NCBI GenBank assembly: GCA_017469785.1
Contig: JAFUFU010000051.1
Coordinates: 28,512-92,511 of the forward strand
Direction of reading: 5' to 3'
DNA from: Treponema sp.
GTDB taxonomy: Bacteria; Spirochaetota; Spirochaetia; Treponematales; Treponemataceae
Length of the DNA stretch: 64,000 nucleotides
The position numbers and the translations under genes were made by a program. The notes beneath the pieces were generated by a model that saw only the letters and a program-made list of their open reading frames with translations, was not told the origin of the DNA and did no database searches. This document shows, piece by piece, positions 1 to 64,000 of the stretch; within the stretch, counting starts at the first letter, position 1; every line of letters begins with the position of its first letter.

Positions 1-3000
1 CACTTTCGGCACGTTCAGGTAGTTCAAAGCGGAATTGTCGTCATTGTAGGTCGTGTAGAAGACTTTTCCGGCCGCATCCTTCACATAGATATAGAATTTT
101 TTCTGTCCGTCAACGTTCTTTCCGGCAGTATTGTCCGCGCTCGGCGTGAATGTGACAGTTCCGTTGGTCGTTGAGTAGTCCGAAGTTGTCGGCACAGTGC
201 CAGTTCCGGTGTATGCTTCTTCAGAAATGTAAACCTTTTCGATTCCGTCGTCATCGGTAACGGTGGCGATGACCTGAGATTTTGTGCCGTATTTGAGGAC
301 GAAGCGCGGGGAAGCCGATTCGCCCAAATCGGTGAGGTTGGTGATTTTGATTACCGGCCTGTCGGTGTCCTGGGAAACCTTGACGCTGAAAGGCGTTGAA
401 TAACCGATGTTACCAGCCTGGTCTTTCGCTTTTGCCCGGAGATAGATTGTAGATTCGTCAGTGATTTGAGTCGTGTCGAATCCTGTGACAGTGTATGAGT
501 AGTTGCCTGCAATTGAAGTAACGGTAAGGTCATTCCACGTGCTTGCGGATTCGCTTTCTGCCCACTGAATAGCCATCACAGGCTCTTCCGGCAATGTGTT
601 CTCGTCCGATACAGTTCCGCTCAAATCAATCACGCCGTTGATTTCGCGAACCGTGGTAGAAGTGTCGGCATCACTTGGAGCCGTGAGCGTTACGGTCGGA
701 GCGGTCACATCGAGGACAATTGTGGCGACGTTCGATTTCTGACTGTTTCCGACTCCTGCGTCGTCTGTCGCGGTGAGATAAAGCGGATATGTTGTCGTGC
801 CACTAGAGAAGAGGGCCTTTTTGAGCGTGACAGTCCAAGTCTGTTCCGTGCTTTTCTTTGTGCTGTCTTCAAGAGATTCCCAAGAAACAGTTCCGTATGT
901 CGTGTCGTCCTTCGTAATTGTCTTTCCGCTCACTTCCACAACAAGGCTTCTGATTCCGGCCGCACTGTCCGTGACTTTACCCGAAATCACGTAGTCGTCC
1001 CCAATCTTCTCGATTACCGTGGCTGTAGCAGCGACAGAAGAATCGTTGAGGCTCGCGTTCGTGAGGATATTGCTTGTGACGTTCGTTTCGATTGTCGGAA
1101 CAACAGTGTCTACATTGATTGCGTAGTAGGCATTTCCTTCTCCTGAAGATGCGTTCCAGGTGTTTGTGTCAACGTCAGAGTCAACGGTGCCGTCTCTGAG
1201 AGCCGCGCCTGTAGTCGAGATATCCGCAATGGAGCCGTCTTTTTCGAGATAGTTTACTTTGAGTTCATCGAGAGCCACGTTTCCGACATTGTCAACGATT
1301 GCGAACACGAGATAGTTGCTCTCTTCCTTGAAATCGGCGATTGTCGTCTTGAAGTTCGACGTGATTTCCACAGATTTCTTTCCGCTATCAGTGTTGTATG
1401 TGACGCGGCGTTTTTCAGCGGTCTTTAAAAGGCCAAAGTAGCCGTCTGCTAAATCCTCATAGCTAGAGAGGAAGTCTGTCAAATCAGAAGAACTTGGCGC
1501 GGATGTGAACTGCTTGTAGTAAATCATGTTCACGCCGCTTCCAGTCTCGTAGACAGTTCCGCGAACTTTGATTGTGTTGGCGTTTCCGAACGTTCCGTAT
1601 GAATACTTGCCGCCTACGTCTTTATCGAGAGTATCAGACCAAGTTTCTCCGCTCTCGACTTTTGAGCTGTCGGAAGAAAGCTTGTCGTTGTCGTTCTCGC
1701 CCACGCGGAAGTAGATATCCTTGTTCTTCGCGTCAGGTTTGTGGAGCATCAGAGGAGCCGCGTTGTCGAATACGATGTCGAGTGACTTCTCCTCGCTTGT
1801 GTTGCCGGCCGCGTCGGTGGCAGTGATTGTAACTGTTGCGCCTCCAGTCCAGTCGTTCATATCGAGTTCAGAGAATGTCCATGCGCCGTTATTGACAACA
1901 TCAGGAGTGAGAGTCTTGCTTGAATCTGCTGTGTTGACAACCACGAGCTTTACAGAATCCACGCCCGAAGCCGCGTCGCTGGCGCTTCCAGAAATCGTGA
2001 TTTTGTTTCCAGACTCATTGTTGATGTAGTATTTACCTGAAGTCTTGTCGTAATATGGGTCAACAGAATCACTTGTATCTTCGATTGTCACGTTACTTCC
2101 GATAGTCGGAGCCGTCGTGTCCACCTGAATCTTGAAGATTGTGGAAGAAGAAGAGTTTCCAGCCTTGTCCGTGACAGTTGCTTTCACTGCGTAGACGTGT
2201 CCGTCCTCAAGAGTTGAAAGAAGTTTTCCAGAGCCAGAGTTGCCGCCCTCAAGCTTTGCATTCCATGTTCCGTCCGAACAATTTGCAGTGATTTCAGCAG
2301 GAGAGAAAGAAGATGTGCTTGCCGTATCTGAAACTGTCAGCACGACGCTGGCCACGCCAGAAGAATCATCGCTCATGGTTCCGTTTACTTCGATATCGGC
2401 TGTCTTTTTAGAGTAGACCGTTCCAGAATTATCAGATTCCAGGTTCGGTGACTCGTTGTCAATATAGATGTCGAATGACTTCACTTCGCTTTCATTTCCA
2501 GCGTTGTCCACGGCCTTGAAGAAAATCTTGTTCGCCACAGCAGAGCCATTATTCACGTACTTCGTGAAGTCCCCGATGTTTGCCTTGAAGGTCTCCACTG
2601 AGCCTGCGTCTTTCGTTGAGAATGAATAATCCTCAGAGAAAGCCGGATTATCCGCCGTGCTTCCAGAAGGAACCGTCGAGCTTCCGTCCGCAGAGATGAT
2701 TGAGTAGTACACAAGGTCGATTCCGCTGCCCTCTTCCGAGTATGCGCCCTGGAATGGCAAAGAAGAAGAATTGTACCAGCTGTGGTTTTCTCCAGACTCA
2801 AAGGCTTTGTTGTTTACCTTGAAGGGAGAAGTCGCATAATCTTCTTTCCAGACAGGTTTCTTTGTATCCACGATTGATGTAAGGTTCTTAAGTTCCGTCG
2901 TTCTTCCGGCATTGTCTTTTGCAATCACTCCAAAGGCCCACGATCCGTCGTTACTTCCATCCGAAGTCACAGTAATCGTGAACGTGCCCTCAGATGCGTT

Positions 3001-6000
3001 AAATGAGTATCCGCTTGAAACCGAAGCCCCGTCTTTTGTGGCAGTCGCAGTGATTTCCGCAATTCCGTGAGAGTCTGAATAGCTACCGCTGATTGTTAGA
3101 GTCTCGCCTTCTTTTACATATTCCGCAAATTCATTCACAGAAAGGGCTGGCGGCTCTTTATCCAATGAGAGAGTCGTCTTTGAAGTGCTTATCGTCGTGT
3201 TTCCGGCGTTGTCCTTCGCCGCATAATAGATGTATACGGTTCCGTCTTCACAGTTGTTTGTTGTGGCGTATGTCTTTATTGGAACAGTAGCGTTCCAGTT
3301 TGACGCGCCCTGATTCATTGAAATCCATTCAACAGAAGCGTAGCCATCAGGAGCCGTGTCACTCGTGGAAAGATAATAACCAAAAGATGCGATTCCGCTT
3401 CCGTTTTCATCATCGCTTACATTAGCCGTAATCGAGACATATTCAGACTCGTCGAGGTATACGTCCTTGGCCGTTATCACGTCAGAGATTGTCGGAGCAA
3501 TCGGGTCCATTCCGAACTTGACAGTCGCGCTTCCTTTCTGGCCGTATTTATCGGTAGCGGTGATTCGCAAGATGTAGCTGCCGCTTGTAGCAGACGGCAT
3601 TGAGCCCAGCGAGAGAGACCATGCGCTTCCGTTTTCCGTCTTATCAAGCGAAGCCGGCTGAGACGCAAGCTCATTAAGATCGGAATCCAGGAAGGCAGAC
3701 GAGAGAGATGTTCCGTTGTTGAAATTCTTTACGGTCGGAGTTACGGAGCCGGTAATTTTGTCGTTCGGAGAAAGATAGGCCGCAACGCTGTCCACGCTGA
3801 CTGTCGGCGCACCGTTATCGATTGCGACATAGAATTCTTTTGATGTGACTTCACCGTAGATTCCCGACGCCTCCAAACCTGTCTTAGACTTGTTTACGTC
3901 AGTCGCAGTGACAGTGACCTTGTAGATGCCCACGTCAATAGGCAGAGTCAGGGTTTTGCCTCCAGATGTAAATGACTTGCTGGGCGTAACTGACATCGAG
4001 TATTCATCAAGCTCGTTTCCGTCAGAATCTTTTACAGTAATTCCGTATGAGTTAATTCCATCGTCGTCTGAGAATGTAACAGAAAGCTTGTTATTGGTCG
4101 TCAAAAAGAGGTTTGTCTCTGAATTGATTTCTGATTCGCTGTCCACGTCCTCAGATGCGTTTCCGAATGAAATCTGCGGGCGGTCCGTCTCCTGATAGAT
4201 AATGAAGTCTTTTCCGCCGTTGTATTCGTCAGAAGAATAGGTTCCAGTGTTGCCGACTTCGTCCTTTGCAGTGATGACCACGCGGATTTTTATTGGCTGG
4301 TCTTTAGTGATAACACCGGCACTAATCATTCCCTGAGTAACCATTGAAGTCATGAACGAAACATCGATTGAGTTCGAAGATCCGAGACTTCCGTCGTAGG
4401 CAGCAGGAATATTCGGGTTGTTTGCTGTGGCCGCTTTAATCTGCTCAAGAATTGAGTCATCTGCTGAAAGCGTTTCTGTCAAATTTTTGGAAGCCCAAAT
4501 ATCGTAGGTGACTTCCGCCAGGTTCTGCTCCACGATTGAGCCCATTATGCGTATGGCTCCGTTGACGTAAACGTTGTCCTCAGCATATCCGCTGGAAGCC
4601 TTGACCACATCGCTCACATCGCTTCCAGAGACAGTTGGCGTGACGGACGTGATTTTGACGACTGGCGCCGTCGTGTCCAGCTGAACCATTGAAGACATGG
4701 TGACATCGTGTCCGGAAGAAGATCGTCCGTAAATCTCAAGGGTGTACTTTGTGGCATCGATCGTGCCGCTGAGGAAGCCGTCGATTTCAGACGGTTTGAA
4801 AGTCCAGTTTTTTCCGTTGATGCTGAATGCATCGATGTTCGTGCTCGTCCAGCTTCCATTTTCATTGGCAGAATCGTATGTGAGGGTGACGGTGTATCCA
4901 TCTTCGGCTCCGACGGCCACGCTTCCGTTTGCGGCTTTTATCGTCGCTTTAAGAATGTCCATTTTCAAATCAGCGTTGTTCACGAAGGCGGTACCAGTGA
5001 ATTCAAGAGTATCCGCACTCACAAAGTCACCGTTATCCGGCGTAAGGAATTCAATTGTAGGAGCGATACCCATCTGATTTCCTGCGAAACCATAGATAAT
5101 TGACTGAGAGAATTCAATGTCATCGGCGTCGTATCCTGTGGCGGCGAGAATGTAGTATTTGTTCAGGACGATTCCGCTTGCTGGAAGTGTCATCGCAATC
5201 GACTTAACGTCGACAGTGCTTCCGTTGTACTCGTAGTAGTCGTAGACGAGAGTCCAGTTGTCTTCGGCCAGCTCAGCGATTTGAGAGTCGGTTATAGTCG
5301 CCGCTCCGTCATTTTTCGCCGCCGCTTCTGCCAGTTTGACTTTCGAAACAAGAGAAGAAATTGCGCTTCTTGCGTCCTCATAACTGGGCTTTTCGCTTCC
5401 GTCGCAAGCGTACATCCAGAGTTTCAAAGTAGAAGGGTCGACTTTTACGCCGTCAAGACCAGAAGTTACAGTGACGTTCACGGTGTTTCCGTTTGACGCG
5501 CTTTGAATAACGTCGGTTTTGTTTGAGTCGCTCTCTGTTTCTGCGTCCGAGCCGAAACCGAAAGTGTAACCAGAAATCGTGTATGTCGGATTCGCCTCCG
5601 GATTGAGAGAGAAATACAGATGATTTTCCTCTAAGGAAGTGTTTTTCTCCGAATTGCTAAGGATGGTTTTTGCGCTCACAGCCTTTTCGTCCGTTCTCAG
5701 TCCCGCAAGAATGTCTTTAAGGTCAGATGCGCTCAATCCGAGGCCTTTCTTTGCGCTCATTAAGCTTGTGTAAACATCATCGTACAAATACACTTTTGAG
5801 GTAGCGTTTCCGTATGAATCCGTGTCGATTTCGGCGGCCGACCTTGCGCTGTTTACAGGTGGATTTTTGTAAATCTGGGTTGAATCATAAACAGCAATTT
5901 CCGCGTAATAATATTCCGTTCCCGAATCGCTTGGGTGCAACTGCGAGTAGCGGGTATTTACTGTCTTTTTTTCGGATGAAGTTGAATACTGCGCGATTGT

Positions 6001-6699
6001 GACGCTTGAGCCGCCGGCCGTAGCAATGTCTTCCTCGCGGTAGAAATCAACGGCGCTTCCCTCATAAGTTTCTGAAGATACAAGAGTTCCGTCGATGCTG
6101 TAAATTTTTACGTCCATCAGGGAAATTGTATGATTGTCAGAAATCGTACCGTCGATTGTAAAAAGCGAGCCGTAAGCAGACGCAGACTTGTTATTGCTTT
6201 TCACAACGCCAGGATTCGAGATGATAAAGACTGGAGCCGTGTTGTCGATTTCAAACTGACGCGAGCTTGAGCCGGAATTGTTGCCTGCATTATCAAATGC
6301 AGTAACCGTGAATTCGTATTTACCGTCAGGATATTGCCAGCCGTTACAGTAAGTTGAATTTGCAGAATCATATGAATTGAGTTCCAGCTGCCATGAAGTC
6401 TGATTTGACGAGACTGTGGCGGAATATGAGCCGTAATCAACAGATGTGTCAAGATTTTTTACGCTGACCACAATCCTTGAAATGGATTTATCATCCGAAC
6501 AGCTGCCTGCAAGGATGAAAGAATCGCGAATTGCCGCACCGGACGGCGGATAATCAATAGAAAGCGTCGGAGCCTTGGTATCAATTGAAGCTCCCAAACC
6601 CGAATCTTCACCACAGGAAACAAACGAAAAAAACAAGAAAGAAAGCGAAAGTGCTTTCAGGCCACATTGAATAATTTTAGATACAGATACCTTTTTCAT
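1..6699 (-). CDS. Giant Ig-like repeat surface lipoprotein (3' end outside window)
   Basis: The minus strand is open from an ATG at 6699 to the window edge, so at least 2,233 residues are visible and the C-terminus is missing. The first 29 residues form a lipoprotein signal (KK start, hydrophobic core, FVSC with the lipidated Cys at about 29), followed by a short linker and then a module that opens with DTKAPTLSIDYPPSG. Similar modules of roughly 100 residues recur throughout: D(T/N)xAPT openings, a GxVxDxxG core and (V/A)xDxAGN endings, as in bacterial Ig-like or cadherin-like stalks. A GGAGG Shine-Dalgarno lies 7 nt before the ATG. The upstream neighbour is another Ig-like giant read in the same direction. 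I infer a cell-surface stalk, adhesin or glycan-binding scaffold; no catalytic domain was recognised. Confidence is high for the ORF and architecture and low for the precise role. Confidence 0.85.
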   Translation of the reverse strand, partial: MKKVSVSKIIQCGLKALSLSFLFFSFVSCGEDSGLGASIDTKAPTLSIDYPPSGAAIRDSFILAGSCSDDKSISRIVVSVKNLDTSVDYGSYSATVSSNQTSWQLELNSYDSANSTYCNGWQYPDGKYEFTVTAFDNAGNNSGSSSRQFEIDNTAPVFIISNPGVVKSNNKSASAYGSLFTIDGTISDNHTISLMDVKIYSIDGTLVSSETYEGSAVDFYREEDIATAGGSSVTIAQYSTSSEKKTVNTRYSQLHPSDSGTEYYYAEIAVYDSTQIYKNPPVNSARSAAEIDTDSYGNATSKVYLYDDVYTSLMSAKKGLGLSASDLKDILAGLRTDEKAVSAKTILSNSEKNTSLEENHLYFSLNPEANPTYTISGYTFGFGSDAETESDSNKTDVIQSASNGNTVNVTVTSGLDGVKVDPSTLKLWMYACDGSEKPSYEDARSAISSLVSKVKLAEAAAKNDGAATITDSQIAELAEDNWTLVYDYYEYNGSTVDVKSIAMTLPASGIVLNKYYILAATGYDADDIEFSQSIIYGFAGNQMGIAPTIEFLTPDNGDFVSADTLEFTGTAFVNNADLKMDILKATIKAANGSVAVGAEDGYTVTLTYDSANENGSWTSTNIDAFSINGKNWTFKPSEIDGFLSGTIDATKYTLEIYGRSSSGHDVTMSSMVQLDTTAPVVKITSVTPTVSGSDVSDVVKASSGYAEDNVYVNGAIRIMGSIVEQNLAEVTYDIWASKNLTETLSADDSILEQIKAATANNPNIPAAYDGSLGSSNSIDVSFMTSMVTQGMISAGVITKDQPIKIRVVITAKDEVGNTGTYSSDEYNGGKDFIIYQETDRPQISFGNASEDVDSESEINSETNLFLTTNNKLSVTFSDDDGINSYGITVKDSDGNELDEYSMSVTPSKSFTSGGKTLTLPIDVGIYKVTVTATDVNKSKTGLEASGIYGEVTSKEFYVAIDNGAPTVSVDSVAAYLSPNDKITGSVTPTVKNFNNGTSLSSAFLDSDLNELASQPASLDKTENGSAWSLSLGSMPSATSGSYILRITATDKYGQKGSATVKFGMDPIAPTISDVITAKDVYLDESEYVSITANVSDDENGSGIASFGYYLSTSDTAPDGYASVEWISMNQGASNWNATVPIKTYATTNNCEDGTVYIYYAAKDNAGNTTISTSKTTLSLDKEPPALSVNEFAEYVKEGETLTISGSYSDSHGIAEITATATKDGASVSSGYSFNASEGTFTITVTSDGSNDGSWAFGVIAKDNAGRTTELKNLTSIVDTKKPVWKEDYATSPFKVNNKAFESGENHSWYNSSSLPFQGAYSEEGSGIDLVYYSIISADGSSTVPSGSTADNPAFSEDYSFSTKDAGSVETFKANIGDFTKYVNNGSAVANKIFFKAVDNAGNESEVKSFDIYIDNESPNLESDNSGTVYSKKTADIEVNGTMSDDSSGVASVVLTVSDTASTSSFSPAEITANCSDGTWNAKLEGGNSGSGKLLSTLEDGHVYAVKATVTDKAGNSSSSTIFKIQVDTTAPTIGSNVTIEDTSDSVDPYYDKTSGKYYINNESGNKITISGSASDAASGVDSVKLVVVNTADSSKTLTPDVVNNGAWTFSELDMNDWTGGATVTITATDAAGNTSEEKSLDIVFDNAAPLMLHKPDAKNKDIYFRVGENDNDKLSSDSSKVESGETWSDTLDKDVGGKYSYGTFGNANTIKVRGTVYETGSGVNMIYYKQFTSAPSSSDLTDFLSSYEDLADGYFGLLKTAEKRRVTYNTDSGKKSVEITSNFKTTIADFKEESNYLVFAIVDNVGNVALDELKVNYLEKDGSIADISTTGAALRDGTVDSDVDTNTWNASSGEGNAYYAINVDTVVPTIETNVTSNILTNASLNDSSVAATATVIEKIGDDYVISGKVTDSAAGIRSLVVEVSGKTITKDDTTYGTVSWESLEDSTKKSTEQTWTVTLKKALFSSGTTTYPLYLTATDDAGVGNSQKSNVATIVLDVTAPTVTLTAPSDADTSTTVREINGVIDLSGTVSDENTLPEEPVMAIQWAESESASTWNDLTVTSIAGNYSYTVTGFDTTQITDESTIYLRAKAKDQAGNIGYSTPFSVKVSQDTDRPVIKITNLTDLGESASPRFVLKYGTKSQVIATVTDDDGIEKVYISEEAYTGTGTVPTTSDYSTTNGTVTFTPSADNTAGKNVDGQKKFYIYVKDAAGKVFYTTYNDDNSALNYLNVPKV

Positions 6700-6844
6700 A
6701 CTTTTCCTCCGCTCCCGTGGGATACGACTGATAGCTACATTAGCATTTAAAAATAGAAACAGTTATTCGAGAATAAATGATAGCAAAAAGAGGGCTGCAA
6801 AAACTATAACGATTTTCGCTAGTTTAAGGACGATTCAGACATTT

Positions 6845-6886
6845 AAAAAGGAGGTTTCTGAAAAATTTTCAGATTCCTCAGAAACC
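6845..6886 (-). terminator. Rho-independent terminator after the 6902-12100 gene
   Basis: On the minus strand a 9-bp stem (GGTTTCTGA with TCAGAAACC, 6853-6861 and 6878-6886) follows the stop codon of the 1,732-residue gene and is followed by CC then TTTTT. It separates the two giant genes, so the lipoprotein gene downstream probably has its own promoter in 6700-6800. Confidence 0.7.
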
Positions 6887-6901
6887 CTTTTTAATGTTAT
6901 T

Positions 6902-9900
6902 TTAGAACACGTTGACACGCAGGCCGAATGAAATCTGAGGAACGATACTCTTGACATCTTCCTCAGAATTAACGTCGGTCGGAATGAACCAAAGCTGACC
7001 TTCGGTGTAGAATGCAATCGTGCGGAACATTTTCTGCCTAGAGAATGTGACGCGCGGGAATTCAAGCTGGAAGAGACCTGCAGAAAGAATCTGAGGCTTG
7101 CCGGAGCCAGACTGGTCGAATCGGGAGAAGTTTGCGCCGACAGCGACATTAAGGCTCAACCATTCCCAATCTGGGCCAAAGTAGTAGCGGAAAGGCAGAT
7201 AGTACACGTTTGCAAGCAGCTTCATGCCGAAAATATTGCTTCCGCCGTAACGAAGGCTTGATTTATCGAACAGGTTTCGCTGCTGCTGGGTGAACTGACC
7301 CCACTGAACCTGAAGCTTAACATTGTCATCAAAGAAGGTAAGACCGGCACCCACATTAAACAATGTTGCGCCCCAGAACTGCCAGTCGAAATACAGTCCC
7401 TGAATGAATCCAGGAATCTCGTAGGCCGCCTTGTCGCCTTTACGAAGGGCAAGAGTAAGACTCTTGAGGGCAACGTCATCTTTTGCAAGGCCAGAGAATT
7501 CAAGTTCCTGATTGTAGTGACCGCCTGCTCCCGGAGAAATGAGTTTGATGGTTGGCTTGGTGCTGTCAACCTGAACGATACATCGCGTTACGGCGTGCTC
7601 ACCGTTCTTCATGGTCGCACGGACAAGCAGGAAGTGGTATCCTTCGGCGATGTCTTCGTTTTCGACGCGGTAACGCCATTTTCCAGAAGAAGAGACTTTT
7701 GAGAAAGTCTTGCCGTTGTTGAATGAAATCTCTACCATGCTGACGTTTTTACCGGCCAGAGACTCTTTCAATTCTTTTGGCGCGCCCTTCGCATTTGCAC
7801 GGACAACCTCTTCTTCATCGTAAGAATATCCGGCATTTCCGATTATGTAAGGTCGGTCAATGGCAAAATCACCGTAAGTGAAATTGTCGATTGTAATCCA
7901 TGGACCGACAGAAGCGTAATTGAGATACTGCTGGTTTGAAACAATCTTTGTCTCGTCAGAAAGCGTCGCCTCAACACGGATTTTGTGCTGGCCGTCGCTT
8001 ATCATCGCCTGGTTAAGGGTGAATTTGAAGTATCCGCTCTCTGAAAGTTCTGTGGCCGATACTTCCTGATCATCCACATAAAGAACCAGAGACGTTATCG
8101 GAGACTCGCTCACCGCCGTTCCGTAGATATTGAACACCCCCTGCACGTATTCGCCATTCAGCGGATACAAAAGGTCAACCTTCGCTTTTGAGGCTTTTTT
8201 GTTGAGCTGAATGTTTCGGCTTACGCGGGTGATGTTCTCAGCGGCATCAACACCAGTCAGCTCGATATTGTAGAAGCCGTCATCAAGATTTGACAAATCC
8301 ATTGCCTGCGTGATGATTTCATCAGGAGTGAGATCAGTGCGGGCAAGCTTTGAGCTGACGGTTTTTCCCTCAAGAGAACGAATCGTAACATAGAGTTTTG
8401 TAAGCTCGATGTTGTCAACCGTCTGTCCAGAAAGGAACATCATGCCGGTTGTCTTTGAATCGTCCAGCGGGAGCATCAGGTCAATCTGTGGAGCCGTATT
8501 ATCAATATTGATAAGTGAAGAATAGAGACCTTCAATATCGTACCAGTCAACGACCTTCATGAACACGACATGCGTTCCGTCCTCAATAACCCGCGTATCG
8601 AATTCATAGCTCCAGTTGCACTGTGTCATCTCATGGCCGTAATTTCCGACAGCCTCATTGTAAGAATTTCCGTTATCAAGAGAAACATAGACAGCCTTGA
8701 TACCGTTCTTATCACTTGCCACGCCAGTCATCTTGATTGTCTGGCGCACAGTTTCATTGATTGGCGGCGTAAGGACGGCACCTTTCGGCTCTTCCAGAGA
8801 AATTCGGAAATTGCGGGTGAATTCAGGGCCTCGAACTCCGTTGATATCTTCCGCATAAACAGTGATTGAGTGTTCATTATCCGTGAAGTCAGTGAGTTTT
8901 TTAGGAATAATGAAATTTGTGCCAATCTGCTCCAACGGCTCATAAGAACCATTGTCGAATTTGTAGAAAATTCGCGGACCTGCGATGACATTACCCAAAT
9001 CATCTTTTTTTACACCATCATCATCATAGATAACGCCGGAGAATTCAAAATCCCGGGTAAGAACGGCGTTCTCTTCAGGAACATGGACTTCGGCAATCGG
9101 GAAATCACTTACGTTGTCGATGATGAATTCCCATTGCTTGACCTCTGTTTCATTTCCGATTGCGTCAATAAACTTGAATGCCATCAAATCGTCAATCGGT
9201 TTATCCGTCGTTCCCACATGAGTCGTAATCATAGAAGAAAGAGGAATATCCTGAGCGACAGGCGAAGAACCGCGCTTTACAGGAGCAAAATACTGAACTT
9301 TATCGAGGCGGCCCGCATCTTTTACCATAAATGCGATCAGATTTTCGCCGTTTACGATGTCATTTGCGCCAGGAAGTATGACTTCGACCTCAGGAGCCAC
9401 AGTATCTTTGTTAATCGCAATTGATTTTACATTTGTTTTACCAGTTGAATCAGTTGCCCGCACATCGATTCCGACCAGACCGTCCTCAAGATTCGAGACG
9501 TTTACATTCGCACTGTACTGGCCGCCGCTTCCGGTCATTGTAATCCAAGACTCGCCGTTATCGAGAGAATATTCCACACGGGAAATGCCGTTTGCGTCAG
9601 AAGCCTTTACCGTAAGCTGAGTTTTTGTCTGAACCCAAGACTGATTTGCGGGAGCCGTGATTTCCACTTCCGGAGCGGCACTGTCGAGAACAATGCTTAC
9701 AGGAGCAGACGAATATGAGCGGCCGCTTCCGTCCCGGGCAGAGACAGATACATTCTTGTAAGTGCCATCTTTTTCACCGACAATCTCAAAACCTTTCCCG
9801 TTGTTTGTAACCGTGAATGCGCCGTTTGAGACACTTGGTGTAACAGGAAGGGCAATGTTTGCGTATCCCGTAAATGGAGCATTTGCCTGAATGACATATG

Positions 9901-12100
9901 CGCCCAAAAGCGGATCAAAAACAGCATTGTCATCAGGAAGCCAGTGGATTTCATTCTGCTTCCAGGTGCTTTTTTTGTCAGGGAAGGGGCGGACCACGCA
10001 GAAAGTGACTTTGCAGCTTCCGCGGGCAATTTTTCCGGCCGTTGCCGTAACCGTAAGCGTTGTTATGCGCGACGGAAGATTTGCCAATTTGACTTCATAA
10101 TGTCCGTTGATGAATTCAGCCTTTCCTGTCTGAGTAACATCGCCACCGACTTCGTTGTCGCCTTCGATTAAATACTGGACAGAAACAGATTTTTCTTCGG
10201 TCTCCACATTGAAAACGGCAACGACAGGACTGTTTGGCCCGAATGGAACAGGAACAGTCATTCCGCCCTTATATTCTTCGTTATTGATGCTGACGATGGA
10301 AACCTTTACGCCGGAATCATCCTCACCCTCAATGATTTTTTCTGAGAGAGGAGCGTCCAGCAAATCTTCATGGATATAAGAGAGGTCTTTTAAATCAACG
10401 AATGATTTTTTTTCTGTTGTTCGCCCGTAAACATCTTTTGCGATAACCGTAATCTGCGTGAGTCCCCACGGCACCGATGCAAGAGGAACCCGCACGATAA
10501 GGCTGCGCTCCGGAGATTTTGTTGCAGACTCCTGCGATGCTACGATTTCATCCTTACCGCTTTCGATGATGTATGAATATGACGCAATTCCGCTGGGGGA
10601 AGACACATCGACCTCATAGACAGGATTCGATTCGGGATGCACGAGCATTCCGTTTACGAGAGCCGTACCGTTGATTTTTGCGCTTCCAAACACAGGTTTT
10701 TCACCCATCGCGGTGAATGTTGTTGAGACAGGGTCTCCATTTACACCGTGAATGTCAGTCGCAGACACAGTGATTCTGTGAGAGCCAGCGGAAAGTGATT
10801 TTGCATCAAGCTCCACGCTGAAAACGCCGTCGGTCTCAATACGCTGGGTTCCGGTGCCGTCAACAGAATACTCGATTGATGCGACAGCGTCGTCATCGCG
10901 GGCAATACCGCGGAGAACATAAGTGTCGTTTTCAGCGGAAAGGGCCGAGCCATTCTGCGGATTCTGTATGGCAACCACAGGCTTGTCCAGTTCCTGATTG
11001 AGCATGATTTCTTTTGCTATGGTTACAACGTTGCCAGCTGTATCTACGGCGGTCACGAGGAACTTTGTGCTCTTTTTCAGATTTCGCGTATCAATTTCTT
11101 TTGACCAGTAGGGATTACCCGGAACGAGTTCGAAATTACCGCGCTGACCTTCAAATTCCCATGAAAGAGACTGCAGGCCGACCTTATCCTTTGCAAAACC
11201 TGCTACAGTGAAGATACCGTTTTGAAGCTCGCCGTCACGAGGATACACGATGCTCACATCTGGTTTTGTGTTATCAATGAAGTAAAGATATGAAGAGATT
11301 CCGACTGAACCCATTTTATCCGTAGCCTTGAACCACATGATTGCAGGACCGTCTTTCAAAGTGCGGGTATCAATTGGAATTTCAAAAGTAGTCTCGTTTG
11401 TTTTTTTGTCCGTTGAGATTTTTGATTCGATATATGACTCGCCGTTATCCAGAGAATAGTAAAGGGATTTGATTCCGTTTCCATCGCTGGATTTTCCCTC
11501 AATCTTGATTTTTCCGGAAACAAGTTCTCCGAGAGCATGGTTTGTAACCTGAGTAATCGGCTTACGGCGGTCAAGGTTCCATGTGACGAAAGCCTTTTTC
11601 TTGGGCTTATCCTGAGAAGACAGACCGTTGATATCAACGCCCCACACCTCGATTGTATGAGGGCCTTCTTCCAGATTGTTTGTGTCGAGATAATACGACC
11701 AGAATTCCTTACCTTCTGCTTTAACCGGTTCGCCGCCGTCAAGGATGAGCCAGACTTCTGAAACGCTGTCATCATCGACACAGGTTCCGACAATGTTCAG
11801 GTTGCCCGGAACGCGCATTTCCGGTGCCGGATTCGTGACACCTGAAATCGCATAATCTGAATCTGGATCGATGTAAAGGTTGTAGGGGCCAGCTATCTGG
11901 GTATTGCCACCCTTATCCTTTGCTTCCGCATAGATGTTATACTTGCCTTCAGGTTTTTCATTTATATCGAATGTCTCCTGCCAGCTGTCCATTTCCTCGA
12001 CATCCCTATACGTGACATCTCTCTTTCCCATTGCCGAGACGGAAATAGCGCTCGCCATGAGACAAATCAAAAACCCGATTTTTCTCCGACCTTTCTGCAT
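6902..12100 (-). CDS. Giant Ig-like repeat outer-membrane protein with C-terminal barrel
   Basis: The protein has 1,732 residues and starts at ATG 12100 behind an AGGAAAAAG-type ribosome site. The N-terminus is a signal peptide (KGRRK, hydrophobic core, SVSAMG). The body is a series of Ig-like modules with repeated DTxxP, VEYSLDNGESW and ATDxxGN-type strands. The last 170 or so residues change character: alternating aromatic strands (YFDWQFWG, YYLPFRYYFGPDWEW, ISFGLRVNVF) ending in Phe, typical of an outer-membrane barrel with a C-terminal beta-signal. I infer a barrel-anchored protein that displays Ig-like modules, either in the periplasm or outside. It neighbours the Ig-like lipoprotein on the same strand, and the two may form one surface complex. 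Function beyond that is unknown. Confidence 0.85.
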   Translation of the reverse strand: MQKGRRKIGFLICLMASAISVSAMGKRDVTYRDVEEMDSWQETFDINEKPEGKYNIYAEAKDKGGNTQIAGPYNLYIDPDSDYAISGVTNPAPEMRVPGNLNIVGTCVDDDSVSEVWLILDGGEPVKAEGKEFWSYYLDTNNLEEGPHTIEVWGVDINGLSSQDKPKKKAFVTWNLDRRKPITQVTNHALGELVSGKIKIEGKSSDGNGIKSLYYSLDNGESYIESKISTDKKTNETTFEIPIDTRTLKDGPAIMWFKATDKMGSVGISSYLYFIDNTKPDVSIVYPRDGELQNGIFTVAGFAKDKVGLQSLSWEFEGQRGNFELVPGNPYWSKEIDTRNLKKSTKFLVTAVDTAGNVVTIAKEIMLNQELDKPVVAIQNPQNGSALSAENDTYVLRGIARDDDAVASIEYSVDGTGTQRIETDGVFSVELDAKSLSAGSHRITVSATDIHGVNGDPVSTTFTAMGEKPVFGSAKINGTALVNGMLVHPESNPVYEVDVSSPSGIASYSYIIESGKDEIVASQESATKSPERSLIVRVPLASVPWGLTQITVIAKDVYGRTTEKKSFVDLKDLSYIHEDLLDAPLSEKIIEGEDDSGVKVSIVSINNEEYKGGMTVPVPFGPNSPVVAVFNVETEEKSVSVQYLIEGDNEVGGDVTQTGKAEFINGHYEVKLANLPSRITTLTVTATAGKIARGSCKVTFCVVRPFPDKKSTWKQNEIHWLPDDNAVFDPLLGAYVIQANAPFTGYANIALPVTPSVSNGAFTVTNNGKGFEIVGEKDGTYKNVSVSARDGSGRSYSSAPVSIVLDSAAPEVEITAPANQSWVQTKTQLTVKASDANGISRVEYSLDNGESWITMTGSGGQYSANVNVSNLEDGLVGIDVRATDSTGKTNVKSIAINKDTVAPEVEVILPGANDIVNGENLIAFMVKDAGRLDKVQYFAPVKRGSSPVAQDIPLSSMITTHVGTTDKPIDDLMAFKFIDAIGNETEVKQWEFIIDNVSDFPIAEVHVPEENAVLTRDFEFSGVIYDDDGVKKDDLGNVIAGPRIFYKFDNGSYEPLEQIGTNFIIPKKLTDFTDNEHSITVYAEDINGVRGPEFTRNFRISLEEPKGAVLTPPINETVRQTIKMTGVASDKNGIKAVYVSLDNGNSYNEAVGNYGHEMTQCNWSYEFDTRVIEDGTHVVFMKVVDWYDIEGLYSSLINIDNTAPQIDLMLPLDDSKTTGMMFLSGQTVDNIELTKLYVTIRSLEGKTVSSKLARTDLTPDEIITQAMDLSNLDDGFYNIELTGVDAAENITRVSRNIQLNKKASKAKVDLLYPLNGEYVQGVFNIYGTAVSESPITSLVLYVDDQEVSATELSESGYFKFTLNQAMISDGQHKIRVEATLSDETKIVSNQQYLNYASVGPWITIDNFTYGDFAIDRPYIIGNAGYSYDEEEVVRANAKGAPKELKESLAGKNVSMVEISFNNGKTFSKVSSSGKWRYRVENEDIAEGYHFLLVRATMKNGEHAVTRCIVQVDSTKPTIKLISPGAGGHYNQELEFSGLAKDDVALKSLTLALRKGDKAAYEIPGFIQGLYFDWQFWGATLFNVGAGLTFFDDNVKLQVQWGQFTQQQRNLFDKSSLRYGGSNIFGMKLLANVYYLPFRYYFGPDWEWLSLNVAVGANFSRFDQSGSGKPQILSAGLFQLEFPRVTFSRQKMFRTIAFYTEGQLWFIPTDVNSEEDVKSIVPQISFGLRVNVF

Positions 12101-12252
12101 TACTTTTTCCTATACTTTTTTAGTTACTCTTATGATAGAACAACTGAAAAACAAAATCAAATTTTATTGCTTTTTTTTTTGATTTTTTTACAGTTTCCCA
12201 TTAAAATTTCGGAATAAACGCCAATTTTCTTAAGGTTGAGGAGAAGATTATT

Positions 12253-12993
12253 ATGGATGAGCAGATTGAAAAGCTTCAAAAAATGATTGACGAATCTAAC
12301 AGAATCGTCTTTTTCGGCGGCGCGGGAGTCTCAACTGAGAGCGGAATCCCGGATTTCAGGAGCCAGGACGGCCTTTACCAGCAGGAATGGAAGTACCCGC
12401 CGGAGACGATTATTTCCCGCTCCTTCTTCGACGCAAACCCACAGGAATTCTACCGATTCTATAGAAAGAAACTGATTATAAAAGACGTGCAGCCCAATAT
12501 CACCCACAAAAAGCTGGCGGAACTTGAGGCAGCCGGCAAGTTGAGCGCGGTGGTCACCCAGAACATAGACGGTCTGCACCAGATGGCGGGCAGCAAGGTT
12601 GTCTGGGAATTGCACGGAAGCACACTGCGAAATTTCTGCATGAAGTGCGGCAAATCCTACGACATCGACTTTATCGCCGCCAGCGAAAATTCGCCGGACA
12701 AGTTGCCCCGCTGTGAGTGCGGCGGCCTTGTAAAGCCGGATGTTGTCCTCTACGAAGAAGGCCTTGACGACAAAGTGATTAACGGAGCCGTAGACGCCAT
12801 CGCCAGCGCGGACATGCTGATTATCGGCGGCACTTCCCTGGTGGTCTATCCTGCGGCGGGCTTAATCCGCTATTTTAGGGGCAAGCACCTCGTGCTGATT
12901 AACAAGAGCGAGACTCAGGCAGACGCAAACGCAGATTTGGTGATTCACGACTCGCTGGGAAAGGTGTTTGGAGAGTTGAAAGTAGAGAGTTGA
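12253..12993 (+). CDS. cobB: NAD-dependent protein deacylase (sirtuin)
   Basis: This 246-residue protein is a full-length class III (SIR2) deacylase, which removes acyl groups from lysines using NAD+ in the cytoplasm. Visible motifs are GAGVS at 23-27 and GIPDFRS for NAD binding, TQNIDGLH at 102-109, the catalytic His in ELHGS (121), and four zinc Cys at 129, 132, 154 and 156. GGTS and a late VLINKSET segment complete the Rossmann fold. The start is chosen at ATG 12253 with a GAGGAG Shine-Dalgarno 8-12 nt before it. It stands alone, divergent from the giant gene at 12100. It is followed by degenerate GAAAGT-type repeats. No unusual substitutions were seen. Confidence 0.95.
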   Translation: MDEQIEKLQKMIDESNRIVFFGGAGVSTESGIPDFRSQDGLYQQEWKYPPETIISRSFFDANPQEFYRFYRKKLIIKDVQPNITHKKLAELEAAGKLSAVVTQNIDGLHQMAGSKVVWELHGSTLRNFCMKCGKSYDIDFIAASENSPDKLPRCECGGLVKPDVVLYEEGLDDKVINGAVDAIASADMLIIGGTSLVVYPAAGLIRYFRGKHLVLINKSETQADANADLVIHDSLGKVFGELKVES

Positions 12994-13024
12994 AAGTGGA
13001 AAGTGGAAAGTTGGAAGATGAAAG
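12974..13024 (+). repeat. GAAAGTTGAAAGTGGAAA-type degenerate repeat string
   Basis: The 3' end of the sirtuin gene and the bases after it are built of short units such as GAAAGT, TGAAAG and TGGAAA. The same low-complexity words recur, on either strand, at 13081-13105, 13455-13500, 16845-16870, 25353-25380, 34205-34240 and 59028-59056, nearly always at gene ends. Confidence 0.6.
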
Positions 13025-13033
13025 TTAAAAATT

Positions 13034-13063
13034 GGGACGAGCAAGCGAAGCGAGCAATGTCCC
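13034..13063. repeat. Small hairpin GGGAC...GTCCC in repeat region
   Basis: GGGAC and GTCCC flank a 20-base segment of GAGCAAGCGAAGCGAGC type. It resembles the parB terminator stem at 16878-16906 but has no T-run, so termination is doubtful. Confidence 0.35.
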
Positions 13064-13074
13064 GAGCCTAACTT

Positions 13075-13446
13075 TCATCTTTCCGTTTTCAGTTTTCCGT
13101 TTCCTCGTAGGGTTTTTATCGAAGCTACTAGCATTGCTATTATTTCTTTTAAATCTTTGTTCAGGGCTTCAACTTGATTTTCTTTTATTAAATCGGATTT
13201 TACCATGATTTCTAGCCAATACTACGTCTCATCGGCTTCTTTTAGAGCTATGTTCAGCTTACTGATAAAATCAGCTTTGCTCTGGGCATTTTTGCTTTCC
13301 CGGACATTTGCCACTATACTTGTTCCAGACCGAAGGATTTGCTTTGAAAGAACATATTCTTTCTTTTCATCACAGAGATATTTATAAAATTTTACGATTC
13401 TCACCGCAAAATCAACAGTCTTTTCCGCAATGACACTATCCTTCAT
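13075..13446 (-). pseudogene. Four-helix-bundle (23S rRNA IVS-type) protein interrupted by an amber codon
   Basis: From ATG 13446, behind a GGAGAG site, the frame encodes VDFAVRIVKFYKYL, LRSGTSIVANVRE and DFISKLNIALKEADET. This is the typical first two-thirds of the four-helix-bundle family (TIGR02436 type, often called S23 or intervening-sequence proteins). A TAG follows at 13222-13224. The same frame then continues as YWLEIMVKSDLIKENQ and on to a TGA at 13075-13077, giving 123 codons of coherent family sequence with YWLE exactly where family members have it. I therefore read this as one gene with a single nonsense change, or an amber that is read through. The truncated 74-residue product would lack the last helix. 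These proteins have no firmly known biochemical role. Confidence 0.75.
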
Positions 13447-13483
13447 TTTTTCTCTCCATTTTTCAGCTTTTACTTTTTACTTT

Positions 13484-14722
13484 TTAGTTTTCAGCTTTCA
13501 GCTGATTCGCGAGCGTTTGAGATAAACCTAACTTTGTCATTAATTGATTTTTAAAGCCGTTTTTTTTCTTTCCTGTTCGTACTGCGCGAATCAAAAGATT
13601 TTTTGGCGTCGCACTTTCTTCTATAAATTCCAGGATTTGCACGCGGTAGCCCTTGCTTTCAAGAAGCTCTGCCCGGATTGCGTCGGTGGCAAGGGCGGCG
13701 AAGCGTTCTTTTATGAGTCCGTATTTCAATAGCGGCGCGAAGGGTGAATCTGGCGGAAAATTTTTCGTCGAAAGCTGGGAATTGATTTCGTGCTGGCAGC
13801 AGGGAACGGAGAGAATGGCCTTTGCCTTGTGGCGGATGGCGTAGTCCAGGGCGTAATCGGTGGCGGTGTCGCAGGCGTGGAGGGTCACGATGATGTCGGG
13901 CTGCTTTTCCTCGCCGAAGGAAGCGATGTCCCCCACCGCAAAAGAAAGATTTTTAAGAGCGAGTTTTTGAGCCAGAGTGCTGCAATAGTCTATCACGTCT
14001 TTTTTAAGGTCGAGGCCGAAAATAGCGCTCGGGATTTTTTTGACCTCGCTGAGATAGTGCTGCACGGCGAAGGTGAGGTAAGACTTTCCAGAGCCGAAAT
14101 CCACGATGCTGAGGGGATTTTTTTCGGAGACAGGGGAATTTTCGCTTTGGCGGACTTTCATTACATCATCAAGGATGTCGTCCAGCATTTCAAGGAAGCG
14201 GTTAATCTGACGGAACTTGTCATATTTTGCCTTTACGACCTTGCCCTCCGCCGTCATAATGCCTAAATGCACAAGGAAAGGAACCGGCACGCCCTCCTGC
14301 AAAAGATAATTCTTGCTTTTCCGGTCTGGACTTCCACCTCCCCCACTCACAGGAGACTTTTCCGCAGAAACATTTTTAATCTGTGTAAATCTGTGTAAAT
14401 CTGTGGATTCTTTAATCGCTTTGCGAAGCTCGGTCACTTTGCCTTTTTTGTTGGCGAGAATCGTGATTTCTTCGCTTTCGGTACGCTGGACACAGTTTTT
14501 GAAGGTAGTGCCGGCGTGAGTGCCGATAAATTCTTTTAGCTCGGCCTCGCTCATTTTTTTGTGGAAGACCTGAGTTTCCGTGTAAAGCTCGGCGAAGTAA
14601 TTCTCGTTTTTAGCGGCAGAAAGTGAGCCGGTGAGCAGCTTGATTTTAACGCGGGTATATTCCGCCCCGAGGATTTCCGAGATGTTTTTAATCGGTTTTG
14701 AAAATGTAACAGATAAAATCAT
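13484..14722 (-). CDS. SAM-dependent methyltransferase (Methyltransf_32 type)
   Basis: I start this 412-residue protein at ATG 14722, preceded by AGGAAAAC. A longer reading from 14977 would run through intergenic repeats and is rejected. The C-terminal half is a class I methyltransferase: VDFGSGKSYLTFA is the SAM-binding motif I, followed by FGLDLKKDVIDYC, VTLHACDTATDYAL and SVPCCQHE. These are typical of the Methyltransf_32 group, which includes GSTCD and METTL25-like proteins. The middle segment NYLLQEGVPVPFLVHLGIMT with KYDKFRQINRFLEMLDD is also typical of the bacterial family. A stretch encoding STDLHRFTQI comes from a dispersed DNA repeat. The substrate is unknown; RNA or ribosomal targets have been suggested for relatives. 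Convergent neighbours are repeat-rich gaps. Confidence 0.85.
   Translation of the reverse strand: MILSVTFSKPIKNISEILGAEYTRVKIKLLTGSLSAAKNENYFAELYTETQVFHKKMSEAELKEFIGTHAGTTFKNCVQRTESEEITILANKKGKVTELRKAIKESTDLHRFTQIKNVSAEKSPVSGGGGSPDRKSKNYLLQEGVPVPFLVHLGIMTAEGKVVKAKYDKFRQINRFLEMLDDILDDVMKVRQSENSPVSEKNPLSIVDFGSGKSYLTFAVQHYLSEVKKIPSAIFGLDLKKDVIDYCSTLAQKLALKNLSFAVGDIASFGEEKQPDIIVTLHACDTATDYALDYAIRHKAKAILSVPCCQHEINSQLSTKNFPPDSPFAPLLKYGLIKERFAALATDAIRAELLESKGYRVQILEFIEESATPKNLLIRAVRTGKKKNGFKNQLMTKLGLSQTLANQLKAEN
14379..14408 (-). repeat. CACAGATTTA tandem repeat inside the methyltransferase gene
   Basis: Three near-identical 10-base units (AATCTGTGTA on the plus strand) lie in the coding region. 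On the minus strand they give the peptide STDLHRFTQIKN. The unit is a familiar intergenic repeat word in many bacterial genomes, and here it stays in frame. Confidence 0.75.
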
Positions 14723-14736
14723 AGTTTTCCTTTTTA

Positions 14737-14820
14737 AATTCCTCACAGAGGGCACGGAGGACACAGAGAGAAACACCGTATGACGAATTCTCCGTGAACT
14801 CTTAAGCTCTGTGAGGAATT
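14737..14820. repeat. Inverted-repeat element A, copy 1
   Basis: AATTCCTCACAGAG at 14737-14750 is matched by a perfect 14-base inverted copy at 14807-14820. The 56 bases between contain ACACAGAGAG and a CTCCGTG word. Related copies lie at 37837 and 63790. The size and perfect ends resemble a miniature non-autonomous element or a REP-like palindrome. Confidence 0.75.
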
Positions 14821-14829
14821 TTCTTCCTG

Positions 14830-14968
14830 CTCGAAGCTCGGGAGCCCCCTCTACTTTGCTTAGCTTGAAGCGCAAGGGATTGTAGGGGCGCGAAGCGTTG
14901 CGGAACGAAGTGTAGCAATGTAGCGTTAGCGGAACCCCGAAAAGCCCGACGGCGTAGCCGGTGCGCCC
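14830..14968. repeat. Hairpin-rich intergenic cassette B, copy 1
   Basis: This GC-rich stretch contains AGGGATTGTAGGGGC and CCCCGAAAAGCCCGAC. The same kinds of words occur in the cassette at 46704-46930 in a different arrangement. It is made of many small stems and carries no coding signal. Confidence 0.5.
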
Positions 14969-15004
14969 GTGAAACAATAAAAAAATGTTTCACAAATGTT
15001 TCAC
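14969..15004. promoter_or_regulatory. parS: Cluster of parS half-sites upstream of parA
   Basis: Three 8-base half-sites of the canonical ParB site lie 44-79 bp before parA: GTGAAACA at 14969-14976, then TGTTTCAC at 14986-14993 and 14997-15004. The first two face outward across a 9-bp A-rich spacer, the reverse of the normal TGTTTCACGTGAAACA palindrome. The last two are direct repeats 11 bp apart, about one helical turn. ParB could bind here for autoregulation or partition. No complete parS was seen in the window. Confidence 0.6.
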
Positions 15005-15035
15005 AAGCCCTATATATTTTAATAAAAAAATACGA

Positions 15036-15041
15036 TAATAT
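15036..15041 (+). promoter_or_regulatory. -10 hexamer 6 nt before parA ATG
   Basis: TAATAT ends exactly 6 nt before ATG 15048 and no Shine-Dalgarno is present. The expected transcription start falls on or next to the ATG, so the mRNA may be leaderless. Confidence 0.55.
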
Positions 15042-15047
15042 AAATAT

Positions 15048-15818
15048 ATGGGAAAGATTTTTGTTTTTGTTAATCAGAAGGGTGGCGTTGGCAAAACAAC
15101 TTCAGCTATCAACATCGGTGCTTACATGGCAGAGCTGGGGAAAAAAGTCCTGCTCGTAGATTTTGACTCTCAGGGAAACATGTCAACAGGCGTTGGAATT
15201 TCAAAGGATAAGCCTTCGATTTATGAATTTATGGACGACGATTCAATCGCAGAGAGCGCAATCAAGCACACTGCCGTAGCGAACCTTGACGCCATCAGTG
15301 CGGACGAGGATCTGGCTGGTGCCGCCATTGAGTTTGCGGATCCGGACAAAGTTCCGGTGGAAAAACGCGATTTTATCCTCAAAGAAACGCTCGAACCGCT
15401 CAAATCTGTATACGATTATATTTTGATTGACTGTCCGCCGTCATTGGGTATTTTGACAACGAACGGTCTGACCGCCGCGGATGCAGTTCTTGTCCCCATG
15501 CAGTGTGAATATTTTGCTTTGGAAGGAATCACTCTCCTTTTGCAGACGGTAAAACGCGTCCAGAGCTCAACGAATCCCAATCTGGCTATCGGCGGTATCT
15601 TCTTTACGATGTACGACAGCCGAACCAGACTGGCACAGGATGTAGTACGAAACGTTCAGGCCTACTTCAAGAATTTTGTTTTCAACACAATAATTCCGCG
15701 AAACATCCGTCTTTCGGAAGCGCCTTCCCACGGTCAGCCGATTTGTCTTTATGATCCGTCTTGCATAGGCGCGAAGAGCTATAAAAAGCTTGCAGAAGAG
15801 GTAATCAACCGTGGCTAA
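15048..15818 (+). CDS. parA: Chromosome partition ATPase ParA (Soj)
   Basis: The 256-residue protein is a deviant-Walker ATPase that binds DNA non-specifically and, with ParB and parS, segregates the replication-origin region. The deviant Walker A KGGVGKTT is at 11-18, VLLVDFDSQGN is the Walker A' region, and YILIDCPPSLG is Walker B. The length is normal for the chromosomal Soj type without an N-terminal HTH. ATG 15048 has no Shine-Dalgarno but has a well-placed -10 element. The gene overlaps parB by 8 bp, so the two are translationally coupled. Half-parS sites lie just upstream, and the context suggests proximity to the replication origin, which I cannot confirm. Confidence 0.95.
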   Translation: MGKIFVFVNQKGGVGKTTSAINIGAYMAELGKKVLLVDFDSQGNMSTGVGISKDKPSIYEFMDDDSIAESAIKHTAVANLDAISADEDLAGAAIEFADPDKVPVEKRDFILKETLEPLKSVYDYILIDCPPSLGILTTNGLTAADAVLVPMQCEYFALEGITLLLQTVKRVQSSTNPNLAIGGIFFTMYDSRTRLAQDVVRNVQAYFKNFVFNTIIPRNIRLSEAPSHGQPICLYDPSCIGAKSYKKLAEEVINRG

Positions 15819-16839
15819 AAAATTCGGTCTTGGAGCTGGCGTTGACGCGCTCATGGGAAAAGCCGGATTAAGCGCGGACGACTTTATGCCGAATCACAAT
15901 CAGGCTTCAGAATCGGGGGAACACTCGGAGTCAGAACAGGCGGCCGAGGCCGTCACAAAAGCCGTTGAAGCTGGCAATATTCCTGCCGAGGTGGCATCCG
16001 GCCAGCGCAAATTGCCGGAAGGAATCAGCGTTGACGAGAACGGGCAGCTCTGGCTCAGTGTCGATTTATTGAAACCGAACCCCCATCAGCCCCGTAAAGA
16101 ATTTGACGAGGATGCCCTTCAGGAACTGGCTGATTCAATCCGCGAGCATGGAATCTTGCAGGCCATTACTGTCGAGGATGCCGGCGACGGATCTTTCTAT
16201 ATAATTGCCGGTGAACGCCGAACGAGAGCGGCAAAAATCGCTAATCTGGCGGAAGTCCCTGTTCAGCTCAGAAAATTCTCTGACCAGAAAAAGCTTGAAA
16301 TCGCACTTATCGAAAACATCCAGCGAGAGGATTTAAATCCTATCGAAGAAGCTGAGGCTTACTATCAGCTCATGGAAATTTCAGGCTTGAGTCAGGAGCA
16401 GGTAGCTGCCCGCGTCGGTAAAAATCGCTCAACGGTGGCAAACGCTATCCGTCTCTTAAAGCTCCCTGAGGACATGCGCACTTCCCTCGTGCAGGGACAC
16501 ATTACTTCCGGTCACGCCAGAGCACTCCTTGCGGTCAAAGACAGTGCCGACATGCGCATCCTTTTCGCAAAAATCATCGGTGGCGGGATGAATGTCCGTG
16601 AAGCCGAGGACATGGCACGCGCGCTGAATGAGGGAGCTGGAAACGGCGTCAAAAAACCGAAAGAGCCTAAAAACGAAAACAAGGATCCAAATATCACGGC
16701 CCTGGAACAGGAATTCATCGAAAAGCTGGGTACAAAAGTTCAGATTAAGGGAAGTATGGAACGTGGAAGCCTTGAGATTCAGTTCTTTACGAAAGATGAT
16801 TTGAACAGGATTTATTATCTGATTTGCGGAAACGAGTAG
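15811..16839 (+). CDS. parB: Chromosome partition protein ParB (Spo0J)
   Basis: This 342-residue CTP-dependent DNA clamp starts at GTG 15811, inside the end of parA. Residues 80-180 are the N-terminal CTP-binding domain: LKPNPHQPRKEF, GERRTRA at 134-140 (the arginine patch) and ENIQRE at 169-173. The HTH that reads parS follows (LSQEQVAARVGKNRSTVANAIRLL). The C-terminus is a charged linker and a short dimerisation domain. An N-terminal acidic, Ala- and Glu-rich stretch at 30-60 takes the place of the usual short ParA-interacting tail. A strong terminator follows. Confidence 0.95.
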   Translation: MAKKFGLGAGVDALMGKAGLSADDFMPNHNQASESGEHSESEQAAEAVTKAVEAGNIPAEVASGQRKLPEGISVDENGQLWLSVDLLKPNPHQPRKEFDEDALQELADSIREHGILQAITVEDAGDGSFYIIAGERRTRAAKIANLAEVPVQLRKFSDQKKLEIALIENIQREDLNPIEEAEAYYQLMEISGLSQEQVAARVGKNRSTVANAIRLLKLPEDMRTSLVQGHITSGHARALLAVKDSADMRILFAKIIGGGMNVREAEDMARALNEGAGNGVKKPKEPKNENKDPNITALEQEFIEKLGTKVQIKGSMERGSLEIQFFTKDDLNRIYYLICGNE

Positions 16840-16876
16840 GAAACGGAAAGTTGAAAGTGGAAAACTGAAAGATTAA

Positions 16877-16912
16877 AACGGGACATCGCCTTACGGCTGG
16901 TCCCGTTTTTTT
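16877..16912 (+). terminator. Rho-independent terminator of parAB
   Basis: ACGGGAC (16878-16884) pairs with GTCCCGT (16900-16906) and is followed by a run of T. It ends the parAB operon. The convergent gene at 16925 lies just beyond. Confidence 0.85.
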
Positions 16913-16924
16913 GTTTGAGTTCAA

Positions 16925-17938
16925 TTATTTTTTCGTGAGTTTTCCGTTTTCAAAAATCAGGTTTGCTTCTTTTAGATATGCCTCCGGAATTGTGATTCCG
17001 CAATTTTTGGCGGCGTCAAGATCGAAGAGCAAATCGCTGTCGCTGGGGTCCGTCATGAATCTTACAGGAATCTCACTGGGCTTTTCGCCTTTGAGGATTC
17101 TGAGGACCATTTCTCCTGTAGCGCGTCCTGCCTTGTAATAGTTGAAGCCGCTGGCGATAAGACAACCACCGTCCTTAGCGCCGGTAACATCTCCAGAGAA
17201 AATCGGCTTTTTTGCCTCGCCGAAAACCTGCTTTACGGCAGAAAGGGCGCTGAATACGGTGTTGTCCGTGGTGAGATAAAGGCCGTCAACGCGGGAAATG
17301 ATTGTCTCGGCAGCCTGTTTGACTTCGCTTGAATTGGTGATTGCCTGAGTGACAAGATTCAAGCCCGCAAGCTCGCAACCGCGTTTTACAAGTTCCAAAG
17401 AGGAAACTGAATTTGCCTCGTTGCTGGTGTAGATGTAGCCTAAGGTTTTGATTCCAGTGAGTTCCTTGAAGAGAAGAATGTGCTGTTCCGTTGGAATCGC
17501 GTCGCTCATACCTGTGACATTACCTTCGCCGTGGTCGAGAGAAGTGACAAGGCCTGCCCCCAAAGGATCGGTAACAGTGCCGAATACAATTGGAATATCG
17601 TCAATGGTGTTTGCCATTGCGAGGGCTACAGGAGTGGCGATTCCGACAGCCACGTCAACACGCTCGTCCTTGTATTTGAGGGCGATTTGAGTAGCCGTGT
17701 TTGGGTCGCCGTTGGCATTCTGCAAGTCGAAAGTAGCTTTTACATTGTTCTCGTTCAAGATATCGATGATTCCCTGCTCTACCGAGTCAAGGGCGACATG
17801 CTGCACGATTTTCGCAATACCAATTTTGTAGGATTTTTCACCGATGTCGCTTGCGGCGGAAGTTTTTTTGTTGCAGCCGATGATTGCAAAAAGCGCAATG
17901 ACTGATGCAAATACGGCAAGTGATTTTGTAGCTTTCAT
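16925..17938 (-). CDS. ABC transporter substrate-binding lipoprotein (TrpX-like, ABC_sub_bind family)
   Basis: This 337-residue protein has a lipoprotein signal ending IIGC (Cys at about 22) and then the two lobes of the ABC_sub_bind family (PF04392): YKIGIAKIVQHVALD, GIATPVALAMAN, IPIVFGTVTDPLGAGLV, NVTGMSDAIPTEQHI and GLYLTTDNTVFSALSAV. Relatives such as streptococcal TrpX bind aromatic amino acids. The start at ATG 17938 has a GAGGT site. The cognate permease (18971) and ATPase (23102) lie nearby on the other strand and are separated from each other by an island. The ligand is inferred from family only and could be another amino acid or small molecule. Confidence 0.88.
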   Translation of the reverse strand: MKATKSLAVFASVIALFAIIGCNKKTSAASDIGEKSYKIGIAKIVQHVALDSVEQGIIDILNENNVKATFDLQNANGDPNTATQIALKYKDERVDVAVGIATPVALAMANTIDDIPIVFGTVTDPLGAGLVTSLDHGEGNVTGMSDAIPTEQHILLFKELTGIKTLGYIYTSNEANSVSSLELVKRGCELAGLNLVTQAITNSSEVKQAAETIISRVDGLYLTTDNTVFSALSAVKQVFGEAKKPIFSGDVTGAKDGGCLIASGFNYYKAGRATGEMVLRILKGEKPSEIPVRFMTDPSDSDLLFDLDAAKNCGITIPEAYLKEANLIFENGKLTKK

Positions 17939-18034
17939 TTTTAGTACCTCAAAAAGATTATTTTCAGGAAGATGTTACTATAAAAAGAAACAAATTGTCA
18001 AGATAAATTCATTTGCCTTTTGCGTTCCTATCGG

Positions 18035-18040
18035 TATAAT
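18035..18040 (+). promoter_or_regulatory. -10 hexamer 6 nt before the hydrolase ATG
   Basis: Perfect TATAAT, then six A, then ATG 18047. TTGCCT at 18013-18018 is a possible -35. No Shine-Dalgarno is present, so a leaderless mRNA is likely. Confidence 0.65.
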
Positions 18041-18046
18041 AAAAAA

Positions 18047-18967
18047 ATGTTTAATTTGAAAGTTCGCCTGCAGGCCCATAAGATCCGCAAGGCTTTTGGC
18101 AGCTCAGACAGAAAGCGTGATGCCGGCAAAACCACTCCAAACGACATCTGCCGCTACGACAATATTCTCTACGGATGTGATTTGAAATTCAAAAAATGGC
18201 AGCTTCTAGACGTATACCGACCAAAAGATTCTGACGGGCTTCTGCCTGTGATTGTCATCGTCCATGGCGGCGGCTGGGTCTACGGAGACAAAGATGTATA
18301 TCAGTTTTACGGAATGAGCCTTGCACAGCGAGGATTCGCGGTCGTAAACTATTCTTACAGGCTCGCTCCAGAAGCACAGTTTCCATCTTCGATGCGCGAC
18401 ACAGAGGCAGTCTTTCAATGGATAAGCGAAAACGCACAGAAATATGGATTTGACACACAGAATGTTTTCGCAGTCGGTGATTCGGCAGGCGGCCACTTGC
18501 TTTCGCTCTATGCCAGCGCGGTCACAAATCCAGCCTATGCAGAAAATTTTCCATTCATAAAAGAAAAGCCGCTTGTTCTGAGAGCCATCGCGCTCAACTG
18601 CGGAAAATACAAATTAGATGCAGAAGTAAACGCTGACTCACCGTCAGTTCAGCTCGTGAAGGCCCTCATGCCGGGTGGCGGCACAAGCGAGGAATTACAT
18701 CTAATTGACGGAACAGCACACGTCACAAAAGACTTTCCACCAGCCTTCATCATGACTTGCCAGGGAGATTTTCTTCTCACACAGGCACCGCTCATGACAG
18801 CCGCTCTTGAAAAAGCCGGCGCAAAACACGAATACCGCTGCTACGGAAGTCAGGAAAAACCACTTTGGCACGTATTTCATTGTGATCCAGCGCTGAAAGA
18901 AGCAGCCATCTGCAACGATGAAGAAAGCGACTTTTTCAAAAAATTCATTTCCAAAGGAACAAAGTAA
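18047..18967 (+). CDS. Alpha/beta hydrolase, esterase/lipase (HSL-like)
   Basis: I start at ATG 18047, giving 306 residues; the TTG at 18020 overlaps the promoter and is rejected. HGGGW near residue 83 is the oxyanion-hole motif of the hormone-sensitive-lipase group, GDSAGG carries the nucleophile Ser, FIMTCQGDFLL carries the likely acid, and PLWHVFH carries the catalytic His. No signal peptide is seen, so it is probably cytoplasmic and acts on short acyl or acetyl esters. It ends 3 bp before the permease gene and so belongs to the same transcript, but I see no direct functional link to transport. Confidence 0.88.
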   Translation: MFNLKVRLQAHKIRKAFGSSDRKRDAGKTTPNDICRYDNILYGCDLKFKKWQLLDVYRPKDSDGLLPVIVIVHGGGWVYGDKDVYQFYGMSLAQRGFAVVNYSYRLAPEAQFPSSMRDTEAVFQWISENAQKYGFDTQNVFAVGDSAGGHLLSLYASAVTNPAYAENFPFIKEKPLVLRAIALNCGKYKLDAEVNADSPSVQLVKALMPGGGTSEELHLIDGTAHVTKDFPPAFIMTCQGDFLLTQAPLMTAALEKAGAKHEYRCYGSQEKPLWHVFHCDPALKEAAICNDEESDFFKKFISKGTK

Positions 18968-18970
18968 TTT

Positions 18971-19888
18971 ATGATTCAAGGCATTTTAATCGAAGGATTG
19001 ATTTTCGGCATTATGGTTTTGGGCGTGTTCATGACTTTCCGCGTCCTGAATTTCTGCGATATGACTGTGGACGGCTCTTTTCCAATGGGAGCCTGCGTGC
19101 TTGCCGCCTGTCTCACTCACGGCATTTCTCCAGCTCCTGCCCTTCTGATTGTCTTTTTGGCGGGGCTTTTGGCAGGGCTTTGCACCACGGTGATTTACAC
19201 CAAGCTCCGCATCCCCGACTTACTGGCCGGTATTCTGATGATGACCATGCTCTATTCGGTGAACCTGCGGATCATGTCCAATCAGGCCAATGTGTCTTTT
19301 TTGCGGATTCCGACCATTTTTTCTTCAATCAAAGAATTCATGAAAGCTAGCCTGCCTGCCCTCTCTCCTGACTGGGGAATCGTCTTTTTTCTGGTGATTT
19401 TTGTCGGTCTTCTGCTGGTGATTTTGAATCTCTTTTTCTCCACGGATTTCGGCCTCACCATGGGAGCTTTGGGAAGCAATCCTCAGATGGTAATCTCTCA
19501 GGGAGTTGATCCGCGGATTGTGAGGGGCGTTGGAATCTGCTTCGGCGACGGACTTGCGGCCTTGAGCGGCGCTCTTTTTGCCATGTATTCGGGATTTGCC
19601 GATGTGGGAAGCGGAAGCGGTGTGGTGGTTTCGGGCCTGGCCTCCCTTATGCTGGGAGAATTTATAATCCGCTCGAATAAAATCGGCTGGCAGACCTTCC
19701 GCGTGATTTTAGGCTCAATTATCTACCGCGCCCTCATGTTCCTTGCCCGCCGCTACGGCTACAACATCGGAATGAACGCCAACGACCTCAAGCTGATTAC
19801 GGGTCTTATGATTATCGTCTGCCTGATTGTCGCAAAGAAAGATGTGGTGGGCTACTTTAAGGCACATTTGAAACGAGCGGAAAAATAA
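18971..19888 (+). CDS. ABC transporter permease (TrpY-like, BPD_transp_2 family)
   Basis: The 305-residue integral membrane protein has about eight hydrophobic segments and the family words VDGSFPMGACV, LAGILMMTMLYSVNLRIM, TDFGLTMGALGSNPQM and the cytoplasmic loop GICFGDGLAALSGALFAMYSGFADVGSG. It matches the single permease of TrpXYZ-type importers. It is three bases after the hydrolase gene. The matching ATPase is at 23102, with restriction-type genes in between, so the original operon seems to have been interrupted. Confidence 0.88.
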   Translation: MIQGILIEGLIFGIMVLGVFMTFRVLNFCDMTVDGSFPMGACVLAACLTHGISPAPALLIVFLAGLLAGLCTTVIYTKLRIPDLLAGILMMTMLYSVNLRIMSNQANVSFLRIPTIFSSIKEFMKASLPALSPDWGIVFFLVIFVGLLLVILNLFFSTDFGLTMGALGSNPQMVISQGVDPRIVRGVGICFGDGLAALSGALFAMYSGFADVGSGSGVVVSGLASLMLGEFIIRSNKIGWQTFRVILGSIIYRALMFLARRYGYNIGMNANDLKLITGLMIIVCLIVAKKDVVGYFKAHLKRAEK

Positions 19889-19933
19889 CCGCTTCTCAAT
19901 CAGCAGAAAGTGGAAAAAACTCGTAAAAACTGA

Positions 19934-19939
19934 TATATT
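19934..19939 (+). promoter_or_regulatory. -10 hexamer 6 nt before the methyltransferase ATG
   Basis: TATATT ends 6 nt before ATG 19946. There is no Shine-Dalgarno, so a leaderless start is likely for the first gene of the island. Confidence 0.5.
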
Positions 19940-19945
19940 TTAGAT

Positions 19946-21082
19946 ATGGCACAGAACAAGGATTTGAATCAGGCTAAAGCTCAGAAAAACGACGAATTCT
20001 ATACTCAGCTTTCCGACATCGAAAACGAGATGAGGCATTATCGCTCTCATTTCAAGGGAAAGACCGTTTTCTGTAACTGTGATGATCCGTATGAAAGCAA
20101 TTTCTTTAAGTACTTTGCCATATACTTTAATTCATTGGGCTTAAAAAAATTGATTGCGACCTGCTACCGCGGAAGCCCGATTTCTTATACCGAATTGCCG
20201 CTCTTCCCGGAACTTTCGCCAGAGGTAAAAGAAATCCGCCCGCCTTACAAAGCCGTGATTACGGAAGTTGCCGACTATAATAATGACGGTGCCGTAGATT
20301 TGGCTGATGTGGAATGGCTTTTACAGAATAAAAAAAATTCCTGTGAACTTCTGAAAGGCGACGGTGATTTTAGAAGCGATGAGTGTATTGAACTTCTTAA
20401 GGAAGCTGATATTGTCGTCACGAATCCGCCTTTCAGTCTCTTCCGTGAATTTGTCGCACAGCTTATGAAATACGATAAGAAATTCATAATAATCGGAAGC
20501 CAGAACGCGATTCACTATAAAGAGATTTTTCCGCTCATTCAGCAGAACAGGCTTTGGCTTGGCTATGGATTCAATGGTGGAAACGCTTATTTTTCCATTC
20601 CCAAGAGTAAGTCGCGGGATTTTGCGCAGGGCGTATATGACTCAGAAAACGGACTGGTAAAATTCCGAAACTGCGAGTGGTTTACAAATCTGGATGTCGC
20701 AAAACGACACGAAGAAATGATTCTGACAAAAAAATATGTTCCGTCAGATTATCCCAGATACTTTAATTATGACGCAATTGATGTCAGCAGAATAGCAGAT
20801 ATACCGGAAAATTATATGGGAGAAATGGGTGTTCCCGATACTTTTTTGGAACAATACAATCCTGACCAATTTGAGATTATCGGGATTGGAACTGATGTCC
20901 CCAAAACAATGGTGCATACGGTAAACGGAGATGAAATCCAATATATAAAAGATGGCAAAGTCATTTGGTCAACTTCATATACAGTTACTGAACGCAAAGC
21001 CGGCAATTCTTTGAGGCTTGATGATAATGGAAAACCTGGAAAAATGCCGTTTTCGCGTGTAATTATCCGACGAAAACAATAA
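19946..21082 (+). CDS. Adenine-specific DNA methyltransferase, EcoRI family
   Basis: The 378-residue protein resembles the EcoRI methylase family (PF13651), which makes N6-methyladenine. The N-terminal NDEFYTQLSDIENEMRHY, FKGKTVFCNCDDP and ESNFFKYFAIYF blocks are family hallmarks, and TNPPFSLFREF (NPPF at 160-163) is the catalytic motif IV. Residues 110-125 form a dockerin-like calcium loop (DYNNDGAVDLADVEWL), which is odd for an enzyme. The C-terminal third (IGIGTDVPKTM to RVIIRRKQ) is the family's specificity region. The gene interrupts an ABC transporter operon and precedes a DUF262-HNH nuclease by 106 bp. I infer it protects host DNA from that nuclease. Confidence 0.85.
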   Translation: MAQNKDLNQAKAQKNDEFYTQLSDIENEMRHYRSHFKGKTVFCNCDDPYESNFFKYFAIYFNSLGLKKLIATCYRGSPISYTELPLFPELSPEVKEIRPPYKAVITEVADYNNDGAVDLADVEWLLQNKKNSCELLKGDGDFRSDECIELLKEADIVVTNPPFSLFREFVAQLMKYDKKFIIIGSQNAIHYKEIFPLIQQNRLWLGYGFNGGNAYFSIPKSKSRDFAQGVYDSENGLVKFRNCEWFTNLDVAKRHEEMILTKKYVPSDYPRYFNYDAIDVSRIADIPENYMGEMGVPDTFLEQYNPDQFEIIGIGTDVPKTMVHTVNGDEIQYIKDGKVIWSTSYTVTERKAGNSLRLDDNGKPGKMPFSRVIIRRKQ

Positions 21083-21188
21083 AATTCAAAAATTTTTCAA
21101 AAAAATTGATTTTTTTTCCCGTTTACATTGCCGAAAATCACTTTTTTTCGCCTATATATATGTAGAACGAAAAAAGGAGCATAAAAAT

Positions 21189-22280
21189 ATGAAAATTGAA
21201 CTTCATGAAATCACTGTACGGGAAGTAGCTGAAAACTATTCTGACAATGCCGAAAACGGAGTTATCGGTTATAACGGACGGCTGAATATCCGTCCTGCAT
21301 TTCAGCGGGAATTTATCTACAAAGAAAAGCAGAGAAATGAAGTCATAAAAACTGTGCAAAAAGGCTTTCCCCTCAATGTCATGTACTGGGTTAAAAATGA
21401 TGATGGTAATTTTGAGTTGCTTGATGGTCAGCAAAGAACAATAAGCCTTTGTCAGTATGTGAATGATGATTTCTCTCTTGACCACCGGGCATTCTCGAAT
21501 CTCACAAAAACTGAGCAGGAACAGATATTAAGTTACAAACTGATGATTTATATCTGCGAGGGCAATGACCGTGAGAAATTAGACTGGTTCAAGACAATCA
21601 ACATTGCCGGCGAACAGCTGACAAACCAAGAGCTTTGCAACGCAATGTACACAGGCGAATGGCTTTATGAGGCAAAACGCTATTTTTCAAAAACAACTTG
21701 TCCTGCATGGCAAATCGCCGAAAAATATCTGAGCGGGTCTGCAATTCGTCAGGACTATCTTGAAACGGCTCTCCGCTGGATTTCTGCCCGTGACGGCATT
21801 GAAATCGAAGATTATATGTCCGCCCATCAGCACGACGCAAACTGCAACGAACTTTGGCTTTACTTCAAATCTGTCATCGACTGGCTGCAGGTAATTTTCC
21901 CGAATTACCGCAAGGAAATGAAAGGCCGGGACTGGGGCGTTCTCTTCAACAAATACGGCAAAAATCAGTATGATGCAAAAACTCTTGAAGCACGAATCGT
22001 TGAGCTTATGGAAGATGATGATGTCACCAACAACGGCGGAATCTACGAGTATCTTCTGGGCGGAGAAGAAAAACTCCTTTCAATCCGTTCGTTCACTCCA
22101 AAAATGGCAAGGGCAGCTTTTGAGAGGCAAAAGGGCATTTGTCCTAAATGCGGTAAAAGTTTTAAAATCGAACAGATGCAGGCAGATCACATTACACCGT
22201 GGAGTAAGGGCGGAAAAACACTCGCCGAAAACTGCCAGATGCTTTGCGCTGACTGCAACAGGCGAAAAAGTAATGTGTAA
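21189..22280 (+). CDS. DUF262 NTPase-type protein fused to an HNH nuclease
   Basis: This 363-residue protein has an N-terminal DUF262 domain: AFQREFIYKEKQRNEVI and LLDGQQRT (DGQQR at 79-83), the nucleotide-binding signature also found in GmrS and BrxU. At the C-terminus is a compact Cys4 HNH nuclease: CPKC at 318-321, the DH pair at 333-334, N348, CADCN at 353-357 and K360. The usual GmrD DUF1524 domain is absent. A strong AAAGGAG site precedes ATG 21189. The pairing with an EcoRI-family methyltransferase suggests a compact restriction-modification system in which DUF262 senses or gates cleavage. The activity is inferred from domains only. Confidence 0.88.
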   Translation: MKIELHEITVREVAENYSDNAENGVIGYNGRLNIRPAFQREFIYKEKQRNEVIKTVQKGFPLNVMYWVKNDDGNFELLDGQQRTISLCQYVNDDFSLDHRAFSNLTKTEQEQILSYKLMIYICEGNDREKLDWFKTINIAGEQLTNQELCNAMYTGEWLYEAKRYFSKTTCPAWQIAEKYLSGSAIRQDYLETALRWISARDGIEIEDYMSAHQHDANCNELWLYFKSVIDWLQVIFPNYRKEMKGRDWGVLFNKYGKNQYDAKTLEARIVELMEDDDVTNNGGIYEYLLGGEEKLLSIRSFTPKMARAAFERQKGICPKCGKSFKIEQMQADHITPWSKGGKTLAENCQMLCADCNRRKSNV

Positions 22281-22459
22281 TCATCTCCATGACGGAAAGT
22301 GAAGTTGTGGCGGACTTGTTTTTAGTTTTCAGAAAAGTAAGTCTTTCAAAATCCCCGCCCCACGCATTTGAAACTTCACCGAATATCCACTATGATTTAA
22401 CAAATGGTACAGGTGAAAAAGCATGATTTTAGGCTACTCTGGGATATTTAAGTAGATTT

Positions 22460-23053
22460 TTGTCAAAATATGCACTAACCTACACAGTGCGTATGAAGCA
22501 GAAAAAGCGATTTGGAGAAATTGTTAGCCCTTGGATTGTAAAACTGGCAAAAGAGACCGGATTTGAAATCGAAGGATACAAACATAAAATTACAGAAGAT
22601 TTTGAACGACATGTTTTAAAACAGCATGGAAACGAAGGAATAGAGTCTGCACGAGGTCAAATTGCTGTAACCCAGGAAGATTTGCAAAATATTGATAATA
22701 TTATGAACGCACCAGATATAGCAGTTGCAGGAATATTCAAAAACGGAAGTCCAAGAATAATTCTTGTGAAAAACACGGAGCATGGAAGCATCTTGGTAGA
22801 AGAAATTTTGGGTGGAAAACGGAACAAGGCTTTGAATGCGAAAATTTTTTGGATTGTAAGGAAAAACGTTGATGCCAAACGAATAAAAGAAATTCTTAAA
22901 AATACAAGGGGATATGATATTTCAAAAATAAAAATTGCTACCGCGACAGATGCCAACTCTGCTTTGTACTCAGCACAATCTGCTGAGGGTGGCGGCAACC
23001 TCCACCGACACGGTAGCCAACAAGCAAAGAAAAGCGAATGCCATTCTTTGTGA
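22460..23053 (+). CDS. Phage-barnase/EndoU-type nuclease domain remnant (PBECR-like)
   Basis: The 197-codon frame starts at a weak TTG (22460) or at ATG 22493, with no convincing ribosome site. EDFERHVLKQHGNE, SARGQIAVTQEDLQNI, NAPDIAVAG, PRIILVKNTEHGSILVEE and NAKIFWIVRKN match the nuclease domains found at the C-termini of phage head-morphogenesis and polymorphic-toxin proteins. The natural N-terminal carrier is missing. Near 22980 the family-like sequence seems to change frame: frame three reads TDTVANKQRKANAILCDSNIPQN, which looks more like a genuine phage-protein tail than the Gly/His/Ser-rich end of this frame. I infer a truncated, possibly frameshifted relic carried into the island. 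Confidence 0.55.
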   Translation: MSKYALTYTVRMKQKKRFGEIVSPWIVKLAKETGFEIEGYKHKITEDFERHVLKQHGNEGIESARGQIAVTQEDLQNIDNIMNAPDIAVAGIFKNGSPRIILVKNTEHGSILVEEILGGKRNKALNAKIFWIVRKNVDAKRIKEILKNTRGYDISKIKIATATDANSALYSAQSAEGGGNLHRHGSQQAKKSECHSL

Positions 23054-23101
23054 TTCAAATATACCACAAAATATCATAAAGTCAATAGAGGAAAAACAAT
23101 C

Positions 23102-23905
23102 ATGCTTACACTTTCAAACATCGGAATCACTTTCAACGCGAACACTCCTGACGAGAATACCGCGCTTAAAAACATAAACCTTCACATAAATCGGGGCGAT
23201 TTTATCACGGTGATTGGCTCTAACGGTGCGGGAAAATCTACCCTTTACAACATCATTGCCGGTACATTGAAGCCCACCACTGGCACGATTCTGCTCACGG
23301 CGAAAGAGGGCGAGGAGCCTAAAAACATCACCGGCGACGCCGAGTACAAGCGGGCGCGTTACATCGGACGTATTTTCCAGAATCCGCTTTTGGGAACGGC
23401 AGGCAAAATGAGCCTTGAAGACAACATGATGATTTGCTACAAAAAAGGCTTTAAGGGCCTTAAGATTTCCCTCAACAACAAAATGCGGGATTATTTCCGG
23501 GAGCAGCTGAAAGTGCTGAACATGGGCCTGGAAAACCGCCTCAACGACAATGTGGAGCTTTTTTCTGGCGGGCAAAGGCAGGCTCTCACCCTTTTGATGG
23601 CCGTTATGAGTAAGCCAAGCCTTCTTCTTTTGGACGAGCACACGGCCGCCCTTGACCCGACAAATGCCGCAATCATCATGGATTTGACCCGCCGCTTTGC
23701 CCAGGAATACAATCTTACGGTCATGATGGTCACTCACAACATGCAGCATGCTTTGGATTTCGGAAACCGCCTGATTATGATGAACAAGGGCGAAATCATC
23801 AGCGACATTTCCGGCCAAGAAAAAAAAGAGCTGACGATGGATTCAATCGTCGAGCTCTTCAAGAAAATCAAAGTGAACAATGATAATATAATGCTGAATG
23901 CATAA
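23102..23905 (+). CDS. ABC transporter ATP-binding protein (TrpZ-like)
   Basis: This 267-residue ATPase energises the importer whose binding protein is at 16925 and permease at 18971. Walker A is GSNGAGKST (residues 39-47), the Q-loop region reads IFQNPLLGTAG, the signature is LFSGGQRQAL, and Walker B with the D-loop is LLLLDEHTAALDP. MMVTHNMQHAL carries the switch His. AGAGG precedes ATG 23102. It sits directly after the nuclease remnant, so the island lies between the two membrane-transport genes. Whether it still has its own promoter is uncertain. Confidence 0.92.
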   Translation: MLTLSNIGITFNANTPDENTALKNINLHINRGDFITVIGSNGAGKSTLYNIIAGTLKPTTGTILLTAKEGEEPKNITGDAEYKRARYIGRIFQNPLLGTAGKMSLEDNMMICYKKGFKGLKISLNNKMRDYFREQLKVLNMGLENRLNDNVELFSGGQRQALTLLMAVMSKPSLLLLDEHTAALDPTNAAIIMDLTRRFAQEYNLTVMMVTHNMQHALDFGNRLIMMNKGEIISDISGQEKKELTMDSIVELFKKIKVNNDNIMLNA

Positions 23906-23963
23906 TTCATAATGCAAAATGAGGACAAGCAACGCGATGTCTTGTAAGGCAATTATGAATTAT
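23902..23963. repeat. AT-rich inverted repeat between convergent genes
   Basis: ATAATTCATAAT (23902-23913) is perfectly inverted at 23952-23963 around a 38-base centre. Similar TGCATTATAAATTATGCATT words lie at 29135-29157. It could act as a weak two-way transcription stop between trpZ-like and DUF1015 genes, but lacks a T-run. Confidence 0.5.
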
Positions 23964-23980
23964 ACATTATGAGCTGTGCA

Positions 23981-25300
23981 TTAGAACAACTTTCTTGCTT
24001 CCACATAGAAGCGCTTTTCGCTGGCTTCTCCCATGCTGAATGATTTTCGCGGGAGAACGCCTCGGCTGTTAATCGTGGCGAAGAAGCTGTCTTTTGCGAT
24101 TGGCGGTAAGAGGATTGAGACGGCATTTTCTTTGTGCCCAAGCTTTACCACGTCGTCAGTTCCGTGAATGTAGTCGATGTCGTTCTTTTTGTCCTTTGAA
24201 TTTGCGTCCAAGTATTCGTCCAAAACAGGCTGCAGGGCGGCAATGGCCAAATCGGTGATTTCAGTTTCCAAAGCACAGAGTTTTTCTTTGCCGCCTATAG
24301 TGGTTATAAATCCATAGCGTGCGCCTTTTGCTTTTTTGTCAGCGACGAAATCTTCCAGTTCTTTTTCAGAGGCAAATGATTTTAATTCTCCGCCAAGTTT
24401 TTCTTCGATAAAGAGAATGAGTTTTCCAGCATCCTGATTGAAAATGACACGGTGAATCGGCTCGAAAGTCAGCCCTTCGTCATAAATGTTCACGATTTCG
24501 ACCAGAGCGTAGCGGACAGGGGAATTAATCAAATCATCGCCTGAAAGAGTTTTTTTGTGCTCGTCCCAGACAGCCTTTGCGGTGGCAAGGGAGTGGTTTC
24601 CGTCGCCCACGGCAAAAAGGAAGGTATTTCCGTCTTTGTCAGTGCCGGCCTTGGCAAGGGAAGAAAGGGCAGATTCCAGAAGCGCCTGGGCTTTTTCGCC
24701 TTTCAAAGCCCAGCCCGTGATGTGGCCGGAATTGAGCATCAGCTCGCCGTCGTAAACAGGAGTTTCGCCTTTGGCAAGTTTTCCGGCTCCGCCCACAAGC
24801 TCGTCCTTCGGGTCGTTTGCCAGCAGCATGATGTGGGGAAGCTCAAGGGCAGCCCCTGTGCGGATTTTCATTCTCGGAGGAATTCGCTCAGGCACGGTGG
24901 CTTCCGTGGCGCGAATCAGGGTCTTTGAGTCAGGCTTCCACTCGTATTTTTCCAAATCCACCGCCAGAACAAGGCCTTTTCTCGTCCGTCCGTACTCTGT
25001 TTTTCGCTCAATGTAAACGCATTCTTCACCTGAGGTAAAAATCCCTGAGGCAAGGTAAGATTTCATGGTCTCGTGGATTTTTTTGATTCGCGATTCCCCG
25101 TCACCGTCATTCAAATAGACTTCCGGGAAAATCAGATTGAGCGTAGAGGGATTTGCCCCCGCCGCTTCTTTAGCATTTGCCCAATATTCTTTATCCTGCG
25201 TGTACTGGTCGCAGGCAATCACAGACCAAGATTTCAAATCAACAGTTTTTGGCAGCAAGATTTCAGGAATCTGCACGCCGTATTCAGCAAAGTTTTTCAT
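23981..25300 (-). CDS. DUF1015 family protein
   Basis: I start at ATG 25300 for a 439-residue protein; the upstream 20 codons to 25360 overlap the promoter. The sequence shows the DUF1015 signature from the start (GVQIPEILLPKTVDL, VIACDQYTQDKEYW, LIFPEVYLNDGD) and later TFLFAVGDGNHSLATAKAVW with the conserved GDGNHS motif, then YALVEIVNIYDEGLTFEPIHRVI. Homologues often lie near amino-acid metabolism genes, including serine and phosphoglycerate pathways, but no activity is firmly established. A TATAAT with upstream TGC (25310-25315) lies 9 nt before the ATG and there is no Shine-Dalgarno. It is divergent from rpoN with 88 bp between starts. Confidence 0.85.
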   Translation of the reverse strand: MKNFAEYGVQIPEILLPKTVDLKSWSVIACDQYTQDKEYWANAKEAAGANPSTLNLIFPEVYLNDGDGESRIKKIHETMKSYLASGIFTSGEECVYIERKTEYGRTRKGLVLAVDLEKYEWKPDSKTLIRATEATVPERIPPRMKIRTGAALELPHIMLLANDPKDELVGGAGKLAKGETPVYDGELMLNSGHITGWALKGEKAQALLESALSSLAKAGTDKDGNTFLFAVGDGNHSLATAKAVWDEHKKTLSGDDLINSPVRYALVEIVNIYDEGLTFEPIHRVIFNQDAGKLILFIEEKLGGELKSFASEKELEDFVADKKAKGARYGFITTIGGKEKLCALETEITDLAIAALQPVLDEYLDANSKDKKNDIDYIHGTDDVVKLGHKENAVSILLPPIAKDSFFATINSRGVLPRKSFSMGEASEKRFYVEARKLF

Positions 25301-25309
25301 AATGAAAGT

Positions 25310-25315
25310 ATTATA
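25310..25315 (-). promoter_or_regulatory. Extended -10 (TGCTATAAT) of the DUF1015 gene
   Basis: On the minus strand TATAAT, with TGC directly before it, ends 9 nt before ATG 25300. The leader would be very short or absent. Confidence 0.6.
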
Positions 25316-25376
25316 GCACACAAAACGGGGGAAGTCTCCCCTTAAAATCCCCATTTTCAATTTTCCGTTTTCCGTT

Positions 25377-25382
25377 TATAAT
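25377..25382 (+). promoter_or_regulatory. -10 hexamer 6 nt before rpoN ATG
   Basis: Perfect TATAAT, then TTTCTC, then ATG 25389. No ribosome site is visible. The upstream part lies in a TTTTCCGTTTTCC repeat string. Confidence 0.65.
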
Positions 25383-25388
25383 TTTCTC

Positions 25389-26993
25389 ATGGCCGATTTC
25401 CCGCAGATGTCTTTTCAGCAACGCACTTCTCAGACGATGTCTCAGGCTCAAGTCCAGAAGATGAGTCAGACTCAAATCATGTCACTGAATCTGCTGGCTA
25501 TGTCTTCTGCTGACTTACGGAAGGAAATTTACGCCCAGGCGGGCAAAAATCCTGCCCTGGAGATTGTGCGTGACTCTATGGAATCAGGCGTTTCTTCTTC
25601 ACGCAGGGAAGTTTCGGCTTCTTCCAGATTCTCTGACAACACCCGCTACGGCTCTGTAAGCGCAAGCGGTAGCGCGGCAAGCGATAATTTTCAGGCCGCC
25701 CTTGAAAGCACTTCTGATGAACGGGAGCCGCTGACCGACCATCTGGAACATCAGCTTAACGCCATGAACATTTCAGAGGAAGAAAAAGCCCTCTGCCTCA
25801 AGCTGATTTACAATCTTGACGAAAAAGGCTTTCACATTCTCTCTCCAATTTCCTTTTTGAACGCAGAAAATCCCCTTCATACGCAAGAATTTTTGGATAA
25901 ATGCCTTTGCCTTGTCCAGCACCTTGACCCGGTGGGAACTTGCACCAACAATTACAGGGAAAGTCTTTTTGTTCAGGCAAAAATCTCAAGGCTTGCCAGC
26001 GACCTTGCCCTTTTTCTTCTGGAGACCAACGAGCATTTTGATTTTTTGAATCCGCCACAAATCCCAAAAATTCAGAAAAAACTTGCGGATTATCTTGGTC
26101 AGCAGAAAAAACTCAAATTCACTTCCAAAGATGGAATTTCCCTTTCAAAAGACGATATTTCAAGCGAGGAGATAAAAATCGCCCTTGATTTTATCAAGAC
26201 ACTGGACCCCTATCCCGCCCGAAATTTCGGCACAAATACCACGAACTATGTCGCTCCCGATGTGATTGTCACAAAAAAATCCGAAACAGAGGAAGGAGAA
26301 GCGGAATTCACAGTTACTTTTGCCCGAGAATTCTTGCCAAAAGTCTCTGTCTCAAAAGATTACACCGCCCTAATCAATTCAACAGAAAATATTCCCAACG
26401 ACGGAAGCGAAAAATCCGAGAAGAAAAAGGCCGAGCTTAAATTCGCGAAGAACAGCGTAAGCGAGGCAAAAGTCTTTATCGACAGCGTTCTCTACAGGGA
26501 AAGCACGATTTTAAAAGCAGCCCAGGAAATCGTTGCCGCACAGGGCGAATTCTTCAAAAAAGGCGCCCGCTACCTTGCCCCACTTAGGCAAAAAGACATT
26601 GCGGAAAAGCTTGGCGTTCACGAAACCACGATTTCCCGCATGGCAAGCTCCAAATACTTAGCCTGCGAGTGGGGTATTTTTCCCATAAGCTATTTTTTCA
26701 CGAATGCGGTGGGCGGAGCAAAGCCAGCGGCTATTACAAAAGCGGAAAGCACGTCCAGCGAAAACAAGTCCTCTTCCGAAACTTCCGGCTCCAGCGAAAA
26801 TCCTGCCTCGCTTTCAAAAGAAGCCGTCAAATACGAAATCGCGGAAATTCTTGAGGCTCACAAAAACGACAAAAAAGCCCTCTCCGACCAGAAAATCTCA
26901 GACCTGCTGGCAGAAAAGGGCATAAAAGTAGCCCGCCGAACCGTAGCCAAATACCGTGGCGAGCTGAATATTAATTCAAGTTACGAGCGGTGA
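25389..26993 (+). CDS. rpoN: RNA polymerase sigma-54 factor
   Basis: This 534-residue sigma-54 directs transcription that needs AAA+ activators. The Gln-rich region I (MSQAQVQKMSQTQIMSLNLLAMSSADLRKEI) is followed by core-binding repeats (EEKALCLKLIYNLDEKGF, LDPVGT, LDPYPARNF), the HTH with LRQKDIAEKLGVHETTISRMASSKYL, and the RpoN box ARRTVAKYR near the C-terminus. A Ser/Glu-rich insert of about 25 residues (around 460-485) separates the HTH region from the RpoN domain and is unusual. The gene looks leaderless. No enhancer-binding protein is next to it. It ends exactly where the convergent gene ends, with no intergenic base. Confidence 0.95.
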   Translation: MADFPQMSFQQRTSQTMSQAQVQKMSQTQIMSLNLLAMSSADLRKEIYAQAGKNPALEIVRDSMESGVSSSRREVSASSRFSDNTRYGSVSASGSAASDNFQAALESTSDEREPLTDHLEHQLNAMNISEEEKALCLKLIYNLDEKGFHILSPISFLNAENPLHTQEFLDKCLCLVQHLDPVGTCTNNYRESLFVQAKISRLASDLALFLLETNEHFDFLNPPQIPKIQKKLADYLGQQKKLKFTSKDGISLSKDDISSEEIKIALDFIKTLDPYPARNFGTNTTNYVAPDVIVTKKSETEEGEAEFTVTFAREFLPKVSVSKDYTALINSTENIPNDGSEKSEKKKAELKFAKNSVSEAKVFIDSVLYRESTILKAAQEIVAAQGEFFKKGARYLAPLRQKDIAEKLGVHETTISRMASSKYLACEWGIFPISYFFTNAVGGAKPAAITKAESTSSENKSSSETSGSSENPASLSKEAVKYEIAEILEAHKNDKKALSDQKISDLLAEKGIKVARRTVAKYRGELNINSSYER

Positions 26994-27869
26994 TTATTCT
27001 TCAAAAACTACGCTCTTAATACAGTAATCCAAGTCAAAATCGGAATCAGCATAGTTTACTTTTTTAACAGTTCCTGTAAAGTTGAAGTTCTGATTACTTT
27101 TTAAATCAAGATAAGAATCATTGTTTGAGTAAAGCGTAATCAAAATCGGTTTATCAGAACTCGTAACACAATTCAGCTTATAGGCAAAACCTTTTTCTTT
27201 GCTTTCATCAATATCAGCAAAACCACAATGAACGGAAATCTTTTTGCCTTCAATTGGATGAGCGGCATACCATTTTTTAGCCTTTAACTTATTTCCAGCA
27301 TCTTTCCACACTGATTGCTGAACGAATAAGTTTGAATATGAAGAATCGCTCCATTTTGTGTATTCGTCTGCAGAAAGAGAAGAAGCCGTCTTAGCAAAAT
27401 CCTCGGCAATATTTTTAGAATTTTGATTCATGCTCTTTTTATTGGCATCTATTCCATCATTTGTCTTTTTCCCGTTTTTGTCGACCGTATATGTTTTCAT
27501 TGAAGTTGTTGCGACTGTAAATTTCTGTCCGTCCTGAACAACAAGGAATTTTGATTCCTGCATCTGCAAGCTGAATCCGAATTTGTAAGTGACTTGCTGT
27601 GTAATAACATATTGATTTTTGAAAAGATTATAACTATTAAATTTTGCAGAAAAAGCCAATGTTTTTTCCGGCAAAGTTGGCTCATCGTATACATATTTCC
27701 ATAAAATCGGAAAGATATCCCTGCCATCTGGAAGCTTTCCTTCAATAGCCTCAGCTTTTGACGCATCAAAAGAATTCAGCGTTTTTCCCAAACCACCAAA
27801 TGCACTGTCAGCAATAGCTCCAAAAATAGCCGCCGCCGATAAAAGAAGTGTACAAATTAACTTTTTCAT
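26994..27869 (-). CDS. Secreted hypothetical protein
   Basis: The 291-residue protein has a clear signal peptide (MKKLICTLLLSAAAIFGAIADS) and probably acts in the periplasm or at the surface. The rest is hydrophilic, rich in Lys, Asn and Ser, with GRDIFPILWKYVYDEPTLPEKTLAF and AHPIEGKKISVHCGFADIDESKEKGF segments that I do not recognise. AGGAG lies 9-13 nt before ATG 27869. Its TAA abuts the TGA of rpoN. Function unknown. Confidence 0.7.
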   Translation of the reverse strand: MKKLICTLLLSAAAIFGAIADSAFGGLGKTLNSFDASKAEAIEGKLPDGRDIFPILWKYVYDEPTLPEKTLAFSAKFNSYNLFKNQYVITQQVTYKFGFSLQMQESKFLVVQDGQKFTVATTSMKTYTVDKNGKKTNDGIDANKKSMNQNSKNIAEDFAKTASSLSADEYTKWSDSSYSNLFVQQSVWKDAGNKLKAKKWYAAHPIEGKKISVHCGFADIDESKEKGFAYKLNCVTSSDKPILITLYSNNDSYLDLKSNQNFNFTGTVKKVNYADSDFDLDYCIKSVVFEE

Positions 27870-27992
27870 ACCCTGTTACTCCTGTCGTGTTTTTCACAAT
27901 CTTACACGATTAAACTCGTGTTGAAAATTACAATACACGCTCTTTATAGTTTAGTCAACTGAAATCACACGCTTTTTGTGGCAGTATAAACC

Positions 27993-28325
27993 ATGGCATT
28001 TAGGGAAACTTTGCGAGAAGAAATTGTATTTCAAGGAATATCACTAAAAGAACTTGCTGACAAAGCAGATATCCCCAAGAGAACGATAGAGTCTTATGTC
28101 GATGCACGCGGAAGAATGCCCACTGCCGAAAATGCTGTCAAAATCGCGAAAGCACTCAATGTGACCGTTGAATATTTAGTAACAGGAAAAGAATCAAATT
28201 CAAATATGCAAAACAATATGATTCCGTTGCAAAATACTATCCGCGAAATGCTCTCGATTCCAAGCGAACAACTTAAACCGATAACAGAAATAATTCATAA
28301 CATGGCAATTTTATGTAAAAAGTGA
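27993..28325 (+). CDS. XRE-family helix-turn-helix regulator
   Basis: This 110-residue cytoplasmic DNA-binding protein has a Cro/C1-type HTH at about 12-65 (ISLKELADKADIPKRTIESYVDARGRMPTAENAVKIAKALNVTVEYLVTG), followed by a short C-terminal helix that may mediate oligomerisation. TATAAA lies just before the ATG and no Shine-Dalgarno is evident. It faces the VapBC pair tail-to-tail, with stops at 28325 and 28326 directly adjacent. It may regulate its divergent neighbour or itself; the target is unknown. Confidence 0.85.
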   Translation: MAFRETLREEIVFQGISLKELADKADIPKRTIESYVDARGRMPTAENAVKIAKALNVTVEYLVTGKESNSNMQNNMIPLQNTIREMLSIPSEQLKPITEIIHNMAILCKK

Positions 28326-28760
28326 TTAGTCTTCAAACCAATTTTCCATCATGAGGGGCGAAACTTCCTGAATCGGCTCGAAGTGCTTTGTATTCCTTGT
28401 GACAAGAATCATGCAATTTGACACGGCAATCGACGCGATTTGTGAATCAGGGAACTCAATCGACCTGCCTTTTTCTTTGAGACGGGAACGGATATCCGCA
28501 TGAATCCACGCCGCATGATTGTCGTAGTGGATAATATCATAGTTCTTCTGAATATCATCAACCAGTCTTTCAAATAAAGCCTGTTTTTTCTTGCCTTCCG
28601 CCATTACATTTACACCATAAAGAAGTTCATTCCAAGAGGTAGATGGTAGAGCGCAAAGTTTTTCGTTTTTACAAAGCATCTCAATCAGCTTTGCGTTTGG
28701 CTTTTGTTTAAAGATTTCAGAAACAATATTCGTATCCAACAAATAGAAAGGTTTTACCAT
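28326..28760 (-). CDS. vapC: PIN-domain toxin (VapC-like)
   Basis: The 144-residue PIN nuclease has the acidic site of the family: D9 in LLDTN, E45 in SWNEL, D105 in FPDSQIAS, and the T121-R-N123 end motif in VTRNTKHFEPI. VapC toxins cleave tRNA or rRNA and are neutralised by the cognate antitoxin. A GAGGTG site precedes ATG 28760, and the antitoxin gene lies 2 bp upstream, so the genes are coupled. No active-site change was seen, so the toxin is probably functional. Confidence 0.88.
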   Translation of the reverse strand: MVKPFYLLDTNIVSEIFKQKPNAKLIEMLCKNEKLCALPSTSWNELLYGVNVMAEGKKKQALFERLVDDIQKNYDIIHYDNHAAWIHADIRSRLKEKGRSIEFPDSQIASIAVSNCMILVTRNTKHFEPIQEVSPLMMENWFED

Positions 28761-28762
28761 GA

Positions 28763-29065
28763 TTACACCTCATCGAAAATATGCTCATCTTCAGGGCGAC
28801 CGTAATAATGCTCTTTTATAGATTCCAGATGGGCACTGAAATCAAAATCATCATCATCAAAAAAACCTTGCATTTTAAGCTTTTCCCGAATTGTCTCCAC
28901 GACGCTTTTTGGCTTTGAGACCGACATGGCTTCGTAATCTTCTTTTGAAATGATAAAAGCGACTTCCTTGTTACGGCGACTGATGGCGACAGGTCCTTCA
29001 GTTTCGGCTTTGTGGATAAAAAATGGCAGGCGGTTTTTCGCCTCAAAAATCGGCACAGCGTTCAT
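28763..29065 (-). CDS. Phd/YefM-type antitoxin of the PIN toxin
   Basis: The 100-residue antitoxin has the N-terminal Phd/YefM DNA-binding fold (VPIFEAKNRLPFFIHKAETEGPVAISRRNKEVAFIISKEDYEAM) and an acidic C-terminal tail (FFDDDDFDFSAHLESIKEHYYGRPEDEHIFDEV) that would thread into the toxin active site. GGAGGAG precedes ATG 29065. The pair is likely autoregulated through operators upstream of 29065, which I did not delimit. Confidence 0.82.
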   Translation of the reverse strand: MNAVPIFEAKNRLPFFIHKAETEGPVAISRRNKEVAFIISKEDYEAMSVSKPKSVVETIREKLKMQGFFDDDDFDFSAHLESIKEHYYGRPEDEHIFDEV

Positions 29066-29150
29066 AAGCTCCTCCAGAATCAGAATCTAAAGGAAGTATA
29101 AATGCCTTATAGCTATCTGTCAATTAAATAGCCATACACTGCATTATAAA

Positions 29151-30041
29151 TTATGCATTGCTCTTACACCACTCCGTTTTCCGCCAGTCAAAATCCCCAA
29201 GATGGGGCAGAAGTTCTTCAAAGTAAAACCGGTCTTCAATCTTTCGGTCTCCGCTTGTCTTTCCCAAATGACGGTCAGCCCTCACTCCCTTTCCGTGAAA
29301 GTCACTTCCGGCAGTGACGAACATGCCCAGTTTTTTTGCAAGCTGCTCCAGTTTGAATCCCTCATTGATTCTTGCCGCCGGATGCCATGCTTCCAGGCCT
29401 TCGACTCCGTGATTTTTGATTTTTTCGATTGTCTCGTCCATTTTGCCCCAGGAAACATAAAGCGACAATGGGTGAGCCAGAACAGGAACTCCGCCCGCCG
29501 AACGAATCGCCTCCACAGCCACATCCAAATCCGCGCCGTCGTGAGTCGCATAATAAGGTCGCCCCTTTCCCAAAAAACGGTCAAAGGCTTCCTGCCTGTG
29601 CTTAACCTTCCCGATTTTCATTAAATAGGAAGCAAAATGAGGACGGCCAATCTGACTTTCCGCAAAAAGCCCCTCAATATCTTCCAAAGTGACTTCAATT
29701 CCGTCTTTATTCATTTTTTCGACGATTTCAAGATTGCGGTTACGGCGGCTTTCGGTCAAATCAGCAACAAGATCTTTTAAATCTTCTGAATAGCGACGAA
29801 GACCAAGCCCAAGAAGATGGAATTCCCCGGTCGGCCAGCGGATGTTGATTTCGATTCCAGGAATAAAAATTATCTCACTTTCACTTTTTTCGCAGGTTTT
29901 TGCAGCCTCACTCAATCCGTCAACAGTGTCATGATCAGTTAAAGCCCAAACTTTCAGATTTTTGCCGATTGCATATTCTGCAGATTCTTTCGGGCTTAAA
30001 ATACCGTCCGATGCGGATGAATGAGAATGTAAATCTATCAT
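29151..30041 (-). CDS. PHP-domain phosphoesterase (RNase AM/YciV-like)
   Basis: The 296-residue protein opens with the PHP metal motif MIDLHSHSSASDG and then ALTDHDTVDGL, IFIPGIEINI, GRPHFASYL, LAHPLSLY and GSDFHGKG, covering the His/Asp ligands of a trinuclear metal site. Relatives hydrolyse 3',5'-nucleoside bisphosphates or trim RNA 5' ends. It has no signal peptide. An extended -10 lies 6 nt before the ATG. It is divergent from the cyclic-nucleotide-binding gene, and the two promoters are about 20 bp apart. Confidence 0.88.
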   Translation of the reverse strand: MIDLHSHSSASDGILSPKESAEYAIGKNLKVWALTDHDTVDGLSEAAKTCEKSESEIIFIPGIEINIRWPTGEFHLLGLGLRRYSEDLKDLVADLTESRRNRNLEIVEKMNKDGIEVTLEDIEGLFAESQIGRPHFASYLMKIGKVKHRQEAFDRFLGKGRPYYATHDGADLDVAVEAIRSAGGVPVLAHPLSLYVSWGKMDETIEKIKNHGVEGLEAWHPAARINEGFKLEQLAKKLGMFVTAGSDFHGKGVRADRHLGKTSGDRKIEDRFYFEELLPHLGDFDWRKTEWCKSNA

Positions 30042-30047
30042 AAGAAA

Positions 30048-30053
30048 ATAATA
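30048..30053 (-). promoter_or_regulatory. Extended -10 6 nt before the PHP gene ATG
   Basis: On the minus strand TGC-TATTAT ends 6 nt before ATG 30041. No Shine-Dalgarno is visible. Confidence 0.6.
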
Positions 30054-30074
30054 GCATATTTTTAAAACTTATGT

Positions 30075-30080
30075 TATACT
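30075..30080 (+). promoter_or_regulatory. -10 of the cyclic-nucleotide-binding gene
   Basis: TTATGTTATACT contains a TATACT -10 with a TG two bases before it. The leader of about 20 nt carries a TAGGAG ribosome site before ATG 30105, so this gene has a conventional start. Confidence 0.5.
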
Positions 30081-30104
30081 AGGAAATAGGAGTTTTAAAA
30101 GATT

Positions 30105-31346
30105 ATGCCAAAAGCGATGTCATATACAAAAGGTTCCATTATTTATTTTGAAGGTGATATAGACGACCGTGTATTTATTCTCCAAAAAGGTCATGTTGTC
30201 ATAACTACGACCGATGTCGAGACAAAACTCCAGACAAGCGAGCAAATCAAGCAGGGAGAATTTTTCGGCGTAAAATCGGCAATTGGTCATTTTCCCCGTG
30301 AAGAAACTGTCATGACCCTAGATGAAGCTGTCTGCATCTCTATGACGTCTCAGGAATTCGAAAATCTGTTCAGCAATAACAAGCAGCTTATCATGAAAAT
30401 GCTCCGTGTTTTCTCAAATCAGTTGCGCCAGATTCACAAAAAAACAGAATCCGTCATGAACAATAATGAAAACTTTAATCAAATGGATGGTCTTTTGGGC
30501 GTAGCAAGGGCTTTCTATTCTGACGAAAAATGGCAGAGCTGTGAAGATGTATGTAAAACCTATCTTCGTCTTTATCCAACAGAAGCAAACAATAAAGAAG
30601 TAAAAGAAATGCTTCTAAAGTCATCGGCTTATGTAAAAAAAGGTATTTCAAGTGCCGATGCCATTGAGGAAACCGCTCCGTCTGCTACGGGAAGCTCAAT
30701 AAAAATGTTTGATCTTCCGGCTTTTAAGCGTTTCCAGAAAACATACGAAAACGGACAGGTTATCATTACAGAGTATGAACGTGGCGAAACATTCTATCTT
30801 ATACAAAACGGCACTGTTCAGCTTACAAAGTGTATAAATGACACCAATAAAAATCTGGATATTTTGAAACCTGGTGAATTCTTTGGCGAAATGGCAATTC
30901 TTGATAATACGCCACGCTCTGCGACTTGTGTGGCAAAAGGTCATGTTGAGTGTCTTGAATTCAATAAAGCCAACTTTGAGATGCTTATTACCGGTAATCC
31001 ACAGCTTGCCTTGATTCTGTTAAAGATTTTCTGTAAGCGAATTTATGATCAACGTCGCCGTCTCAGAATCCTTGTTATTTCTGACCCGCAGGCTCGACTT
31101 GCAGATGTGTTCTGTATGTTTAATGAGATGAACCAGACGGCAATAACTGCCGACCGCAAGCGCAAGTTCTCTGTAACTGAGCAGGATATGGTTCATTGGT
31201 CTGGTTTGCCGAGTAACGTTGCGAAAGACGAGCTGAAACGCTTTGTTGTATCCCGCAAAATTGAGATGTATGATAATTACATAATCGTAAATAATATTGC
31301 CGATATGCAACGAATCGTTGACTCACGTACAGACATAAAAAAATAG
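30105..31346 (+). CDS. Protein with two cyclic-nucleotide-binding domains and a C-terminal HTH-like region
   Basis: This 413-residue soluble protein has a CAP_ED domain at about 1-120 (GSIIYFEGDIDDRVFILQKGHVVITT), a helical TPR-like middle (YSDEKWQSCEDVCKTYLRLYPTEANNKEV), and a second CAP_ED at about 205-310 (YERGETFYLIQNGTVQLTK, LKPGEFFGEMAILDNTPRSATCVAKG). The second has a good phosphate-binding cassette (GEMAILDNTPRSATC) and so likely binds cAMP, cGMP or a cyclic dinucleotide. Residues 335-413 resemble a Crp-type winged helix (VTEQDMVHWSGLPSNVAKDELKRFV). I infer a ligand-responsive regulator. A strong terminator follows. Confidence 0.82.
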   Translation: MPKAMSYTKGSIIYFEGDIDDRVFILQKGHVVITTTDVETKLQTSEQIKQGEFFGVKSAIGHFPREETVMTLDEAVCISMTSQEFENLFSNNKQLIMKMLRVFSNQLRQIHKKTESVMNNNENFNQMDGLLGVARAFYSDEKWQSCEDVCKTYLRLYPTEANNKEVKEMLLKSSAYVKKGISSADAIEETAPSATGSSIKMFDLPAFKRFQKTYENGQVIITEYERGETFYLIQNGTVQLTKCINDTNKNLDILKPGEFFGEMAILDNTPRSATCVAKGHVECLEFNKANFEMLITGNPQLALILLKIFCKRIYDQRRRLRILVISDPQARLADVFCMFNEMNQTAITADRKRKFSVTEQDMVHWSGLPSNVAKDELKRFVVSRKIEMYDNYIIVNNIADMQRIVDSRTDIKK

Positions 31347-31353
31347 CTTGTCT

Positions 31354-31388
31354 AAAAAAAACTGCCTCGATTCGAGGCAGTTTTTTTT
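31354..31388. terminator. Bidirectional Rho-independent terminator
   Basis: ACTGCCTCGA and TCGAGGCAGT form a 20-base near-perfect hairpin (31361-31381) flanked by A-runs on one side and T-runs on the other. It serves both the 30105 gene and the convergent 31394 gene. Confidence 0.92.
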
Positions 31389-31393
31389 GCTTG

Positions 31394-32278
31394 TTATTTC
31401 TGAGCCTGCAGGTCTTTGAAAATCGCTTTTAGCTCATATACGAAAGAATACAAATCGTTGAAAAGCATTTCATTGTCGCTGGCGCATTTTGCAAAAAGCT
31501 TAAGGTTTTCCTCGTTGACTTGTTCTGTGGATTTAACGTTCTTGATGACATCGTTGATTCCGCGAACATTGTTTTCGATTACAGAGCCGATTCGCCCGAT
31601 ATTCATGTTTGAGGAAGAATTTGCCTCGCGCACCTGAGTGAATGTGTTGAGTGTTTCTTCGGTTTCCTGAGCAAGCCGCTCCAAAGCAGAAGAGTTTTTC
31701 TGGGTGATTTTCTCAAGATTTGAGATAGAATTAACAAGATTCTCTACATTTGTGTTGATTTCTTCAGAAGTTTTGCTCGTGTCGCCGGAGAGTTTTTTCA
31801 CTTCATTCGCAATAACGCGGAAGCCTTTACCTGCATTTCCAGCGCGGGCGGCCTCGATTGAAGCGTTGAAAGACAGAAGGTTTGTTTGAGCCGAAATGTT
31901 CTGAATGTCGGCGATTTGACCTGAAATCACTTTTGCCTGAGAGATAAGGTTTTCAAACTGAGCCGCATATTTTCGCTGCTCCTGTTCAATTGCATCAACA
32001 GAATTACGGAGTGATTGAATTGACTGGGCGATTGTACCGAGTCGCTGGATGTTTCCTTCAACGCTCTCAGAAATCTGCCTGTTACCAGTTTCCATCGCAC
32101 TGGTGTCCTCAAGTAATTTTTGAAGAGCCTTCTGCTGTTCCTGAGCGGCATGAGACTGGGCCTCACGGCTTTCAAGATATTGTTTGAGGAAGTCGCCGCC
32201 GATTGCATCTTTTGCAAGATAGGCAATCAAAGTCTCAACGGTGTCGATTCCGCTTTTTATAAGATTTACTGAATCCAT
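31394..32278 (-). CDS. Soluble methyl-accepting chemotaxis protein without sensor domain
   Basis: The 294-residue protein is nearly all coiled coil with the chemoreceptor signalling tip [20 protein letters not shown] followed by [18 protein letters not shown], which binds CheA and CheW. There is no transmembrane segment and no ligand-binding domain; the first 60 residues are a short helical cap. The gene lies 3 bp after a FIST-domain gene, so it probably receives its signal from that protein in the cytoplasm. LSFNAS replaces the more usual LALNAA, a small departure within the tip. Confidence 0.9.
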
Positions 32279-32281
32279 TTT

Positions 32282-33421
32282 TTAATCTCCCATTACCAAG
32301 CTTACAAGTGTCTGATTGCAGTGAACGCGCCCAATCTGCTCGCCGTAGCAAGAAAATCCGCAGAACGTGGGGAAGGTCTGCTGGTATTTTCGGATAATGC
32401 TTGATGCTATATTCATACGGCCAAAAGCCATAGTTCGCGTGATACATGTCATAAGAAGCGTGAATTTCGGATTTGGAATTACCTGCCTGATTCCTGCGCA
32501 GGTCTCATCGCATTTAGCTTCCGGATCGCCAATGTGCATCATCTCCAACGTTGAGTTCGGAACGACACGGGCAAAGAGGGAGCATGAACCGTCGCCTGAA
32601 AAGCCAGCGAGTGCCGCTATATGAATAGAGCCATTGATATGCCGGCCAAAAGGATTCTCGAAGGTCATGCTTTCTGCCTGAGACTCTGAAACTCCTAGTT
32701 GCTGGGCGTAAATGGATTTTGCGCTCTTTCCATTGAGCTTGAAAATCGTGCGGTTGATTGTGTCTGACTGGGTGACATAAATTATTTTGCCGGTCGGATT
32801 GAAGATGTCTTCCTGACGGATGTCGAATTTGCAGCTTGTTTTTACAAACAGAAAAACGGCTCCATCCTGTGTGGTTTTTCCGTTGTAACTGACGAATGTT
32901 TTTGCCTCGCTGCCGGTAAAGCCCGCCGTTCCTCCGGCAAGGGCAAAGTTATCATTCTGAATAATCGAGTAGAAATTTGAGAGAATAGTTTCTTCAGCAT
33001 TGAATACACCATTAATGAAGGCGATTGCAAAGGCAGAGGTATGGGAATAAGGATCTCCGCAAGAAATGCCTGCCGAGCGGAGGGCAGCTTCGATGTCCGT
33101 TTTGTTTGCAACAGGATACTTGCTGCCGTTTTCGACAAGCACGCCCTTTACTTTTGTGTGGCTGTCAGTCATTGTTGTGAGAACGACAGAATCATTTTGG
33201 AAACCCTGCGTATTTATCTCACCAGCTGTACTGGCACCGATTACTTCACAATTTGGAAATTTTTCCTTGATAGCTACAGAAAGAGCGGCAAAATCATATT
33301 TGATTGCAGCCATAAAAATAACTGCGGTGTATGAATCAGGATTTCCACGCAATTGGCGAACTAAATCGTCAGCTGCCCCCTGTGCATCACTGATTTTTGT
33401 TGAAACTACTTCTTGTACCAT
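32282..33421 (-). CDS. FIST domain sensor protein
   Basis: The 379-residue protein covers FIST_N (TAVIFMAAIKYDFAALSVAIKEKFPNCEVIGASTAGEI) and FIST_C, which ends with PTFCGFSCYGEQIGRVHCNQTLVSL. FIST domains are thought to sense small ligands, probably amino acids, and are often tied to signalling modules. A GAGGAA site lies before ATG 33421. No signal peptide or membrane segment is present. The stop is 3 bp from the start of the soluble chemotaxis receptor, so the two form a bicistronic unit. Confidence 0.9.
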   Translation of the reverse strand: MVQEVVSTKISDAQGAADDLVRQLRGNPDSYTAVIFMAAIKYDFAALSVAIKEKFPNCEVIGASTAGEINTQGFQNDSVVLTTMTDSHTKVKGVLVENGSKYPVANKTDIEAALRSAGISCGDPYSHTSAFAIAFINGVFNAEETILSNFYSIIQNDNFALAGGTAGFTGSEAKTFVSYNGKTTQDGAVFLFVKTSCKFDIRQEDIFNPTGKIIYVTQSDTINRTIFKLNGKSAKSIYAQQLGVSESQAESMTFENPFGRHINGSIHIAALAGFSGDGSCSLFARVVPNSTLEMMHIGDPEAKCDETCAGIRQVIPNPKFTLLMTCITRTMAFGRMNIASSIIRKYQQTFPTFCGFSCYGEQIGRVHCNQTLVSLVMGD

Positions 33422-33592
33422 ATTAAGCCTGTTCCTCGACTGGTTAAAGTTTGTTTATTATATTATAGAATTGTATGAATTGGCAATTTTTTTATAAGAA
33501 AGTTTTAAGGCAAATGAAAAATTATAATGTCTGCTATATACCATTTCTGCCAAGTCTAAAGAAATCAGAACTTAGCTTTTTGGAAGTTCTCT

Positions 33593-34255
33593 TTATTTAT
33601 ATGAAAGTTTGAACGCAAGGGAAAAGAGCATTCCATCCACACCGTCGCCGTTCGCAAGGGAGCCAATGGGAAGATAAACGCGCCCTTCCCCGCCGATTTT
33701 CCATGTTTCAGAAAGAATATAGGAATATGAAAGAGCAAATTCCGGATATAAAAAATTTAAATCGCTGAAAAATGTCCCGTTGATGCTGGAGACGTCTTCG
33801 CTTGCAGTCGTGTCGATGTCACGGTTCGCATCGTCAGGGTTCACGCCGTTCGAGAGAATCGCATATCGCGCAAAGATTCCGATTCCACCGGCAAGGGAAA
33901 TCAGATGTTTTTGTGTTTGGCCGACTTTCACAGTGTAACCACCCGTAAAATCCAGCATGGCGGAAAGCGCTGTAGCCGTGCGGTTCTCAACTTCCGCCGG
34001 CTGAGACTTTTCTCCGTCCCAGAGATAATAATTTGTAAAGAATGAGCCGTGTGCCTGTAGCAGAATATTGTTCTGAAAGAGAAAGTCGCCACCGATTCCA
34101 AACGAATACATGACGGGAGATGGAGCTGATTTTGTGGAGCTGTCAGTGTTGAGCATGAGTTTGGGGCCAAGCGTGAAGAAGACTGACTTGTCTAGCCCAA
34201 AGAGAGAGAAAATTGAAAGCTGAAAAATAAAAGCTGAAAAAAATAATTTTTTCAT
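33593..34255 (-). CDS. Probable outer-membrane beta-barrel protein
   Basis: The 220-residue protein has a signal peptide (KKLFFSAFIFQLSIFSLFG) and then alternating amphipathic strands with aromatic and Gly residues (YSFGIGGDFLFQNNILLQAHGSFF, LYPEFALSYSYILSETWKIGGEGRVYLP), ending in FSLAFKLSYK. This fits a small barrel such as an OmpW/OmpX-like or treponemal porin-like protein. The signal peptide DNA consists of the TTTTCAGCTTTCAATTTTC repeat seen elsewhere between genes. No Shine-Dalgarno is evident. Function unknown. Confidence 0.65.
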   Translation of the reverse strand: MKKLFFSAFIFQLSIFSLFGLDKSVFFTLGPKLMLNTDSSTKSAPSPVMYSFGIGGDFLFQNNILLQAHGSFFTNYYLWDGEKSQPAEVENRTATALSAMLDFTGGYTVKVGQTQKHLISLAGGIGIFARYAILSNGVNPDDANRDIDTTASEDVSSINGTFFSDLNFLYPEFALSYSYILSETWKIGGEGRVYLPIGSLANGDGVDGMLFSLAFKLSYK

Positions 34256-34291
34256 AAGCCGATGCGTTGGCGGCAGGAACGCCTTTTAATT

Positions 34292-35440
34292 CTAACTTTT
34301 ATAGAACAATTTTTCCATATCAACGGTCAGGAAGCCGCTTCGTCCCGTTTTGTAGAAGTCGTTTTCTTCCCATGCGACGATGAGGTAGTTTCCGGTTAAA
34401 ACGAAGGCTTGATAAGAATATCGTTTTGGAAGCTTGGGAAGCCGGAACGCGACAGTTTTTCCGCCGTTTATGAGCGGATGGCCGTCCAGGGAGCCTGAAA
34501 AATAGGTCGTGCCGTCACCGAAAACAGCGCAAACCCAGTTATCCTTGATGATTGCATTCGCCACGGTTCCGTCATCTGAGCCGCTTGAAAAATATCGGGG
34601 AGAAGAGCCTCCAAAATCCCGGCATGTAAGCATAAAGCTGAAATCTTTCGGAATCGATTTGAGGAGATTTTTAAGCCTGAGAGGTGCTTTTGAAAAATCT
34701 TCAGGCGTGACAAGATGCCGGTAGCTTGACTCTGTGATTTCCGAGACGGATATGCTGCCACTGGTCTGGTTCGATGAAAAAGGTTGAACCGCCGCCAAAT
34801 CAACCAGGGATTTCCATTTTATATAATGGAATGAAACTTTATTGTTCTTTGTGGATTTAATAGAACTTACCCAGTCGTTGCCGTCAAAATATGTTCCTGT
34901 GACTTCCCCGCTCTGCTCGATTTTCAGGTCGTTATAGGTCACGACAGGAAAAAACATTTTCTGCGTCGTAGAAAGTCGGATGATATGGCTCTGGTTTGAA
35001 TTCTGATTGGCCGTTTTGTTGAAGAAGGAATTTTTCACCAGCGTAAAATACGGAACTCCGCCTTCAAAAACCAAGTTTCCAGCCGTTGAATCTGAAAAAA
35101 GCTGGTAATCCTGAATCAGGACGGGATTATCTGTCTCGTCAAAGCATAGGGCGCCAAGGTGATTCACAAGAAGAATCGCTTTCCCATCGGCGGTTACATT
35201 TCCGTCACAGATTCGCACGCTTTCCGTCCAAGGTTTTAGAGAGCTGATGGGAGAACGCTGTGGCAAATCAATCTCGGAAAAAGAATCATTTGCAAAATAG
35301 AACCAGCGGTGATCGCCTGATTTTTGCTGCATCTCCAGCGCAAGCTTGCGGTTCTGATGCTTGGTGACTTCTTTCTTTGAGCAGCCGGTAAGGAGCAAAC
35401 ATATTCCGATGACAGAAAAACAAATCTTCGACAATTTCAT
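34292..35440 (-). CDS. Hypothetical lipoprotein
   Basis: The 382-residue protein begins MKLSKICFSVIGICLLLTGCSKKE, a clear lipobox with Cys20. The body alternates strands and short loops (ILLVNHLGALCFDETDNPVLIQDYQLF, VCAVFGDGTTYFSGSLDGHPLING, YSYQAFVLTGNYLIVAWEENDFYKTG), which suggests a beta-propeller-like fold, though I recognise no family. It precedes the barrel gene by 37 bp in the same direction and may act with it in the envelope. It is divergent from nothing; rnhA lies upstream on the same strand. Confidence 0.65.
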   Translation of the reverse strand: MKLSKICFSVIGICLLLTGCSKKEVTKHQNRKLALEMQQKSGDHRWFYFANDSFSEIDLPQRSPISSLKPWTESVRICDGNVTADGKAILLVNHLGALCFDETDNPVLIQDYQLFSDSTAGNLVFEGGVPYFTLVKNSFFNKTANQNSNQSHIIRLSTTQKMFFPVVTYNDLKIEQSGEVTGTYFDGNDWVSSIKSTKNNKVSFHYIKWKSLVDLAAVQPFSSNQTSGSISVSEITESSYRHLVTPEDFSKAPLRLKNLLKSIPKDFSFMLTCRDFGGSSPRYFSSGSDDGTVANAIIKDNWVCAVFGDGTTYFSGSLDGHPLINGGKTVAFRLPKLPKRYSYQAFVLTGNYLIVAWEENDFYKTGRSGFLTVDMEKLFYKS

Positions 35441-35462
35441 GCATATATTGTCGGAGAAAATC

Positions 35463-35957
35463 TTACTTCAATTTACTCATTTCGATTTGGCAGAGTTGGT
35501 CGCATCGCTCGTTGTATTCCACTCCCGCGTGGCCTTTGACCCAGTTCCATTCCACATTGAGGGCGGAATTGAGGGCATCAAGTTTTTGCCAGAGTTCCTG
35601 ATTGAGGACGGGCTTTTTTGCCGCCGTGCGCCAGCCGTTCTTTTTCCAGTTGAAAATCCAGCTGGTGATGCCGTTTTTGACATACTGGCTGTCGATGTTC
35701 ACCTGGATTGGATTGTTGCGGAAGCGTTCGGTGTTGTAGATTGCCGTGAGAGCCGAGATTGCGGCGGTGAGTTCCATGCGGTTGTTGGTGGTGAGTTTTT
35801 CGCCGCCGGAAAGTTCACGGGCCTCGCCTTCAGCGATTACTACGCAAGCCCAGCCGCCTACGCCGGGATTACCCCAGCAGCCGCCGTCAGTGTATACGAT
35901 TATTTTTTCGCCGGAAGATTTCGGCTTCATTTCGTCAAAAGAAAATTCAGTCTGCAT
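35463..35957 (-). CDS. rnhA: Ribonuclease HI
   Basis: I start at ATG 35957 for 164 residues; a TTG five codons upstream sits in the promoter. The enzyme cuts the RNA strand of RNA-DNA hybrids. The catalytic acids appear in VYTDGGCWGNPGVGGW (Asp), NNRMELTAAISAL (Glu), NIDSQYVKNGITSWI (Asp) and the late YNERCDQLC (Asp), with the basic protrusion WKKNGWRTAAKKPVLNQELWQKLDAL and WVKGHAG. All active-site residues are present. The short N-terminal tail (MQTEFSFDEMKPKSSGE) precedes the fold. Confidence 0.93.
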   Translation of the reverse strand: MQTEFSFDEMKPKSSGEKIIVYTDGGCWGNPGVGGWACVVIAEGEARELSGGEKLTTNNRMELTAAISALTAIYNTERFRNNPIQVNIDSQYVKNGITSWIFNWKKNGWRTAAKKPVLNQELWQKLDALNSALNVEWNWVKGHAGVEYNERCDQLCQIEMSKLK

Positions 35958-35963
35958 GGGGAA

Positions 35964-35969
35964 AGTATA
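35964..35969 (-). promoter_or_regulatory. -10 hexamer 6 nt before rnhA ATG
   Basis: On the minus strand TATACT, then TTCCCC, then ATG 35957. No ribosome site is visible. Confidence 0.55.
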
Positions 35970-36067
35970 CAAAAAAAAGCAAATGAAGAAAACCTCGAAA
36001 AAAAAACTTGCCGATTCTACTGATTTTTATTATTTTTATTGCATAAGAAATTAAATGACGGCTTGGG

Positions 36068-36088
36068 ATTCTGAATCAAATTCAGAAT
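36068..36088. repeat. Perfect palindrome upstream of groEL
   Basis: ATTCTGAAT and ATTCAGAAT form a perfect 9-bp stem around CAA, followed by GACGG. It lies 45 bp before the groEL ATG. It looks like a dispersed palindromic repeat rather than the CIRCE operator (TTAGCACTC-N9-GAGTGCTAA), which is absent. Confidence 0.6.
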
Positions 36089-36132
36089 GACGGATTTGAC
36101 GGAAGTCCGGCCGATAAGGAGATAAAAACAAA

Positions 36133-37764
36133 ATGGCTAAACAGTTGATTTTCAATGAAGAAGCTCGAAAAAAGATGCTTAGTGGCGTTGAGCAGATTGC
36201 CCGCGCTGTAAAAGTTACCCTGGGACCTTGCGGCCGCCTCGTAATGCTGGACAAAAAATTCGGAGCACCGACAATCACAAAAGACGGTGTTTCTGTCGCA
36301 AAGGAAGTTGAGCTTAAAGACCCGTACGAGAACATGGGCGCCCAGCTTGTCCGTGAAGTCGCCTCAAAAACAAACGATGTGGCAGGTGACGGAACGACAA
36401 CCGCTACAGTTTTGGCTTACGCAATCGTCCGCGAGGGCTTAAAGAGCGTTTCTGCCGGAATGACTCCAATTGAAATCAAACGCGGTATCGACAAGGCAAC
36501 AGCAGTTGCAGTTGAGGCAATCAAAAAGAACAGTCGTGCAGTTAAAGGCAGCGAGGACATCACTCATGTCGCTACAATTTCTGCAAACAACGACCCTGAA
36601 ATCGGTAAAATCCTTGCTGACGCTATCGAAAAGGTTGGCAAAGACGGCGTAATCACTGTTGAAGAGTCAAAGAACATGGACACAACTGTTAAGACTGTTG
36701 AAGGTATGCAGTTCGACCGCGGTTACATTTCTTCTTATTTCGTAACTGACCGTGAGCGCATGGAAGTCAACTACTCAGACGCTTTCGTTTTGATTCACGA
36801 CAAAAAAATCTCTACAATGAAAGACCTTCTCCCGGTTTTGGAGAAAGTCGCCCAGACAGGAAAACCTCTCGTAATCATCTGCGAGGACATGGACGGCGAG
36901 GCTCTGGCTACTTTGGTCTTGAACTCAATCCGCGGAACACTCAAATGCGTTGCTGTTAAGGCTCCAGGATTTGGTGACCGCCGAAAGGAAATGCTCCAGG
37001 ATATCGCTATTTTGACTGGCGGTACTGTAATTTCTGAGGAATTGGGTCTCAAACTTGAGACAACAGAACTTGCTCAGCTCGGTCAGGTTAAGAGCGTCAA
37101 GATTGACAAAGACAACACGACTTTGGTTGACGGAGCAGGCTCTAAAGATGCAATCGCTGCCCGAGTTGCTGAAATCAAGGCTCAGGTTGAAAAATCAACT
37201 TCTGACTACGACAAAGAAAAGCTCAAGGAACGCCTGGCTAAACTCTCTGGCGGTGTTGCAGTAATCAACATCGGTGCAATCACAGAGACTGAGATGAAAG
37301 AGAAGAAATTCCGCGTTGAGGATACTCTTGCCGCAACCCGCGCTGCTCTCGAAGAAGGTATCGTATGCGGTGGTGGAATCGCTTTGATTGAGGCTGCAAA
37401 AGCTCTCACAGACGATGCTGCAAAAGATTTAACTGAAGAAGAGAAAGTCGGCTTCCGAATCGTACGCCGTGCTCTTGAAGAGCCAATCCGCCAGATTGCT
37501 GAGAACGCAGGAATTGACGGTGCCGTTGTTGCAGAAAAAGCAAAGAACGAGAAGAAAGGCACTGGTTACAATGCCCGCACAGGCAAATGGGTAGACATGA
37601 TGGAAGACGGTATCATCGACCCGGCTAAGGTAACACGAAGCGCCCTCCAGAACGCAGCAAGCGTTGCCGGAATGCTCCTCACAACAGAATGTGCTATCAC
37701 AGACATTCCAGAGCCACCGGCACCTGTAGCAGCCCCTCAGCCTGGAATGGGAATGGATTATTAG
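36133..37764 (+). CDS. groL: Chaperonin GroEL
   Basis: The 543-residue subunit forms the 14-mer ATP-driven folding chamber. Family blocks are intact: [64 protein letters not shown] with the ATP site, [24 protein letters not shown], and the C-terminal GMGMDY instead of a long GGM tail. LGPCGR replaces the more common LGPKGR, an atypical residue near the nucleotide pocket. AAGGAG lies before ATG 36133. The co-chaperonin groES is not adjacent, so the genes are split as in other treponemes. No CIRCE element was found. Confidence 0.97.
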
Positions 37765-37783
37765 TCAGCTAGTAAATTCCTGC

Positions 37784-37823
37784 GAGTTTTCGCAAGAAAA
37801 CTCGTTAGCTCGCGCAAGCGAGC
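37784..37823 (+). repeat. Two consecutive GCAA-tetraloop hairpins after groEL
   Basis: GAGTTTTC-GCAA-GAAAACTC (37784-37803) and GCTCGC-GCAA-GCGAGC (37808-37823) are perfect stems of 8 and 6 bp. Both are capped by the same GNRA-type tetraloop, and they lie between two copies of CTAGTAAATTCCT (37769 and 37831). They may stabilise the groEL transcript or be a mobile palindrome unit. Confidence 0.7.
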
Positions 37824-37836
37824 ATGATTACTAGTA

Positions 37837-37938
37837 AATTCCTCACAGAGCTTTGGAGTACACAGAGAGAATAATGAAAGGGAAAGACTTTCGTGATTCT
37901 GAAAGCTCTCTGTGGTCTCTGTCCCTCTGTGAGAAGTT
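37837..37938. repeat. Inverted-repeat element A, copy 2
   Basis: AATTCCTCACAGAG at 37837 matches the end of copy 1, and the right end CTCTGTGAGAAGTT at 37925-37938 is a near-inverted copy. The interior carries ACACAGAGAGAA and a GCTCTCTGTGG inner arm. Confidence 0.7.
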
Positions 37939-37960
37939 TTATAATCAGCTAGATATTCAA

Positions 37961-37991
37961 GGCTCGCTCCTTTTAGGGGCGGGCTTTTTTT
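37961..37991 (+). terminator. Rho-independent terminator of groEL
   Basis: GCTCGCTCC (37962-37970) pairs with GGGGCGGGC (37976-37984), including G-U pairs, around TTTTA and is followed by seven T. It ends the groEL transcript after the repeat cassette. Confidence 0.75.
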
Positions 37992-37999
37992 AGCGGAAT

Positions 38000-40756
38000 T
38001 CAATGATTCAACAAATATTCTGCACAACCTAATTCCGTTGATTCTGTCAGGCTTGCTCCACAGGAAAGAAATAGTTCTGTAAACTCGGCTAGCCGATTTG
38101 TAATTTTTAATCTTTCTTCAAAAGATGCCTTAAAAAATCTTTGTTTTTGGATGACAATAAAAACAACCAATGGTGTTACATCAAAGTTCCCCCTGTGCAT
38201 GACAGTTTCTGCTTTTTCTTTGAATTCGGTCAAAAACATTTTCAACGTGTCCCAAGATTCGTAACATATACAACGAAAAACAAAGGAATTTGGCATAAAA
38301 CTACTATTGCATTGTTTAGAGTAGAATTCTGGAACAAAACCTATAACTTTTCTGACATCTGCTCCTGCATGAATTAATTTACGACAAGTTGTAACATCAT
38401 CAAATTCTGCGGCATATAATAATGCATTACACCCTTGCCCGGTCGGGTGTAGTTTCTCAAATAAATCCACATTTTTTGTCCGCGAAATGAGGTAATCAAT
38501 TATTTCATCAAACGCAGGAATTTGTACATCTTTCGTTTCTATTCCATAATAAAATCGGGAAAAATCCGTTTTAAAAGTTGTAAAAAGTTTTGTGAAGTTT
38601 GAAGAGCCGTTTTGAATGTTTTCTAGCCAATTCTGTTTTTCTGCTTCTGTAAGGCCTGGAACTGCGAGATTTTTCCAAGTATAGCTATATTGATTTATTG
38701 GGAAACTGCGTATTTTTTCCATTTTTTCAAGTCCTTGAATTAATGGATGTCTACGAGTTAGAACATAATACAACGGAGATAGTTCATCTGCAGAGATTCG
38801 ATAGTTCTGGAAATCTTTGTCAGAGATTTTGTTTGCAATGCGTTCTACAAAATCCACATCATAACCGTCAATTGATTCTTGTAATGTATGGACTTGATTC
38901 TGTAACTTCGTTTCACCGAGATATGTCGCACGTTCAATTATCTTTGAAATAACAGCACGGAGTTTCTTCTGTTTTTCGCTTATTTCTTTAGAGTTCAGTC
39001 GTATGAGTTTATATTGCGTTAAGGCTTCGTGCAAAGCGGTAGAACCATTGAAGCAAAGTTTATCCACATCTACAGGGTTTTCTGTATCATCAAGCCATGC
39101 ATTTGCCAAATCCCACAATCTTTCATCTCTGCTTCCCAAAGACATACAAAGAGCAAGAGGCGTATACAGTCTTGATTGCGATTCATTATTTGCATCGTAT
39201 TCATTATAAACTTTAAAAAAAGGAATGAGCCTGTTTCGCTGACTTGATGTTTTTAGAGCTGATAAAACCTCATAAGGAATCTTGTCATGTTCAATAAAAT
39301 CTGTTTTGTTTTCAGAAGAAATAAAATGAAATCCCTCTTCAGACATAAACTCTTTAGAGTATCTTTCCTCTGCTTTTCCTTCATCAAAAAAACATTCTGT
39401 TGGAAAGTATCTGTAAAAATTAATAATTGGCTTATATGCTTCAAGATATGTATCATCAGCTTTTTTGTCGAACAAGCCTATTGCATAGCCGAAGTTCCAG
39501 TAAGTTTTTGCATTTTCATTTACGGGAGATTTATGTTCGTCTTCGCTTATAGATTTGCGAACTTTTTCCCAATTCACAAAAGAATTCTCAAATGCAAACG
39601 CCATTTTTATAAAGCGAGAAAGATAATCTCCTGCAAACTGATAATTATTAAATGCCTTTTTAAACCAATCACGAGCTGTTTCGTAATCTTCGCGAGCAAC
39701 GCTGACAAAAGCCTTGAACCACGGAACAAAAAAAGCACTTGCGTTCGGTGCGATTCGCTCAAGTTCTTCAAGAGAGCGATAATATTCCTGTAAGTCCATT
39801 TTTTTATACTCAAAGTCAATGAACGTCTTTTTGCAATATTCGTTTATTGTCTTTTCACCGCCGAATAAAAGGGTTGAATAAGATTGATATGATTGTGCAA
39901 TCTGCTCTGTAACCACAGAAACATCTTCTGTCGTATTTGCAAAAATCTCCAAATCGTTTTTTATCTTTTCAAAATCGCAGTCAAGCAAGTCAAAATGTGC
40001 TTGTAGAGAAGTTTTTATATTGTTCAACATATACGCAAGAACAAAATCTGCTTGAAGTTCTGTTGGGCAATATTTGAGAATAAAACAAAATCTCTTCCAT
40101 GTTGGATTTTTGTTTTTCTTATAAGCCGATTCTATCGTATCCCTAAAAGAAGAGATTTTTTTGACCTCGTTTTCAGCTTCTTTTTCATTATCGAAAGTCT
40201 GCTGCAAACCTTCGATATATTTTGTCAATGACGGTAAGTTCGTCTTTTGAAGCAGAGTATCAAACAGTTTTTTATACGATAAATCTTTTGAAAGATATGC
40301 AAAAAGTTTTGATTGCACATTTTTCTGTCCGAACTCTCTGCAATAGCCGGGAATAACAATCAGATTTATCGCTTGATTTATGCTGAACAAAGCATAATTT
40401 CTGCTTTCCAATTCAGCAACTAATCCGCCGAGTTTTTCTTTTTTCATTTCATTGTAGAAATTGTCGCAGAACTGAAACAGGCATTTTTTTATAGATTTTG
40501 GAAAACTGTATTTGTTTTCGAGATTCTCAAGAAATTTTTTCGCACAGTTAAATATTTCATTTTCATCAGTTTTATAAACTTCATATAAATTTGATGATTC
40601 TTTGCATAAACGATTCCAACTTTTTTGAAGCCGCTCTTTATCATTTTTATTGAAATCAGGGATTTTTGATGCGCTTATTTCTAACAATATATCATCGCCG
40701 ACACAATCCCGAATAAATGCTGTTAATTCGCCAAGTTTCGCATATCCGTGCAACAT
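38000..40756 (-). CDS. Large ankyrin-repeat-containing hypothetical protein
   Basis: The 918-residue protein has no signal peptide. Most of it is helical, with TPR-like stretches (RDTIESAYKKNKNPTWKRF, AREDYETARDWFKKAFNNYQFAGDYL). The C-terminal region holds ankyrin-like units: GCNALLYAAEFDDVTTCRKLIHAGADVRKVIGF and a final CGASLTESTELGCAEYLL. Earlier GSTALHEALTQYKLIRL also looks like an ankyrin helix pair. Such proteins act as protein-protein scaffolds. GGAG lies 14 nt before ATG 40756, rather far. The gene is AT-rich compared with groEL and may be acquired. It is divergent from the small genes leading to viperin. Function unknown. Confidence 0.75.
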   Translation of the reverse strand: MLHGYAKLGELTAFIRDCVGDDILLEISASKIPDFNKNDKERLQKSWNRLCKESSNLYEVYKTDENEIFNCAKKFLENLENKYSFPKSIKKCLFQFCDNFYNEMKKEKLGGLVAELESRNYALFSINQAINLIVIPGYCREFGQKNVQSKLFAYLSKDLSYKKLFDTLLQKTNLPSLTKYIEGLQQTFDNEKEAENEVKKISSFRDTIESAYKKNKNPTWKRFCFILKYCPTELQADFVLAYMLNNIKTSLQAHFDLLDCDFEKIKNDLEIFANTTEDVSVVTEQIAQSYQSYSTLLFGGEKTINEYCKKTFIDFEYKKMDLQEYYRSLEELERIAPNASAFFVPWFKAFVSVAREDYETARDWFKKAFNNYQFAGDYLSRFIKMAFAFENSFVNWEKVRKSISEDEHKSPVNENAKTYWNFGYAIGLFDKKADDTYLEAYKPIINFYRYFPTECFFDEGKAEERYSKEFMSEEGFHFISSENKTDFIEHDKIPYEVLSALKTSSQRNRLIPFFKVYNEYDANNESQSRLYTPLALCMSLGSRDERLWDLANAWLDDTENPVDVDKLCFNGSTALHEALTQYKLIRLNSKEISEKQKKLRAVISKIIERATYLGETKLQNQVHTLQESIDGYDVDFVERIANKISDKDFQNYRISADELSPLYYVLTRRHPLIQGLEKMEKIRSFPINQYSYTWKNLAVPGLTEAEKQNWLENIQNGSSNFTKLFTTFKTDFSRFYYGIETKDVQIPAFDEIIDYLISRTKNVDLFEKLHPTGQGCNALLYAAEFDDVTTCRKLIHAGADVRKVIGFVPEFYSKQCNSSFMPNSFVFRCICYESWDTLKMFLTEFKEKAETVMHRGNFDVTPLVVFIVIQKQRFFKASFEERLKITNRLAEFTELFLSCGASLTESTELGCAEYLLNH

Positions 40757-40885
40757 TTTTATATGATTTTCTCCAAAATAAAAAGTGTCTGAAAAATCTC
40801 GGTGTTTTCAAATGACCTTTATTTTATCATAAAAAACGTAAATGGGAATTTATATTCTCGATTTTAATTTCAAGGAGGGCACAAG

Positions 40886-41035
40886 ATGCCAAAAAACACC
40901 AAACCAATCACCCCCGCGAACAATGCGGCGAACATGCAGAACGCCAACAAGGGAACAGCCGGCACGAACCGCCAGTACGACCAGAACCAGGGCAACCGCG
41001 GCAAGCAGCTGAATCCTAATCATAAAGGAAAATAA
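40886..41035 (+). CDS. Small Asn/Gln-rich hydrophilic protein (49 residues)
   Basis: A strong AAGGAGG site precedes ATG 40886 by 8 nt, and 49 codons follow to a TAA. The peptide is low in complexity: MPKNTKPITPANNAANMQNA, then NQGNRGK and a basic end LNPNHKGK. It has no hydrophobic segment and is likely disordered. The codon pattern (many GCC, AAC, GGC) is unlike the AT-rich ankyrin gene beside it. I recognise no family; small acid-soluble or nucleoid-binding roles are possible but unproven. Confidence 0.6.
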   Translation: MPKNTKPITPANNAANMQNANKGTAGTNRQYDQNQGNRGKQLNPNHKGK

Positions 41036-41130
41036 GAGGCCGCAAAATCGGAGAGAATTTATCAAATTTCTTGCGGTAAAATGTCAATTTTTCTTAATAA
41101 ATCGCACTAATTATACAAGAGGAGAAAATT

Positions 41131-41373
41131 ATGTCTCAAAAAGATTTTAGGAATGAACTCAAACGGATTTTCACAAACTACAAAAGGATTACACCGCAGG
41201 TTGAATCGGGCTTACAGAGACTCGGAATTTTAATCGGGCGGAAGAAAAATCATGTGGTTCTGTTTGTCTCAAATGAAAAGGGAAGGCATTCTGTTTCAAT
41301 CAGTGCAACAGGCAGCGACAAAAGGGAAGGCCTGAACATTGTGAGTAAAATCGCTCGTCTGAAATTCTGTTGA
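41131..41373 (+). CDS. Small hypothetical protein upstream of viperin
   Basis: The 80-residue protein has a strong GAGGAG site before ATG 41131 and ends 13 bp before the viperin start, so the two are probably cotranscribed. It has a basic N-terminal helix (DFRNELKRIFTNYKRITPQVESGLQRLG) and a strand region (KNHVVLFVSNEKGRHSVSISATGSDKREGLNIVSKI) that resembles the compact alpha/beta fold of HicA-type double-stranded-RNA-binding toxins. The resemblance is weak and I do not assign a function. Confidence 0.65.
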   Translation: MSQKDFRNELKRIFTNYKRITPQVESGLQRLGILIGRKKNHVVLFVSNEKGRHSVSISATGSDKREGLNIVSKIARLKFC

Positions 41374-41386
41374 GCCGGAGGAAAAT

Positions 41387-42216
41387 ATGGAAATATCACA
41401 GATGAAAAACTTGAAAGTCAACTATCATCTTCTTGAAGCCTGTAATTTTGGATGTAAGTTCTGTTTTGCGCGATATGCTCAAAAATCCTTTCTTTCTTTT
41501 GAACACATGAAAAATGTTGTTGAGAAAGTCGCCGCAAGCGGAATATTCAAAGGAATCAATTTTGCTGGTGGTGAGCCATTTTTGCTTGAGCAATTGCCTG
41601 AGCTGATTGACGTTGCGAAAAAAAAGGGCTTGAAACGAGCGTAATCACGAACGGCTCTCTTCTTACGAATGAGATTTTGGATTTTGTTTTACCGAATCTT
41701 GACTGCATAGGAATTTCCTTTCATTCAATTTGTGACGAGACAAAGAAAAAAATCGGTTCATGCTCGAATAACGGCACTGTTCTCACGAACGAAAGGCTTT
41801 TTGATATCTGCCAATATATCCGTGAACATTCTGAGTGCAAAATCAAGCTCAATACCGTTGTCAACTCGTACAACAAAAATGAGCTGATTTCAGGTTTTGT
41901 AAAAAATCTTTGCCTTGACCGATGGAAAATTCTTCGCTGCCAGTCTTTCGCCTGCAATGACGACATGCTCGTAAACGATAAAGAATGGAGCGATTTTTGT
42001 CTAAGAAACGGCGATGTTGATACAGCAGTTTTTGAAGACAACATGAAAGATACCTACATCATGATAAATCCTGCAGGCTTTTTGATAAAACAGAGTCCTG
42101 ATGAAAAAAGTTATACTTCAATCGGCTCTGTGCTTGAATGTGATATGAAAGAATTGCTTTTGCAGCATCCGCTTCATATTGATGAATACAAAATGCGGTA
42201 CAAGAAAACGGCTTAG
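41387..42216 (+). CDS. Prokaryotic viperin (radical-SAM nucleotide dehydratase), frame broken at a slippery heptamer
   Basis: Two frames together encode one viperin-type enzyme of about 276 residues. Such enzymes convert a nucleoside triphosphate to its ddh form, a chain terminator of phage RNA synthesis. Frame one has CNFGCKFC (C19, C23, C26 of the iron-sulphur cluster) and INFAGGEPF for SAM. After the break come SVITNGSLL, KIKLNTVVNSYNKNE, RWKILRCQSF and NMKDTYIMINPAGFLI, all viperin blocks. The break lies in eight A followed by GGG (41618-41628). In frame zero the codons run AAA AAA AAG and end at a TAA at 41642-41644 after 85 residues. A -1 shift on A AAA AAG (41620-41626) joins the second frame exactly. 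A GGAGGA site precedes ATG 41387. This may be programmed frameshifting, phase variation, a decayed gene or a sequencing error. Confidence 0.82.
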
Positions 42217-42233
42217 TGGCTGGAAGCCTCAAG

Positions 42234-43502
42234 TTAAAAACTAATCACTTCCGTGAAGCACTGGATTGCGAATTCGTCGGTGAAGCCTGAGATGAACTCG
42301 ATGACGCACTTTTTGTAGCTTTCGTTGTCGAAGATGTCGAAGACTGCGGAAGTCTCGTAGTTCAGGGGCTTTTTCTGATTGGTTTTCTCGGCGTAGTTGG
42401 TGTAATGCAAAAGCCACTTTGAGAATTCCTCGCCCAGCCGGGGATAGCTGCTTAAATGAAGCTCCACCGTGCCTTTCTGAACGTAGATTTGCGCCCGCAT
42501 GAGGGTGTTGAAAATCGTCTCAAGGACATTGCGGGCGTATTTTTGGAATTCCACCAGCCGCCAGTGATTGTAGATGTTGGCGTAACTGAACCGCTTAAGC
42601 TCGGTGATAAAGTGGAAATAGCTTTCGGAGAAGAAAAGTCCTTCGCTAGGGTTGGAATTCTCGCACAAATCAACAATCATGTCGTTGATAAGGACGCTGG
42701 GGTTCACGGCCCGGCCGCTCCTGTGGGAGAGAGTCTTGCCGGATTTGGTCATTCCAAGAGTTTCGGTGACGATTTCCCTGAGCTGGCGGTAGCTCCCCAT
42801 GTCCAGAAGATGATAAGCGCGGGCATCCTGAATGTCACGGCCTAAAAATGCGATTTTGTCGCTGATTTTGACCACGCATCCTTCCCAAGTGAAAGGCTGA
42901 ACAAGGCCCGGCCGCTTGATGTCGTAGAGGTTGATTGCTTCTGCCCGGGGTTTTACTCCCTGCTGGTCGATTTCGCCGCAGTGGCAGATTAAACCGTCAC
43001 GCACGGCATAAGTGAGGTTGAGGGGGCGCTTGACTCCGTTGGGGTCGTCCAAAGTCTCGATAAAGTCCGCGAAGAAAAGTGAATTGCGCTCGTGCCAGAA
43101 TTTTTTGGGAGCGTTGGCGCCTTCCTTTTTGCCCAGAAGATCGTTCAAAATGTCTTCGCCAGAGTGACCGAAAGGCGCGTGCCCTATGTCGTGCCCGATG
43201 GCGATTGCCTGAGTGAGTTCCTGATTCAGCCCCAGGTATTTGGCTATTGTGGAAGCCACCGACGCCACATGAAGTACATGCTCCATTCGCGTGCAGACAT
43301 GGTCGTTGTGGGGGGCAAAAAAGACCTGGGTTTTGTGTTTCAGGCGGCTGTAGGCCTGGCAGTGGAGAAGCCGGGTGTAGTCGCGCTCAAACTCGGAGCG
43401 GATTCCGTTCCCGCGTGAATAAATTGGGATTTCACGGCTGATTGCCTTTTCGTACTTGCTGCTTAAACAATCGCATTTTACGGATTCGAAAGAATTCTGC
43501 AT
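42234..43502 (-). CDS. dgt: Deoxyguanosinetriphosphate triphosphohydrolase (HD-domain dGTPase)
   Basis: The 422-residue enzyme hydrolyses dNTPs to nucleoside and triphosphate. The HD metal site is clear: RMEHVLHV (H75 region) and AIAIGHDIGHAPFGHSGE (H104, D105), with RLLHCQAYSRLKHKTQVF at 44-61 upstream, typical of dGTPases. Length and motifs fit the bacterial dGTPase-like group. TATTCT preceded by TGT lies 6 nt before ATG 43502, so the mRNA may be leaderless. The gene converges on viperin with 17 bp between stops. A small membrane-protein gene lies 30 bp upstream on the same strand. Confidence 0.93.
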   Translation of the reverse strand: MQNSFESVKCDCLSSKYEKAISREIPIYSRGNGIRSEFERDYTRLLHCQAYSRLKHKTQVFFAPHNDHVCTRMEHVLHVASVASTIAKYLGLNQELTQAIAIGHDIGHAPFGHSGEDILNDLLGKKEGANAPKKFWHERNSLFFADFIETLDDPNGVKRPLNLTYAVRDGLICHCGEIDQQGVKPRAEAINLYDIKRPGLVQPFTWEGCVVKISDKIAFLGRDIQDARAYHLLDMGSYRQLREIVTETLGMTKSGKTLSHRSGRAVNPSVLINDMIVDLCENSNPSEGLFFSESYFHFITELKRFSYANIYNHWRLVEFQKYARNVLETIFNTLMRAQIYVQKGTVELHLSSYPRLGEEFSKWLLHYTNYAEKTNQKKPLNYETSAVFDIFDNESYKKCVIEFISGFTDEFAIQCFTEVISF

Positions 43503-43508
43503 GGAGAC

Positions 43509-43514
43509 AGAATA
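43509..43514 (-). promoter_or_regulatory. Extended -10 6 nt before dgt ATG
   Basis: On the minus strand TGT-TATTCT ends 6 nt before ATG 43502. GGAGAC there is on the opposite strand, so no Shine-Dalgarno exists. Confidence 0.5.
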
Positions 43515-43532
43515 ACACAGAATCTGAAAATT

Positions 43533-43670
43533 TTAAACGAATCTAAGAGGAAATTCACCGTCCATATATGAATACTGAACGTTCACCAACAGAATCCAAC
43601 GAGCGACTGCAATAGCAAGGATAATCAAGAAAACAAAGACAAATGATTTTGCATAGCGATTTGAATTCAT
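43533..43670 (-). CDS. Small single-pass membrane protein (45 residues)
   Basis: An AGGAAG site precedes ATG 43670 by 5-6 nt, and 45 codons follow to a TAA 30 bp before dgt. Residues 9-29 are strongly hydrophobic (SFVFVFLIILAIAVARWILL), with basic residues before them, giving one membrane helix with the N-terminus probably inside. The tail NVQYSYMDGEFPLRFV is polar. The reading frame overlaps the 5' end of the oppositely oriented 43643 frame, so one of the two starts is probably wrong. Function unknown. Confidence 0.55.
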   Translation of the reverse strand: MNSNRYAKSFVFVFLIILAIAVARWILLVNVQYSYMDGEFPLRFV

Positions 43671-44020
43671 TTCTTCTTCCTAAAACTGAAAATATAAAAA
43701 TTCTGACAAATTCGAATTGCCTGCCATCGTATAAAGAGAGTAAAAAAGCGCTGCGAAAGGAGCAAAACACCTCTTACCGCTGGCTCGCTCATAAAATGGG
43801 AATGTCAGAGACGACAGTTTCGAGTATGCGCAAGGCAGGAACTGAACCAAGAGCCAGTGAGGCAGCGAAAATCGCCTCAGCCCTCGGAACAAGCGTTGAA
43901 TTCCTGGTACAAGATTTCAAAGGCGACACCCCGGAATATCAAGAGACAAAAGATAATTATTTTTTTAAATATACTCATCTCAAAAATGAGCTTTCAAAGT
44001 TACTTGAAAATTTTAAATGA
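43643..44020 (+). CDS. XRE-family helix-turn-helix regulator
   Basis: The 125-codon frame contains an HTH at about 36-92 (ALRKEQNTSYRWLAHKMGMSETTVSSMRKAGTEPRASEAAKIASALGTSVEFLV). It resembles the 27993 regulator, which also ends its HTH with a VEYLV-type motif. The first 30 residues look non-globular and overlap the opposite-strand 45-residue gene, so the true start is probably later, perhaps a TTG near 43721. The C-terminus (TKDNYFFKYTHLKNELSKLLENF) may dimerise. Its target is unknown. Confidence 0.7.
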   Translation: MILHSDLNSFLLPKTENIKILTNSNCLPSYKESKKALRKEQNTSYRWLAHKMGMSETTVSSMRKAGTEPRASEAAKIASALGTSVEFLVQDFKGDTPEYQETKDNYFFKYTHLKNELSKLLENFK

Positions 44021-44054
44021 ACCTTGACTTACAGAAAAAAAGCCGGCCTTTTCG

Positions 44055-45209
44055 TTAAATCAATTCATCAGGAACTGCTCTTGCCATGAGCCGGCAGGCG
44101 TTCTCGCTTGGATGCAGGTGATCGCCTGAATCACAATCTTTTCCGAAGGCTTTTTTGTCAGTCATGTCGCAGACAGCCTTGTCAAAATCAACGCAGCCGT
44201 CAAAGTCTTTGGAAGTTCTTAGCCATTCGTTAAATTCGTTTCTAAGTTTTTCCCGATTCTCGTTGTATGTCCGCCAGCCATAAATGGGAAGGAGAGTGGC
44301 ACTGTAGACTTTCAGCCCGAGCTTTTTTGCAGGTTCAACATAGATTTTCTTGAAGCCGTCGATTAAATCATCCAAGGTCGGCATGTCGCTCCAGGGGCGG
44401 AATCGGTTCACTTCGACTCCAACAGGGTGAATTATGTCATTGATTCCGTGATGGAGAATGATTGCCTCCGCCCCGGCCACTTTCGATTCAATCGGAAATC
44501 GCGTCGCTCCCTTTAGGCCATAAGCCTGATAGGTGATGCAGTCGTATTGTCGCAAGATTCTGGTTCCGCAGACAGCACGCCTGACGATTGAGACATCTCC
44601 ATTTCCCTCTTTGAAAGCCCGTTCCCGAAGATAATCAGGCCAGCTGCAGCAAGTGATTGAGTCGCCATAGCAGATGAGGGCATGATTCTTCTCTTCGGTC
44701 AAAATGTCGATGGTGTTTAAAAAGTAAAAAACATTCGTTGCCATTGAAAGATTGTCAGGCAATTTCTCGGATTCCGCATAGTCACCATAGGCAAAAAATC
44801 CTTTTTCAAGCGGACTTAAAATCACCGTTCCGGCGTTCATCTGGGTAAAGCCTTCAAAATACATGCTCACTTCAACTGTCTCACCAGAGTCAATCTCAAA
44901 GTCAATCTCATCGCTAAGAATTTCTTTTCCGGCTGGAATCAGGAATGATGAGTTTCCGTTTTGAGTGATGGCGACAGGCTTGTATTCATCCCCGCTCTTT
45001 TTAGCGCAAAAAGCTTTTGTCACTTTTACGCCTTCGCTTCCAGTCAGATTTGAAAATGTAAAACGGAGTTTTGAGCCGGAGAAGCAGATTTTTACAGGAT
45101 AGCGCAGGGTCAAGTCTTTTGAGTAAGTGACTTCGGTTCTTTTTGTAATGGAAGTAGCCGTTCCCCAGCAAGCAACCCATTTTGTATATTTTTGACTATC
45201 AGTTTTCAT
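44055..45209 (-). CDS. SGNH/GDSL hydrolase with N-terminal beta-sandwich
   Basis: The 384-residue protein has an N-terminal beta-rich domain (about 1-150) and an SGNH esterase domain. The nucleophile is Ser184 in CYGDSI, the third block is HHGIND (255-258), and the Asp/His pair is D363 and H366 in GDHLHPSEN. Relatives deacetylate carbohydrates or cleave short esters. No signal peptide is evident, so it may be cytoplasmic and act on imported oligosaccharides. AAGGA lies 8 nt before ATG 45209. It is followed by a MATE transporter gene upstream on the same strand. Confidence 0.88.
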   Translation of the reverse strand: MKTDSQKYTKWVACWGTATSITKRTEVTYSKDLTLRYPVKICFSGSKLRFTFSNLTGSEGVKVTKAFCAKKSGDEYKPVAITQNGNSSFLIPAGKEILSDEIDFEIDSGETVEVSMYFEGFTQMNAGTVILSPLEKGFFAYGDYAESEKLPDNLSMATNVFYFLNTIDILTEEKNHALICYGDSITCCSWPDYLRERAFKEGNGDVSIVRRAVCGTRILRQYDCITYQAYGLKGATRFPIESKVAGAEAIILHHGINDIIHPVGVEVNRFRPWSDMPTLDDLIDGFKKIYVEPAKKLGLKVYSATLLPIYGWRTYNENREKLRNEFNEWLRTSKDFDGCVDFDKAVCDMTDKKAFGKDCDSGDHLHPSENACRLMARAVPDELI

Positions 45210-45246
45210 AAAAAAATCCTTCGTTGCAGAACATTTTTCAAGTATA

Positions 45247-46644
45247 TCATATAAGCAGTTTTTTGAAAAATCTCACCGTAAAGGGCACTGCAAAAAGGGC
45301 TGAGAGGAAATCACAGACCATTTGCGTCATCTGAACGCCTAAAATCGCCTCGGCTCCGAAGGATTTCACCACATGGGGAAGGATAAAAATGCAGGGAATG
45401 AACAAAAGCCCCTGCCTCATGGAAGAAAGGAAAGTGGCGCTCTTTTTTTCGCCAGCAACCTGAAGGAGCATGTTTGTTCCGAAAATCAGGGAATGAAAGG
45501 GCATTACGGCCGACTGCATCCGCAGGGCCAAAGCACCCACCGCCACTACCGCATCATCGTCACGGAAGAGACGCACGATTTGGGGGGCAAAAATGAAAAC
45601 GCCCAGAGCCGAAAGAGTCATCACGCTGGCGCTGACCTTCACCAAAAATGAATAGGCCTGCTTTACCCGCTCAGGTCTCCCCGCTCCATAGTTGATTCCG
45701 CAAACCGGCTGAAAGCCCTGCCCCAGCCCGATTGCAATGGAAAGCAGCAATTTGTCCACGCGGTTGGTAATTGCCATGCCGGCCACAGCCGCATCCGCCG
45801 CCAGAACAGAGGTCGCCGCAAGGGAAAGGGTAACGGCTCCGTAGCGGGCAGCCTGCTTGTTCAAAAAAATGCCTGAAAGGGCGCCCATGCCCTGGCGGAA
45901 AAATGAAGGCAGGCCCGTGGTGATGATGTCGCCGTAAGTCCTGGGATTTTTGGAGATGTGGCGAAGGGCAAGCTCGGCCAGGGATTTTTTTCGGATGAAC
46001 ATTGAAAGCAGGATGGAAAAGCTGACAATCTGGCTGATAAGGGTGGCAATGGCAGCCCCGGAAATCCCCAGTTTGAAGACAAAAATAAAAAGTGGGTCAA
46101 GAATCATGTTGAGGATTCCGCCGGAAATCATTCCAATCATGGAGACTGCCGCCCGCCCCTGAAAGCGAAGGAGATTGTTCATGGCAAAGGAAGTGATGAT
46201 GAACGGCGCGCCGAAGAGGATGTATTTCGCATAATCCATGGCGTAGGGGAGAATCGTGGGAGTTGAGCCCAGGTGAAGCACTATGCTGCGTCTGAAAATC
46301 GTTCCCACGACGGTAAAAATCACGCCCACAGAAAAAGCCGTTAGAATCGCCGTAGAGCAAATCGTGTTCGCCTTGCTAAAATCTTCTTTTCCCAAGGCAC
46401 GGCTGGTAATGCTGCCGCTTCCCATGCCGATTGTAAATGCCACGGCCTGCATCAAGAACATAAGGGAAAAAATCACGCCCACAGCCCCGCTGGCCGAAGT
46501 TCCCAGCTGTGAGACAAAAAAAGTGTCGGCGGTGTTGTAAATTGCCGTCACCATCATGGTTATAATGGTAGGAATCGCGTTTTTGAGAATGAGCGGCCCC
46601 ACCGGCTCCGTAAGCATTTTTTGAAGGGCTTCTTGATTTTCCAT
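45247..46644 (-). CDS. MATE-family efflux transporter
   Basis: I start at ATG 46644 (MENQEALQKMLTEPVGPLILKNA), giving 465 residues, since the 12 extra codons to 46680 overlap the promoter. The protein has twelve hydrophobic segments and MATE blocks: IPTIITMMVTAIYNTADTFFVSQLGTSASGAVGV, GMGSGSITSRALGKEDFSKAN, and the mirrored half QGFQPVCGINYGAGRPERVKQAY. It exports drugs or metabolites using a sodium or proton gradient. TATAAT lies 7 nt before the ATG without a Shine-Dalgarno. Confidence 0.92.
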   Translation of the reverse strand: MENQEALQKMLTEPVGPLILKNAIPTIITMMVTAIYNTADTFFVSQLGTSASGAVGVIFSLMFLMQAVAFTIGMGSGSITSRALGKEDFSKANTICSTAILTAFSVGVIFTVVGTIFRRSIVLHLGSTPTILPYAMDYAKYILFGAPFIITSFAMNNLLRFQGRAAVSMIGMISGGILNMILDPLFIFVFKLGISGAAIATLISQIVSFSILLSMFIRKKSLAELALRHISKNPRTYGDIITTGLPSFFRQGMGALSGIFLNKQAARYGAVTLSLAATSVLAADAAVAGMAITNRVDKLLLSIAIGLGQGFQPVCGINYGAGRPERVKQAYSFLVKVSASVMTLSALGVFIFAPQIVRLFRDDDAVVAVGALALRMQSAVMPFHSLIFGTNMLLQVAGEKKSATFLSSMRQGLLFIPCIFILPHVVKSFGAEAILGVQMTQMVCDFLSALFAVPFTVRFFKKLLI

Positions 46645-46651
46645 GGAGTTT

Positions 46652-46657
46652 ATTATA
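46652..46657 (-). promoter_or_regulatory. -10 hexamer 7 nt before the MATE gene ATG
   Basis: On the minus strand TATAAT, then AAACTCC, then ATG 46644. Near-leaderless arrangement. Confidence 0.5.
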
Positions 46658-46703
46658 GAAGAAAACAGGATTTTTACCAATCGGAAAAGTAGGTGTAATA
46701 AAG

Positions 46704-46930
46704 ATGAAAATTTGGCGGCTCCCCGCTTTCAGCGGGTCGGGCTTTTCGCCCTTCGCTCACGCTCATAGCCTTACGGCTACTTCGGGGCTACAATCCCTAG
46801 CCGACTATCGGTGCGAAGCTGCCGAAGGCTCTGAACCAAGTCTTCTGGTCGCAAGCTCCTCTTGCTTCCGCCAGACCCGCCTCCGTTCGCTGTCGGCGCA
46901 CTCACTACGGTGATTGATTCAAGCTACGGC
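46704..46930. repeat. Hairpin-rich intergenic cassette B, copy 2, with tRNA-Thr fragments
   Basis: Small perfect hairpins run in series (CCCGCTTTCAGCGGG, GGGCTTTTCGCCC, TAGCCTTACGGCTA). The word GGGGCTACAATCCCT is the inverse of one in cassette copy 1. AGCCGACTATCGG (46799-46811) repeats the 3' end of the adjacent tRNA-Thr exactly, and GGTGATTGATTCAAGC (about 46909-46924, plus strand) resembles its T-arm. Confidence 0.6.
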
Positions 46931-46951
46931 ATGAAAAACTTTATTTTAAAA

Positions 46952-46979
46952 CAAAAAAACTCCTGAGTCTTCAGGAGTA
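46952..46979 (-). terminator. Terminator downstream of tRNA-Thr
   Basis: On the minus strand ACTCCTGA and TCAGGAGT form a stem around AGAC and are followed by TTTTTTTG. It lies a few bases after the tRNA 3' end. Confidence 0.9.
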
Positions 46980-46985
46980 TTTTAA

Positions 46986-47058
46986 AGCCGACTATCGGAC
47001 TTGAACCAATCACCTGCGCGTTACGAGGGCGCTGCTCTACCGGATGAGCTAAGTCGGC
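46986..47058 (-). tRNA. tRNA-Thr(CGT)
   Basis: The minus strand folds as a cloverleaf: acceptor GCCGACT with AGTCGGC, D-arm GCTC...GAGC, anticodon loop CTCGTAA (anticodon CGT), and T-arm with TTCAAGT between ATTGG and CCGAT. The 3' discriminator is T and CCA is not encoded. The anticodon stem appears to have a C-C mismatch at its loop end. Similarity to bacterial tRNA-Thr(CGT) is clear. Confidence 0.9.
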
Positions 47059-47070
47059 AAATGAATTTTT

Positions 47071-47162
47071 CGGCTTAGCGGAGAGACTCCAAACATCTGC
47101 GCGTTACGAGTGAGCGACCGCACGCTTGCTACGGTCGCATCTACCAGATGAGCTAAGTCGTC
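47071..47162 (-). pseudogene. Degenerate tRNA-Thr copy with inserted hairpin
   Basis: Twelve bases upstream of the intact tRNA a second copy keeps the 5' ACTTAGCTCATC(T/C)GGTAGA and the CTCGTAACGCGCAG anticodon side. Between the D-arm and anticodon it carries an extra hairpin (GCGACCG and CGGTCGC around 11 bases). The T-arm and 3' acceptor no longer pair with the 5' end. It cannot form a normal tRNA. Confidence 0.7.
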
Positions 47163-47202
47163 AGGACGGCTGAAAACAACCGCCTTAATGGAAAGCATTA
47201 TA

Positions 47203-48909
47203 TCATTTTTTCTCGGTGATTGTAAAGACCATAAGCGTGCCGTCTTGCTGCAAAATGCCTTGAATTTCAACATTTTTGCTCTTGAGCTTTTTCAAGTCAT
47301 CGAAGGTGACGGGCTTGGGTCTGTTTCCTTTGCCTTTGCCGCCCATTTTCATATCAGGGGGATTTCCTCCCATTTCAGGCCGGTCGCCGCTTGGCGGATT
47401 TCCCATTTCTGGCATCTGGCCCATTCCGCCGTCATTCTGTCCCATAGGAGGCTGCCCTTTTCCGCCCTTGCTCCCTTCCATCACTTTGAGGAGAGTCGCT
47501 TTGTTTTCAGAATCAATGAGCATGGCCTTGTTTGAGACGACGTTGAGTTTTCCCGTGAGTGTGGTCATTTCCATTTTCGGAGGCTCTTTTCCGTCATTGG
47601 GTCTGCCCTTGCCATTTTCCATTGGGGGAAGTCCTTTTTCGCCATCAGGTCGCTCTCCCCTCTTCATTCCGCCTTTTTCTGATGAAGAAAGAGCCTTTTC
47701 CAAAGCCGTGAAGTCATATTCTGCCGGGGCGATTTTTCCGCCGTCCGCCAGGAGAATCGTTCGGCCTTTCAAGTAGCTGTTTTCATCAAGGTTCTTATTA
47801 TAGAAGATTGTGTGACCGTTGGACTTGATATTTTTGAAAGATTCGTCAGCGTCTTCGAATTTGTTGAAATATGAGTCTGCCGTGACTTCAAGTTTTGCTG
47901 ATTTTTCAAGGAAGATATCGACTTTTCCGCCCTTGTTTGCGTTAATCGCGCCAGTGAGCGAAGATTTTTTTCCAAGATTGAGCTTTACAGAGCTGATTTC
48001 GTCCACGATGATGTCGCCCCGTGCTTCCTGCGAGAGCAGGTTGAATTCAAGCTGGCCACCATTCGCGCCTTTTCTGCCCCAGCCCCTGCGTGAGTCGTTT
48101 CCGCTTGCGAGAATCAGGGTGTCGGCCTTTCCCAGCAATTTTGTTTTTTCAAGATTGACCACCGCCTTTGTGTTGGTGACATAAAAGAATGCGCTTTTTT
48201 CCCCTGAAGCCTTGTTGGTGAGAATCGAATTTTTCGCCGTGAAAAAGGCCGTTCCCACATTTGCGTCGCCACTCATGCTCTGATAAAGCATGACTCCCGC
48301 CGAAACTTCGCCGTCAAGTCCGCTTCCGCCCGTCAGGTTTGATTTTTCCAGGGTGATTGAATTTTTTCCTTCGATTACGGCAAGCTCTGAATTTTCCGCC
48401 GTGCCAGTAAGATTTTTCACGCTGATATTGCCAGTGGAATAAATGACCGGTGAGCCTTTGCCTTTGGTGAGAGCCTTTCCGCCCTCAACTGTGACCGTAC
48501 CTTCGCCCATGTCAGTGGCAAAAGCGGCGCAATGCTCGCCTTCCGTGGTGACATCAACTTTTTTCGCATTGATTGTGCCGCCAAAGGCCGCATAAAGGCC
48601 GCGGGAGCCGTTCTGCTTAGTGTAAATCGTGATTCCGCTGGCATTCACCACGCCATCATTCTGTACAAAAATCGCGTTCTTTCCGTCTTCGTCAGAAGTT
48701 ATTGTCTCGTTTTTCAGATTTTTCGTGCCAGAATCGACTTTTATGACAGCGTCAAACTGCTTTGAAATGTCATGACCGCCCATTTCACCATCTGGCGGTG
48801 GCGGAAAATCGCCGCTCATCACTGTCGCTTCGGCAAAAAGCGCGCTGACACAAAAAACTAAGCCCACTCCGAGAGCAAGTCCTTTCTTAAATCGTTTTTT
48901 TCCGTTCAT
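47203..48909 (-). CDS. Secreted beta-helix-type protein with Gly/Pro/Met-rich tail
   Basis: The 568-residue protein has a signal peptide (MNGKKRFKKGLALGVGLVFCVSALFAEA) and a PPPPDGEMGG linker. A long run of short strands follows (NAIFVQNDGVVNASGITIY, GLYAAFGGTINAKKVDVTTEGEHCAAFATD, SITLEKSNLTGG), typical of a right-handed beta-helix of the autotransporter or pectate-lyase type. Residues about 405-525 are low complexity and rich in Gly, Pro, Met, Asp and Lys. The last 45 residues form a small separate domain (FDDLKKLKSKNVEIQGILQQDGTLMVFTITEKK). AAGGAT precedes ATG 48909. No barrel is seen. The role is unknown; adhesion or metal binding by the Met-rich part is possible. Confidence 0.75.
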   Translation of the reverse strand: MNGKKRFKKGLALGVGLVFCVSALFAEATVMSGDFPPPPDGEMGGHDISKQFDAVIKVDSGTKNLKNETITSDEDGKNAIFVQNDGVVNASGITIYTKQNGSRGLYAAFGGTINAKKVDVTTEGEHCAAFATDMGEGTVTVEGGKALTKGKGSPVIYSTGNISVKNLTGTAENSELAVIEGKNSITLEKSNLTGGSGLDGEVSAGVMLYQSMSGDANVGTAFFTAKNSILTNKASGEKSAFFYVTNTKAVVNLEKTKLLGKADTLILASGNDSRRGWGRKGANGGQLEFNLLSQEARGDIIVDEISSVKLNLGKKSSLTGAINANKGGKVDIFLEKSAKLEVTADSYFNKFEDADESFKNIKSNGHTIFYNKNLDENSYLKGRTILLADGGKIAPAEYDFTALEKALSSSEKGGMKRGERPDGEKGLPPMENGKGRPNDGKEPPKMEMTTLTGKLNVVSNKAMLIDSENKATLLKVMEGSKGGKGQPPMGQNDGGMGQMPEMGNPPSGDRPEMGGNPPDMKMGGKGKGNRPKPVTFDDLKKLKSKNVEIQGILQQDGTLMVFTITEKK

Positions 48910-49045
48910 TGTGCACCATCCTTAATTTTAAGATAGAAAAATTGTCGCATGGATTCTTAAAACGAAACTTTAAAAAAGGCGAATCTAAGAGAGTGCTTAT
49001 TGTGTATAACGGAAAGTTATAGAAATTGAAAGAATTTTCCTATAC

Positions 49046-49080
49046 TTACAATAATAAAATATAGTAGTATAATGAATAAA
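49046..49080 (+). promoter_or_regulatory. Promoter of the toxin mRNA (type I TA locus)
   Basis: TTACAA at 49046-49051 and a perfect TATAAT at 49068-49073 with a 16-bp spacer. Transcription is expected to begin near 49080, just before the AGAAGCGA repeat. Confidence 0.7.
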
Positions 49081-49107
49081 GAAGCGATTGATTCTGGTGG
49101 CGTCTCC
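49081..49107 (+). repeat. 27-base repeat at the 5' end of the toxin mRNA
   Basis: GAAGCGA...GATTCT...CGTCTCC. An inverted copy lies at 49298-49324 with 21 of 27 positions identical. Because each copy lies at the start of one of two convergent transcripts, the sense and antisense RNAs begin almost identically and each can pair with the other's distal part. Confidence 0.8.
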
Positions 49108-49134
49108 CAAACTCTAAAAGATTTTAGAAGGGAG
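49104..49134 (+). promoter_or_regulatory. 5'-UTR helix that hides the toxin ribosome site
   Basis: CTCCC (49104-49108) can pair with GGGAG (49130-49134), which is the core of the Shine-Dalgarno. Inside, TCTAAA and TTTAGA form a stem with a four-base loop. The SD GGGAGG ends 7 nt before ATG 49143. Translation of the peptide would thus be limited until the helix opens. Confidence 0.7.
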
Positions 49135-49142
49135 GCTAGACT

Positions 49143-49244
49143 ATGACATGTGAACTTGTTATTGCGGTAGTAACTTGCATTGCTACGCTCGCAGGAACTG
49201 TTATAGCATTGCTCTCTTACCTTAACGGAAAGAACAAAGAGTAA
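49143..49244 (+). CDS. Small hydrophobic toxin peptide of a type I TA locus (33 residues)
   Basis: The peptide reads MTCELVIAVVTCIATLAGT, continues VIALLSYL, and ends NGKNKE: one membrane helix (about 5-27) and a short charged tail. This is the size and shape of Fst/Ldr and holin-like type I toxins, which damage membranes when overproduced. It has a strong but occluded GGGAGG site. The antisense transcription unit on the opposite strand, the shared terminator and the matched 5' repeats give the layout of the Fst (par) family. Sequence identity to known toxins is not evident, so it would be a new member by architecture rather than by sequence. Confidence 0.75.
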   Translation: MTCELVIAVVTCIATLAGTVIALLSYLNGKNKE

Positions 49245-49325
49245 AAAATAGCCGCCAAAGTCTGAACCCCTTTTGGCGGCTTATAACCCTAAAATGTGGA
49301 GACGACCTAAGAATCGGTCGCTTCT
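49243..49325 (-). ncRNA. Predicted antisense antitoxin RNA (about 83 nt)
   Basis: The minus-strand promoter TTGACT (49355-49360), 17-bp spacer, TATATT (49332-49337) should start RNA near 49325 with AGAAGCGACCGATTC, matching the start of the toxin mRNA. It runs through 49298-49324 and ends at the shared terminator near 49243. It would be complementary to the 3' part of the toxin mRNA directly and to its 5' part through the repeats. Its ends are predicted, not measured. Confidence 0.65.
49250..49281. terminator. Bidirectional terminator shared by toxin mRNA and antisense RNA
   Basis: AGCCGCCAAA and TTTGGCGGCT form a perfect 10-bp stem with a 12-base loop. On the minus strand it is followed by TATTTTTTAC, a good terminator; on the plus strand the tail is TATAACC, weaker. 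Confidence 0.8.
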
Positions 49326-49331
49326 TTTCAT

Positions 49332-49360
49332 AATATAAAGGCAAAACTATTAAAAGTCAA
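49332..49360 (-). promoter_or_regulatory. Promoter of the antisense RNA
   Basis: TTGACT and TATATT separated by exactly 17 bp, close to consensus. It lies 5 bp past the thrS stop codon, so thrS read-through would also make antitoxin RNA. Confidence 0.75.
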
Positions 49361-49364
49361 GGTT

Positions 49365-51122
49365 TTAAATCCCAACAAAGTGCGAATTCACCTTGTCCTG
49401 AACATAGCCAATGAATTCCTCAAGCTTCATAGTCTTCTGCTCAAGGCCGCTTGACTGACGGAAGCGGACTGAGACGGTTCGCTCTTTCTTTTCGTTTTCG
49501 CCTACAATCAGGATGTAAGGAGTTTTGTGCTCTTTTGTAATCACCTTGATTTTAGAGCGCATGTTGTCGCTTGAAAGATATGCATTTGAGCGGATGTCGG
49601 CGGCAAGGAGAGCCTCGTTGACTTCCCGGGCGTAATCGTCGAACTCGTTGGTGACGGGCACGACCGCAGCCTGCTCAAAGGCGAGCCATGTCGGGAAGGC
49701 ACCGGCAAAGTTCTCAATCAAGATACCCAGGAAACGCTCGAAAGAGCCCAGGATTGCGCGGTGGAGCATAACCGGGTGATGCTTCTGGTTGTCGGCTCCG
49801 ATGTAGGTTGCGTCCAGTCGCTCGGCAGAAGGAAGCTGGAAATCGGCCTGAATCGTGCCGCACTGCCATTCTCGGCCAAGGCAATCGTAGAGCTTGAATT
49901 CGAGCTTAGGGCCGTAGAATGCGCCTTCGCCCGGCTGAATCTCGTATGTAAGGCCAGCTTCGTGGCAAGCGTCGGCCAAAGCCTTTTCTGCCCGCTCCCA
50001 AGTTGCAAGGTCTCCTACATGGTCTTCCGGCATGGTTGAGAATTTTACGACAAGGTCATCAAAACCGAAATCGTGATAGACACGTTTGAGCAATTTACAG
50101 AATTTCGCGACTTCTGACGCCACCTGCTCTTCGGTACAGAGAATGTGGGCATCGTCCTGAACGAATCCTCGGACGCGCATAACGCCGTGCAAGGTTCCGC
50201 TGGCTTCGTTTCGCACATCATGGCCGAATTCGGCAAGGCGCATCGGCAAATCTTTGTATGAACGCTGGCGGCTCTTGAAGATTTCAAGTGCTCCCGGACA
50301 GTTCATCGGCTTGATTGCGAAGAGACGTTTTTCTGACTCAGTGATGAACATGTTGCGCTGGTAGTGATCCCAGTGACCGCTTCGCTCCCAGAGAGTGCGC
50401 GGCATGATTGCAGGCGTGTTGACTTCAAGGTAGCCGTCGCGGCGAACCATTTTGCGCATGTAATCCTGCATGGTGGTGTAGATTGTCCAGCCGTTAGGAT
50501 GCCAGAAAACCTGGCCCGGGTTCTCAGGGTCAACATGGAAAAGATCCATCTCGGTGCCCAGCTTTCGGTGGTCGCGCTTTTCTGCCTCGGCAAGCATGGT
50601 AAGGTAATCTTTTAAATCATTGGGCTTTGCAAAGCAAAGGGCGTAAACGCGGGTGAGCATAGGGCGAGCAGAGTCACCGCGCCAGTAAGCTCCCGCGATT
50701 TTGTCCAGCTTGAAAGACTGGGCATTGATTTCTTTTGTGGTCGCAACATGAGGGCCGCGGCACAAGTCAAGGTAGCCGTCCTGCTCGTAAGTTGAGATAA
50801 CCTCGCCTTCCGGCAAGTCTTTAATCAGCTCGATTTTGTAAGGCTCGTCAGCAAAAAGCTTGAGGGCTTCTTCTTTTGAGACTTCCTTGCGGACAAATTC
50901 TGCTCCTGTGGCGAGAATCTTTCGCATCTCTTTTTCGACGGCTGGGAAATCATCTTCGGTCAATTTTGTAGTGGCGGTGGAAAAATCGAAATCATAATAA
51001 AATCCGTTGTCGATAGCCGGGCCGATTGCAATTTTGGTTCCCGGAAACAAATGTTTGACGGCTTCTGCCATAACATGTGCGCAAGAGTGGCGCATGGTCT
51101 GAAGTTTTTCATCAACTGCCAT
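49365..51122 (-). CDS. thrS: Threonyl-tRNA synthetase
   Basis: The 585-residue enzyme charges tRNA-Thr. It begins directly with the editing (SAD) domain, [19 protein letters not shown] (HxxxH), and CRGPHV; the usual N-terminal TGS domain is absent, as is known for some spirochaete enzymes. The class II core follows ([70 protein letters not shown]) and then the anticodon-binding domain. AAGGAAG precedes ATG 51122. No T-box leader was found upstream. A tRNA-Thr gene lies about 2.3 kb away, probably by chance. Confidence 0.96.
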
Positions 51123-51348
51123 TTTACTGCTTCCTTATTTTGAAAAAATGTTCTATTAGAATACTGATTTGACAGAGAAAGTTCAACATGAATGAAAAAT
51201 TCGAATAGGACAATATTTTATATCAGAAAAATACAATATATCGTCAGTTATGTACCCCTCCCCGTATATTACAATATTATTCAATAAAAGCGTCTTTTTG
51301 ACTTATTCAGTCACGCATTTAAAGTTTCATATTAAAATGGAGGAAAAT

Positions 51349-53181
51349 ATGAAAAAACTCAGTAAAGCAACCGCTCTTCTTGCAGCGGGCACATTTTTGC
51401 TCAGCGGATTTTTTATGGCATGTACCCCGCACGGCGCAGGCGGAGCATTTGACACTGAAACTCCGGAGCCAGAGGCTCCAGAGGAAGATGACGGAAGCCC
51501 TGTCGATGGCACATGGGATTTTACAGTCAGCGATACATATTCAATCGGCTCAAGCGCATACGCAAATTTAACCGATAAGGAACTCACTAATGCAGATGCC
51601 AAGGGAGTTACGCTCGCCCTTTCAGGTGCAGTCAAGTGGGGTAATGGCAGTGCAAGCGATGCGTCTGACTTCTGCCTTTGGTTTGACAAGGGAAGCGCAT
51701 ACGCTGCTGGAAAAGAAGAGTCTTACTCAAAAGCTCATTTTACGCTCAAGACCGACAGTAAGGCGACTTTGAAAATCGTAGCAACTGGCAACGGAAGCTC
51801 GGATACAGACAAACGCTGGGTTGCAGTCTGTGATTCTACGAAAAAAGTGCTGGATTCTGGCACATTGACAGCTCTCAGCTCTGGCGAGGCTGACAAAACA
51901 CTTTCACTTTCACTCAAAAAAGGAACCTATTACATCTACACAAGCGGCTCACGAATCAGAAGTCTTGCCATCACGAATCAGGCTTTTGAAGAGAAGACAA
52001 AGACTGTCACAAATGATGTTGACACCCTCGGTCTTGTAGCTGTTAATGCGACATCTGACGACGAAACGATTGCAACTGCAGCAGTTACAGATGCTGGTAT
52101 CGCAATTACTTCCAAAAAAGAAGGAAGCACGGTGATTAACGCCGCAAAAAGCGAAACTGAAATTGCAAAAATCAAAGTTACCGTAAGCTCAACGGGCGCA
52201 ATCACAACATCTATCGTGAAGTATGAAGCATTTACAGAAGACACAGAAGAAGTCACAAACGATGTTGCTACACTGGGTCTCGTTGGCGCAAGCGTCACTT
52301 CTGACAAAGATGATTATGTAACAGCAACATTGTCAGATAATAAATCAAAAATCACCATCAAATCTGTCGCTCAGGCTGATGCCGCTGTAACAGCAAAAAT
52401 CACAGTCACAGACGCAAACAGCAAAACCGTGACTTTCACCGTAACAGAAGCCCGCAGCGGAGAGCTCACCCTTGGAGCAATTACACAATTCCAGCGTGAC
52501 GCGCCAGTGAAAGGCACTGATTATGAAGTCGATGGATTGAACTTTAAGGCAATTGGCGACAACAAAGACAACATTGAGCTTTCTACTTCGGAAACTTTTG
52601 ACACTACAGAGACATTAACAAGCTATACCGCAACTCTTACAGATGGTACAAAGTATTATGTACGCCTTAAAGCAGAAAACGACGTTTATGCTGAATCAAA
52701 AGCAGCCTCATTTACTGCTAATAACGGCGGTTCTGTCTCCACTGGCTCATTTGACCTGCTGACTTCCAATCTTGCCGAAATTGCAGTTGGAACAGAAAAT
52801 AAAGCAGCGCTTGAAGCCAATAAAACATTAACATCTGGTGGTTTGACACTGACTTTATCAGCTGTCGCAACTGGAGTTGGCACTACAACAGGCAACTGTA
52901 CCTCATGGTGTTATGTTAGCGAAAAAGGCATTCTTATAAAAAAACAAGCGATGAAACTCGAAGGCCTTACGTCTGGCACAACATTGACAATTGTTGCATA
53001 TCAAAATTCTACTACTGACAGAAATCTTGAGGTCACCATTGGTTCAACTGGAACTACAGAAGAAACCGCAATGGGTACAACTAAAGGAACAAAAACATAT
53101 ACAAAAGCTTTGATAAGCGATGATGATATTTACATCGGTGCATCAAACGAGATTTACATTCAGTCAATAACTGTTGAGTGA
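51349..53181 (+). CDS. Surface lipoprotein with Ig-like repeats and paired beta-sandwich modules
   Basis: I start at ATG 51349, preceded by GGAGG, for 610 residues; the longer frame from 51250 has no ribosome site. MKKLSKATALLAAG to FMACTPHG is a lipoprotein signal (Cys about 25). An acidic Glu/Pro linker follows. Residues about 60-210 form a beta-sandwich with RWVAVCDSTKKVLDSG and GTYYIYTSGSRIRSLAIT, two Big2-like repeats follow (VTNDVDTLGLVAVNATSDD and VTNDVATLGLVGASVTSD), and the last 150 residues are a second sandwich ending in YIGASNEIYIQSITVE. The sandwich pattern is common in polysaccharide-associated proteins. It may bind host or plant glycans. Confidence 0.8.
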   Translation: MKKLSKATALLAAGTFLLSGFFMACTPHGAGGAFDTETPEPEAPEEDDGSPVDGTWDFTVSDTYSIGSSAYANLTDKELTNADAKGVTLALSGAVKWGNGSASDASDFCLWFDKGSAYAAGKEESYSKAHFTLKTDSKATLKIVATGNGSSDTDKRWVAVCDSTKKVLDSGTLTALSSGEADKTLSLSLKKGTYYIYTSGSRIRSLAITNQAFEEKTKTVTNDVDTLGLVAVNATSDDETIATAAVTDAGIAITSKKEGSTVINAAKSETEIAKIKVTVSSTGAITTSIVKYEAFTEDTEEVTNDVATLGLVGASVTSDKDDYVTATLSDNKSKITIKSVAQADAAVTAKITVTDANSKTVTFTVTEARSGELTLGAITQFQRDAPVKGTDYEVDGLNFKAIGDNKDNIELSTSETFDTTETLTSYTATLTDGTKYYVRLKAENDVYAESKAASFTANNGGSVSTGSFDLLTSNLAEIAVGTENKAALEANKTLTSGGLTLTLSAVATGVGTTTGNCTSWCYVSEKGILIKKQAMKLEGLTSGTTLTIVAYQNSTTDRNLEVTIGSTGTTEETAMGTTKGTKTYTKALISDDDIYIGASNEIYIQSITVE

Positions 53182-53197
53182 TTTTAGGATGCTCACA

Positions 53198-53234
53198 GAC
53201 AAGGAGTGCCTCAATTTTTGTAGCACTCCTTGTC
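53198..53234. terminator. Strong hairpin between convergent lipoprotein genes
   Basis: GACAAGGAGTGC and GCACTCCTTGTC form a perfect 12-bp stem around 13 bases. The T-run after it is missing, so it may stop transcription poorly or act in mRNA stability. Confidence 0.6.
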
Positions 53235-53242
53235 CGAACATG

Positions 53243-53809
53243 TTATTCGTGAATCCCGTAGATATTTATACTTGAATTTGTACTATAGATGTAGATTACA
53301 TCAGCGTCAGAACTTAATGTGAAAGTTTTTGACACTTTACCACTTGCGCTTACAGTCAATGATGCAATTTCAGTATTTCCATCCGTAGTCACGAACAAGG
53401 TTCTATCATCCCCAGAAGAACTGCCGTGTGCAAAATCAATCGTGTATGTACCAGTTCTAACATTTGTAATTTTCAAACAGCGCTTGTTTGTAGCTCCAGT
53501 TCCATTGAGTTTCAAGCGTTGAGTATATGAAATCTCACTTAACGTTGCGGTATTTGCGTCAACAGTGATTTTATTAGATGAATCCGCAATAAGTGTAATG
53601 TTTGTTCCTGCTACAGATGTTTCTGTTTCGATCTCACCTGCCGTCAAATCGTTTGCAGAGAAATCAATTGTTGAATAGACAGAACCGCCGTTATAGCAAG
53701 TTGCTTCTCCCGTCATGCGGAGGTCTTGCATGACGGGAGATAAGTAAATCTCTCCCAATCCCTGCCATTTGTCCTCGGCATATTGGGAGTTTCGCCCGCA
53801 TTGTAGCAA
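53243..53809 (-). pseudogene. Truncated copy of the surface beta-sandwich module
   Basis: The 188-codon frame has no signal peptide and begins in repeat-like DNA. From YNGGSVYSTIDF onward it aligns in style and order with the last module of the facing lipoprotein (NNGGSVSTGSFDLL), with LKITNVRTGTYTIDFAHGSS, RTLFVTTDG and DADVIYIYSTNSSINIYGIHE as the final strands. I read it as the inverted, 5'-deleted remnant of a related gene. The fusion of its start to the CATGACGGGAG repeat region supports truncation. A functional short protein cannot be excluded. Confidence 0.6.
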
Positions 53810-53958
53810 GCTTTGCGGGTAAAAATGGGGCGCGTTCTTGTGCGCTTCGTTTTTCGGAGGCTGAGCAAGAGCCGCCGTTTTTTTTTCACGAGCCGGGGGA
53901 CTTGCCCGCTACAAGCTCGGTTTTCTTCACCGCTCTTCTTTCCATAAATAAGAATGGA

Positions 53959-54140
53959 TGTCGAGTTTTGCTTGCACAGTTGTGCAAAAACAGACGTGAA
54001 GCAAAGTTCGGGCACGAAACTCAATTTGTGCGTGCGAGCGACAGCGAGTCAGATACCTTATACGCACAACCTTGAGTTTTATGTGCACGGTTCTTGCTGG
54101 AAGTCTGTTTTTGTAGCAGCCAATCACTCAAAACTCGACA
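53959..54140. repeat. Long nested imperfect palindrome (182 bp)
   Basis: Three nested arm pairs share one centre: TGTCGAGTTTTG (53959) with CAAAACTCGACA (54129), CAAAAACAGAC (53985) with GTCTGTTTTTG (54103), and CTCAATTTGTGCGT (54020) with ACGCACAACCTTGAG (54062). The rest of the arms pair loosely. The remainder of the 53810-54231 gap is hairpin-rich, repeat-type DNA without coding signal. Confidence 0.75.
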
Positions 54141-54227
54141 TTCGAGCTATATATGTATTTGCAAAGAAAAGTCATTTTTGGCAATTTGTCAGAAAACTTT
54201 CTCTATCAATTTTTTTTTATATGCCGA

Positions 54228-54233
54228 TATTAT
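54228..54233 (+). promoter_or_regulatory. Possible -10 of the 54238 gene
   Basis: TATTAT ends 4 nt before ATG 54238. Spacing differs from the 6-nt pattern of other genes, and confidence is lower. Confidence 0.35.
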
Positions 54234-54237
54234 GAGT

Positions 54238-55647
54238 ATGGAAAATGGCACGAATTTTACAGAAACTTTAACTCAGGCTCTCGACGCAAAAGCTCAATGG
54301 TATGATACGGAGGGATTACCGAAAATTCTCGATAATTACCGGCTTCTTCACACCTGCGTAAGAGTCATTTTTGATTTTCTGGTGAAAAAGGCGCTGATTA
54401 CGCCCGATCCATACAAATTGGATAAAAAAATATCTGACATTAAGGCTCCTGAAAACGGTCAGTTCGTTGAAAACGAGCGTTCTGTCATCATGGGTCAGCG
54501 ATTTTCCGACTATGAGAGCACACTTGATTTTCTCTGTAATTACTACAAATTTTCAGTCTCCCAGCTTACCCTTGCGAACATCAAAAAACTTGTAGATTTG
54601 AACAATGCCATTACCTGGAACTCATTTTCCGCAAATTCAAACAAAATCAACACCCGTGTGCTTGCGACGCTGGTATTCTCCGCAAGACAAAACAGCGACG
54701 CGCTCACGTCAAGCATGCTTAATGACAACCTCTCGAAAGCCTCAAACGCCCTCAACGATATAAATTCGGCGCTCAAGGAATACTCGGACTTCCAGAGAGA
54801 GTGGTACAAGGGGCTCGTGCGCAAGAACGTTCTCCTGAGTCCGAATTATGACGCTTCGAAAGTAACAGACGCTTCCTCAGAGCTTCAGCAGATTAAGAAA
54901 AATTTCGCTGCCGCAATGTCAAAGGCTCCATTCTACAACGAGCTTATTGATGAAATCATTCAGGAAGACATGGGAAGCAAAAAAGAAGAGCTGCAGAAAA
55001 AAGTCCTGGAAAAGCTGAATATCGCGGCTGAGAAAAATAAAAAGGTCGAGAAGAGAATTGACACAAAAGCCCTCATCATGAGCTCGCTTTCGGTTCTCGG
55101 CTCAATGCCACCGCAGATTGGAACGATTGCGCAAAAAATTCAGGAAAACCACGACTTGCTTGAAAGCGAGCACAATTCCTTCATGGACAAAGTGAAACGT
55201 GCCATCAAGCGGGCATTCGGGATCGCGGAAAAGCCTCTCTTCTACACGGTGTTTATCGTTGACCAGACTACTGGCGCAAAACACAGTGAAAAAATCAATT
55301 ATCAGACTTTCATGACCGATCTTGCCACACGGGCGCGACGTTACGGCTCAGTTTCCCAGCAGAATTCTCCGGCATACAAAAAAATCAACTCGATGCCCGA
55401 AGAAAAAATCGCTGATTTTGTTGCCGCACAGATTACTGACTGCAACCATCTCATCGTACTGCTCAACGCGCTGGATGATTTCTTCAAAAGTGCCGCAAGT
55501 CCGCTGAACAAGTCAAAAGTCAAAGGCCTCAAAATTGATATCACGACCCTCAAGAATTCCGTGGTTAAGACAAATCAGATTCGCGTTGAGTATGTTTCTT
55601 ACATTGAAGAAGAAGCACAGATGAAAAAACTTGGTATCACGACCTGA
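54238..55647 (+). CDS. Conserved hypothetical helical protein
   Basis: The 469-residue protein (two residues more if ATG 54232 is used) has no signal peptide or membrane segment and appears almost wholly alpha-helical: LHTCVRVIFDFLVKKALI, KASNALNDINSALKEYSDFQREWYKGL, KKELQKKVLEKLNIAAEKNKKVEKR. It resembles in style uncharacterised cytoplasmic proteins of treponemes. It precedes the oligopeptide-binding gene by 19 bp on the same strand, but that gene has its own -10. No function is assigned. Confidence 0.75.
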   Translation: MENGTNFTETLTQALDAKAQWYDTEGLPKILDNYRLLHTCVRVIFDFLVKKALITPDPYKLDKKISDIKAPENGQFVENERSVIMGQRFSDYESTLDFLCNYYKFSVSQLTLANIKKLVDLNNAITWNSFSANSNKINTRVLATLVFSARQNSDALTSSMLNDNLSKASNALNDINSALKEYSDFQREWYKGLVRKNVLLSPNYDASKVTDASSELQQIKKNFAAAMSKAPFYNELIDEIIQEDMGSKKEELQKKVLEKLNIAAEKNKKVEKRIDTKALIMSSLSVLGSMPPQIGTIAQKIQENHDLLESEHNSFMDKVKRAIKRAFGIAEKPLFYTVFIVDQTTGAKHSEKINYQTFMTDLATRARRYGSVSQQNSPAYKKINSMPEEKIADFVAAQITDCNHLIVLLNALDDFFKSAASPLNKSKVKGLKIDITTLKNSVVKTNQIRVEYVSYIEEEAQMKKLGITT

Positions 55648-55654
55648 TTTGAGT

Positions 55655-55660
55655 TAATAT
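55655..55660 (+). promoter_or_regulatory. -10 hexamer 6 nt before the oligopeptide-binding gene ATG
   Basis: TAATAT, then AGAACT, then ATG 55667. No Shine-Dalgarno is present. Confidence 0.5.
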
Positions 55661-55666
55661 AGAACT

Positions 55667-57310
55667 ATGAAAAAAATTCTTCGAGCATTTTTTATACCGC
55701 TTTCTTTTCTGATGGTCTTCAATCTCTCTGCCCAGGAATCTTCCGATGACATGCAGATTGAAGATTTTGATTCGATAATTGATTTGGAAGAAGGCTCCGA
55801 TGAAAAAGCCGATTTGGCGGAACAGCGGCCGCTTACGATTCTTATGGCCCAGCAGCCCCTTAATCTCGACATCCACACTTCAACATATTCAAGCGAAGCC
55901 CAGATTCTTGACTCTCTGTATGACGGGCTTTTCTCCTATGACCCAAAAACGCTGGATCCGCTTCCCGCAATCGCCGAGAGCTACAAGATTTCCCGCGACA
56001 AAAAACGCTGGACTTTCACGCTGCGGGATGACGTAACCTTTTCTGACGGCGATAAAATAACCGCTTACACCGTGCGGGAGTCATGGCTTTCCCTTCTCAG
56101 AACTCCAGGAGCGCCCTACGCTTCAATGCTGGACTGCATAAAGGGAGCCGCAGATTACAGAAACGGCCTTGTCTCTGAAAAAGACGTGGGAATAACGGCT
56201 CGCAACGATAAAACACTTGTCATAACGCTCCTGAATCCCACGGCTCATCTTGCCAAGCTGCTCTGCCATCATGCTTTTGCTGTCTGCAAGGTAAAAGACT
56301 CGGGAATGACAGACACGACTGTTTTCACCGGCGCATTCACGATTCAGAATCAGACAGAAAATTCGCTGACACTGATTAAAAACGAGCGTTACTGGGACGC
56401 AAAAAACGTCCGTCTCCCGCAAATCACGATTCAGCAGTCCAATGAGCTGAAAGACAACTCATGGAAATTCAACGACGGAAGCGCAGACTGGATTTCCGGC
56501 ATGATGGACACAAACGCGCTGCTGAACAAAAACACAATCCGCATTTCAGCGATTTTCGGCACGGAATATCTCTTCTTCTCATGCAAGAACAAACCCTGGA
56601 ATGACGCGGATTTCAGGAACGCCCTGCTTACAGCCGTTCCCTGGGATTTGCTCAGGCAAAATTCTCTGGTCAAGGCAAGCACGCTTATCTATCCTCTCGC
56701 CGGATATCAGGGAGTCAACGGAATCAGTGAGACTTCGCCGGAAGACGCTCTTGAAATGATGCAGGATGCCCGAAAAAAACTGGGTATTCCTCAGGATGAA
56801 ATCTTGACCATCACTTTCGGAATATCGTCGACTTCAGAGCGACAGAAATCACAGGCAGAGCTGCTTAAAAACGCATGGGAGCCGCTGGGTGTGGAGCTGA
56901 AAGTGCAGACCACTCCGGACGACCGCTACATCGACTCTATCACGGGCTGGAACGCAGACATTTTCTCATATTCATGGATTGGCGATTTTGCAGACCCGAT
57001 TGCATTCCTTGAACTTTTCAGAGGCGGTTCAACCCTCAATCCGTCAAAATGGCAGAATCAGAAATTCGACGAACTGATTCAAAAGGCAAACGAAAGCACG
57101 GATAACGGGGAACACTACAAATTCCTCGCTCAGGCAGAACAGATTCTTCTTGATGACGGCGAAGTTATTCCGATTTCACACTCAATCAGCCTTCACGCGC
57201 TCAACCTGCAGCAAGTAGGCGGCTGGTATGTGAACGCCCTCGACATTCATCCTTACAAATATCTGTATCTCAAGAAAGCGAAGGTCGAATCAGCCCCGAA
57301 CGTAATCTAA
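55667..57310 (+). CDS. Oligopeptide ABC transporter substrate-binding protein (SBP_bac_5)
   Basis: The 547-residue protein has a signal peptide (MKKILRAFFIPLSFLMVFNLSAQ, non-lipoprotein) and an acidic linker. The OppA/DppA fold follows: NLDIHTSTYSSEAQILDSLYDGLFSYDPKTLDPLPAIAESYKISRDKKRWTFTLRDDVTFSDGDKITAYTV is the family signature, and YSWIGDFADPIAFLELF lies in the C-terminal lobe. It binds peptides in the periplasm for import. No permease or ATPase lies next to it, so it is an orphan binding protein. It is followed by the acyl-CoA ligase gene after 24 bp, likely the same transcript. Confidence 0.93.
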   Translation: MKKILRAFFIPLSFLMVFNLSAQESSDDMQIEDFDSIIDLEEGSDEKADLAEQRPLTILMAQQPLNLDIHTSTYSSEAQILDSLYDGLFSYDPKTLDPLPAIAESYKISRDKKRWTFTLRDDVTFSDGDKITAYTVRESWLSLLRTPGAPYASMLDCIKGAADYRNGLVSEKDVGITARNDKTLVITLLNPTAHLAKLLCHHAFAVCKVKDSGMTDTTVFTGAFTIQNQTENSLTLIKNERYWDAKNVRLPQITIQQSNELKDNSWKFNDGSADWISGMMDTNALLNKNTIRISAIFGTEYLFFSCKNKPWNDADFRNALLTAVPWDLLRQNSLVKASTLIYPLAGYQGVNGISETSPEDALEMMQDARKKLGIPQDEILTITFGISSTSERQKSQAELLKNAWEPLGVELKVQTTPDDRYIDSITGWNADIFSYSWIGDFADPIAFLELFRGGSTLNPSKWQNQKFDELIQKANESTDNGEHYKFLAQAEQILLDDGEVIPISHSISLHALNLQQVGGWYVNALDIHPYKYLYLKKAKVESAPNVI

Positions 57311-57334
57311 AAAGGCCATTTCACAAGGATACAT

Positions 57335-59005
57335 ATGAGAACCTATGACGACACTATGTTCATCGACACTTTTGAGCATGAGTACACATGGCTTTCGGGC
57401 TTCATGCGTAATGTCGCCCGATTCTCAGGGAAAACGGCACTCATCGACCCGGAAAGCAAGCGCAGCTGGACATACGCATCCCTGAACGAAGAAGCAAACA
57501 GACTCGCAAATGCCCTTCAGACGCTGGGCCTGAAAAAAAACGATGTCGTCATGGCGGCTCTCAGAAATTCCCCGGAATTCGCGTTCGCCTATATCGGTCC
57601 GAGAAAAATCGGCGCGATACTCCTTGCCTCTCATGTGAGTTTCGCGGCCGTAGAATTCGCTCTCCTTATGAATCACAACAGGCCTCAGGCCGTCATCTAC
57701 GATGCGGAAATAGCCCCGGTCATCAGTGAAGCCCAGGCTATCGCTGACTGGAAGCCCAAAATCTTCATCTTTACAGGGAGCTCAAGAAAGAAGAATCATG
57801 GGCTGGCAGGAAGCAGCAAGAATCACATCTCCTACGAAGATTTCACAAAAAAAGCCTCCCCGAAAAATCCAGAGATTTCATTCAGACCCCATATCTATGA
57901 CGAAGTGCTCAGATTCTGCACGAGCGGAACAAGCGCGCTTCCAAAACTCGTGCCAATCAACGACATAAATGAAGTTCTCTCAGCCCACGATGTAATCATG
58001 CATTATCCGCTGACTCCTAACGATGTAACGATGAACATGACCCCATGGTTTCATCGCGGCGGTTCCCATGCAGGCGGTCTCTGCCCCACTCTCTATGCGG
58101 GAGCCTCTGCCATCATCATGAGGAAATTTCAGCCGGCAAACACACTGGACTGGGTGGAGAAATTCAAAATCACTTTTCTGACCGGAAGCCCTCCAAACCT
58201 TGCCTATCTTTCAAGGGCACAGGAAAAATCAAGGCGGAATCTCGCTTCTCTCAAAGGCTTAGTCACAATGGGCGCGCCGCTCTCAAAATCAGACTGCATG
58301 CGCTACATGAGTACCCTGACACAAAACATCTTCAACGGTTACGGCACCACGGAAACATTTTGGAATTCATTCCTTCGTCCCTACAATCTGCCGGAAGGGG
58401 CAGGTTCTGTCGGATTGAGTTGCACTGACGATGAAGTGCGCGTAGTCAGAATTCAGGAAGGCTCTGAAACAGCCCCCGAGGAATGTGTTGCTCAGGACAA
58501 TGCCACGGAAGGAGAAATCATCATAAAGGCTCCGGGAAAATCAACCTGCACCTACATCAATGAAAAATCGCTTTCCGCTGAAAAATTCCAGCAAGGCTGG
58601 CTTTACACAGGAGACACCGGCGTTTGGAATGAAAAGGGAATCGTCACGGTCCTGGGCCGCAAGGATGACATGATTATAACAAGCGGCGAAAACATCTATC
58701 CGACGCAAATTGAAGAAGTGCTTGAGTCTCACCCCAAAGTAAGGGATTCAATCGTAACAAGCATTCCTGACAGCGTACGGGGGCAGGCCATTGTAGCTTA
58801 CGTCGTTCCAGCGGATAAATCACTTACAATCAGGGAGCTTTTCGATTTCTGCACGGAAAATGAAAAGCTTTCCTTGTACAAACGCCCGAGATATTTTGCT
58901 TTAATCGATGAGATTCCCCTCACTGCCACAGGAAAGAAAAAACATTCAGAAATGAAGGCAGGGGCCGTCAAGGATCTGGAAGCAGGATTGTTAAAAAAAG
59001 ACTAG
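57335..59005 (+). CDS. AMP-forming acyl-CoA synthetase/ligase
   Basis: The 556-residue enzyme activates a carboxylic acid as an acyl-AMP and passes it to CoA or a carrier. Motif A3 is FCTSGTSALPKLVPI (TSGTS at 196-200, K204; the usual form is TSGTTGxPKG). It also has NGYGTTETFWNS, YTGDTGVWNEKG, LGRKDDMIITSGENIYPTQIEEVL, and the catalytic Lys in LTATGKKKHSEM. AAGGAT precedes ATG 57335. Its substrate (fatty, aromatic or other acid) cannot be told. The gene follows the peptide-binding protein and precedes mraY by a repeat-rich gap. Confidence 0.9.
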   Translation: MRTYDDTMFIDTFEHEYTWLSGFMRNVARFSGKTALIDPESKRSWTYASLNEEANRLANALQTLGLKKNDVVMAALRNSPEFAFAYIGPRKIGAILLASHVSFAAVEFALLMNHNRPQAVIYDAEIAPVISEAQAIADWKPKIFIFTGSSRKKNHGLAGSSKNHISYEDFTKKASPKNPEISFRPHIYDEVLRFCTSGTSALPKLVPINDINEVLSAHDVIMHYPLTPNDVTMNMTPWFHRGGSHAGGLCPTLYAGASAIIMRKFQPANTLDWVEKFKITFLTGSPPNLAYLSRAQEKSRRNLASLKGLVTMGAPLSKSDCMRYMSTLTQNIFNGYGTTETFWNSFLRPYNLPEGAGSVGLSCTDDEVRVVRIQEGSETAPEECVAQDNATEGEIIIKAPGKSTCTYINEKSLSAEKFQQGWLYTGDTGVWNEKGIVTVLGRKDDMIITSGENIYPTQIEEVLESHPKVRDSIVTSIPDSVRGQAIVAYVVPADKSLTIRELFDFCTENEKLSLYKRPRYFALIDEIPLTATGKKKHSEMKAGAVKDLEAGLLKKD

Positions 59006-59063
59006 CGGCTGCTAACGTGATAAATTTTCAGCTTTCAATTTTCAGTTTTCCGTCTTACAATCC

Positions 59064-59069
59064 GATAAT
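59064..59069 (+). promoter_or_regulatory. -10 hexamer 6 nt before mraY ATG
   Basis: GATAAT, then CTAAGT, then ATG 59076. No ribosome site is seen; the upstream bases are the TTTTCAGTTTTCC repeat string. Confidence 0.5.
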
Positions 59070-59075
59070 CTAAGT

Positions 59076-60146
59076 ATGCTTTATTATCTTGGTGGAATTT
59101 TAACAGAATATTTCGGACCTGCCCGCTTGCTGCAGTCTTACACGGTTCTCATCGCACTCGCCCTTTACTCGGGATTCTTAATCGTACGATATTTTTTGCC
59201 CTCATTCTATAATGTGCTTCCTCACGACCGGGGACGGGAATTCACGATAAACGCTGAAGCGGCCAAGGGAAAACCAACCGGGGCCGGCGTTGTCTGGGTA
59301 AGCGCATTCGTCATTCTCAGCATGATTTTTGTTCCTTTGGACTGGATTAAATGCTCGGTCCTGATTCTGACATGGCTCATGATGCTCACCGGCTACCTTG
59401 ACGACCACAGCATCAACAGCTGGGGCGAATACCGAAAAGCCCTGCTCGACCTGTTCATTGCGGTTTTTGCCTCGGTACTCCTGGCCTTCTATCTGGTGAA
59501 TTCTTCCGCTGAGCACAGAATCGTCTTCTGGATTCCTTTTTTCACCCATGAAATCAAGATTGCTCCGGCCATTTTCATCGCGATATCAACAATCATGATT
59601 TGGGCGTCGATTAACACCACGAACTGCACGGACGGCGTTGACGGACTTTCATCAACCCTCGTTCTTGTCGCCCTAATCACCATGGGCGTAGTCTTTTACT
59701 TTATCCTCGGGCACAAGGATATTTCCGAATATCTGTTGGTTCCCCACATCAAAGACGGAGCCGATTGGGCCGTAATGACTTTCGCACTGGCCGGAGTCCT
59801 TATGGGCTACCTCTGGCACAACGCATTTCCAAGCAACGTCCTCATGGGCGACGCGGGCAGTCGGGCCTTGGGATTCTACATCGGAGTTTGCGTCATGGTC
59901 ACAAGGAACCCTTTTATGATTCTTGCCACATCAACCCTGATTTTCATAAACGGAGGCTTGGGACTGGTGAAAGTCTTCTTGAAGCGATTCTTCCACATTT
60001 CGATTTTCACGAATGTCCGCTTCCCCCTCCACGACCACATGCGAAAAAATCACGGCTGGAGTCCAACACAGGTTTTGATTAAATTCCTGATTTTGCAGAT
60101 TTTAATCACCGTGGCTGTTCTCGGCATTTTGTTTAAGGTTCGATAA
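59076..60146 (+). CDS. mraY: Phospho-N-acetylmuramoyl-pentapeptide-transferase
   Basis: The 356-residue polytopic membrane enzyme transfers phospho-MurNAc-pentapeptide to undecaprenyl phosphate to make lipid I of peptidoglycan. Motifs are KGKPTGAGVV at 64-72, GYLDD at 106-110 (the catalytic Asp pair), NCTDGVDGL at 183-191, MGDAGSRALGFYIG, and the late PLHDHMRKNHGWS (the HHH motif of MraY, changed here to HDH). About ten membrane helices are visible. No other mur gene is adjacent, so it is separated from the usual dcw cluster. Its end overlaps the convergent M20 gene by 14 bp. Confidence 0.93.
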   Translation: MLYYLGGILTEYFGPARLLQSYTVLIALALYSGFLIVRYFLPSFYNVLPHDRGREFTINAEAAKGKPTGAGVVWVSAFVILSMIFVPLDWIKCSVLILTWLMMLTGYLDDHSINSWGEYRKALLDLFIAVFASVLLAFYLVNSSAEHRIVFWIPFFTHEIKIAPAIFIAISTIMIWASINTTNCTDGVDGLSSTLVLVALITMGVVFYFILGHKDISEYLLVPHIKDGADWAVMTFALAGVLMGYLWHNAFPSNVLMGDAGSRALGFYIGVCVMVTRNPFMILATSTLIFINGGLGLVKVFLKRFFHISIFTNVRFPLHDHMRKNHGWSPTQVLIKFLILQILITVAVLGILFKVR

Positions 60147-61374
60147 ACATGGCGCACAAAGTTTCTGCGTCTGCGATGATATTGCGCACATAGCAATATT
60201 CGTTGGGCTGGTGGCAGACTTCATCCATCGTAGACCAGATTGCAGCGCTAAAGCCGCAGCAGCGCAATTCAGCGCCCACGGTTCCGCCACCGATTCCGAT
60301 CGGCTTGGCCTCAAACCCGTGGGCTTTTTTAATTGCGGCGGCCAGTTTTTTAACCACAGGAGCATCCACGCTGGTGGCAGGAGACTGCTGAGCCTGAGGT
60401 TCGCTCACATCCACTTTTACGCCGTATTTTGCCTCAACTTCCGCGACACGCTTTTTTACCTCCGCGCGGACTTCATCTAGAGAATAGCGTGGCAGGATTC
60501 GGCAATCCATGTAAAACACATCGTCGCCAGGAATAATGTTCACAGTTTCCACATTTGATTCTTTTTTTGTCGGCTGGAAAGTCGAGTAATTGGGTGAGAA
60601 GAGGTCATCCGTTTCGTTGAAGAAATTCTCAAGGTCATTCAGTCGCAAAGCCAAATCACAGGCAGCAAGATGGGCGTTTTTCCCCTTATTTGGCATTGAA
60701 CCGTGGCTCTGCTGTCCGATTGTGTGAAGGCGGAGCCAGAGAATGTTTTTCTCGGCCACTTCGATTGTCTCGCCTTTTGAGTCGCCACCGTCAGGGATAA
60801 GAATCAAATCATGGTTCCGGAAAATCTCGGAATGATTGCGCAGGAGATACTTGATTCCGTATTCAGAACCGAATTCCTCATCTGCCATGAAAAGAAGCTT
60901 TACCGTATGCTCCGGCGTGATTTTGTTTTTGAGAAGGGCAAGAGCCGCAAAGACACCACTGACCAGCCCCTGCTGGTTATCCTCGACGCCACGGCCAATG
61001 AGCTTGTCAGATTTTTCATCATACTGAACGCAGAATGGATCGCTTTTCCAGAGTTTTAAGTCTCCCGGCGGAACCACGTCCATGTGGGCCATGACCCAAA
61101 TCGCATAATCGTCTGATTTACCAGGAATGGTGAGAACCACATTGGGACGAACTCCCGAAGAAACCCGCTTATCGGGCGCGTCAAAATGCTGCATCTGCTC
61201 ACGGGAAAAGCCCGCCTCACAAAGCCATTTTTCAAGAGCGGCGCATTTTTTGCTCTCTCCATCTCCGCCACTCTCAGGAGCGATGGCAGGAATCGATGAC
61301 AAAACCCGCTCCAGCTCAATCATTCCAGCCCTGCTTTCCGAGAGGGTCTTTTTAAGATTATCAAATGTACTCAT
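60133..61374 (-). CDS. M20-family metallopeptidase (dipeptidase or deacylase)
   Basis: The 413-residue zinc enzyme has MAHMDVVPPGD (His and Asp ligands), GRGVEDNQQGLVSGVFAAL (bridging Asp), FMADEEFGSEYG (catalytic Glu and ligand Glu) and a dimerisation insert with HGSMPNKGKNAHLAA. The C-terminal GGGTVGAELRCCGF supplies the last ligand region. It is typical of Sapep/PepV-like dipeptidases that cleave imported peptides, fitting the nearby peptide-binding protein and OPT transporter. GGGAGAT precedes ATG 61374. Confidence 0.9.
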   Translation of the reverse strand: MSTFDNLKKTLSESRAGMIELERVLSSIPAIAPESGGDGESKKCAALEKWLCEAGFSREQMQHFDAPDKRVSSGVRPNVVLTIPGKSDDYAIWVMAHMDVVPPGDLKLWKSDPFCVQYDEKSDKLIGRGVEDNQQGLVSGVFAALALLKNKITPEHTVKLLFMADEEFGSEYGIKYLLRNHSEIFRNHDLILIPDGGDSKGETIEVAEKNILWLRLHTIGQQSHGSMPNKGKNAHLAACDLALRLNDLENFFNETDDLFSPNYSTFQPTKKESNVETVNIIPGDDVFYMDCRILPRYSLDEVRAEVKKRVAEVEAKYGVKVDVSEPQAQQSPATSVDAPVVKKLAAAIKKAHGFEAKPIGIGGGTVGAELRCCGFSAAIWSTMDEVCHQPNEYCYVRNIIADAETLCAMFIEP

Positions 61375-61569
61375 AATATCTCCCTGAATTTTTTCCCGAA
61401 TATTCTATCACAATCACGCACTTCTGTGGAGAATTTTTCCAGAAAGCTCTGGCGTATAATTGATAACATTATAGAAGCTTTCTCTTTAAAAAATCACATT
61501 GGTCTAGTATAATGGAAAAAGTTTATCAGCTTAAAACAAATCTATGCTCTTATAAGGATTTTCTTTATT

Positions 61570-63450
61570 ATGGAAGAAAAGTCATTCAAACCCTTCATTT
61601 CCGCTGACCGCGTGCTTCCGGAGATTACTCCGGTTTCTATCGGGCTCGGAATTGTCCTTGCCGTGCTTTTCGGTGCGGCAAATGCGTACCTTGGTCTCCG
61701 GGTCGGCATGACCGTCTCGGCTTCAATTCCTGCCGCAGTTCTCTCAATGGGAATAATCCGCATCATCTTGAAGCGGGATTCGATTCTTGAGAACAATCTG
61801 GTGCAGACCATCGGCTCAGCCGGTGAATCCCTGGCCGCCGGTGCAATCTTTACGCTCCCGGCTCTTTTCATGTGGGCCAACGAAAGCGATGCCGTCTCAA
61901 AGCCATCTTTCTGGGTCATCGCAATCATTTCTCTTTGTGCGGCTTTACTGGGGCTCATCTTTATGGTTCCCCTCCGCTCTGCCCTCATCGTTGAGGAGCA
62001 CGGAACCCTTCCCTTCCCGGAAGGAACTGCCTGTGCGGAAGTTCTCCTTGCAGGTGAGGAAGGCGGCGAAAAATCAAAGACTGTATTCTCCGGCCTCGGA
62101 ATCGCGGCTCTCTACAAATTCATCGCTGACGGTCTCTGCCTCTTCCCCTCGGAAATCGACTGGAACATCAAAAAGCTTGGAACAGGCTTCGGCGCGGACG
62201 TGCTTCCGGCCCTTGCAAGCGTAGGCTACATCTGTGGCAAAAAAATCGCTTCATATATGTTCGCCGGTGGCGTCATCGGCTGGTTCGTCGTCATTCCGCT
62301 GATTAATTTCTTCGGCGACTCGTCACTTTTCCCGCCTGCAAAGGCTCCTGTCTCAGAGCTTGGACCATGGGGAATCTGGAGCACATACATCCGCTATGTT
62401 GGCGCAGGTGCCGTCGCTACAGGCGGAATCATCAGCCTTGTAAAATCATTCCCCACAATCGTGCGAACATTCAAAAAGGCAATTCAGGGCTTCGGTCACA
62501 AGGAAGCCGTGGAAGAACGCACGAACAGAGACCTTCCGATGAAAGGGCTTCTGATTCTCGCCCTTGCGATTATCGTTGTAATCTGGCTCTTGCCGGCCAT
62601 TCCAGTCGGACTTCTGGGTGCCCTCATCATCGTGGTTTTCGGCTTCTTCTTCGCAACCGTTTCAAGCCGCATGGTCGGTCTTGTCGGAAGTTCTAACAAC
62701 CCGGTCTCAGGCATGGGAATCGCAACGCTTCTTATCGCCACTGCATTGCTCAAATCAACTGGCCACACAGGAATCGCCGGAATGACAAGCGCAATCTGCG
62801 TTGGAACAATCATCTGTATCATCGCTTCAATGGCTGGCGATATGTCCCAGGACTTGAAGACAGGCTACATCGTTGGCGCAACACCGCGGAACCAGCAGAT
62901 TGGCGAGCTTATCGGTTGTGTCGTCTCGGCACTGGCTATCGGCGGAATCATGTATCTTCTTGATGCAGCCTGGGGATTCGGCTCAAAAGAGCTTCCAGCA
63001 CCACAGGCAACGCTTATGAAGCTTGTCGTTGAGGGCGTTATGGGCGGAAACCTTCCATGGATTTTGGTTCTTGCAGGCGTGGGAATCGCAATTGCGGTGG
63101 AAATCATCGGCATTCCTGTCCTTCCGGTGGCAATCGGCGTTTATCTTCCGATTCACCTTTCAACTCCTATTTTCATCGGCGGTCTTATCAGGGCCTTCTT
63201 TGATAAAGAAGGTGAGGACGGCAAGGCTGTTACAGAGCGCGGAGTTCTCTATGGCTCAGGTCTCATCGCTGGCGAAGGACTTATCGGCATCCTGCTTGCT
63301 GTATTTGCCGTTATTCCAACTTCAAGCGGAAAATCCCTTCTGCAGGCCATCAATCTCGGCGGAAAACTTGGAAACGCTGGCGGCGTGATTTTCTTCGCGC
63401 TGCTTCTTGCTAGCATCGTATTCTTCACAAGAAACAAAAAGAATGCCTAA
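61570..63450 (+). CDS. OPT-family oligopeptide transporter
   Basis: The 626-residue transporter has about 16 hydrophobic segments. The family signatures are PEITPVSIGLGIVLAVLFGAANAYLGLRVGMTVSASIPAAVLSMG, EHGTLPFPEGTACAEVLLAGEEGG, GSSNNPVSGMGIATLL and DLKTGYIVGATPRNQQIGELIG. It probably imports small peptides using the proton gradient. AAGGA lies before ATG 61570. The last 8 bp overlap the start of a PqqD-like gene, so the two are translationally coupled. Confidence 0.93.
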   Translation: MEEKSFKPFISADRVLPEITPVSIGLGIVLAVLFGAANAYLGLRVGMTVSASIPAAVLSMGIIRIILKRDSILENNLVQTIGSAGESLAAGAIFTLPALFMWANESDAVSKPSFWVIAIISLCAALLGLIFMVPLRSALIVEEHGTLPFPEGTACAEVLLAGEEGGEKSKTVFSGLGIAALYKFIADGLCLFPSEIDWNIKKLGTGFGADVLPALASVGYICGKKIASYMFAGGVIGWFVVIPLINFFGDSSLFPPAKAPVSELGPWGIWSTYIRYVGAGAVATGGIISLVKSFPTIVRTFKKAIQGFGHKEAVEERTNRDLPMKGLLILALAIIVVIWLLPAIPVGLLGALIIVVFGFFFATVSSRMVGLVGSSNNPVSGMGIATLLIATALLKSTGHTGIAGMTSAICVGTIICIIASMAGDMSQDLKTGYIVGATPRNQQIGELIGCVVSALAIGGIMYLLDAAWGFGSKELPAPQATLMKLVVEGVMGGNLPWILVLAGVGIAIAVEIIGIPVLPVAIGVYLPIHLSTPIFIGGLIRAFFDKEGEDGKAVTERGVLYGSGLIAGEGLIGILLAVFAVIPTSSGKSLLQAINLGGKLGNAGGVIFFALLLASIVFFTRNKKNA

Positions 63451-63790
63451 GACAAAAAAACTGCCAGTCAATTACATGGACATTGTTTTCATGCGAAACG
63501 AAAACCGTCCATGGCGGCAGAAGGGCGATGGATTTGTAGAAGTCGATATGGAAAACACTGGATTTTTCAACACCGTCGCCCAGAAATTCTTTCACCGTCC
63601 TCGAATAAGCCACATTGCTCTGGATAAATACGGAACGACACTCTGGCTTGCTCTGGACGGGAAAGCCAGTGTAAGCGACATTCTCAAAAAAATGACTGAA
63701 GCCTTTCCTGCCGAAAGCGACAAAATGCTCAACCGCGTGGTGCAATTTTTGGCAACGCTGGAGCGAACTGGCTTTATAAAAAGAAGCTGA
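63443..63790 (+). CDS. PqqD-like protein (RiPP-recognition-element fold)
   Basis: The start at ATG 63443 lies inside the end of the OPT gene, giving 115 residues. HIALDKYGTTLWLALDGKASVSDILKKMTEAFPAES and VVQFLATLERTGFIKRS match the PqqD core, a small winged-helix that binds leader peptides of ribosomally made natural products. The extra N-terminal 45 residues (MPKTKKLPVNYMDIVFMRNENRPWRQ to FHRP) precede it. No radical-SAM maturase or precursor gene is seen here, so the partner is unclear. It may bind a peptide connected to the transporter. Confidence 0.8.
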   Translation: MPKTKKLPVNYMDIVFMRNENRPWRQKGDGFVEVDMENTGFFNTVAQKFFHRPRISHIALDKYGTTLWLALDGKASVSDILKKMTEAFPAESDKMLNRVVQFLATLERTGFIKRS

Positions 63791-63865
63791 ATTCCTCACA
63801 AAGCTTAGGAGCACACAGAGAGATAATCTTAAAAGATAAAAAAATACCTCAGTCCAGCTTTGATA
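63790..63865. repeat. Inverted-repeat element A, copy 3, left part
   Basis: AATTCCTCACAAAG at 63790-63803 and ACACAGAGAGATAA match copies 1 and 2. The right arm is absent before the IS end at 63866, so the IS probably inserted into this copy. Confidence 0.6.
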
Positions 63866-64000
63866 TGTACCCCTTTTACTGGACAAAAGTAAAAGGGGTA
63901 TTTTTATGCGCTATTCATTTGAATACAAAAAGAAATGTGTTGAATTGTATCGACAAGGAATCTGGGTTGAGACTCCAGATGGTTTTACAGATCCAAGAAA
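63866..64000 (+). mobile_element. Left end of an IS3-family insertion sequence (partial)
   Basis: The element begins with TGTACCCCTTTTACTGGACA, a terminus typical of IS3-family (IS150-like) elements. TACCCCTTTTACT and AGTAAAAGGGGTA form a 13-bp stem that would block transcription entering from outside. The element runs out of the window. Confidence 0.8.
63906..64000 (+). CDS. IS3-family transposase OrfA, N-terminus only
   Basis: From ATG 63906 the frame reads MRYSFEYKKKCVELYRQG and on to ETPDGFTDPR at the window edge. The start of a helix-turn-helix OrfA that recognises the element ends looks just like this. Only 31 codons are visible. Confidence 0.8.
   Translation, partial: MRYSFEYKKKCVELYRQGIWVETPDGFTDPR

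What the first reader, a model, noticed from the sequence alone, without database searches (positions are those of the whole stretch)
49046..49360. New Fst/par-like type I toxin-antitoxin locus
Two convergent promoters (TTACAA/TATAAT at 49046-49073, TTGACT/TATATT at 49360-49332) read towards one shared 10-bp terminator stem. Both predicted RNAs begin with the same 27-base repeat (21 of 27 identical). The sense RNA encodes a 33-residue membrane peptide whose SD is folded against an upstream CTCCC. This is the plan of the Enterococcus Fst (RNA I/RNA II) system, known mainly in Firmicutes, but the peptide sequence looks different and the host is a spirochaete.
Basis: partly seen in the sequence, partly recalled or inferred. 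Interest (0 to 1): 0.87.

Follow-up and report, generated by a model that had tools for sequence, protein, structure and literature searches.

The report
Likely Treponema toxin-antitoxin RNA switch
A 33-residue membrane peptide in a Treponema genome is encoded by an mRNA whose start and end appear to pair and close it into a ring, and an antisense RNA starting at that same end looks built to open the ring and shut the peptide off, which would be an unusual kind of toxin-antitoxin control if experiments bear it out.

Summary
Promoters, 10-bp stem, 33-codon ORF and shared repeat (21 of 27) lie where stated. The peptide belongs to an unnamed family: 49 of 200 genus genomes at E <= 0.01, up to 10 copies per genome, in Treponema and related spirochaetes.

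The Fst/par filing fails. Fst repeats are direct, making its RNAs complementary; here they are inverted, making the RNAs alike. The stem has a U-tract mainly in the antisense direction (mean T in 9 nt: 5.6 versus 1.9). None of 34 peptides has a proline; Fst_toxin finds nothing in 59 genomes.

The repeats are better read as two strands of a 5'-3' helix in a toxin mRNA that passes the stem. Covariation supports this (21 of 28 pairs change on both sides, no shuffle as high); RNAalifold finds it unprompted; differences are G.U-compatible in the sense RNA 105 to 9.

Best reading: a type I toxin-antitoxin-like system. The antisense captures the mRNA 3' end and returns the anti-SD to the SD. The predicted cost of opening the SD rises from 4.2 to 8.4 kcal/mol, in 76 of 78 loci. 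Transcription and toxicity are untested.

The parts
49046..49073 (+). sense (toxin mRNA) promoter TTACAA-16-TATAAT
   Evidence: sequence; best-fit consensus score over relatives 9.5 of 12 (a maximised scan, so weak evidence)
49081..49095 (+). 5' strand of the long-range 5'-3' helix (GAAGCGATTGATTCT), near the first bases of the mRNA
   Evidence: pairs with 49310-49324 over 15 bp incl. 2 G.U; covariation in relatives
49102..49108 (+). anti-SD 1 (GTCTCCC): can pair with the SD or with GGAGAC at 49298-49303
49130..49136 (+). Shine-Dalgarno GGGAGGC
   Evidence: can pair with anti-SD 1 over 7 bp including one G.U
49143..49244 (+). 33-aa single-helix membrane peptide ORF (MTCELVIAVVTCIATLAGTVIALLSYLNGKNKE), putative toxin
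   Evidence: family hits; max Kyte-Doolittle over 19 aa 2.57
49212..49216 (+). ORF-internal CTCTC (codons of LLS): candidate second anti-SD in relatives
   Evidence: not the SD's partner in the window's own minimum-energy fold
49250..49281 (-). 10-bp stem-loop, proposed terminator of the antisense RNA
   Evidence: U-tract and wobble direction favour the antisense strand
49296..49324 (+). 3' strand of the 5'-3' helix; complement of the antisense RNA 5' end; carries GTGGAGAC, which can pair with anti-SD 1
49325..49329 (+). T-rich tract (TTTTC) after the 3' strand, proposed 3' end of the toxin mRNA
   Evidence: inference; 5.7 T in 9 nt on average in relatives
49242..49325 (-). antisense RNA (proposed antitoxin), about 75-85 nt, 5' end near 49325, 3' end past the stem
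   Evidence: promoter plus stem and U-tract in sequence; coevolution with the mRNA 5' end
49332..49360 (-). antisense promoter TTGACT-17-TATATT
   Evidence: sequence; best-fit consensus score 9.4 of 12 in relatives

Best explanation
A type I toxin-antitoxin-like locus of a family for which I found no description in the searches made. The sense transcript encodes a membrane micropeptide (proposed toxin). It reads through the middle hairpin to a T-rich tract about 245 nt from its start. Its first ~15 bases and its anti-SD then pair with its last ~30 bases, closing the mRNA into a ring. The antisense RNA starts where the mRNA ends and stops at the middle hairpin, so it is a perfect complement of the mRNA 3' UTR, and its 5' end necessarily resembles the mRNA 5' end. 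By capturing the 3' end it displaces the mRNA 5' end, the freed anti-SD falls back on the SD, translation is shut, and a long duplex forms. Supported by sequence comparison: the 5'-3' helix, its sense-strand orientation, the anti-SD/SD complementarity, the antisense-directed U-tract of the stem. Predicted by folding only: the change in SD accessibility. Inferred: transcription of both RNAs and their ends, toxicity, duplex decay by RNase III.
For: Covariation of the ring helix in 63 mRNAs: 28 pairs, 87.9% of cells paired, 21 pairs changed on both sides, score 0.319 against 0.167 +/- 0.007 shuffled and at most 0.095 when slid. RNAalifold proposes the same helix unprompted; 16 of its 21 ring pairs (19 of all 27 pairs) have compensated changes. 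Repeat differences are G.U-compatible in the sense strand 105 to 9 (77 unique pairs) and 93 to 23 in helix 1 of the non-redundant alignment (38 of the 93 are in one column; 11 columns lean this way, 3 the other), whereas the middle stem leans the other way (83 antisense-GU to 42 sense-GU; 38 to 29, where 24 of the 29 are in one column). This argues against a strand mutation bias. 5' end paired with 3' end in 78 of 82 folded mRNAs; anti-SD on SD 0.94 when the 3' end is absent. Opening the SD costs 4.2 kcal/mol in the ring and 8.4 when the 3' UTR is blocked, higher in 76 of 78; window locus 2.4 versus 9.6. Eight loci with a different hydrophobic peptide keep the ring (predicted 5'-3' pairing 0.88-1.00). 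Among loci found by peptide, at least 15 have a damaged sense leader or start with the antisense side intact and 3 the reverse (by eye; binomial p 0.0075 for 15 to 3).
Against: No RNA-seq, no toxicity data. The SD is predicted mostly paired in every state (unpaired 0.12 ring, 0.08 truncated, 0.08 captured), so the switch is one of degree. By unpaired probability 16 of 78 loci go the wrong way, some clearly (for example L122 0.03 in the ring and 0.50 captured), and 21 do not change. Three loci (L009, L050, L062) keep the toxin although the antisense region is damaged. The anti-SD 1/SD helix varies too little to test by covariation. Helix 2 of the ring pairs in only 45% of cells. Blocking the 3' end in the fold is a crude stand-in for antisense binding, and the 63 sequences were chosen among loci already predicted to form the ring.
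Confidence: 0.6

Rival explanations
1. Same parts, opposite polarity (hok or aapA plan): the ring is the translationally dead stored form, SD held by the ORF-internal CTCTC, and trimming of the 3' end activates the mRNA; the antisense RNA then traps the trimmed form.
For: aapA3 of H. [quoted passage not shown]). In 48 loci whose anti-SD pairs with the 3' end, SD bases pair with the ORF with mean probability 0.64, with some covariation (0.172 vs 0.126 shuffled, no shuffle as high).
Against: Here the ring occupies the anti-SD, not the SD, and removing the 3' end is predicted to put the anti-SD on the SD (0.94). The antisense does not cover the SD or ORF. A slid version of the SD/ORF helix reaches 0.126.
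Confidence: 0.25
2. A small membrane peptide that is not a toxin (for example a regulator or stress peptide), controlled by an antisense RNA.
For: No toxicity shown; no known toxin family matches above its cut-off; three loci keep the ORF with a damaged antisense region.
Against: Multi-copy, patchy, decay-prone loci, tandem copies and preferential damage on the sense side (at least 15 to 3, by eye) are what one expects of toxin-antitoxin loci; the peptide core can differ while the RNA frame stays.
Confidence: 0.15
3. The inverted repeats act on DNA (regulator sites at two promoters) or are kept alike by gene conversion; no RNA ring exists.
For: The repeats sit at both predicted transcription starts.
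Against: The 105 to 9 sense-strand wobble bias and the opposite lean in the neighbouring stem are not expected from DNA-level action or conversion.
Confidence: 0.06
4. True Fst/par member: RNAs meet at a shared terminator loop and at repeats, masking the SD directly.
For: Convergent promoters, 33-aa peptide, anti-SD stem; some stem loops contain a possible YUNR turn (seen, not counted).
Against: Repeats inverted, terminator one-sided by U-tract, no proline in 34 peptides, no Fst_toxin match in 59 genomes.
Confidence: 0.04

Closest known systems
aapA/IsoA of Helicobacter pylori (PMC6733600; abstract and sections 3, 5 and 10 seen)
   Same: About 30-aa peptide, several chromosomal copies, upstream anti-SD 1, anti-SD inside the ORF, 5'-3' long-distance interaction in the full-length mRNA.
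   Different: IsoA3 lies opposite the ORF and masks the SD region; here the antisense covers only the 3' UTR and starts at the proposed mRNA end. In aapA3 the long-distance interaction holds the SD; here it holds the anti-SD. The peptides were not aligned to each other; no family model matched.
bsrG/SR4 of Bacillus subtilis (PMC8309996, passages)
   Same: Antitoxin overlaps the toxin mRNA at its 3' end; its binding causes SD sequestration plus RNase III decay.
   Different: No 5'-3' ring with a shared 5' repeat is mentioned in the passages seen; different host; peptides not compared.
hok/Sok of E. coli plasmid R1 (PMC8309996 passages; its 5'-3' fold-back is recalled)
   Same: Full-length mRNA held by 5'-3' pairing (recalled); membrane peptide.
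   Different: Sok binds at the mok SD, hok has the extra mok frame, and 3'-end processing with refolding raises its activity.
Fst/par of Enterococcus pAD1 (PMC7472228, passages)
   Same: Convergent promoters, 33-aa membrane peptide, SD masked by a 5' stem-loop.
   Different: Direct repeats and complementary RNAs, bidirectional terminator, PXXXG(C) motif; none was met here.

Membership tests
Fst/par type I system | convergent promoters for toxin mRNA and antitoxin RNA | tested here: met
   consensus matches in the window and relatives; sequence only, no transcripts
Fst/par type I system | direct repeats that make the two RNAs complementary | tested here: not met
   repeats are inverted in the window and in the anchored loci (83 of 89 score above 7 for like, not complementary, RNA 5' ends)
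Fst/par type I system | bidirectional intrinsic terminator | tested here: not met
   by U-tract: mean T in 9 nt after the stem 5.6 antisense, 1.9 sense, 93 unique stems; single loci can differ
Fst/par type I system | peptide with PXXXG(C) motif / Fst_toxin model | tested here: not met
   0 of 34 profile peptides contain P; PF13955 matches 0 of 59 genomes (control rings in 1 of 14 genomes, Lactococcus lactis, below the cut-off)
aapA/IsoA | 5'-3' long-distance interaction in the full-length mRNA | tested here: met
   (comparative and predicted, not probed)
aapA/IsoA | anti-SD 1 upstream and anti-SD 2 in the ORF | tested here: inconclusive
   anti-SD 1 predicted but nearly invariant; ORF partner predicted in relatives, not in the window's own fold
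aapA/IsoA | antisense RNA opposite the ORF, masking the SD | tested here: not met
   antisense promoter and stem lie downstream of the stop codon
bsrG/SR4-like 3'-overlap control | antitoxin binds the mRNA 3' end and causes SD sequestration | tested here: inconclusive
   predicted energy change in 76 of 78 loci, unpaired probability in 41 of 78; no experiment
Type I toxin-antitoxin system (general) | toxic peptide | not testable with these tools
   no growth assay
Type I toxin-antitoxin system (general) | both RNAs transcribed, antisense prevents toxin synthesis | not testable with these tools
   no RNA-seq or expression data available

The most novel reading that the evidence does not exclude
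The ring is the translatable state and the antisense RNA works like a riboswitch effector. The mRNA 3' end acts as an anti-anti-SD, so loss of the 3' end, whether by antisense capture or by trimming, turns translation off. This is the opposite polarity to hok and aapA. It would also mean that the mRNA's own 5' end supplies one arm of the structure beside its terminal U-tract, and that one RNA frame serves interchangeable membrane peptides across gut Treponema.
Probability: 0.3. Interest if true: 0.82.

Novelty: new variant of a known kind. Interest (0 to 1): 0.68.

Why it matters
A 2025 paper states that type I systems were known only from Proteobacteria, Firmicutes and Tenericutes before its own cyanobacterial case (PMC12390103; abstract, passages). 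If this locus is a working type I system, it adds Spirochaetota, with a large family of duplicated and decaying copies to compare. It also resolves a puzzle that would mislead a reader: the two RNAs share their 5' ends because the antisense RNA starts at the strand that pairs with the mRNA 5' end. It offers a directly testable RNA switch with a predicted difference in SD opening of about 4 kcal/mol on average and 7 in this locus.

Tried and rejected
Considered and dropped: (1) Antisense RNA as a trans copy of the cis anti-SD that pairs with the SD. My first idea does not explain why loop and stem bases outside the anti-SD also stay alike; the ring explains both. (2) Leader GGCGG pairing with the GCCGCC of the middle stem. 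It appears in the fold of the shortened RNA; in full-length folds the leader mostly pairs with the 3' end. Not tested further. (3) Rfam: nothing in the locus at the gathering score (which found only a tRNA elsewhere); two weak matches with E about 6. (4) Pfam, NCBIfam, PHROGs: no credible family. The best weak E-values among the 34 peptides are 0.0089 (Pfam, YopD), 0.0066 (NCBIfam, a small membrane protein model) and 0.015 (PHROGs, unknown function). One peptide of 34 matches a DinQ-related type I toxin model at E 0.057. (5) Phage and plasmid collections: no match. (6) PDB sequences: none at E <= 1. (7) Literature for type I systems in Treponema or spirochaetes: (listings and starts of abstracts only; 3, 3, 15 and 12 papers listed) show no title or abstract on this locus. 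Searches had more hits than were listed, and subscription journals are mostly not held. (8) A search for hok fold-back papers gave nothing useful. No structure was predicted for the peptide.

Rows dropped: one search used 89 of the 115 non-duplicate loci with a start codon, the rest not anchored by my patterns. One search used 77 unique pairs scoring 8 or more, of 89. One search folded 82 of 89. Alignment A2 holds 63 of the 78 with predicted ring pairing over 0.5, after a redundancy filter, so the 4 without it (L050, L056, L106, L111, all visibly damaged) are not in the covariation counts. The structure counted came from the fold of L017, which is in the alignment. One search left out weak stems and includes one mis-drawn stem (L006, 6 wobbles of each kind) and some stems drawn too long. 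The comparison of the anti-SD segment suffers from mis-anchoring (24, 16 and 47 differences of the three kinds) and was not used. Damage counts were made by eye: sense side damaged, antisense intact: L023, L036, L051, L055, L059, L061, L065, L069, L101, L106, L111, L113, L116, L124, L142 (15; L140, L144 and L145 may be further cases); reverse: L009, L050, L062 (3; L046 undecidable at a contig end; L056, L120 and L125 damaged on both sides).

Full report
What is there. The window (64 kb, 45.5% GC) is contig stretch G000:C56:28512-92511. The locus lies between a 568-aa ORF (47203-48909, minus) and an ORF read as threonyl-tRNA synthetase (49365-51122, minus; from the translation). Two relatives (G084, and G197, which has an identical copy of the locus over the stretch compared) hold it beside the same synthetase; no other fetched locus matched that gene.

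A family. The 33-aa peptide matches 57 of 196 genus genomes at E <= 1 by single sequence. With a 34-member profile it matches 49 of 200 at E <= 0.01, 52 of 274 genomes of the family in 4 of 20 genera at E <= 1e-6 (44 of the 52 are of the genus), 16 of 194 drawn from the order at E <= 0.01 and 9 of 247 drawn from the phylum at E <= 0.001, including one genome (G453) of another family with two strong copies. The order and phylum draws contain genus and family members, and hits near the thresholds may be chance. Up to ten copies occur in one genome (G336); the window's genome has one. A DNA pattern for the antisense 5' end, which the window's own copy does not match, found 62 stretches in the named collection, all titled Treponema or Spirochaetaceae/-ales/-ia except one Ruminococcus MAG that lacks the rest of the locus. 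No phage, plasmid, Rfam or PDB relative and no credible Pfam, NCBIfam or PHROGs family was found.

The repeats are inverted and coevolve. In 89 anchored loci the mRNA 5' repeat resembles the antisense 5' repeat of its own locus better than those of other loci (11.5 versus 7.4; permutation maximum 8.3 of 10,000). The own partner is best or tied best in 30 of 89, median rank 2 above it; relatedness of loci is not removed by these permutations. Fst direct repeats would make the RNAs complementary; here they are alike.

Why they are alike. If the sense RNA continues past the middle stem, it carries the complement of the antisense 5' end at its own 3' end, and the two repeats become the strands of a 5'-3' helix. 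Four results support this. First, where the repeats differ, the difference leaves a G.U pair in the sense RNA 105 times and is of the opposite kind 9 times (38 further differences are transversions, many in flanks). Some of the 105 are inherited: one column gives 38 of 93 such cells in the alignment, but 11 of 14 columns lean the same way. Second, in an alignment of 63 mRNAs the helix shows strong covariation: 21 of 28 pairs changed on both sides, no shuffle as high, slid versions far lower; helix 2 pairs poorly, 45% of cells. Third, RNAalifold finds the helix without being told, with 16 of 21 ring pairs compensated. Fourth, the middle stem has a U-tract in the antisense direction (5.6 versus 1.9 T in 9 nt) and its wobble pairs lean to the antisense strand (83 to 42; 38 to 29, where 24 of the 29 come from one column near the loop). 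The stem itself also covaries. A strand-wide mutation bias would push both elements the same way. A T-rich tract (5.7 of 9) follows the 3' strand; the equivalent place before the mRNA start has 4.2, so this is supporting, not decisive.

What the ring does. The 5' strand includes the anti-SD (GUCUCC). In full-length folds it pairs with the 3' end 0.60 and with the SD 0.37 on average; without the 3' end it pairs with the SD 0.94. In 48 loci where the anti-SD is mostly on the 3' end, SD bases pair with the ORF with mean probability 0.64 (covariation modest). The window's own fold does not use that ORF element; its SD is 41% unpaired in the ring and about 0% without the 3' end. The predicted cost of opening the SD is 4.2 kcal/mol in the ring and 8.4 with the 3' UTR blocked as antisense binding would block it, higher in 76 of 78 loci; 2.4 and 9.6 here. 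By the simpler measure of unpaired probability, 41 loci go the same way, 16 the other (some clearly) and 21 are equal. The antisense is a perfect complement of the 3' UTR (-161.8 kcal/mol over 83 nt, against -39.4 for the two ring strands). Hence the proposed mechanism: antisense capture of the 3' end returns the anti-SD to the SD. bsrG/SR4 is a precedent for a 3'-binding antitoxin that sequesters the SD (PMC8309996 passages); aapA/IsoA for a 5'-3' closed mRNA with successive anti-SDs (PMC6733600 sections). [quoted passage not shown] I rate the aapA-like polarity as the main rival.

The RNA frame outlives the peptide. Of the 62 pattern matches, 36 have the family peptide at E < 1e-4. By eye, eight encode a different hydrophobic peptide of 26-29 aa (for example in Treponema porcinum ATCC BAA-908, L192) yet keep the ring (0.88-1.00), thirteen have a broken or missing ORF with an intact antisense 5' end, four are at contig edges and one is chance. 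The eight share the C-terminal LSYLK part with the family, so they may be distant relatives rather than unrelated. Among loci found by peptide, at least 15 have a damaged sense leader or start with the antisense side intact and 3 the reverse (by eye; binomial p 0.0075). This fits a harmful peptide, but the three exceptions count against strong toxicity unless paralogues protect.

Limits. Nothing here shows transcription, toxicity or regulation. Promoters are consensus matches. Folding ignores co-transcriptional order and proteins. The statement that no description was found rests on paper searches in an open-access library, seen as listings and starts of abstracts. The statement that type I systems were known from only three phyla is from PMC12390103 (abstract and passages).

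Noticed in passing
L034, L040, L104, L122: Tandem copies of the locus about 350-460 bp apart in several genomes.
   Followed up: no
L009, L050, L144, L145, L172, L209: A recurring TCAAGG...CTTGA repeat lies inside or beside damaged copies of the locus; another repeat with CGAGTTTT / AAAACTCG interrupts others (L101, L113, L151, L161, L175).
   Followed up: no
L056: The ORF is cut short by foreign DNA that may be an insertion element; not identified.
   Followed up: no
L155, L157, L166, L171, L174, L181, L184, L192: Same RNA frame with a different hydrophobic peptide that shares mainly the C-terminal LSYLK part, which also encodes the CTCTC/CTTTC element.
   Followed up: partly
   Followed up: no
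window 47203-48909 (-) and 51250-53181 (+): Two large ORFs with signal-peptide-like starts and repetitive composition flank the region; function not examined.
   Followed up: no
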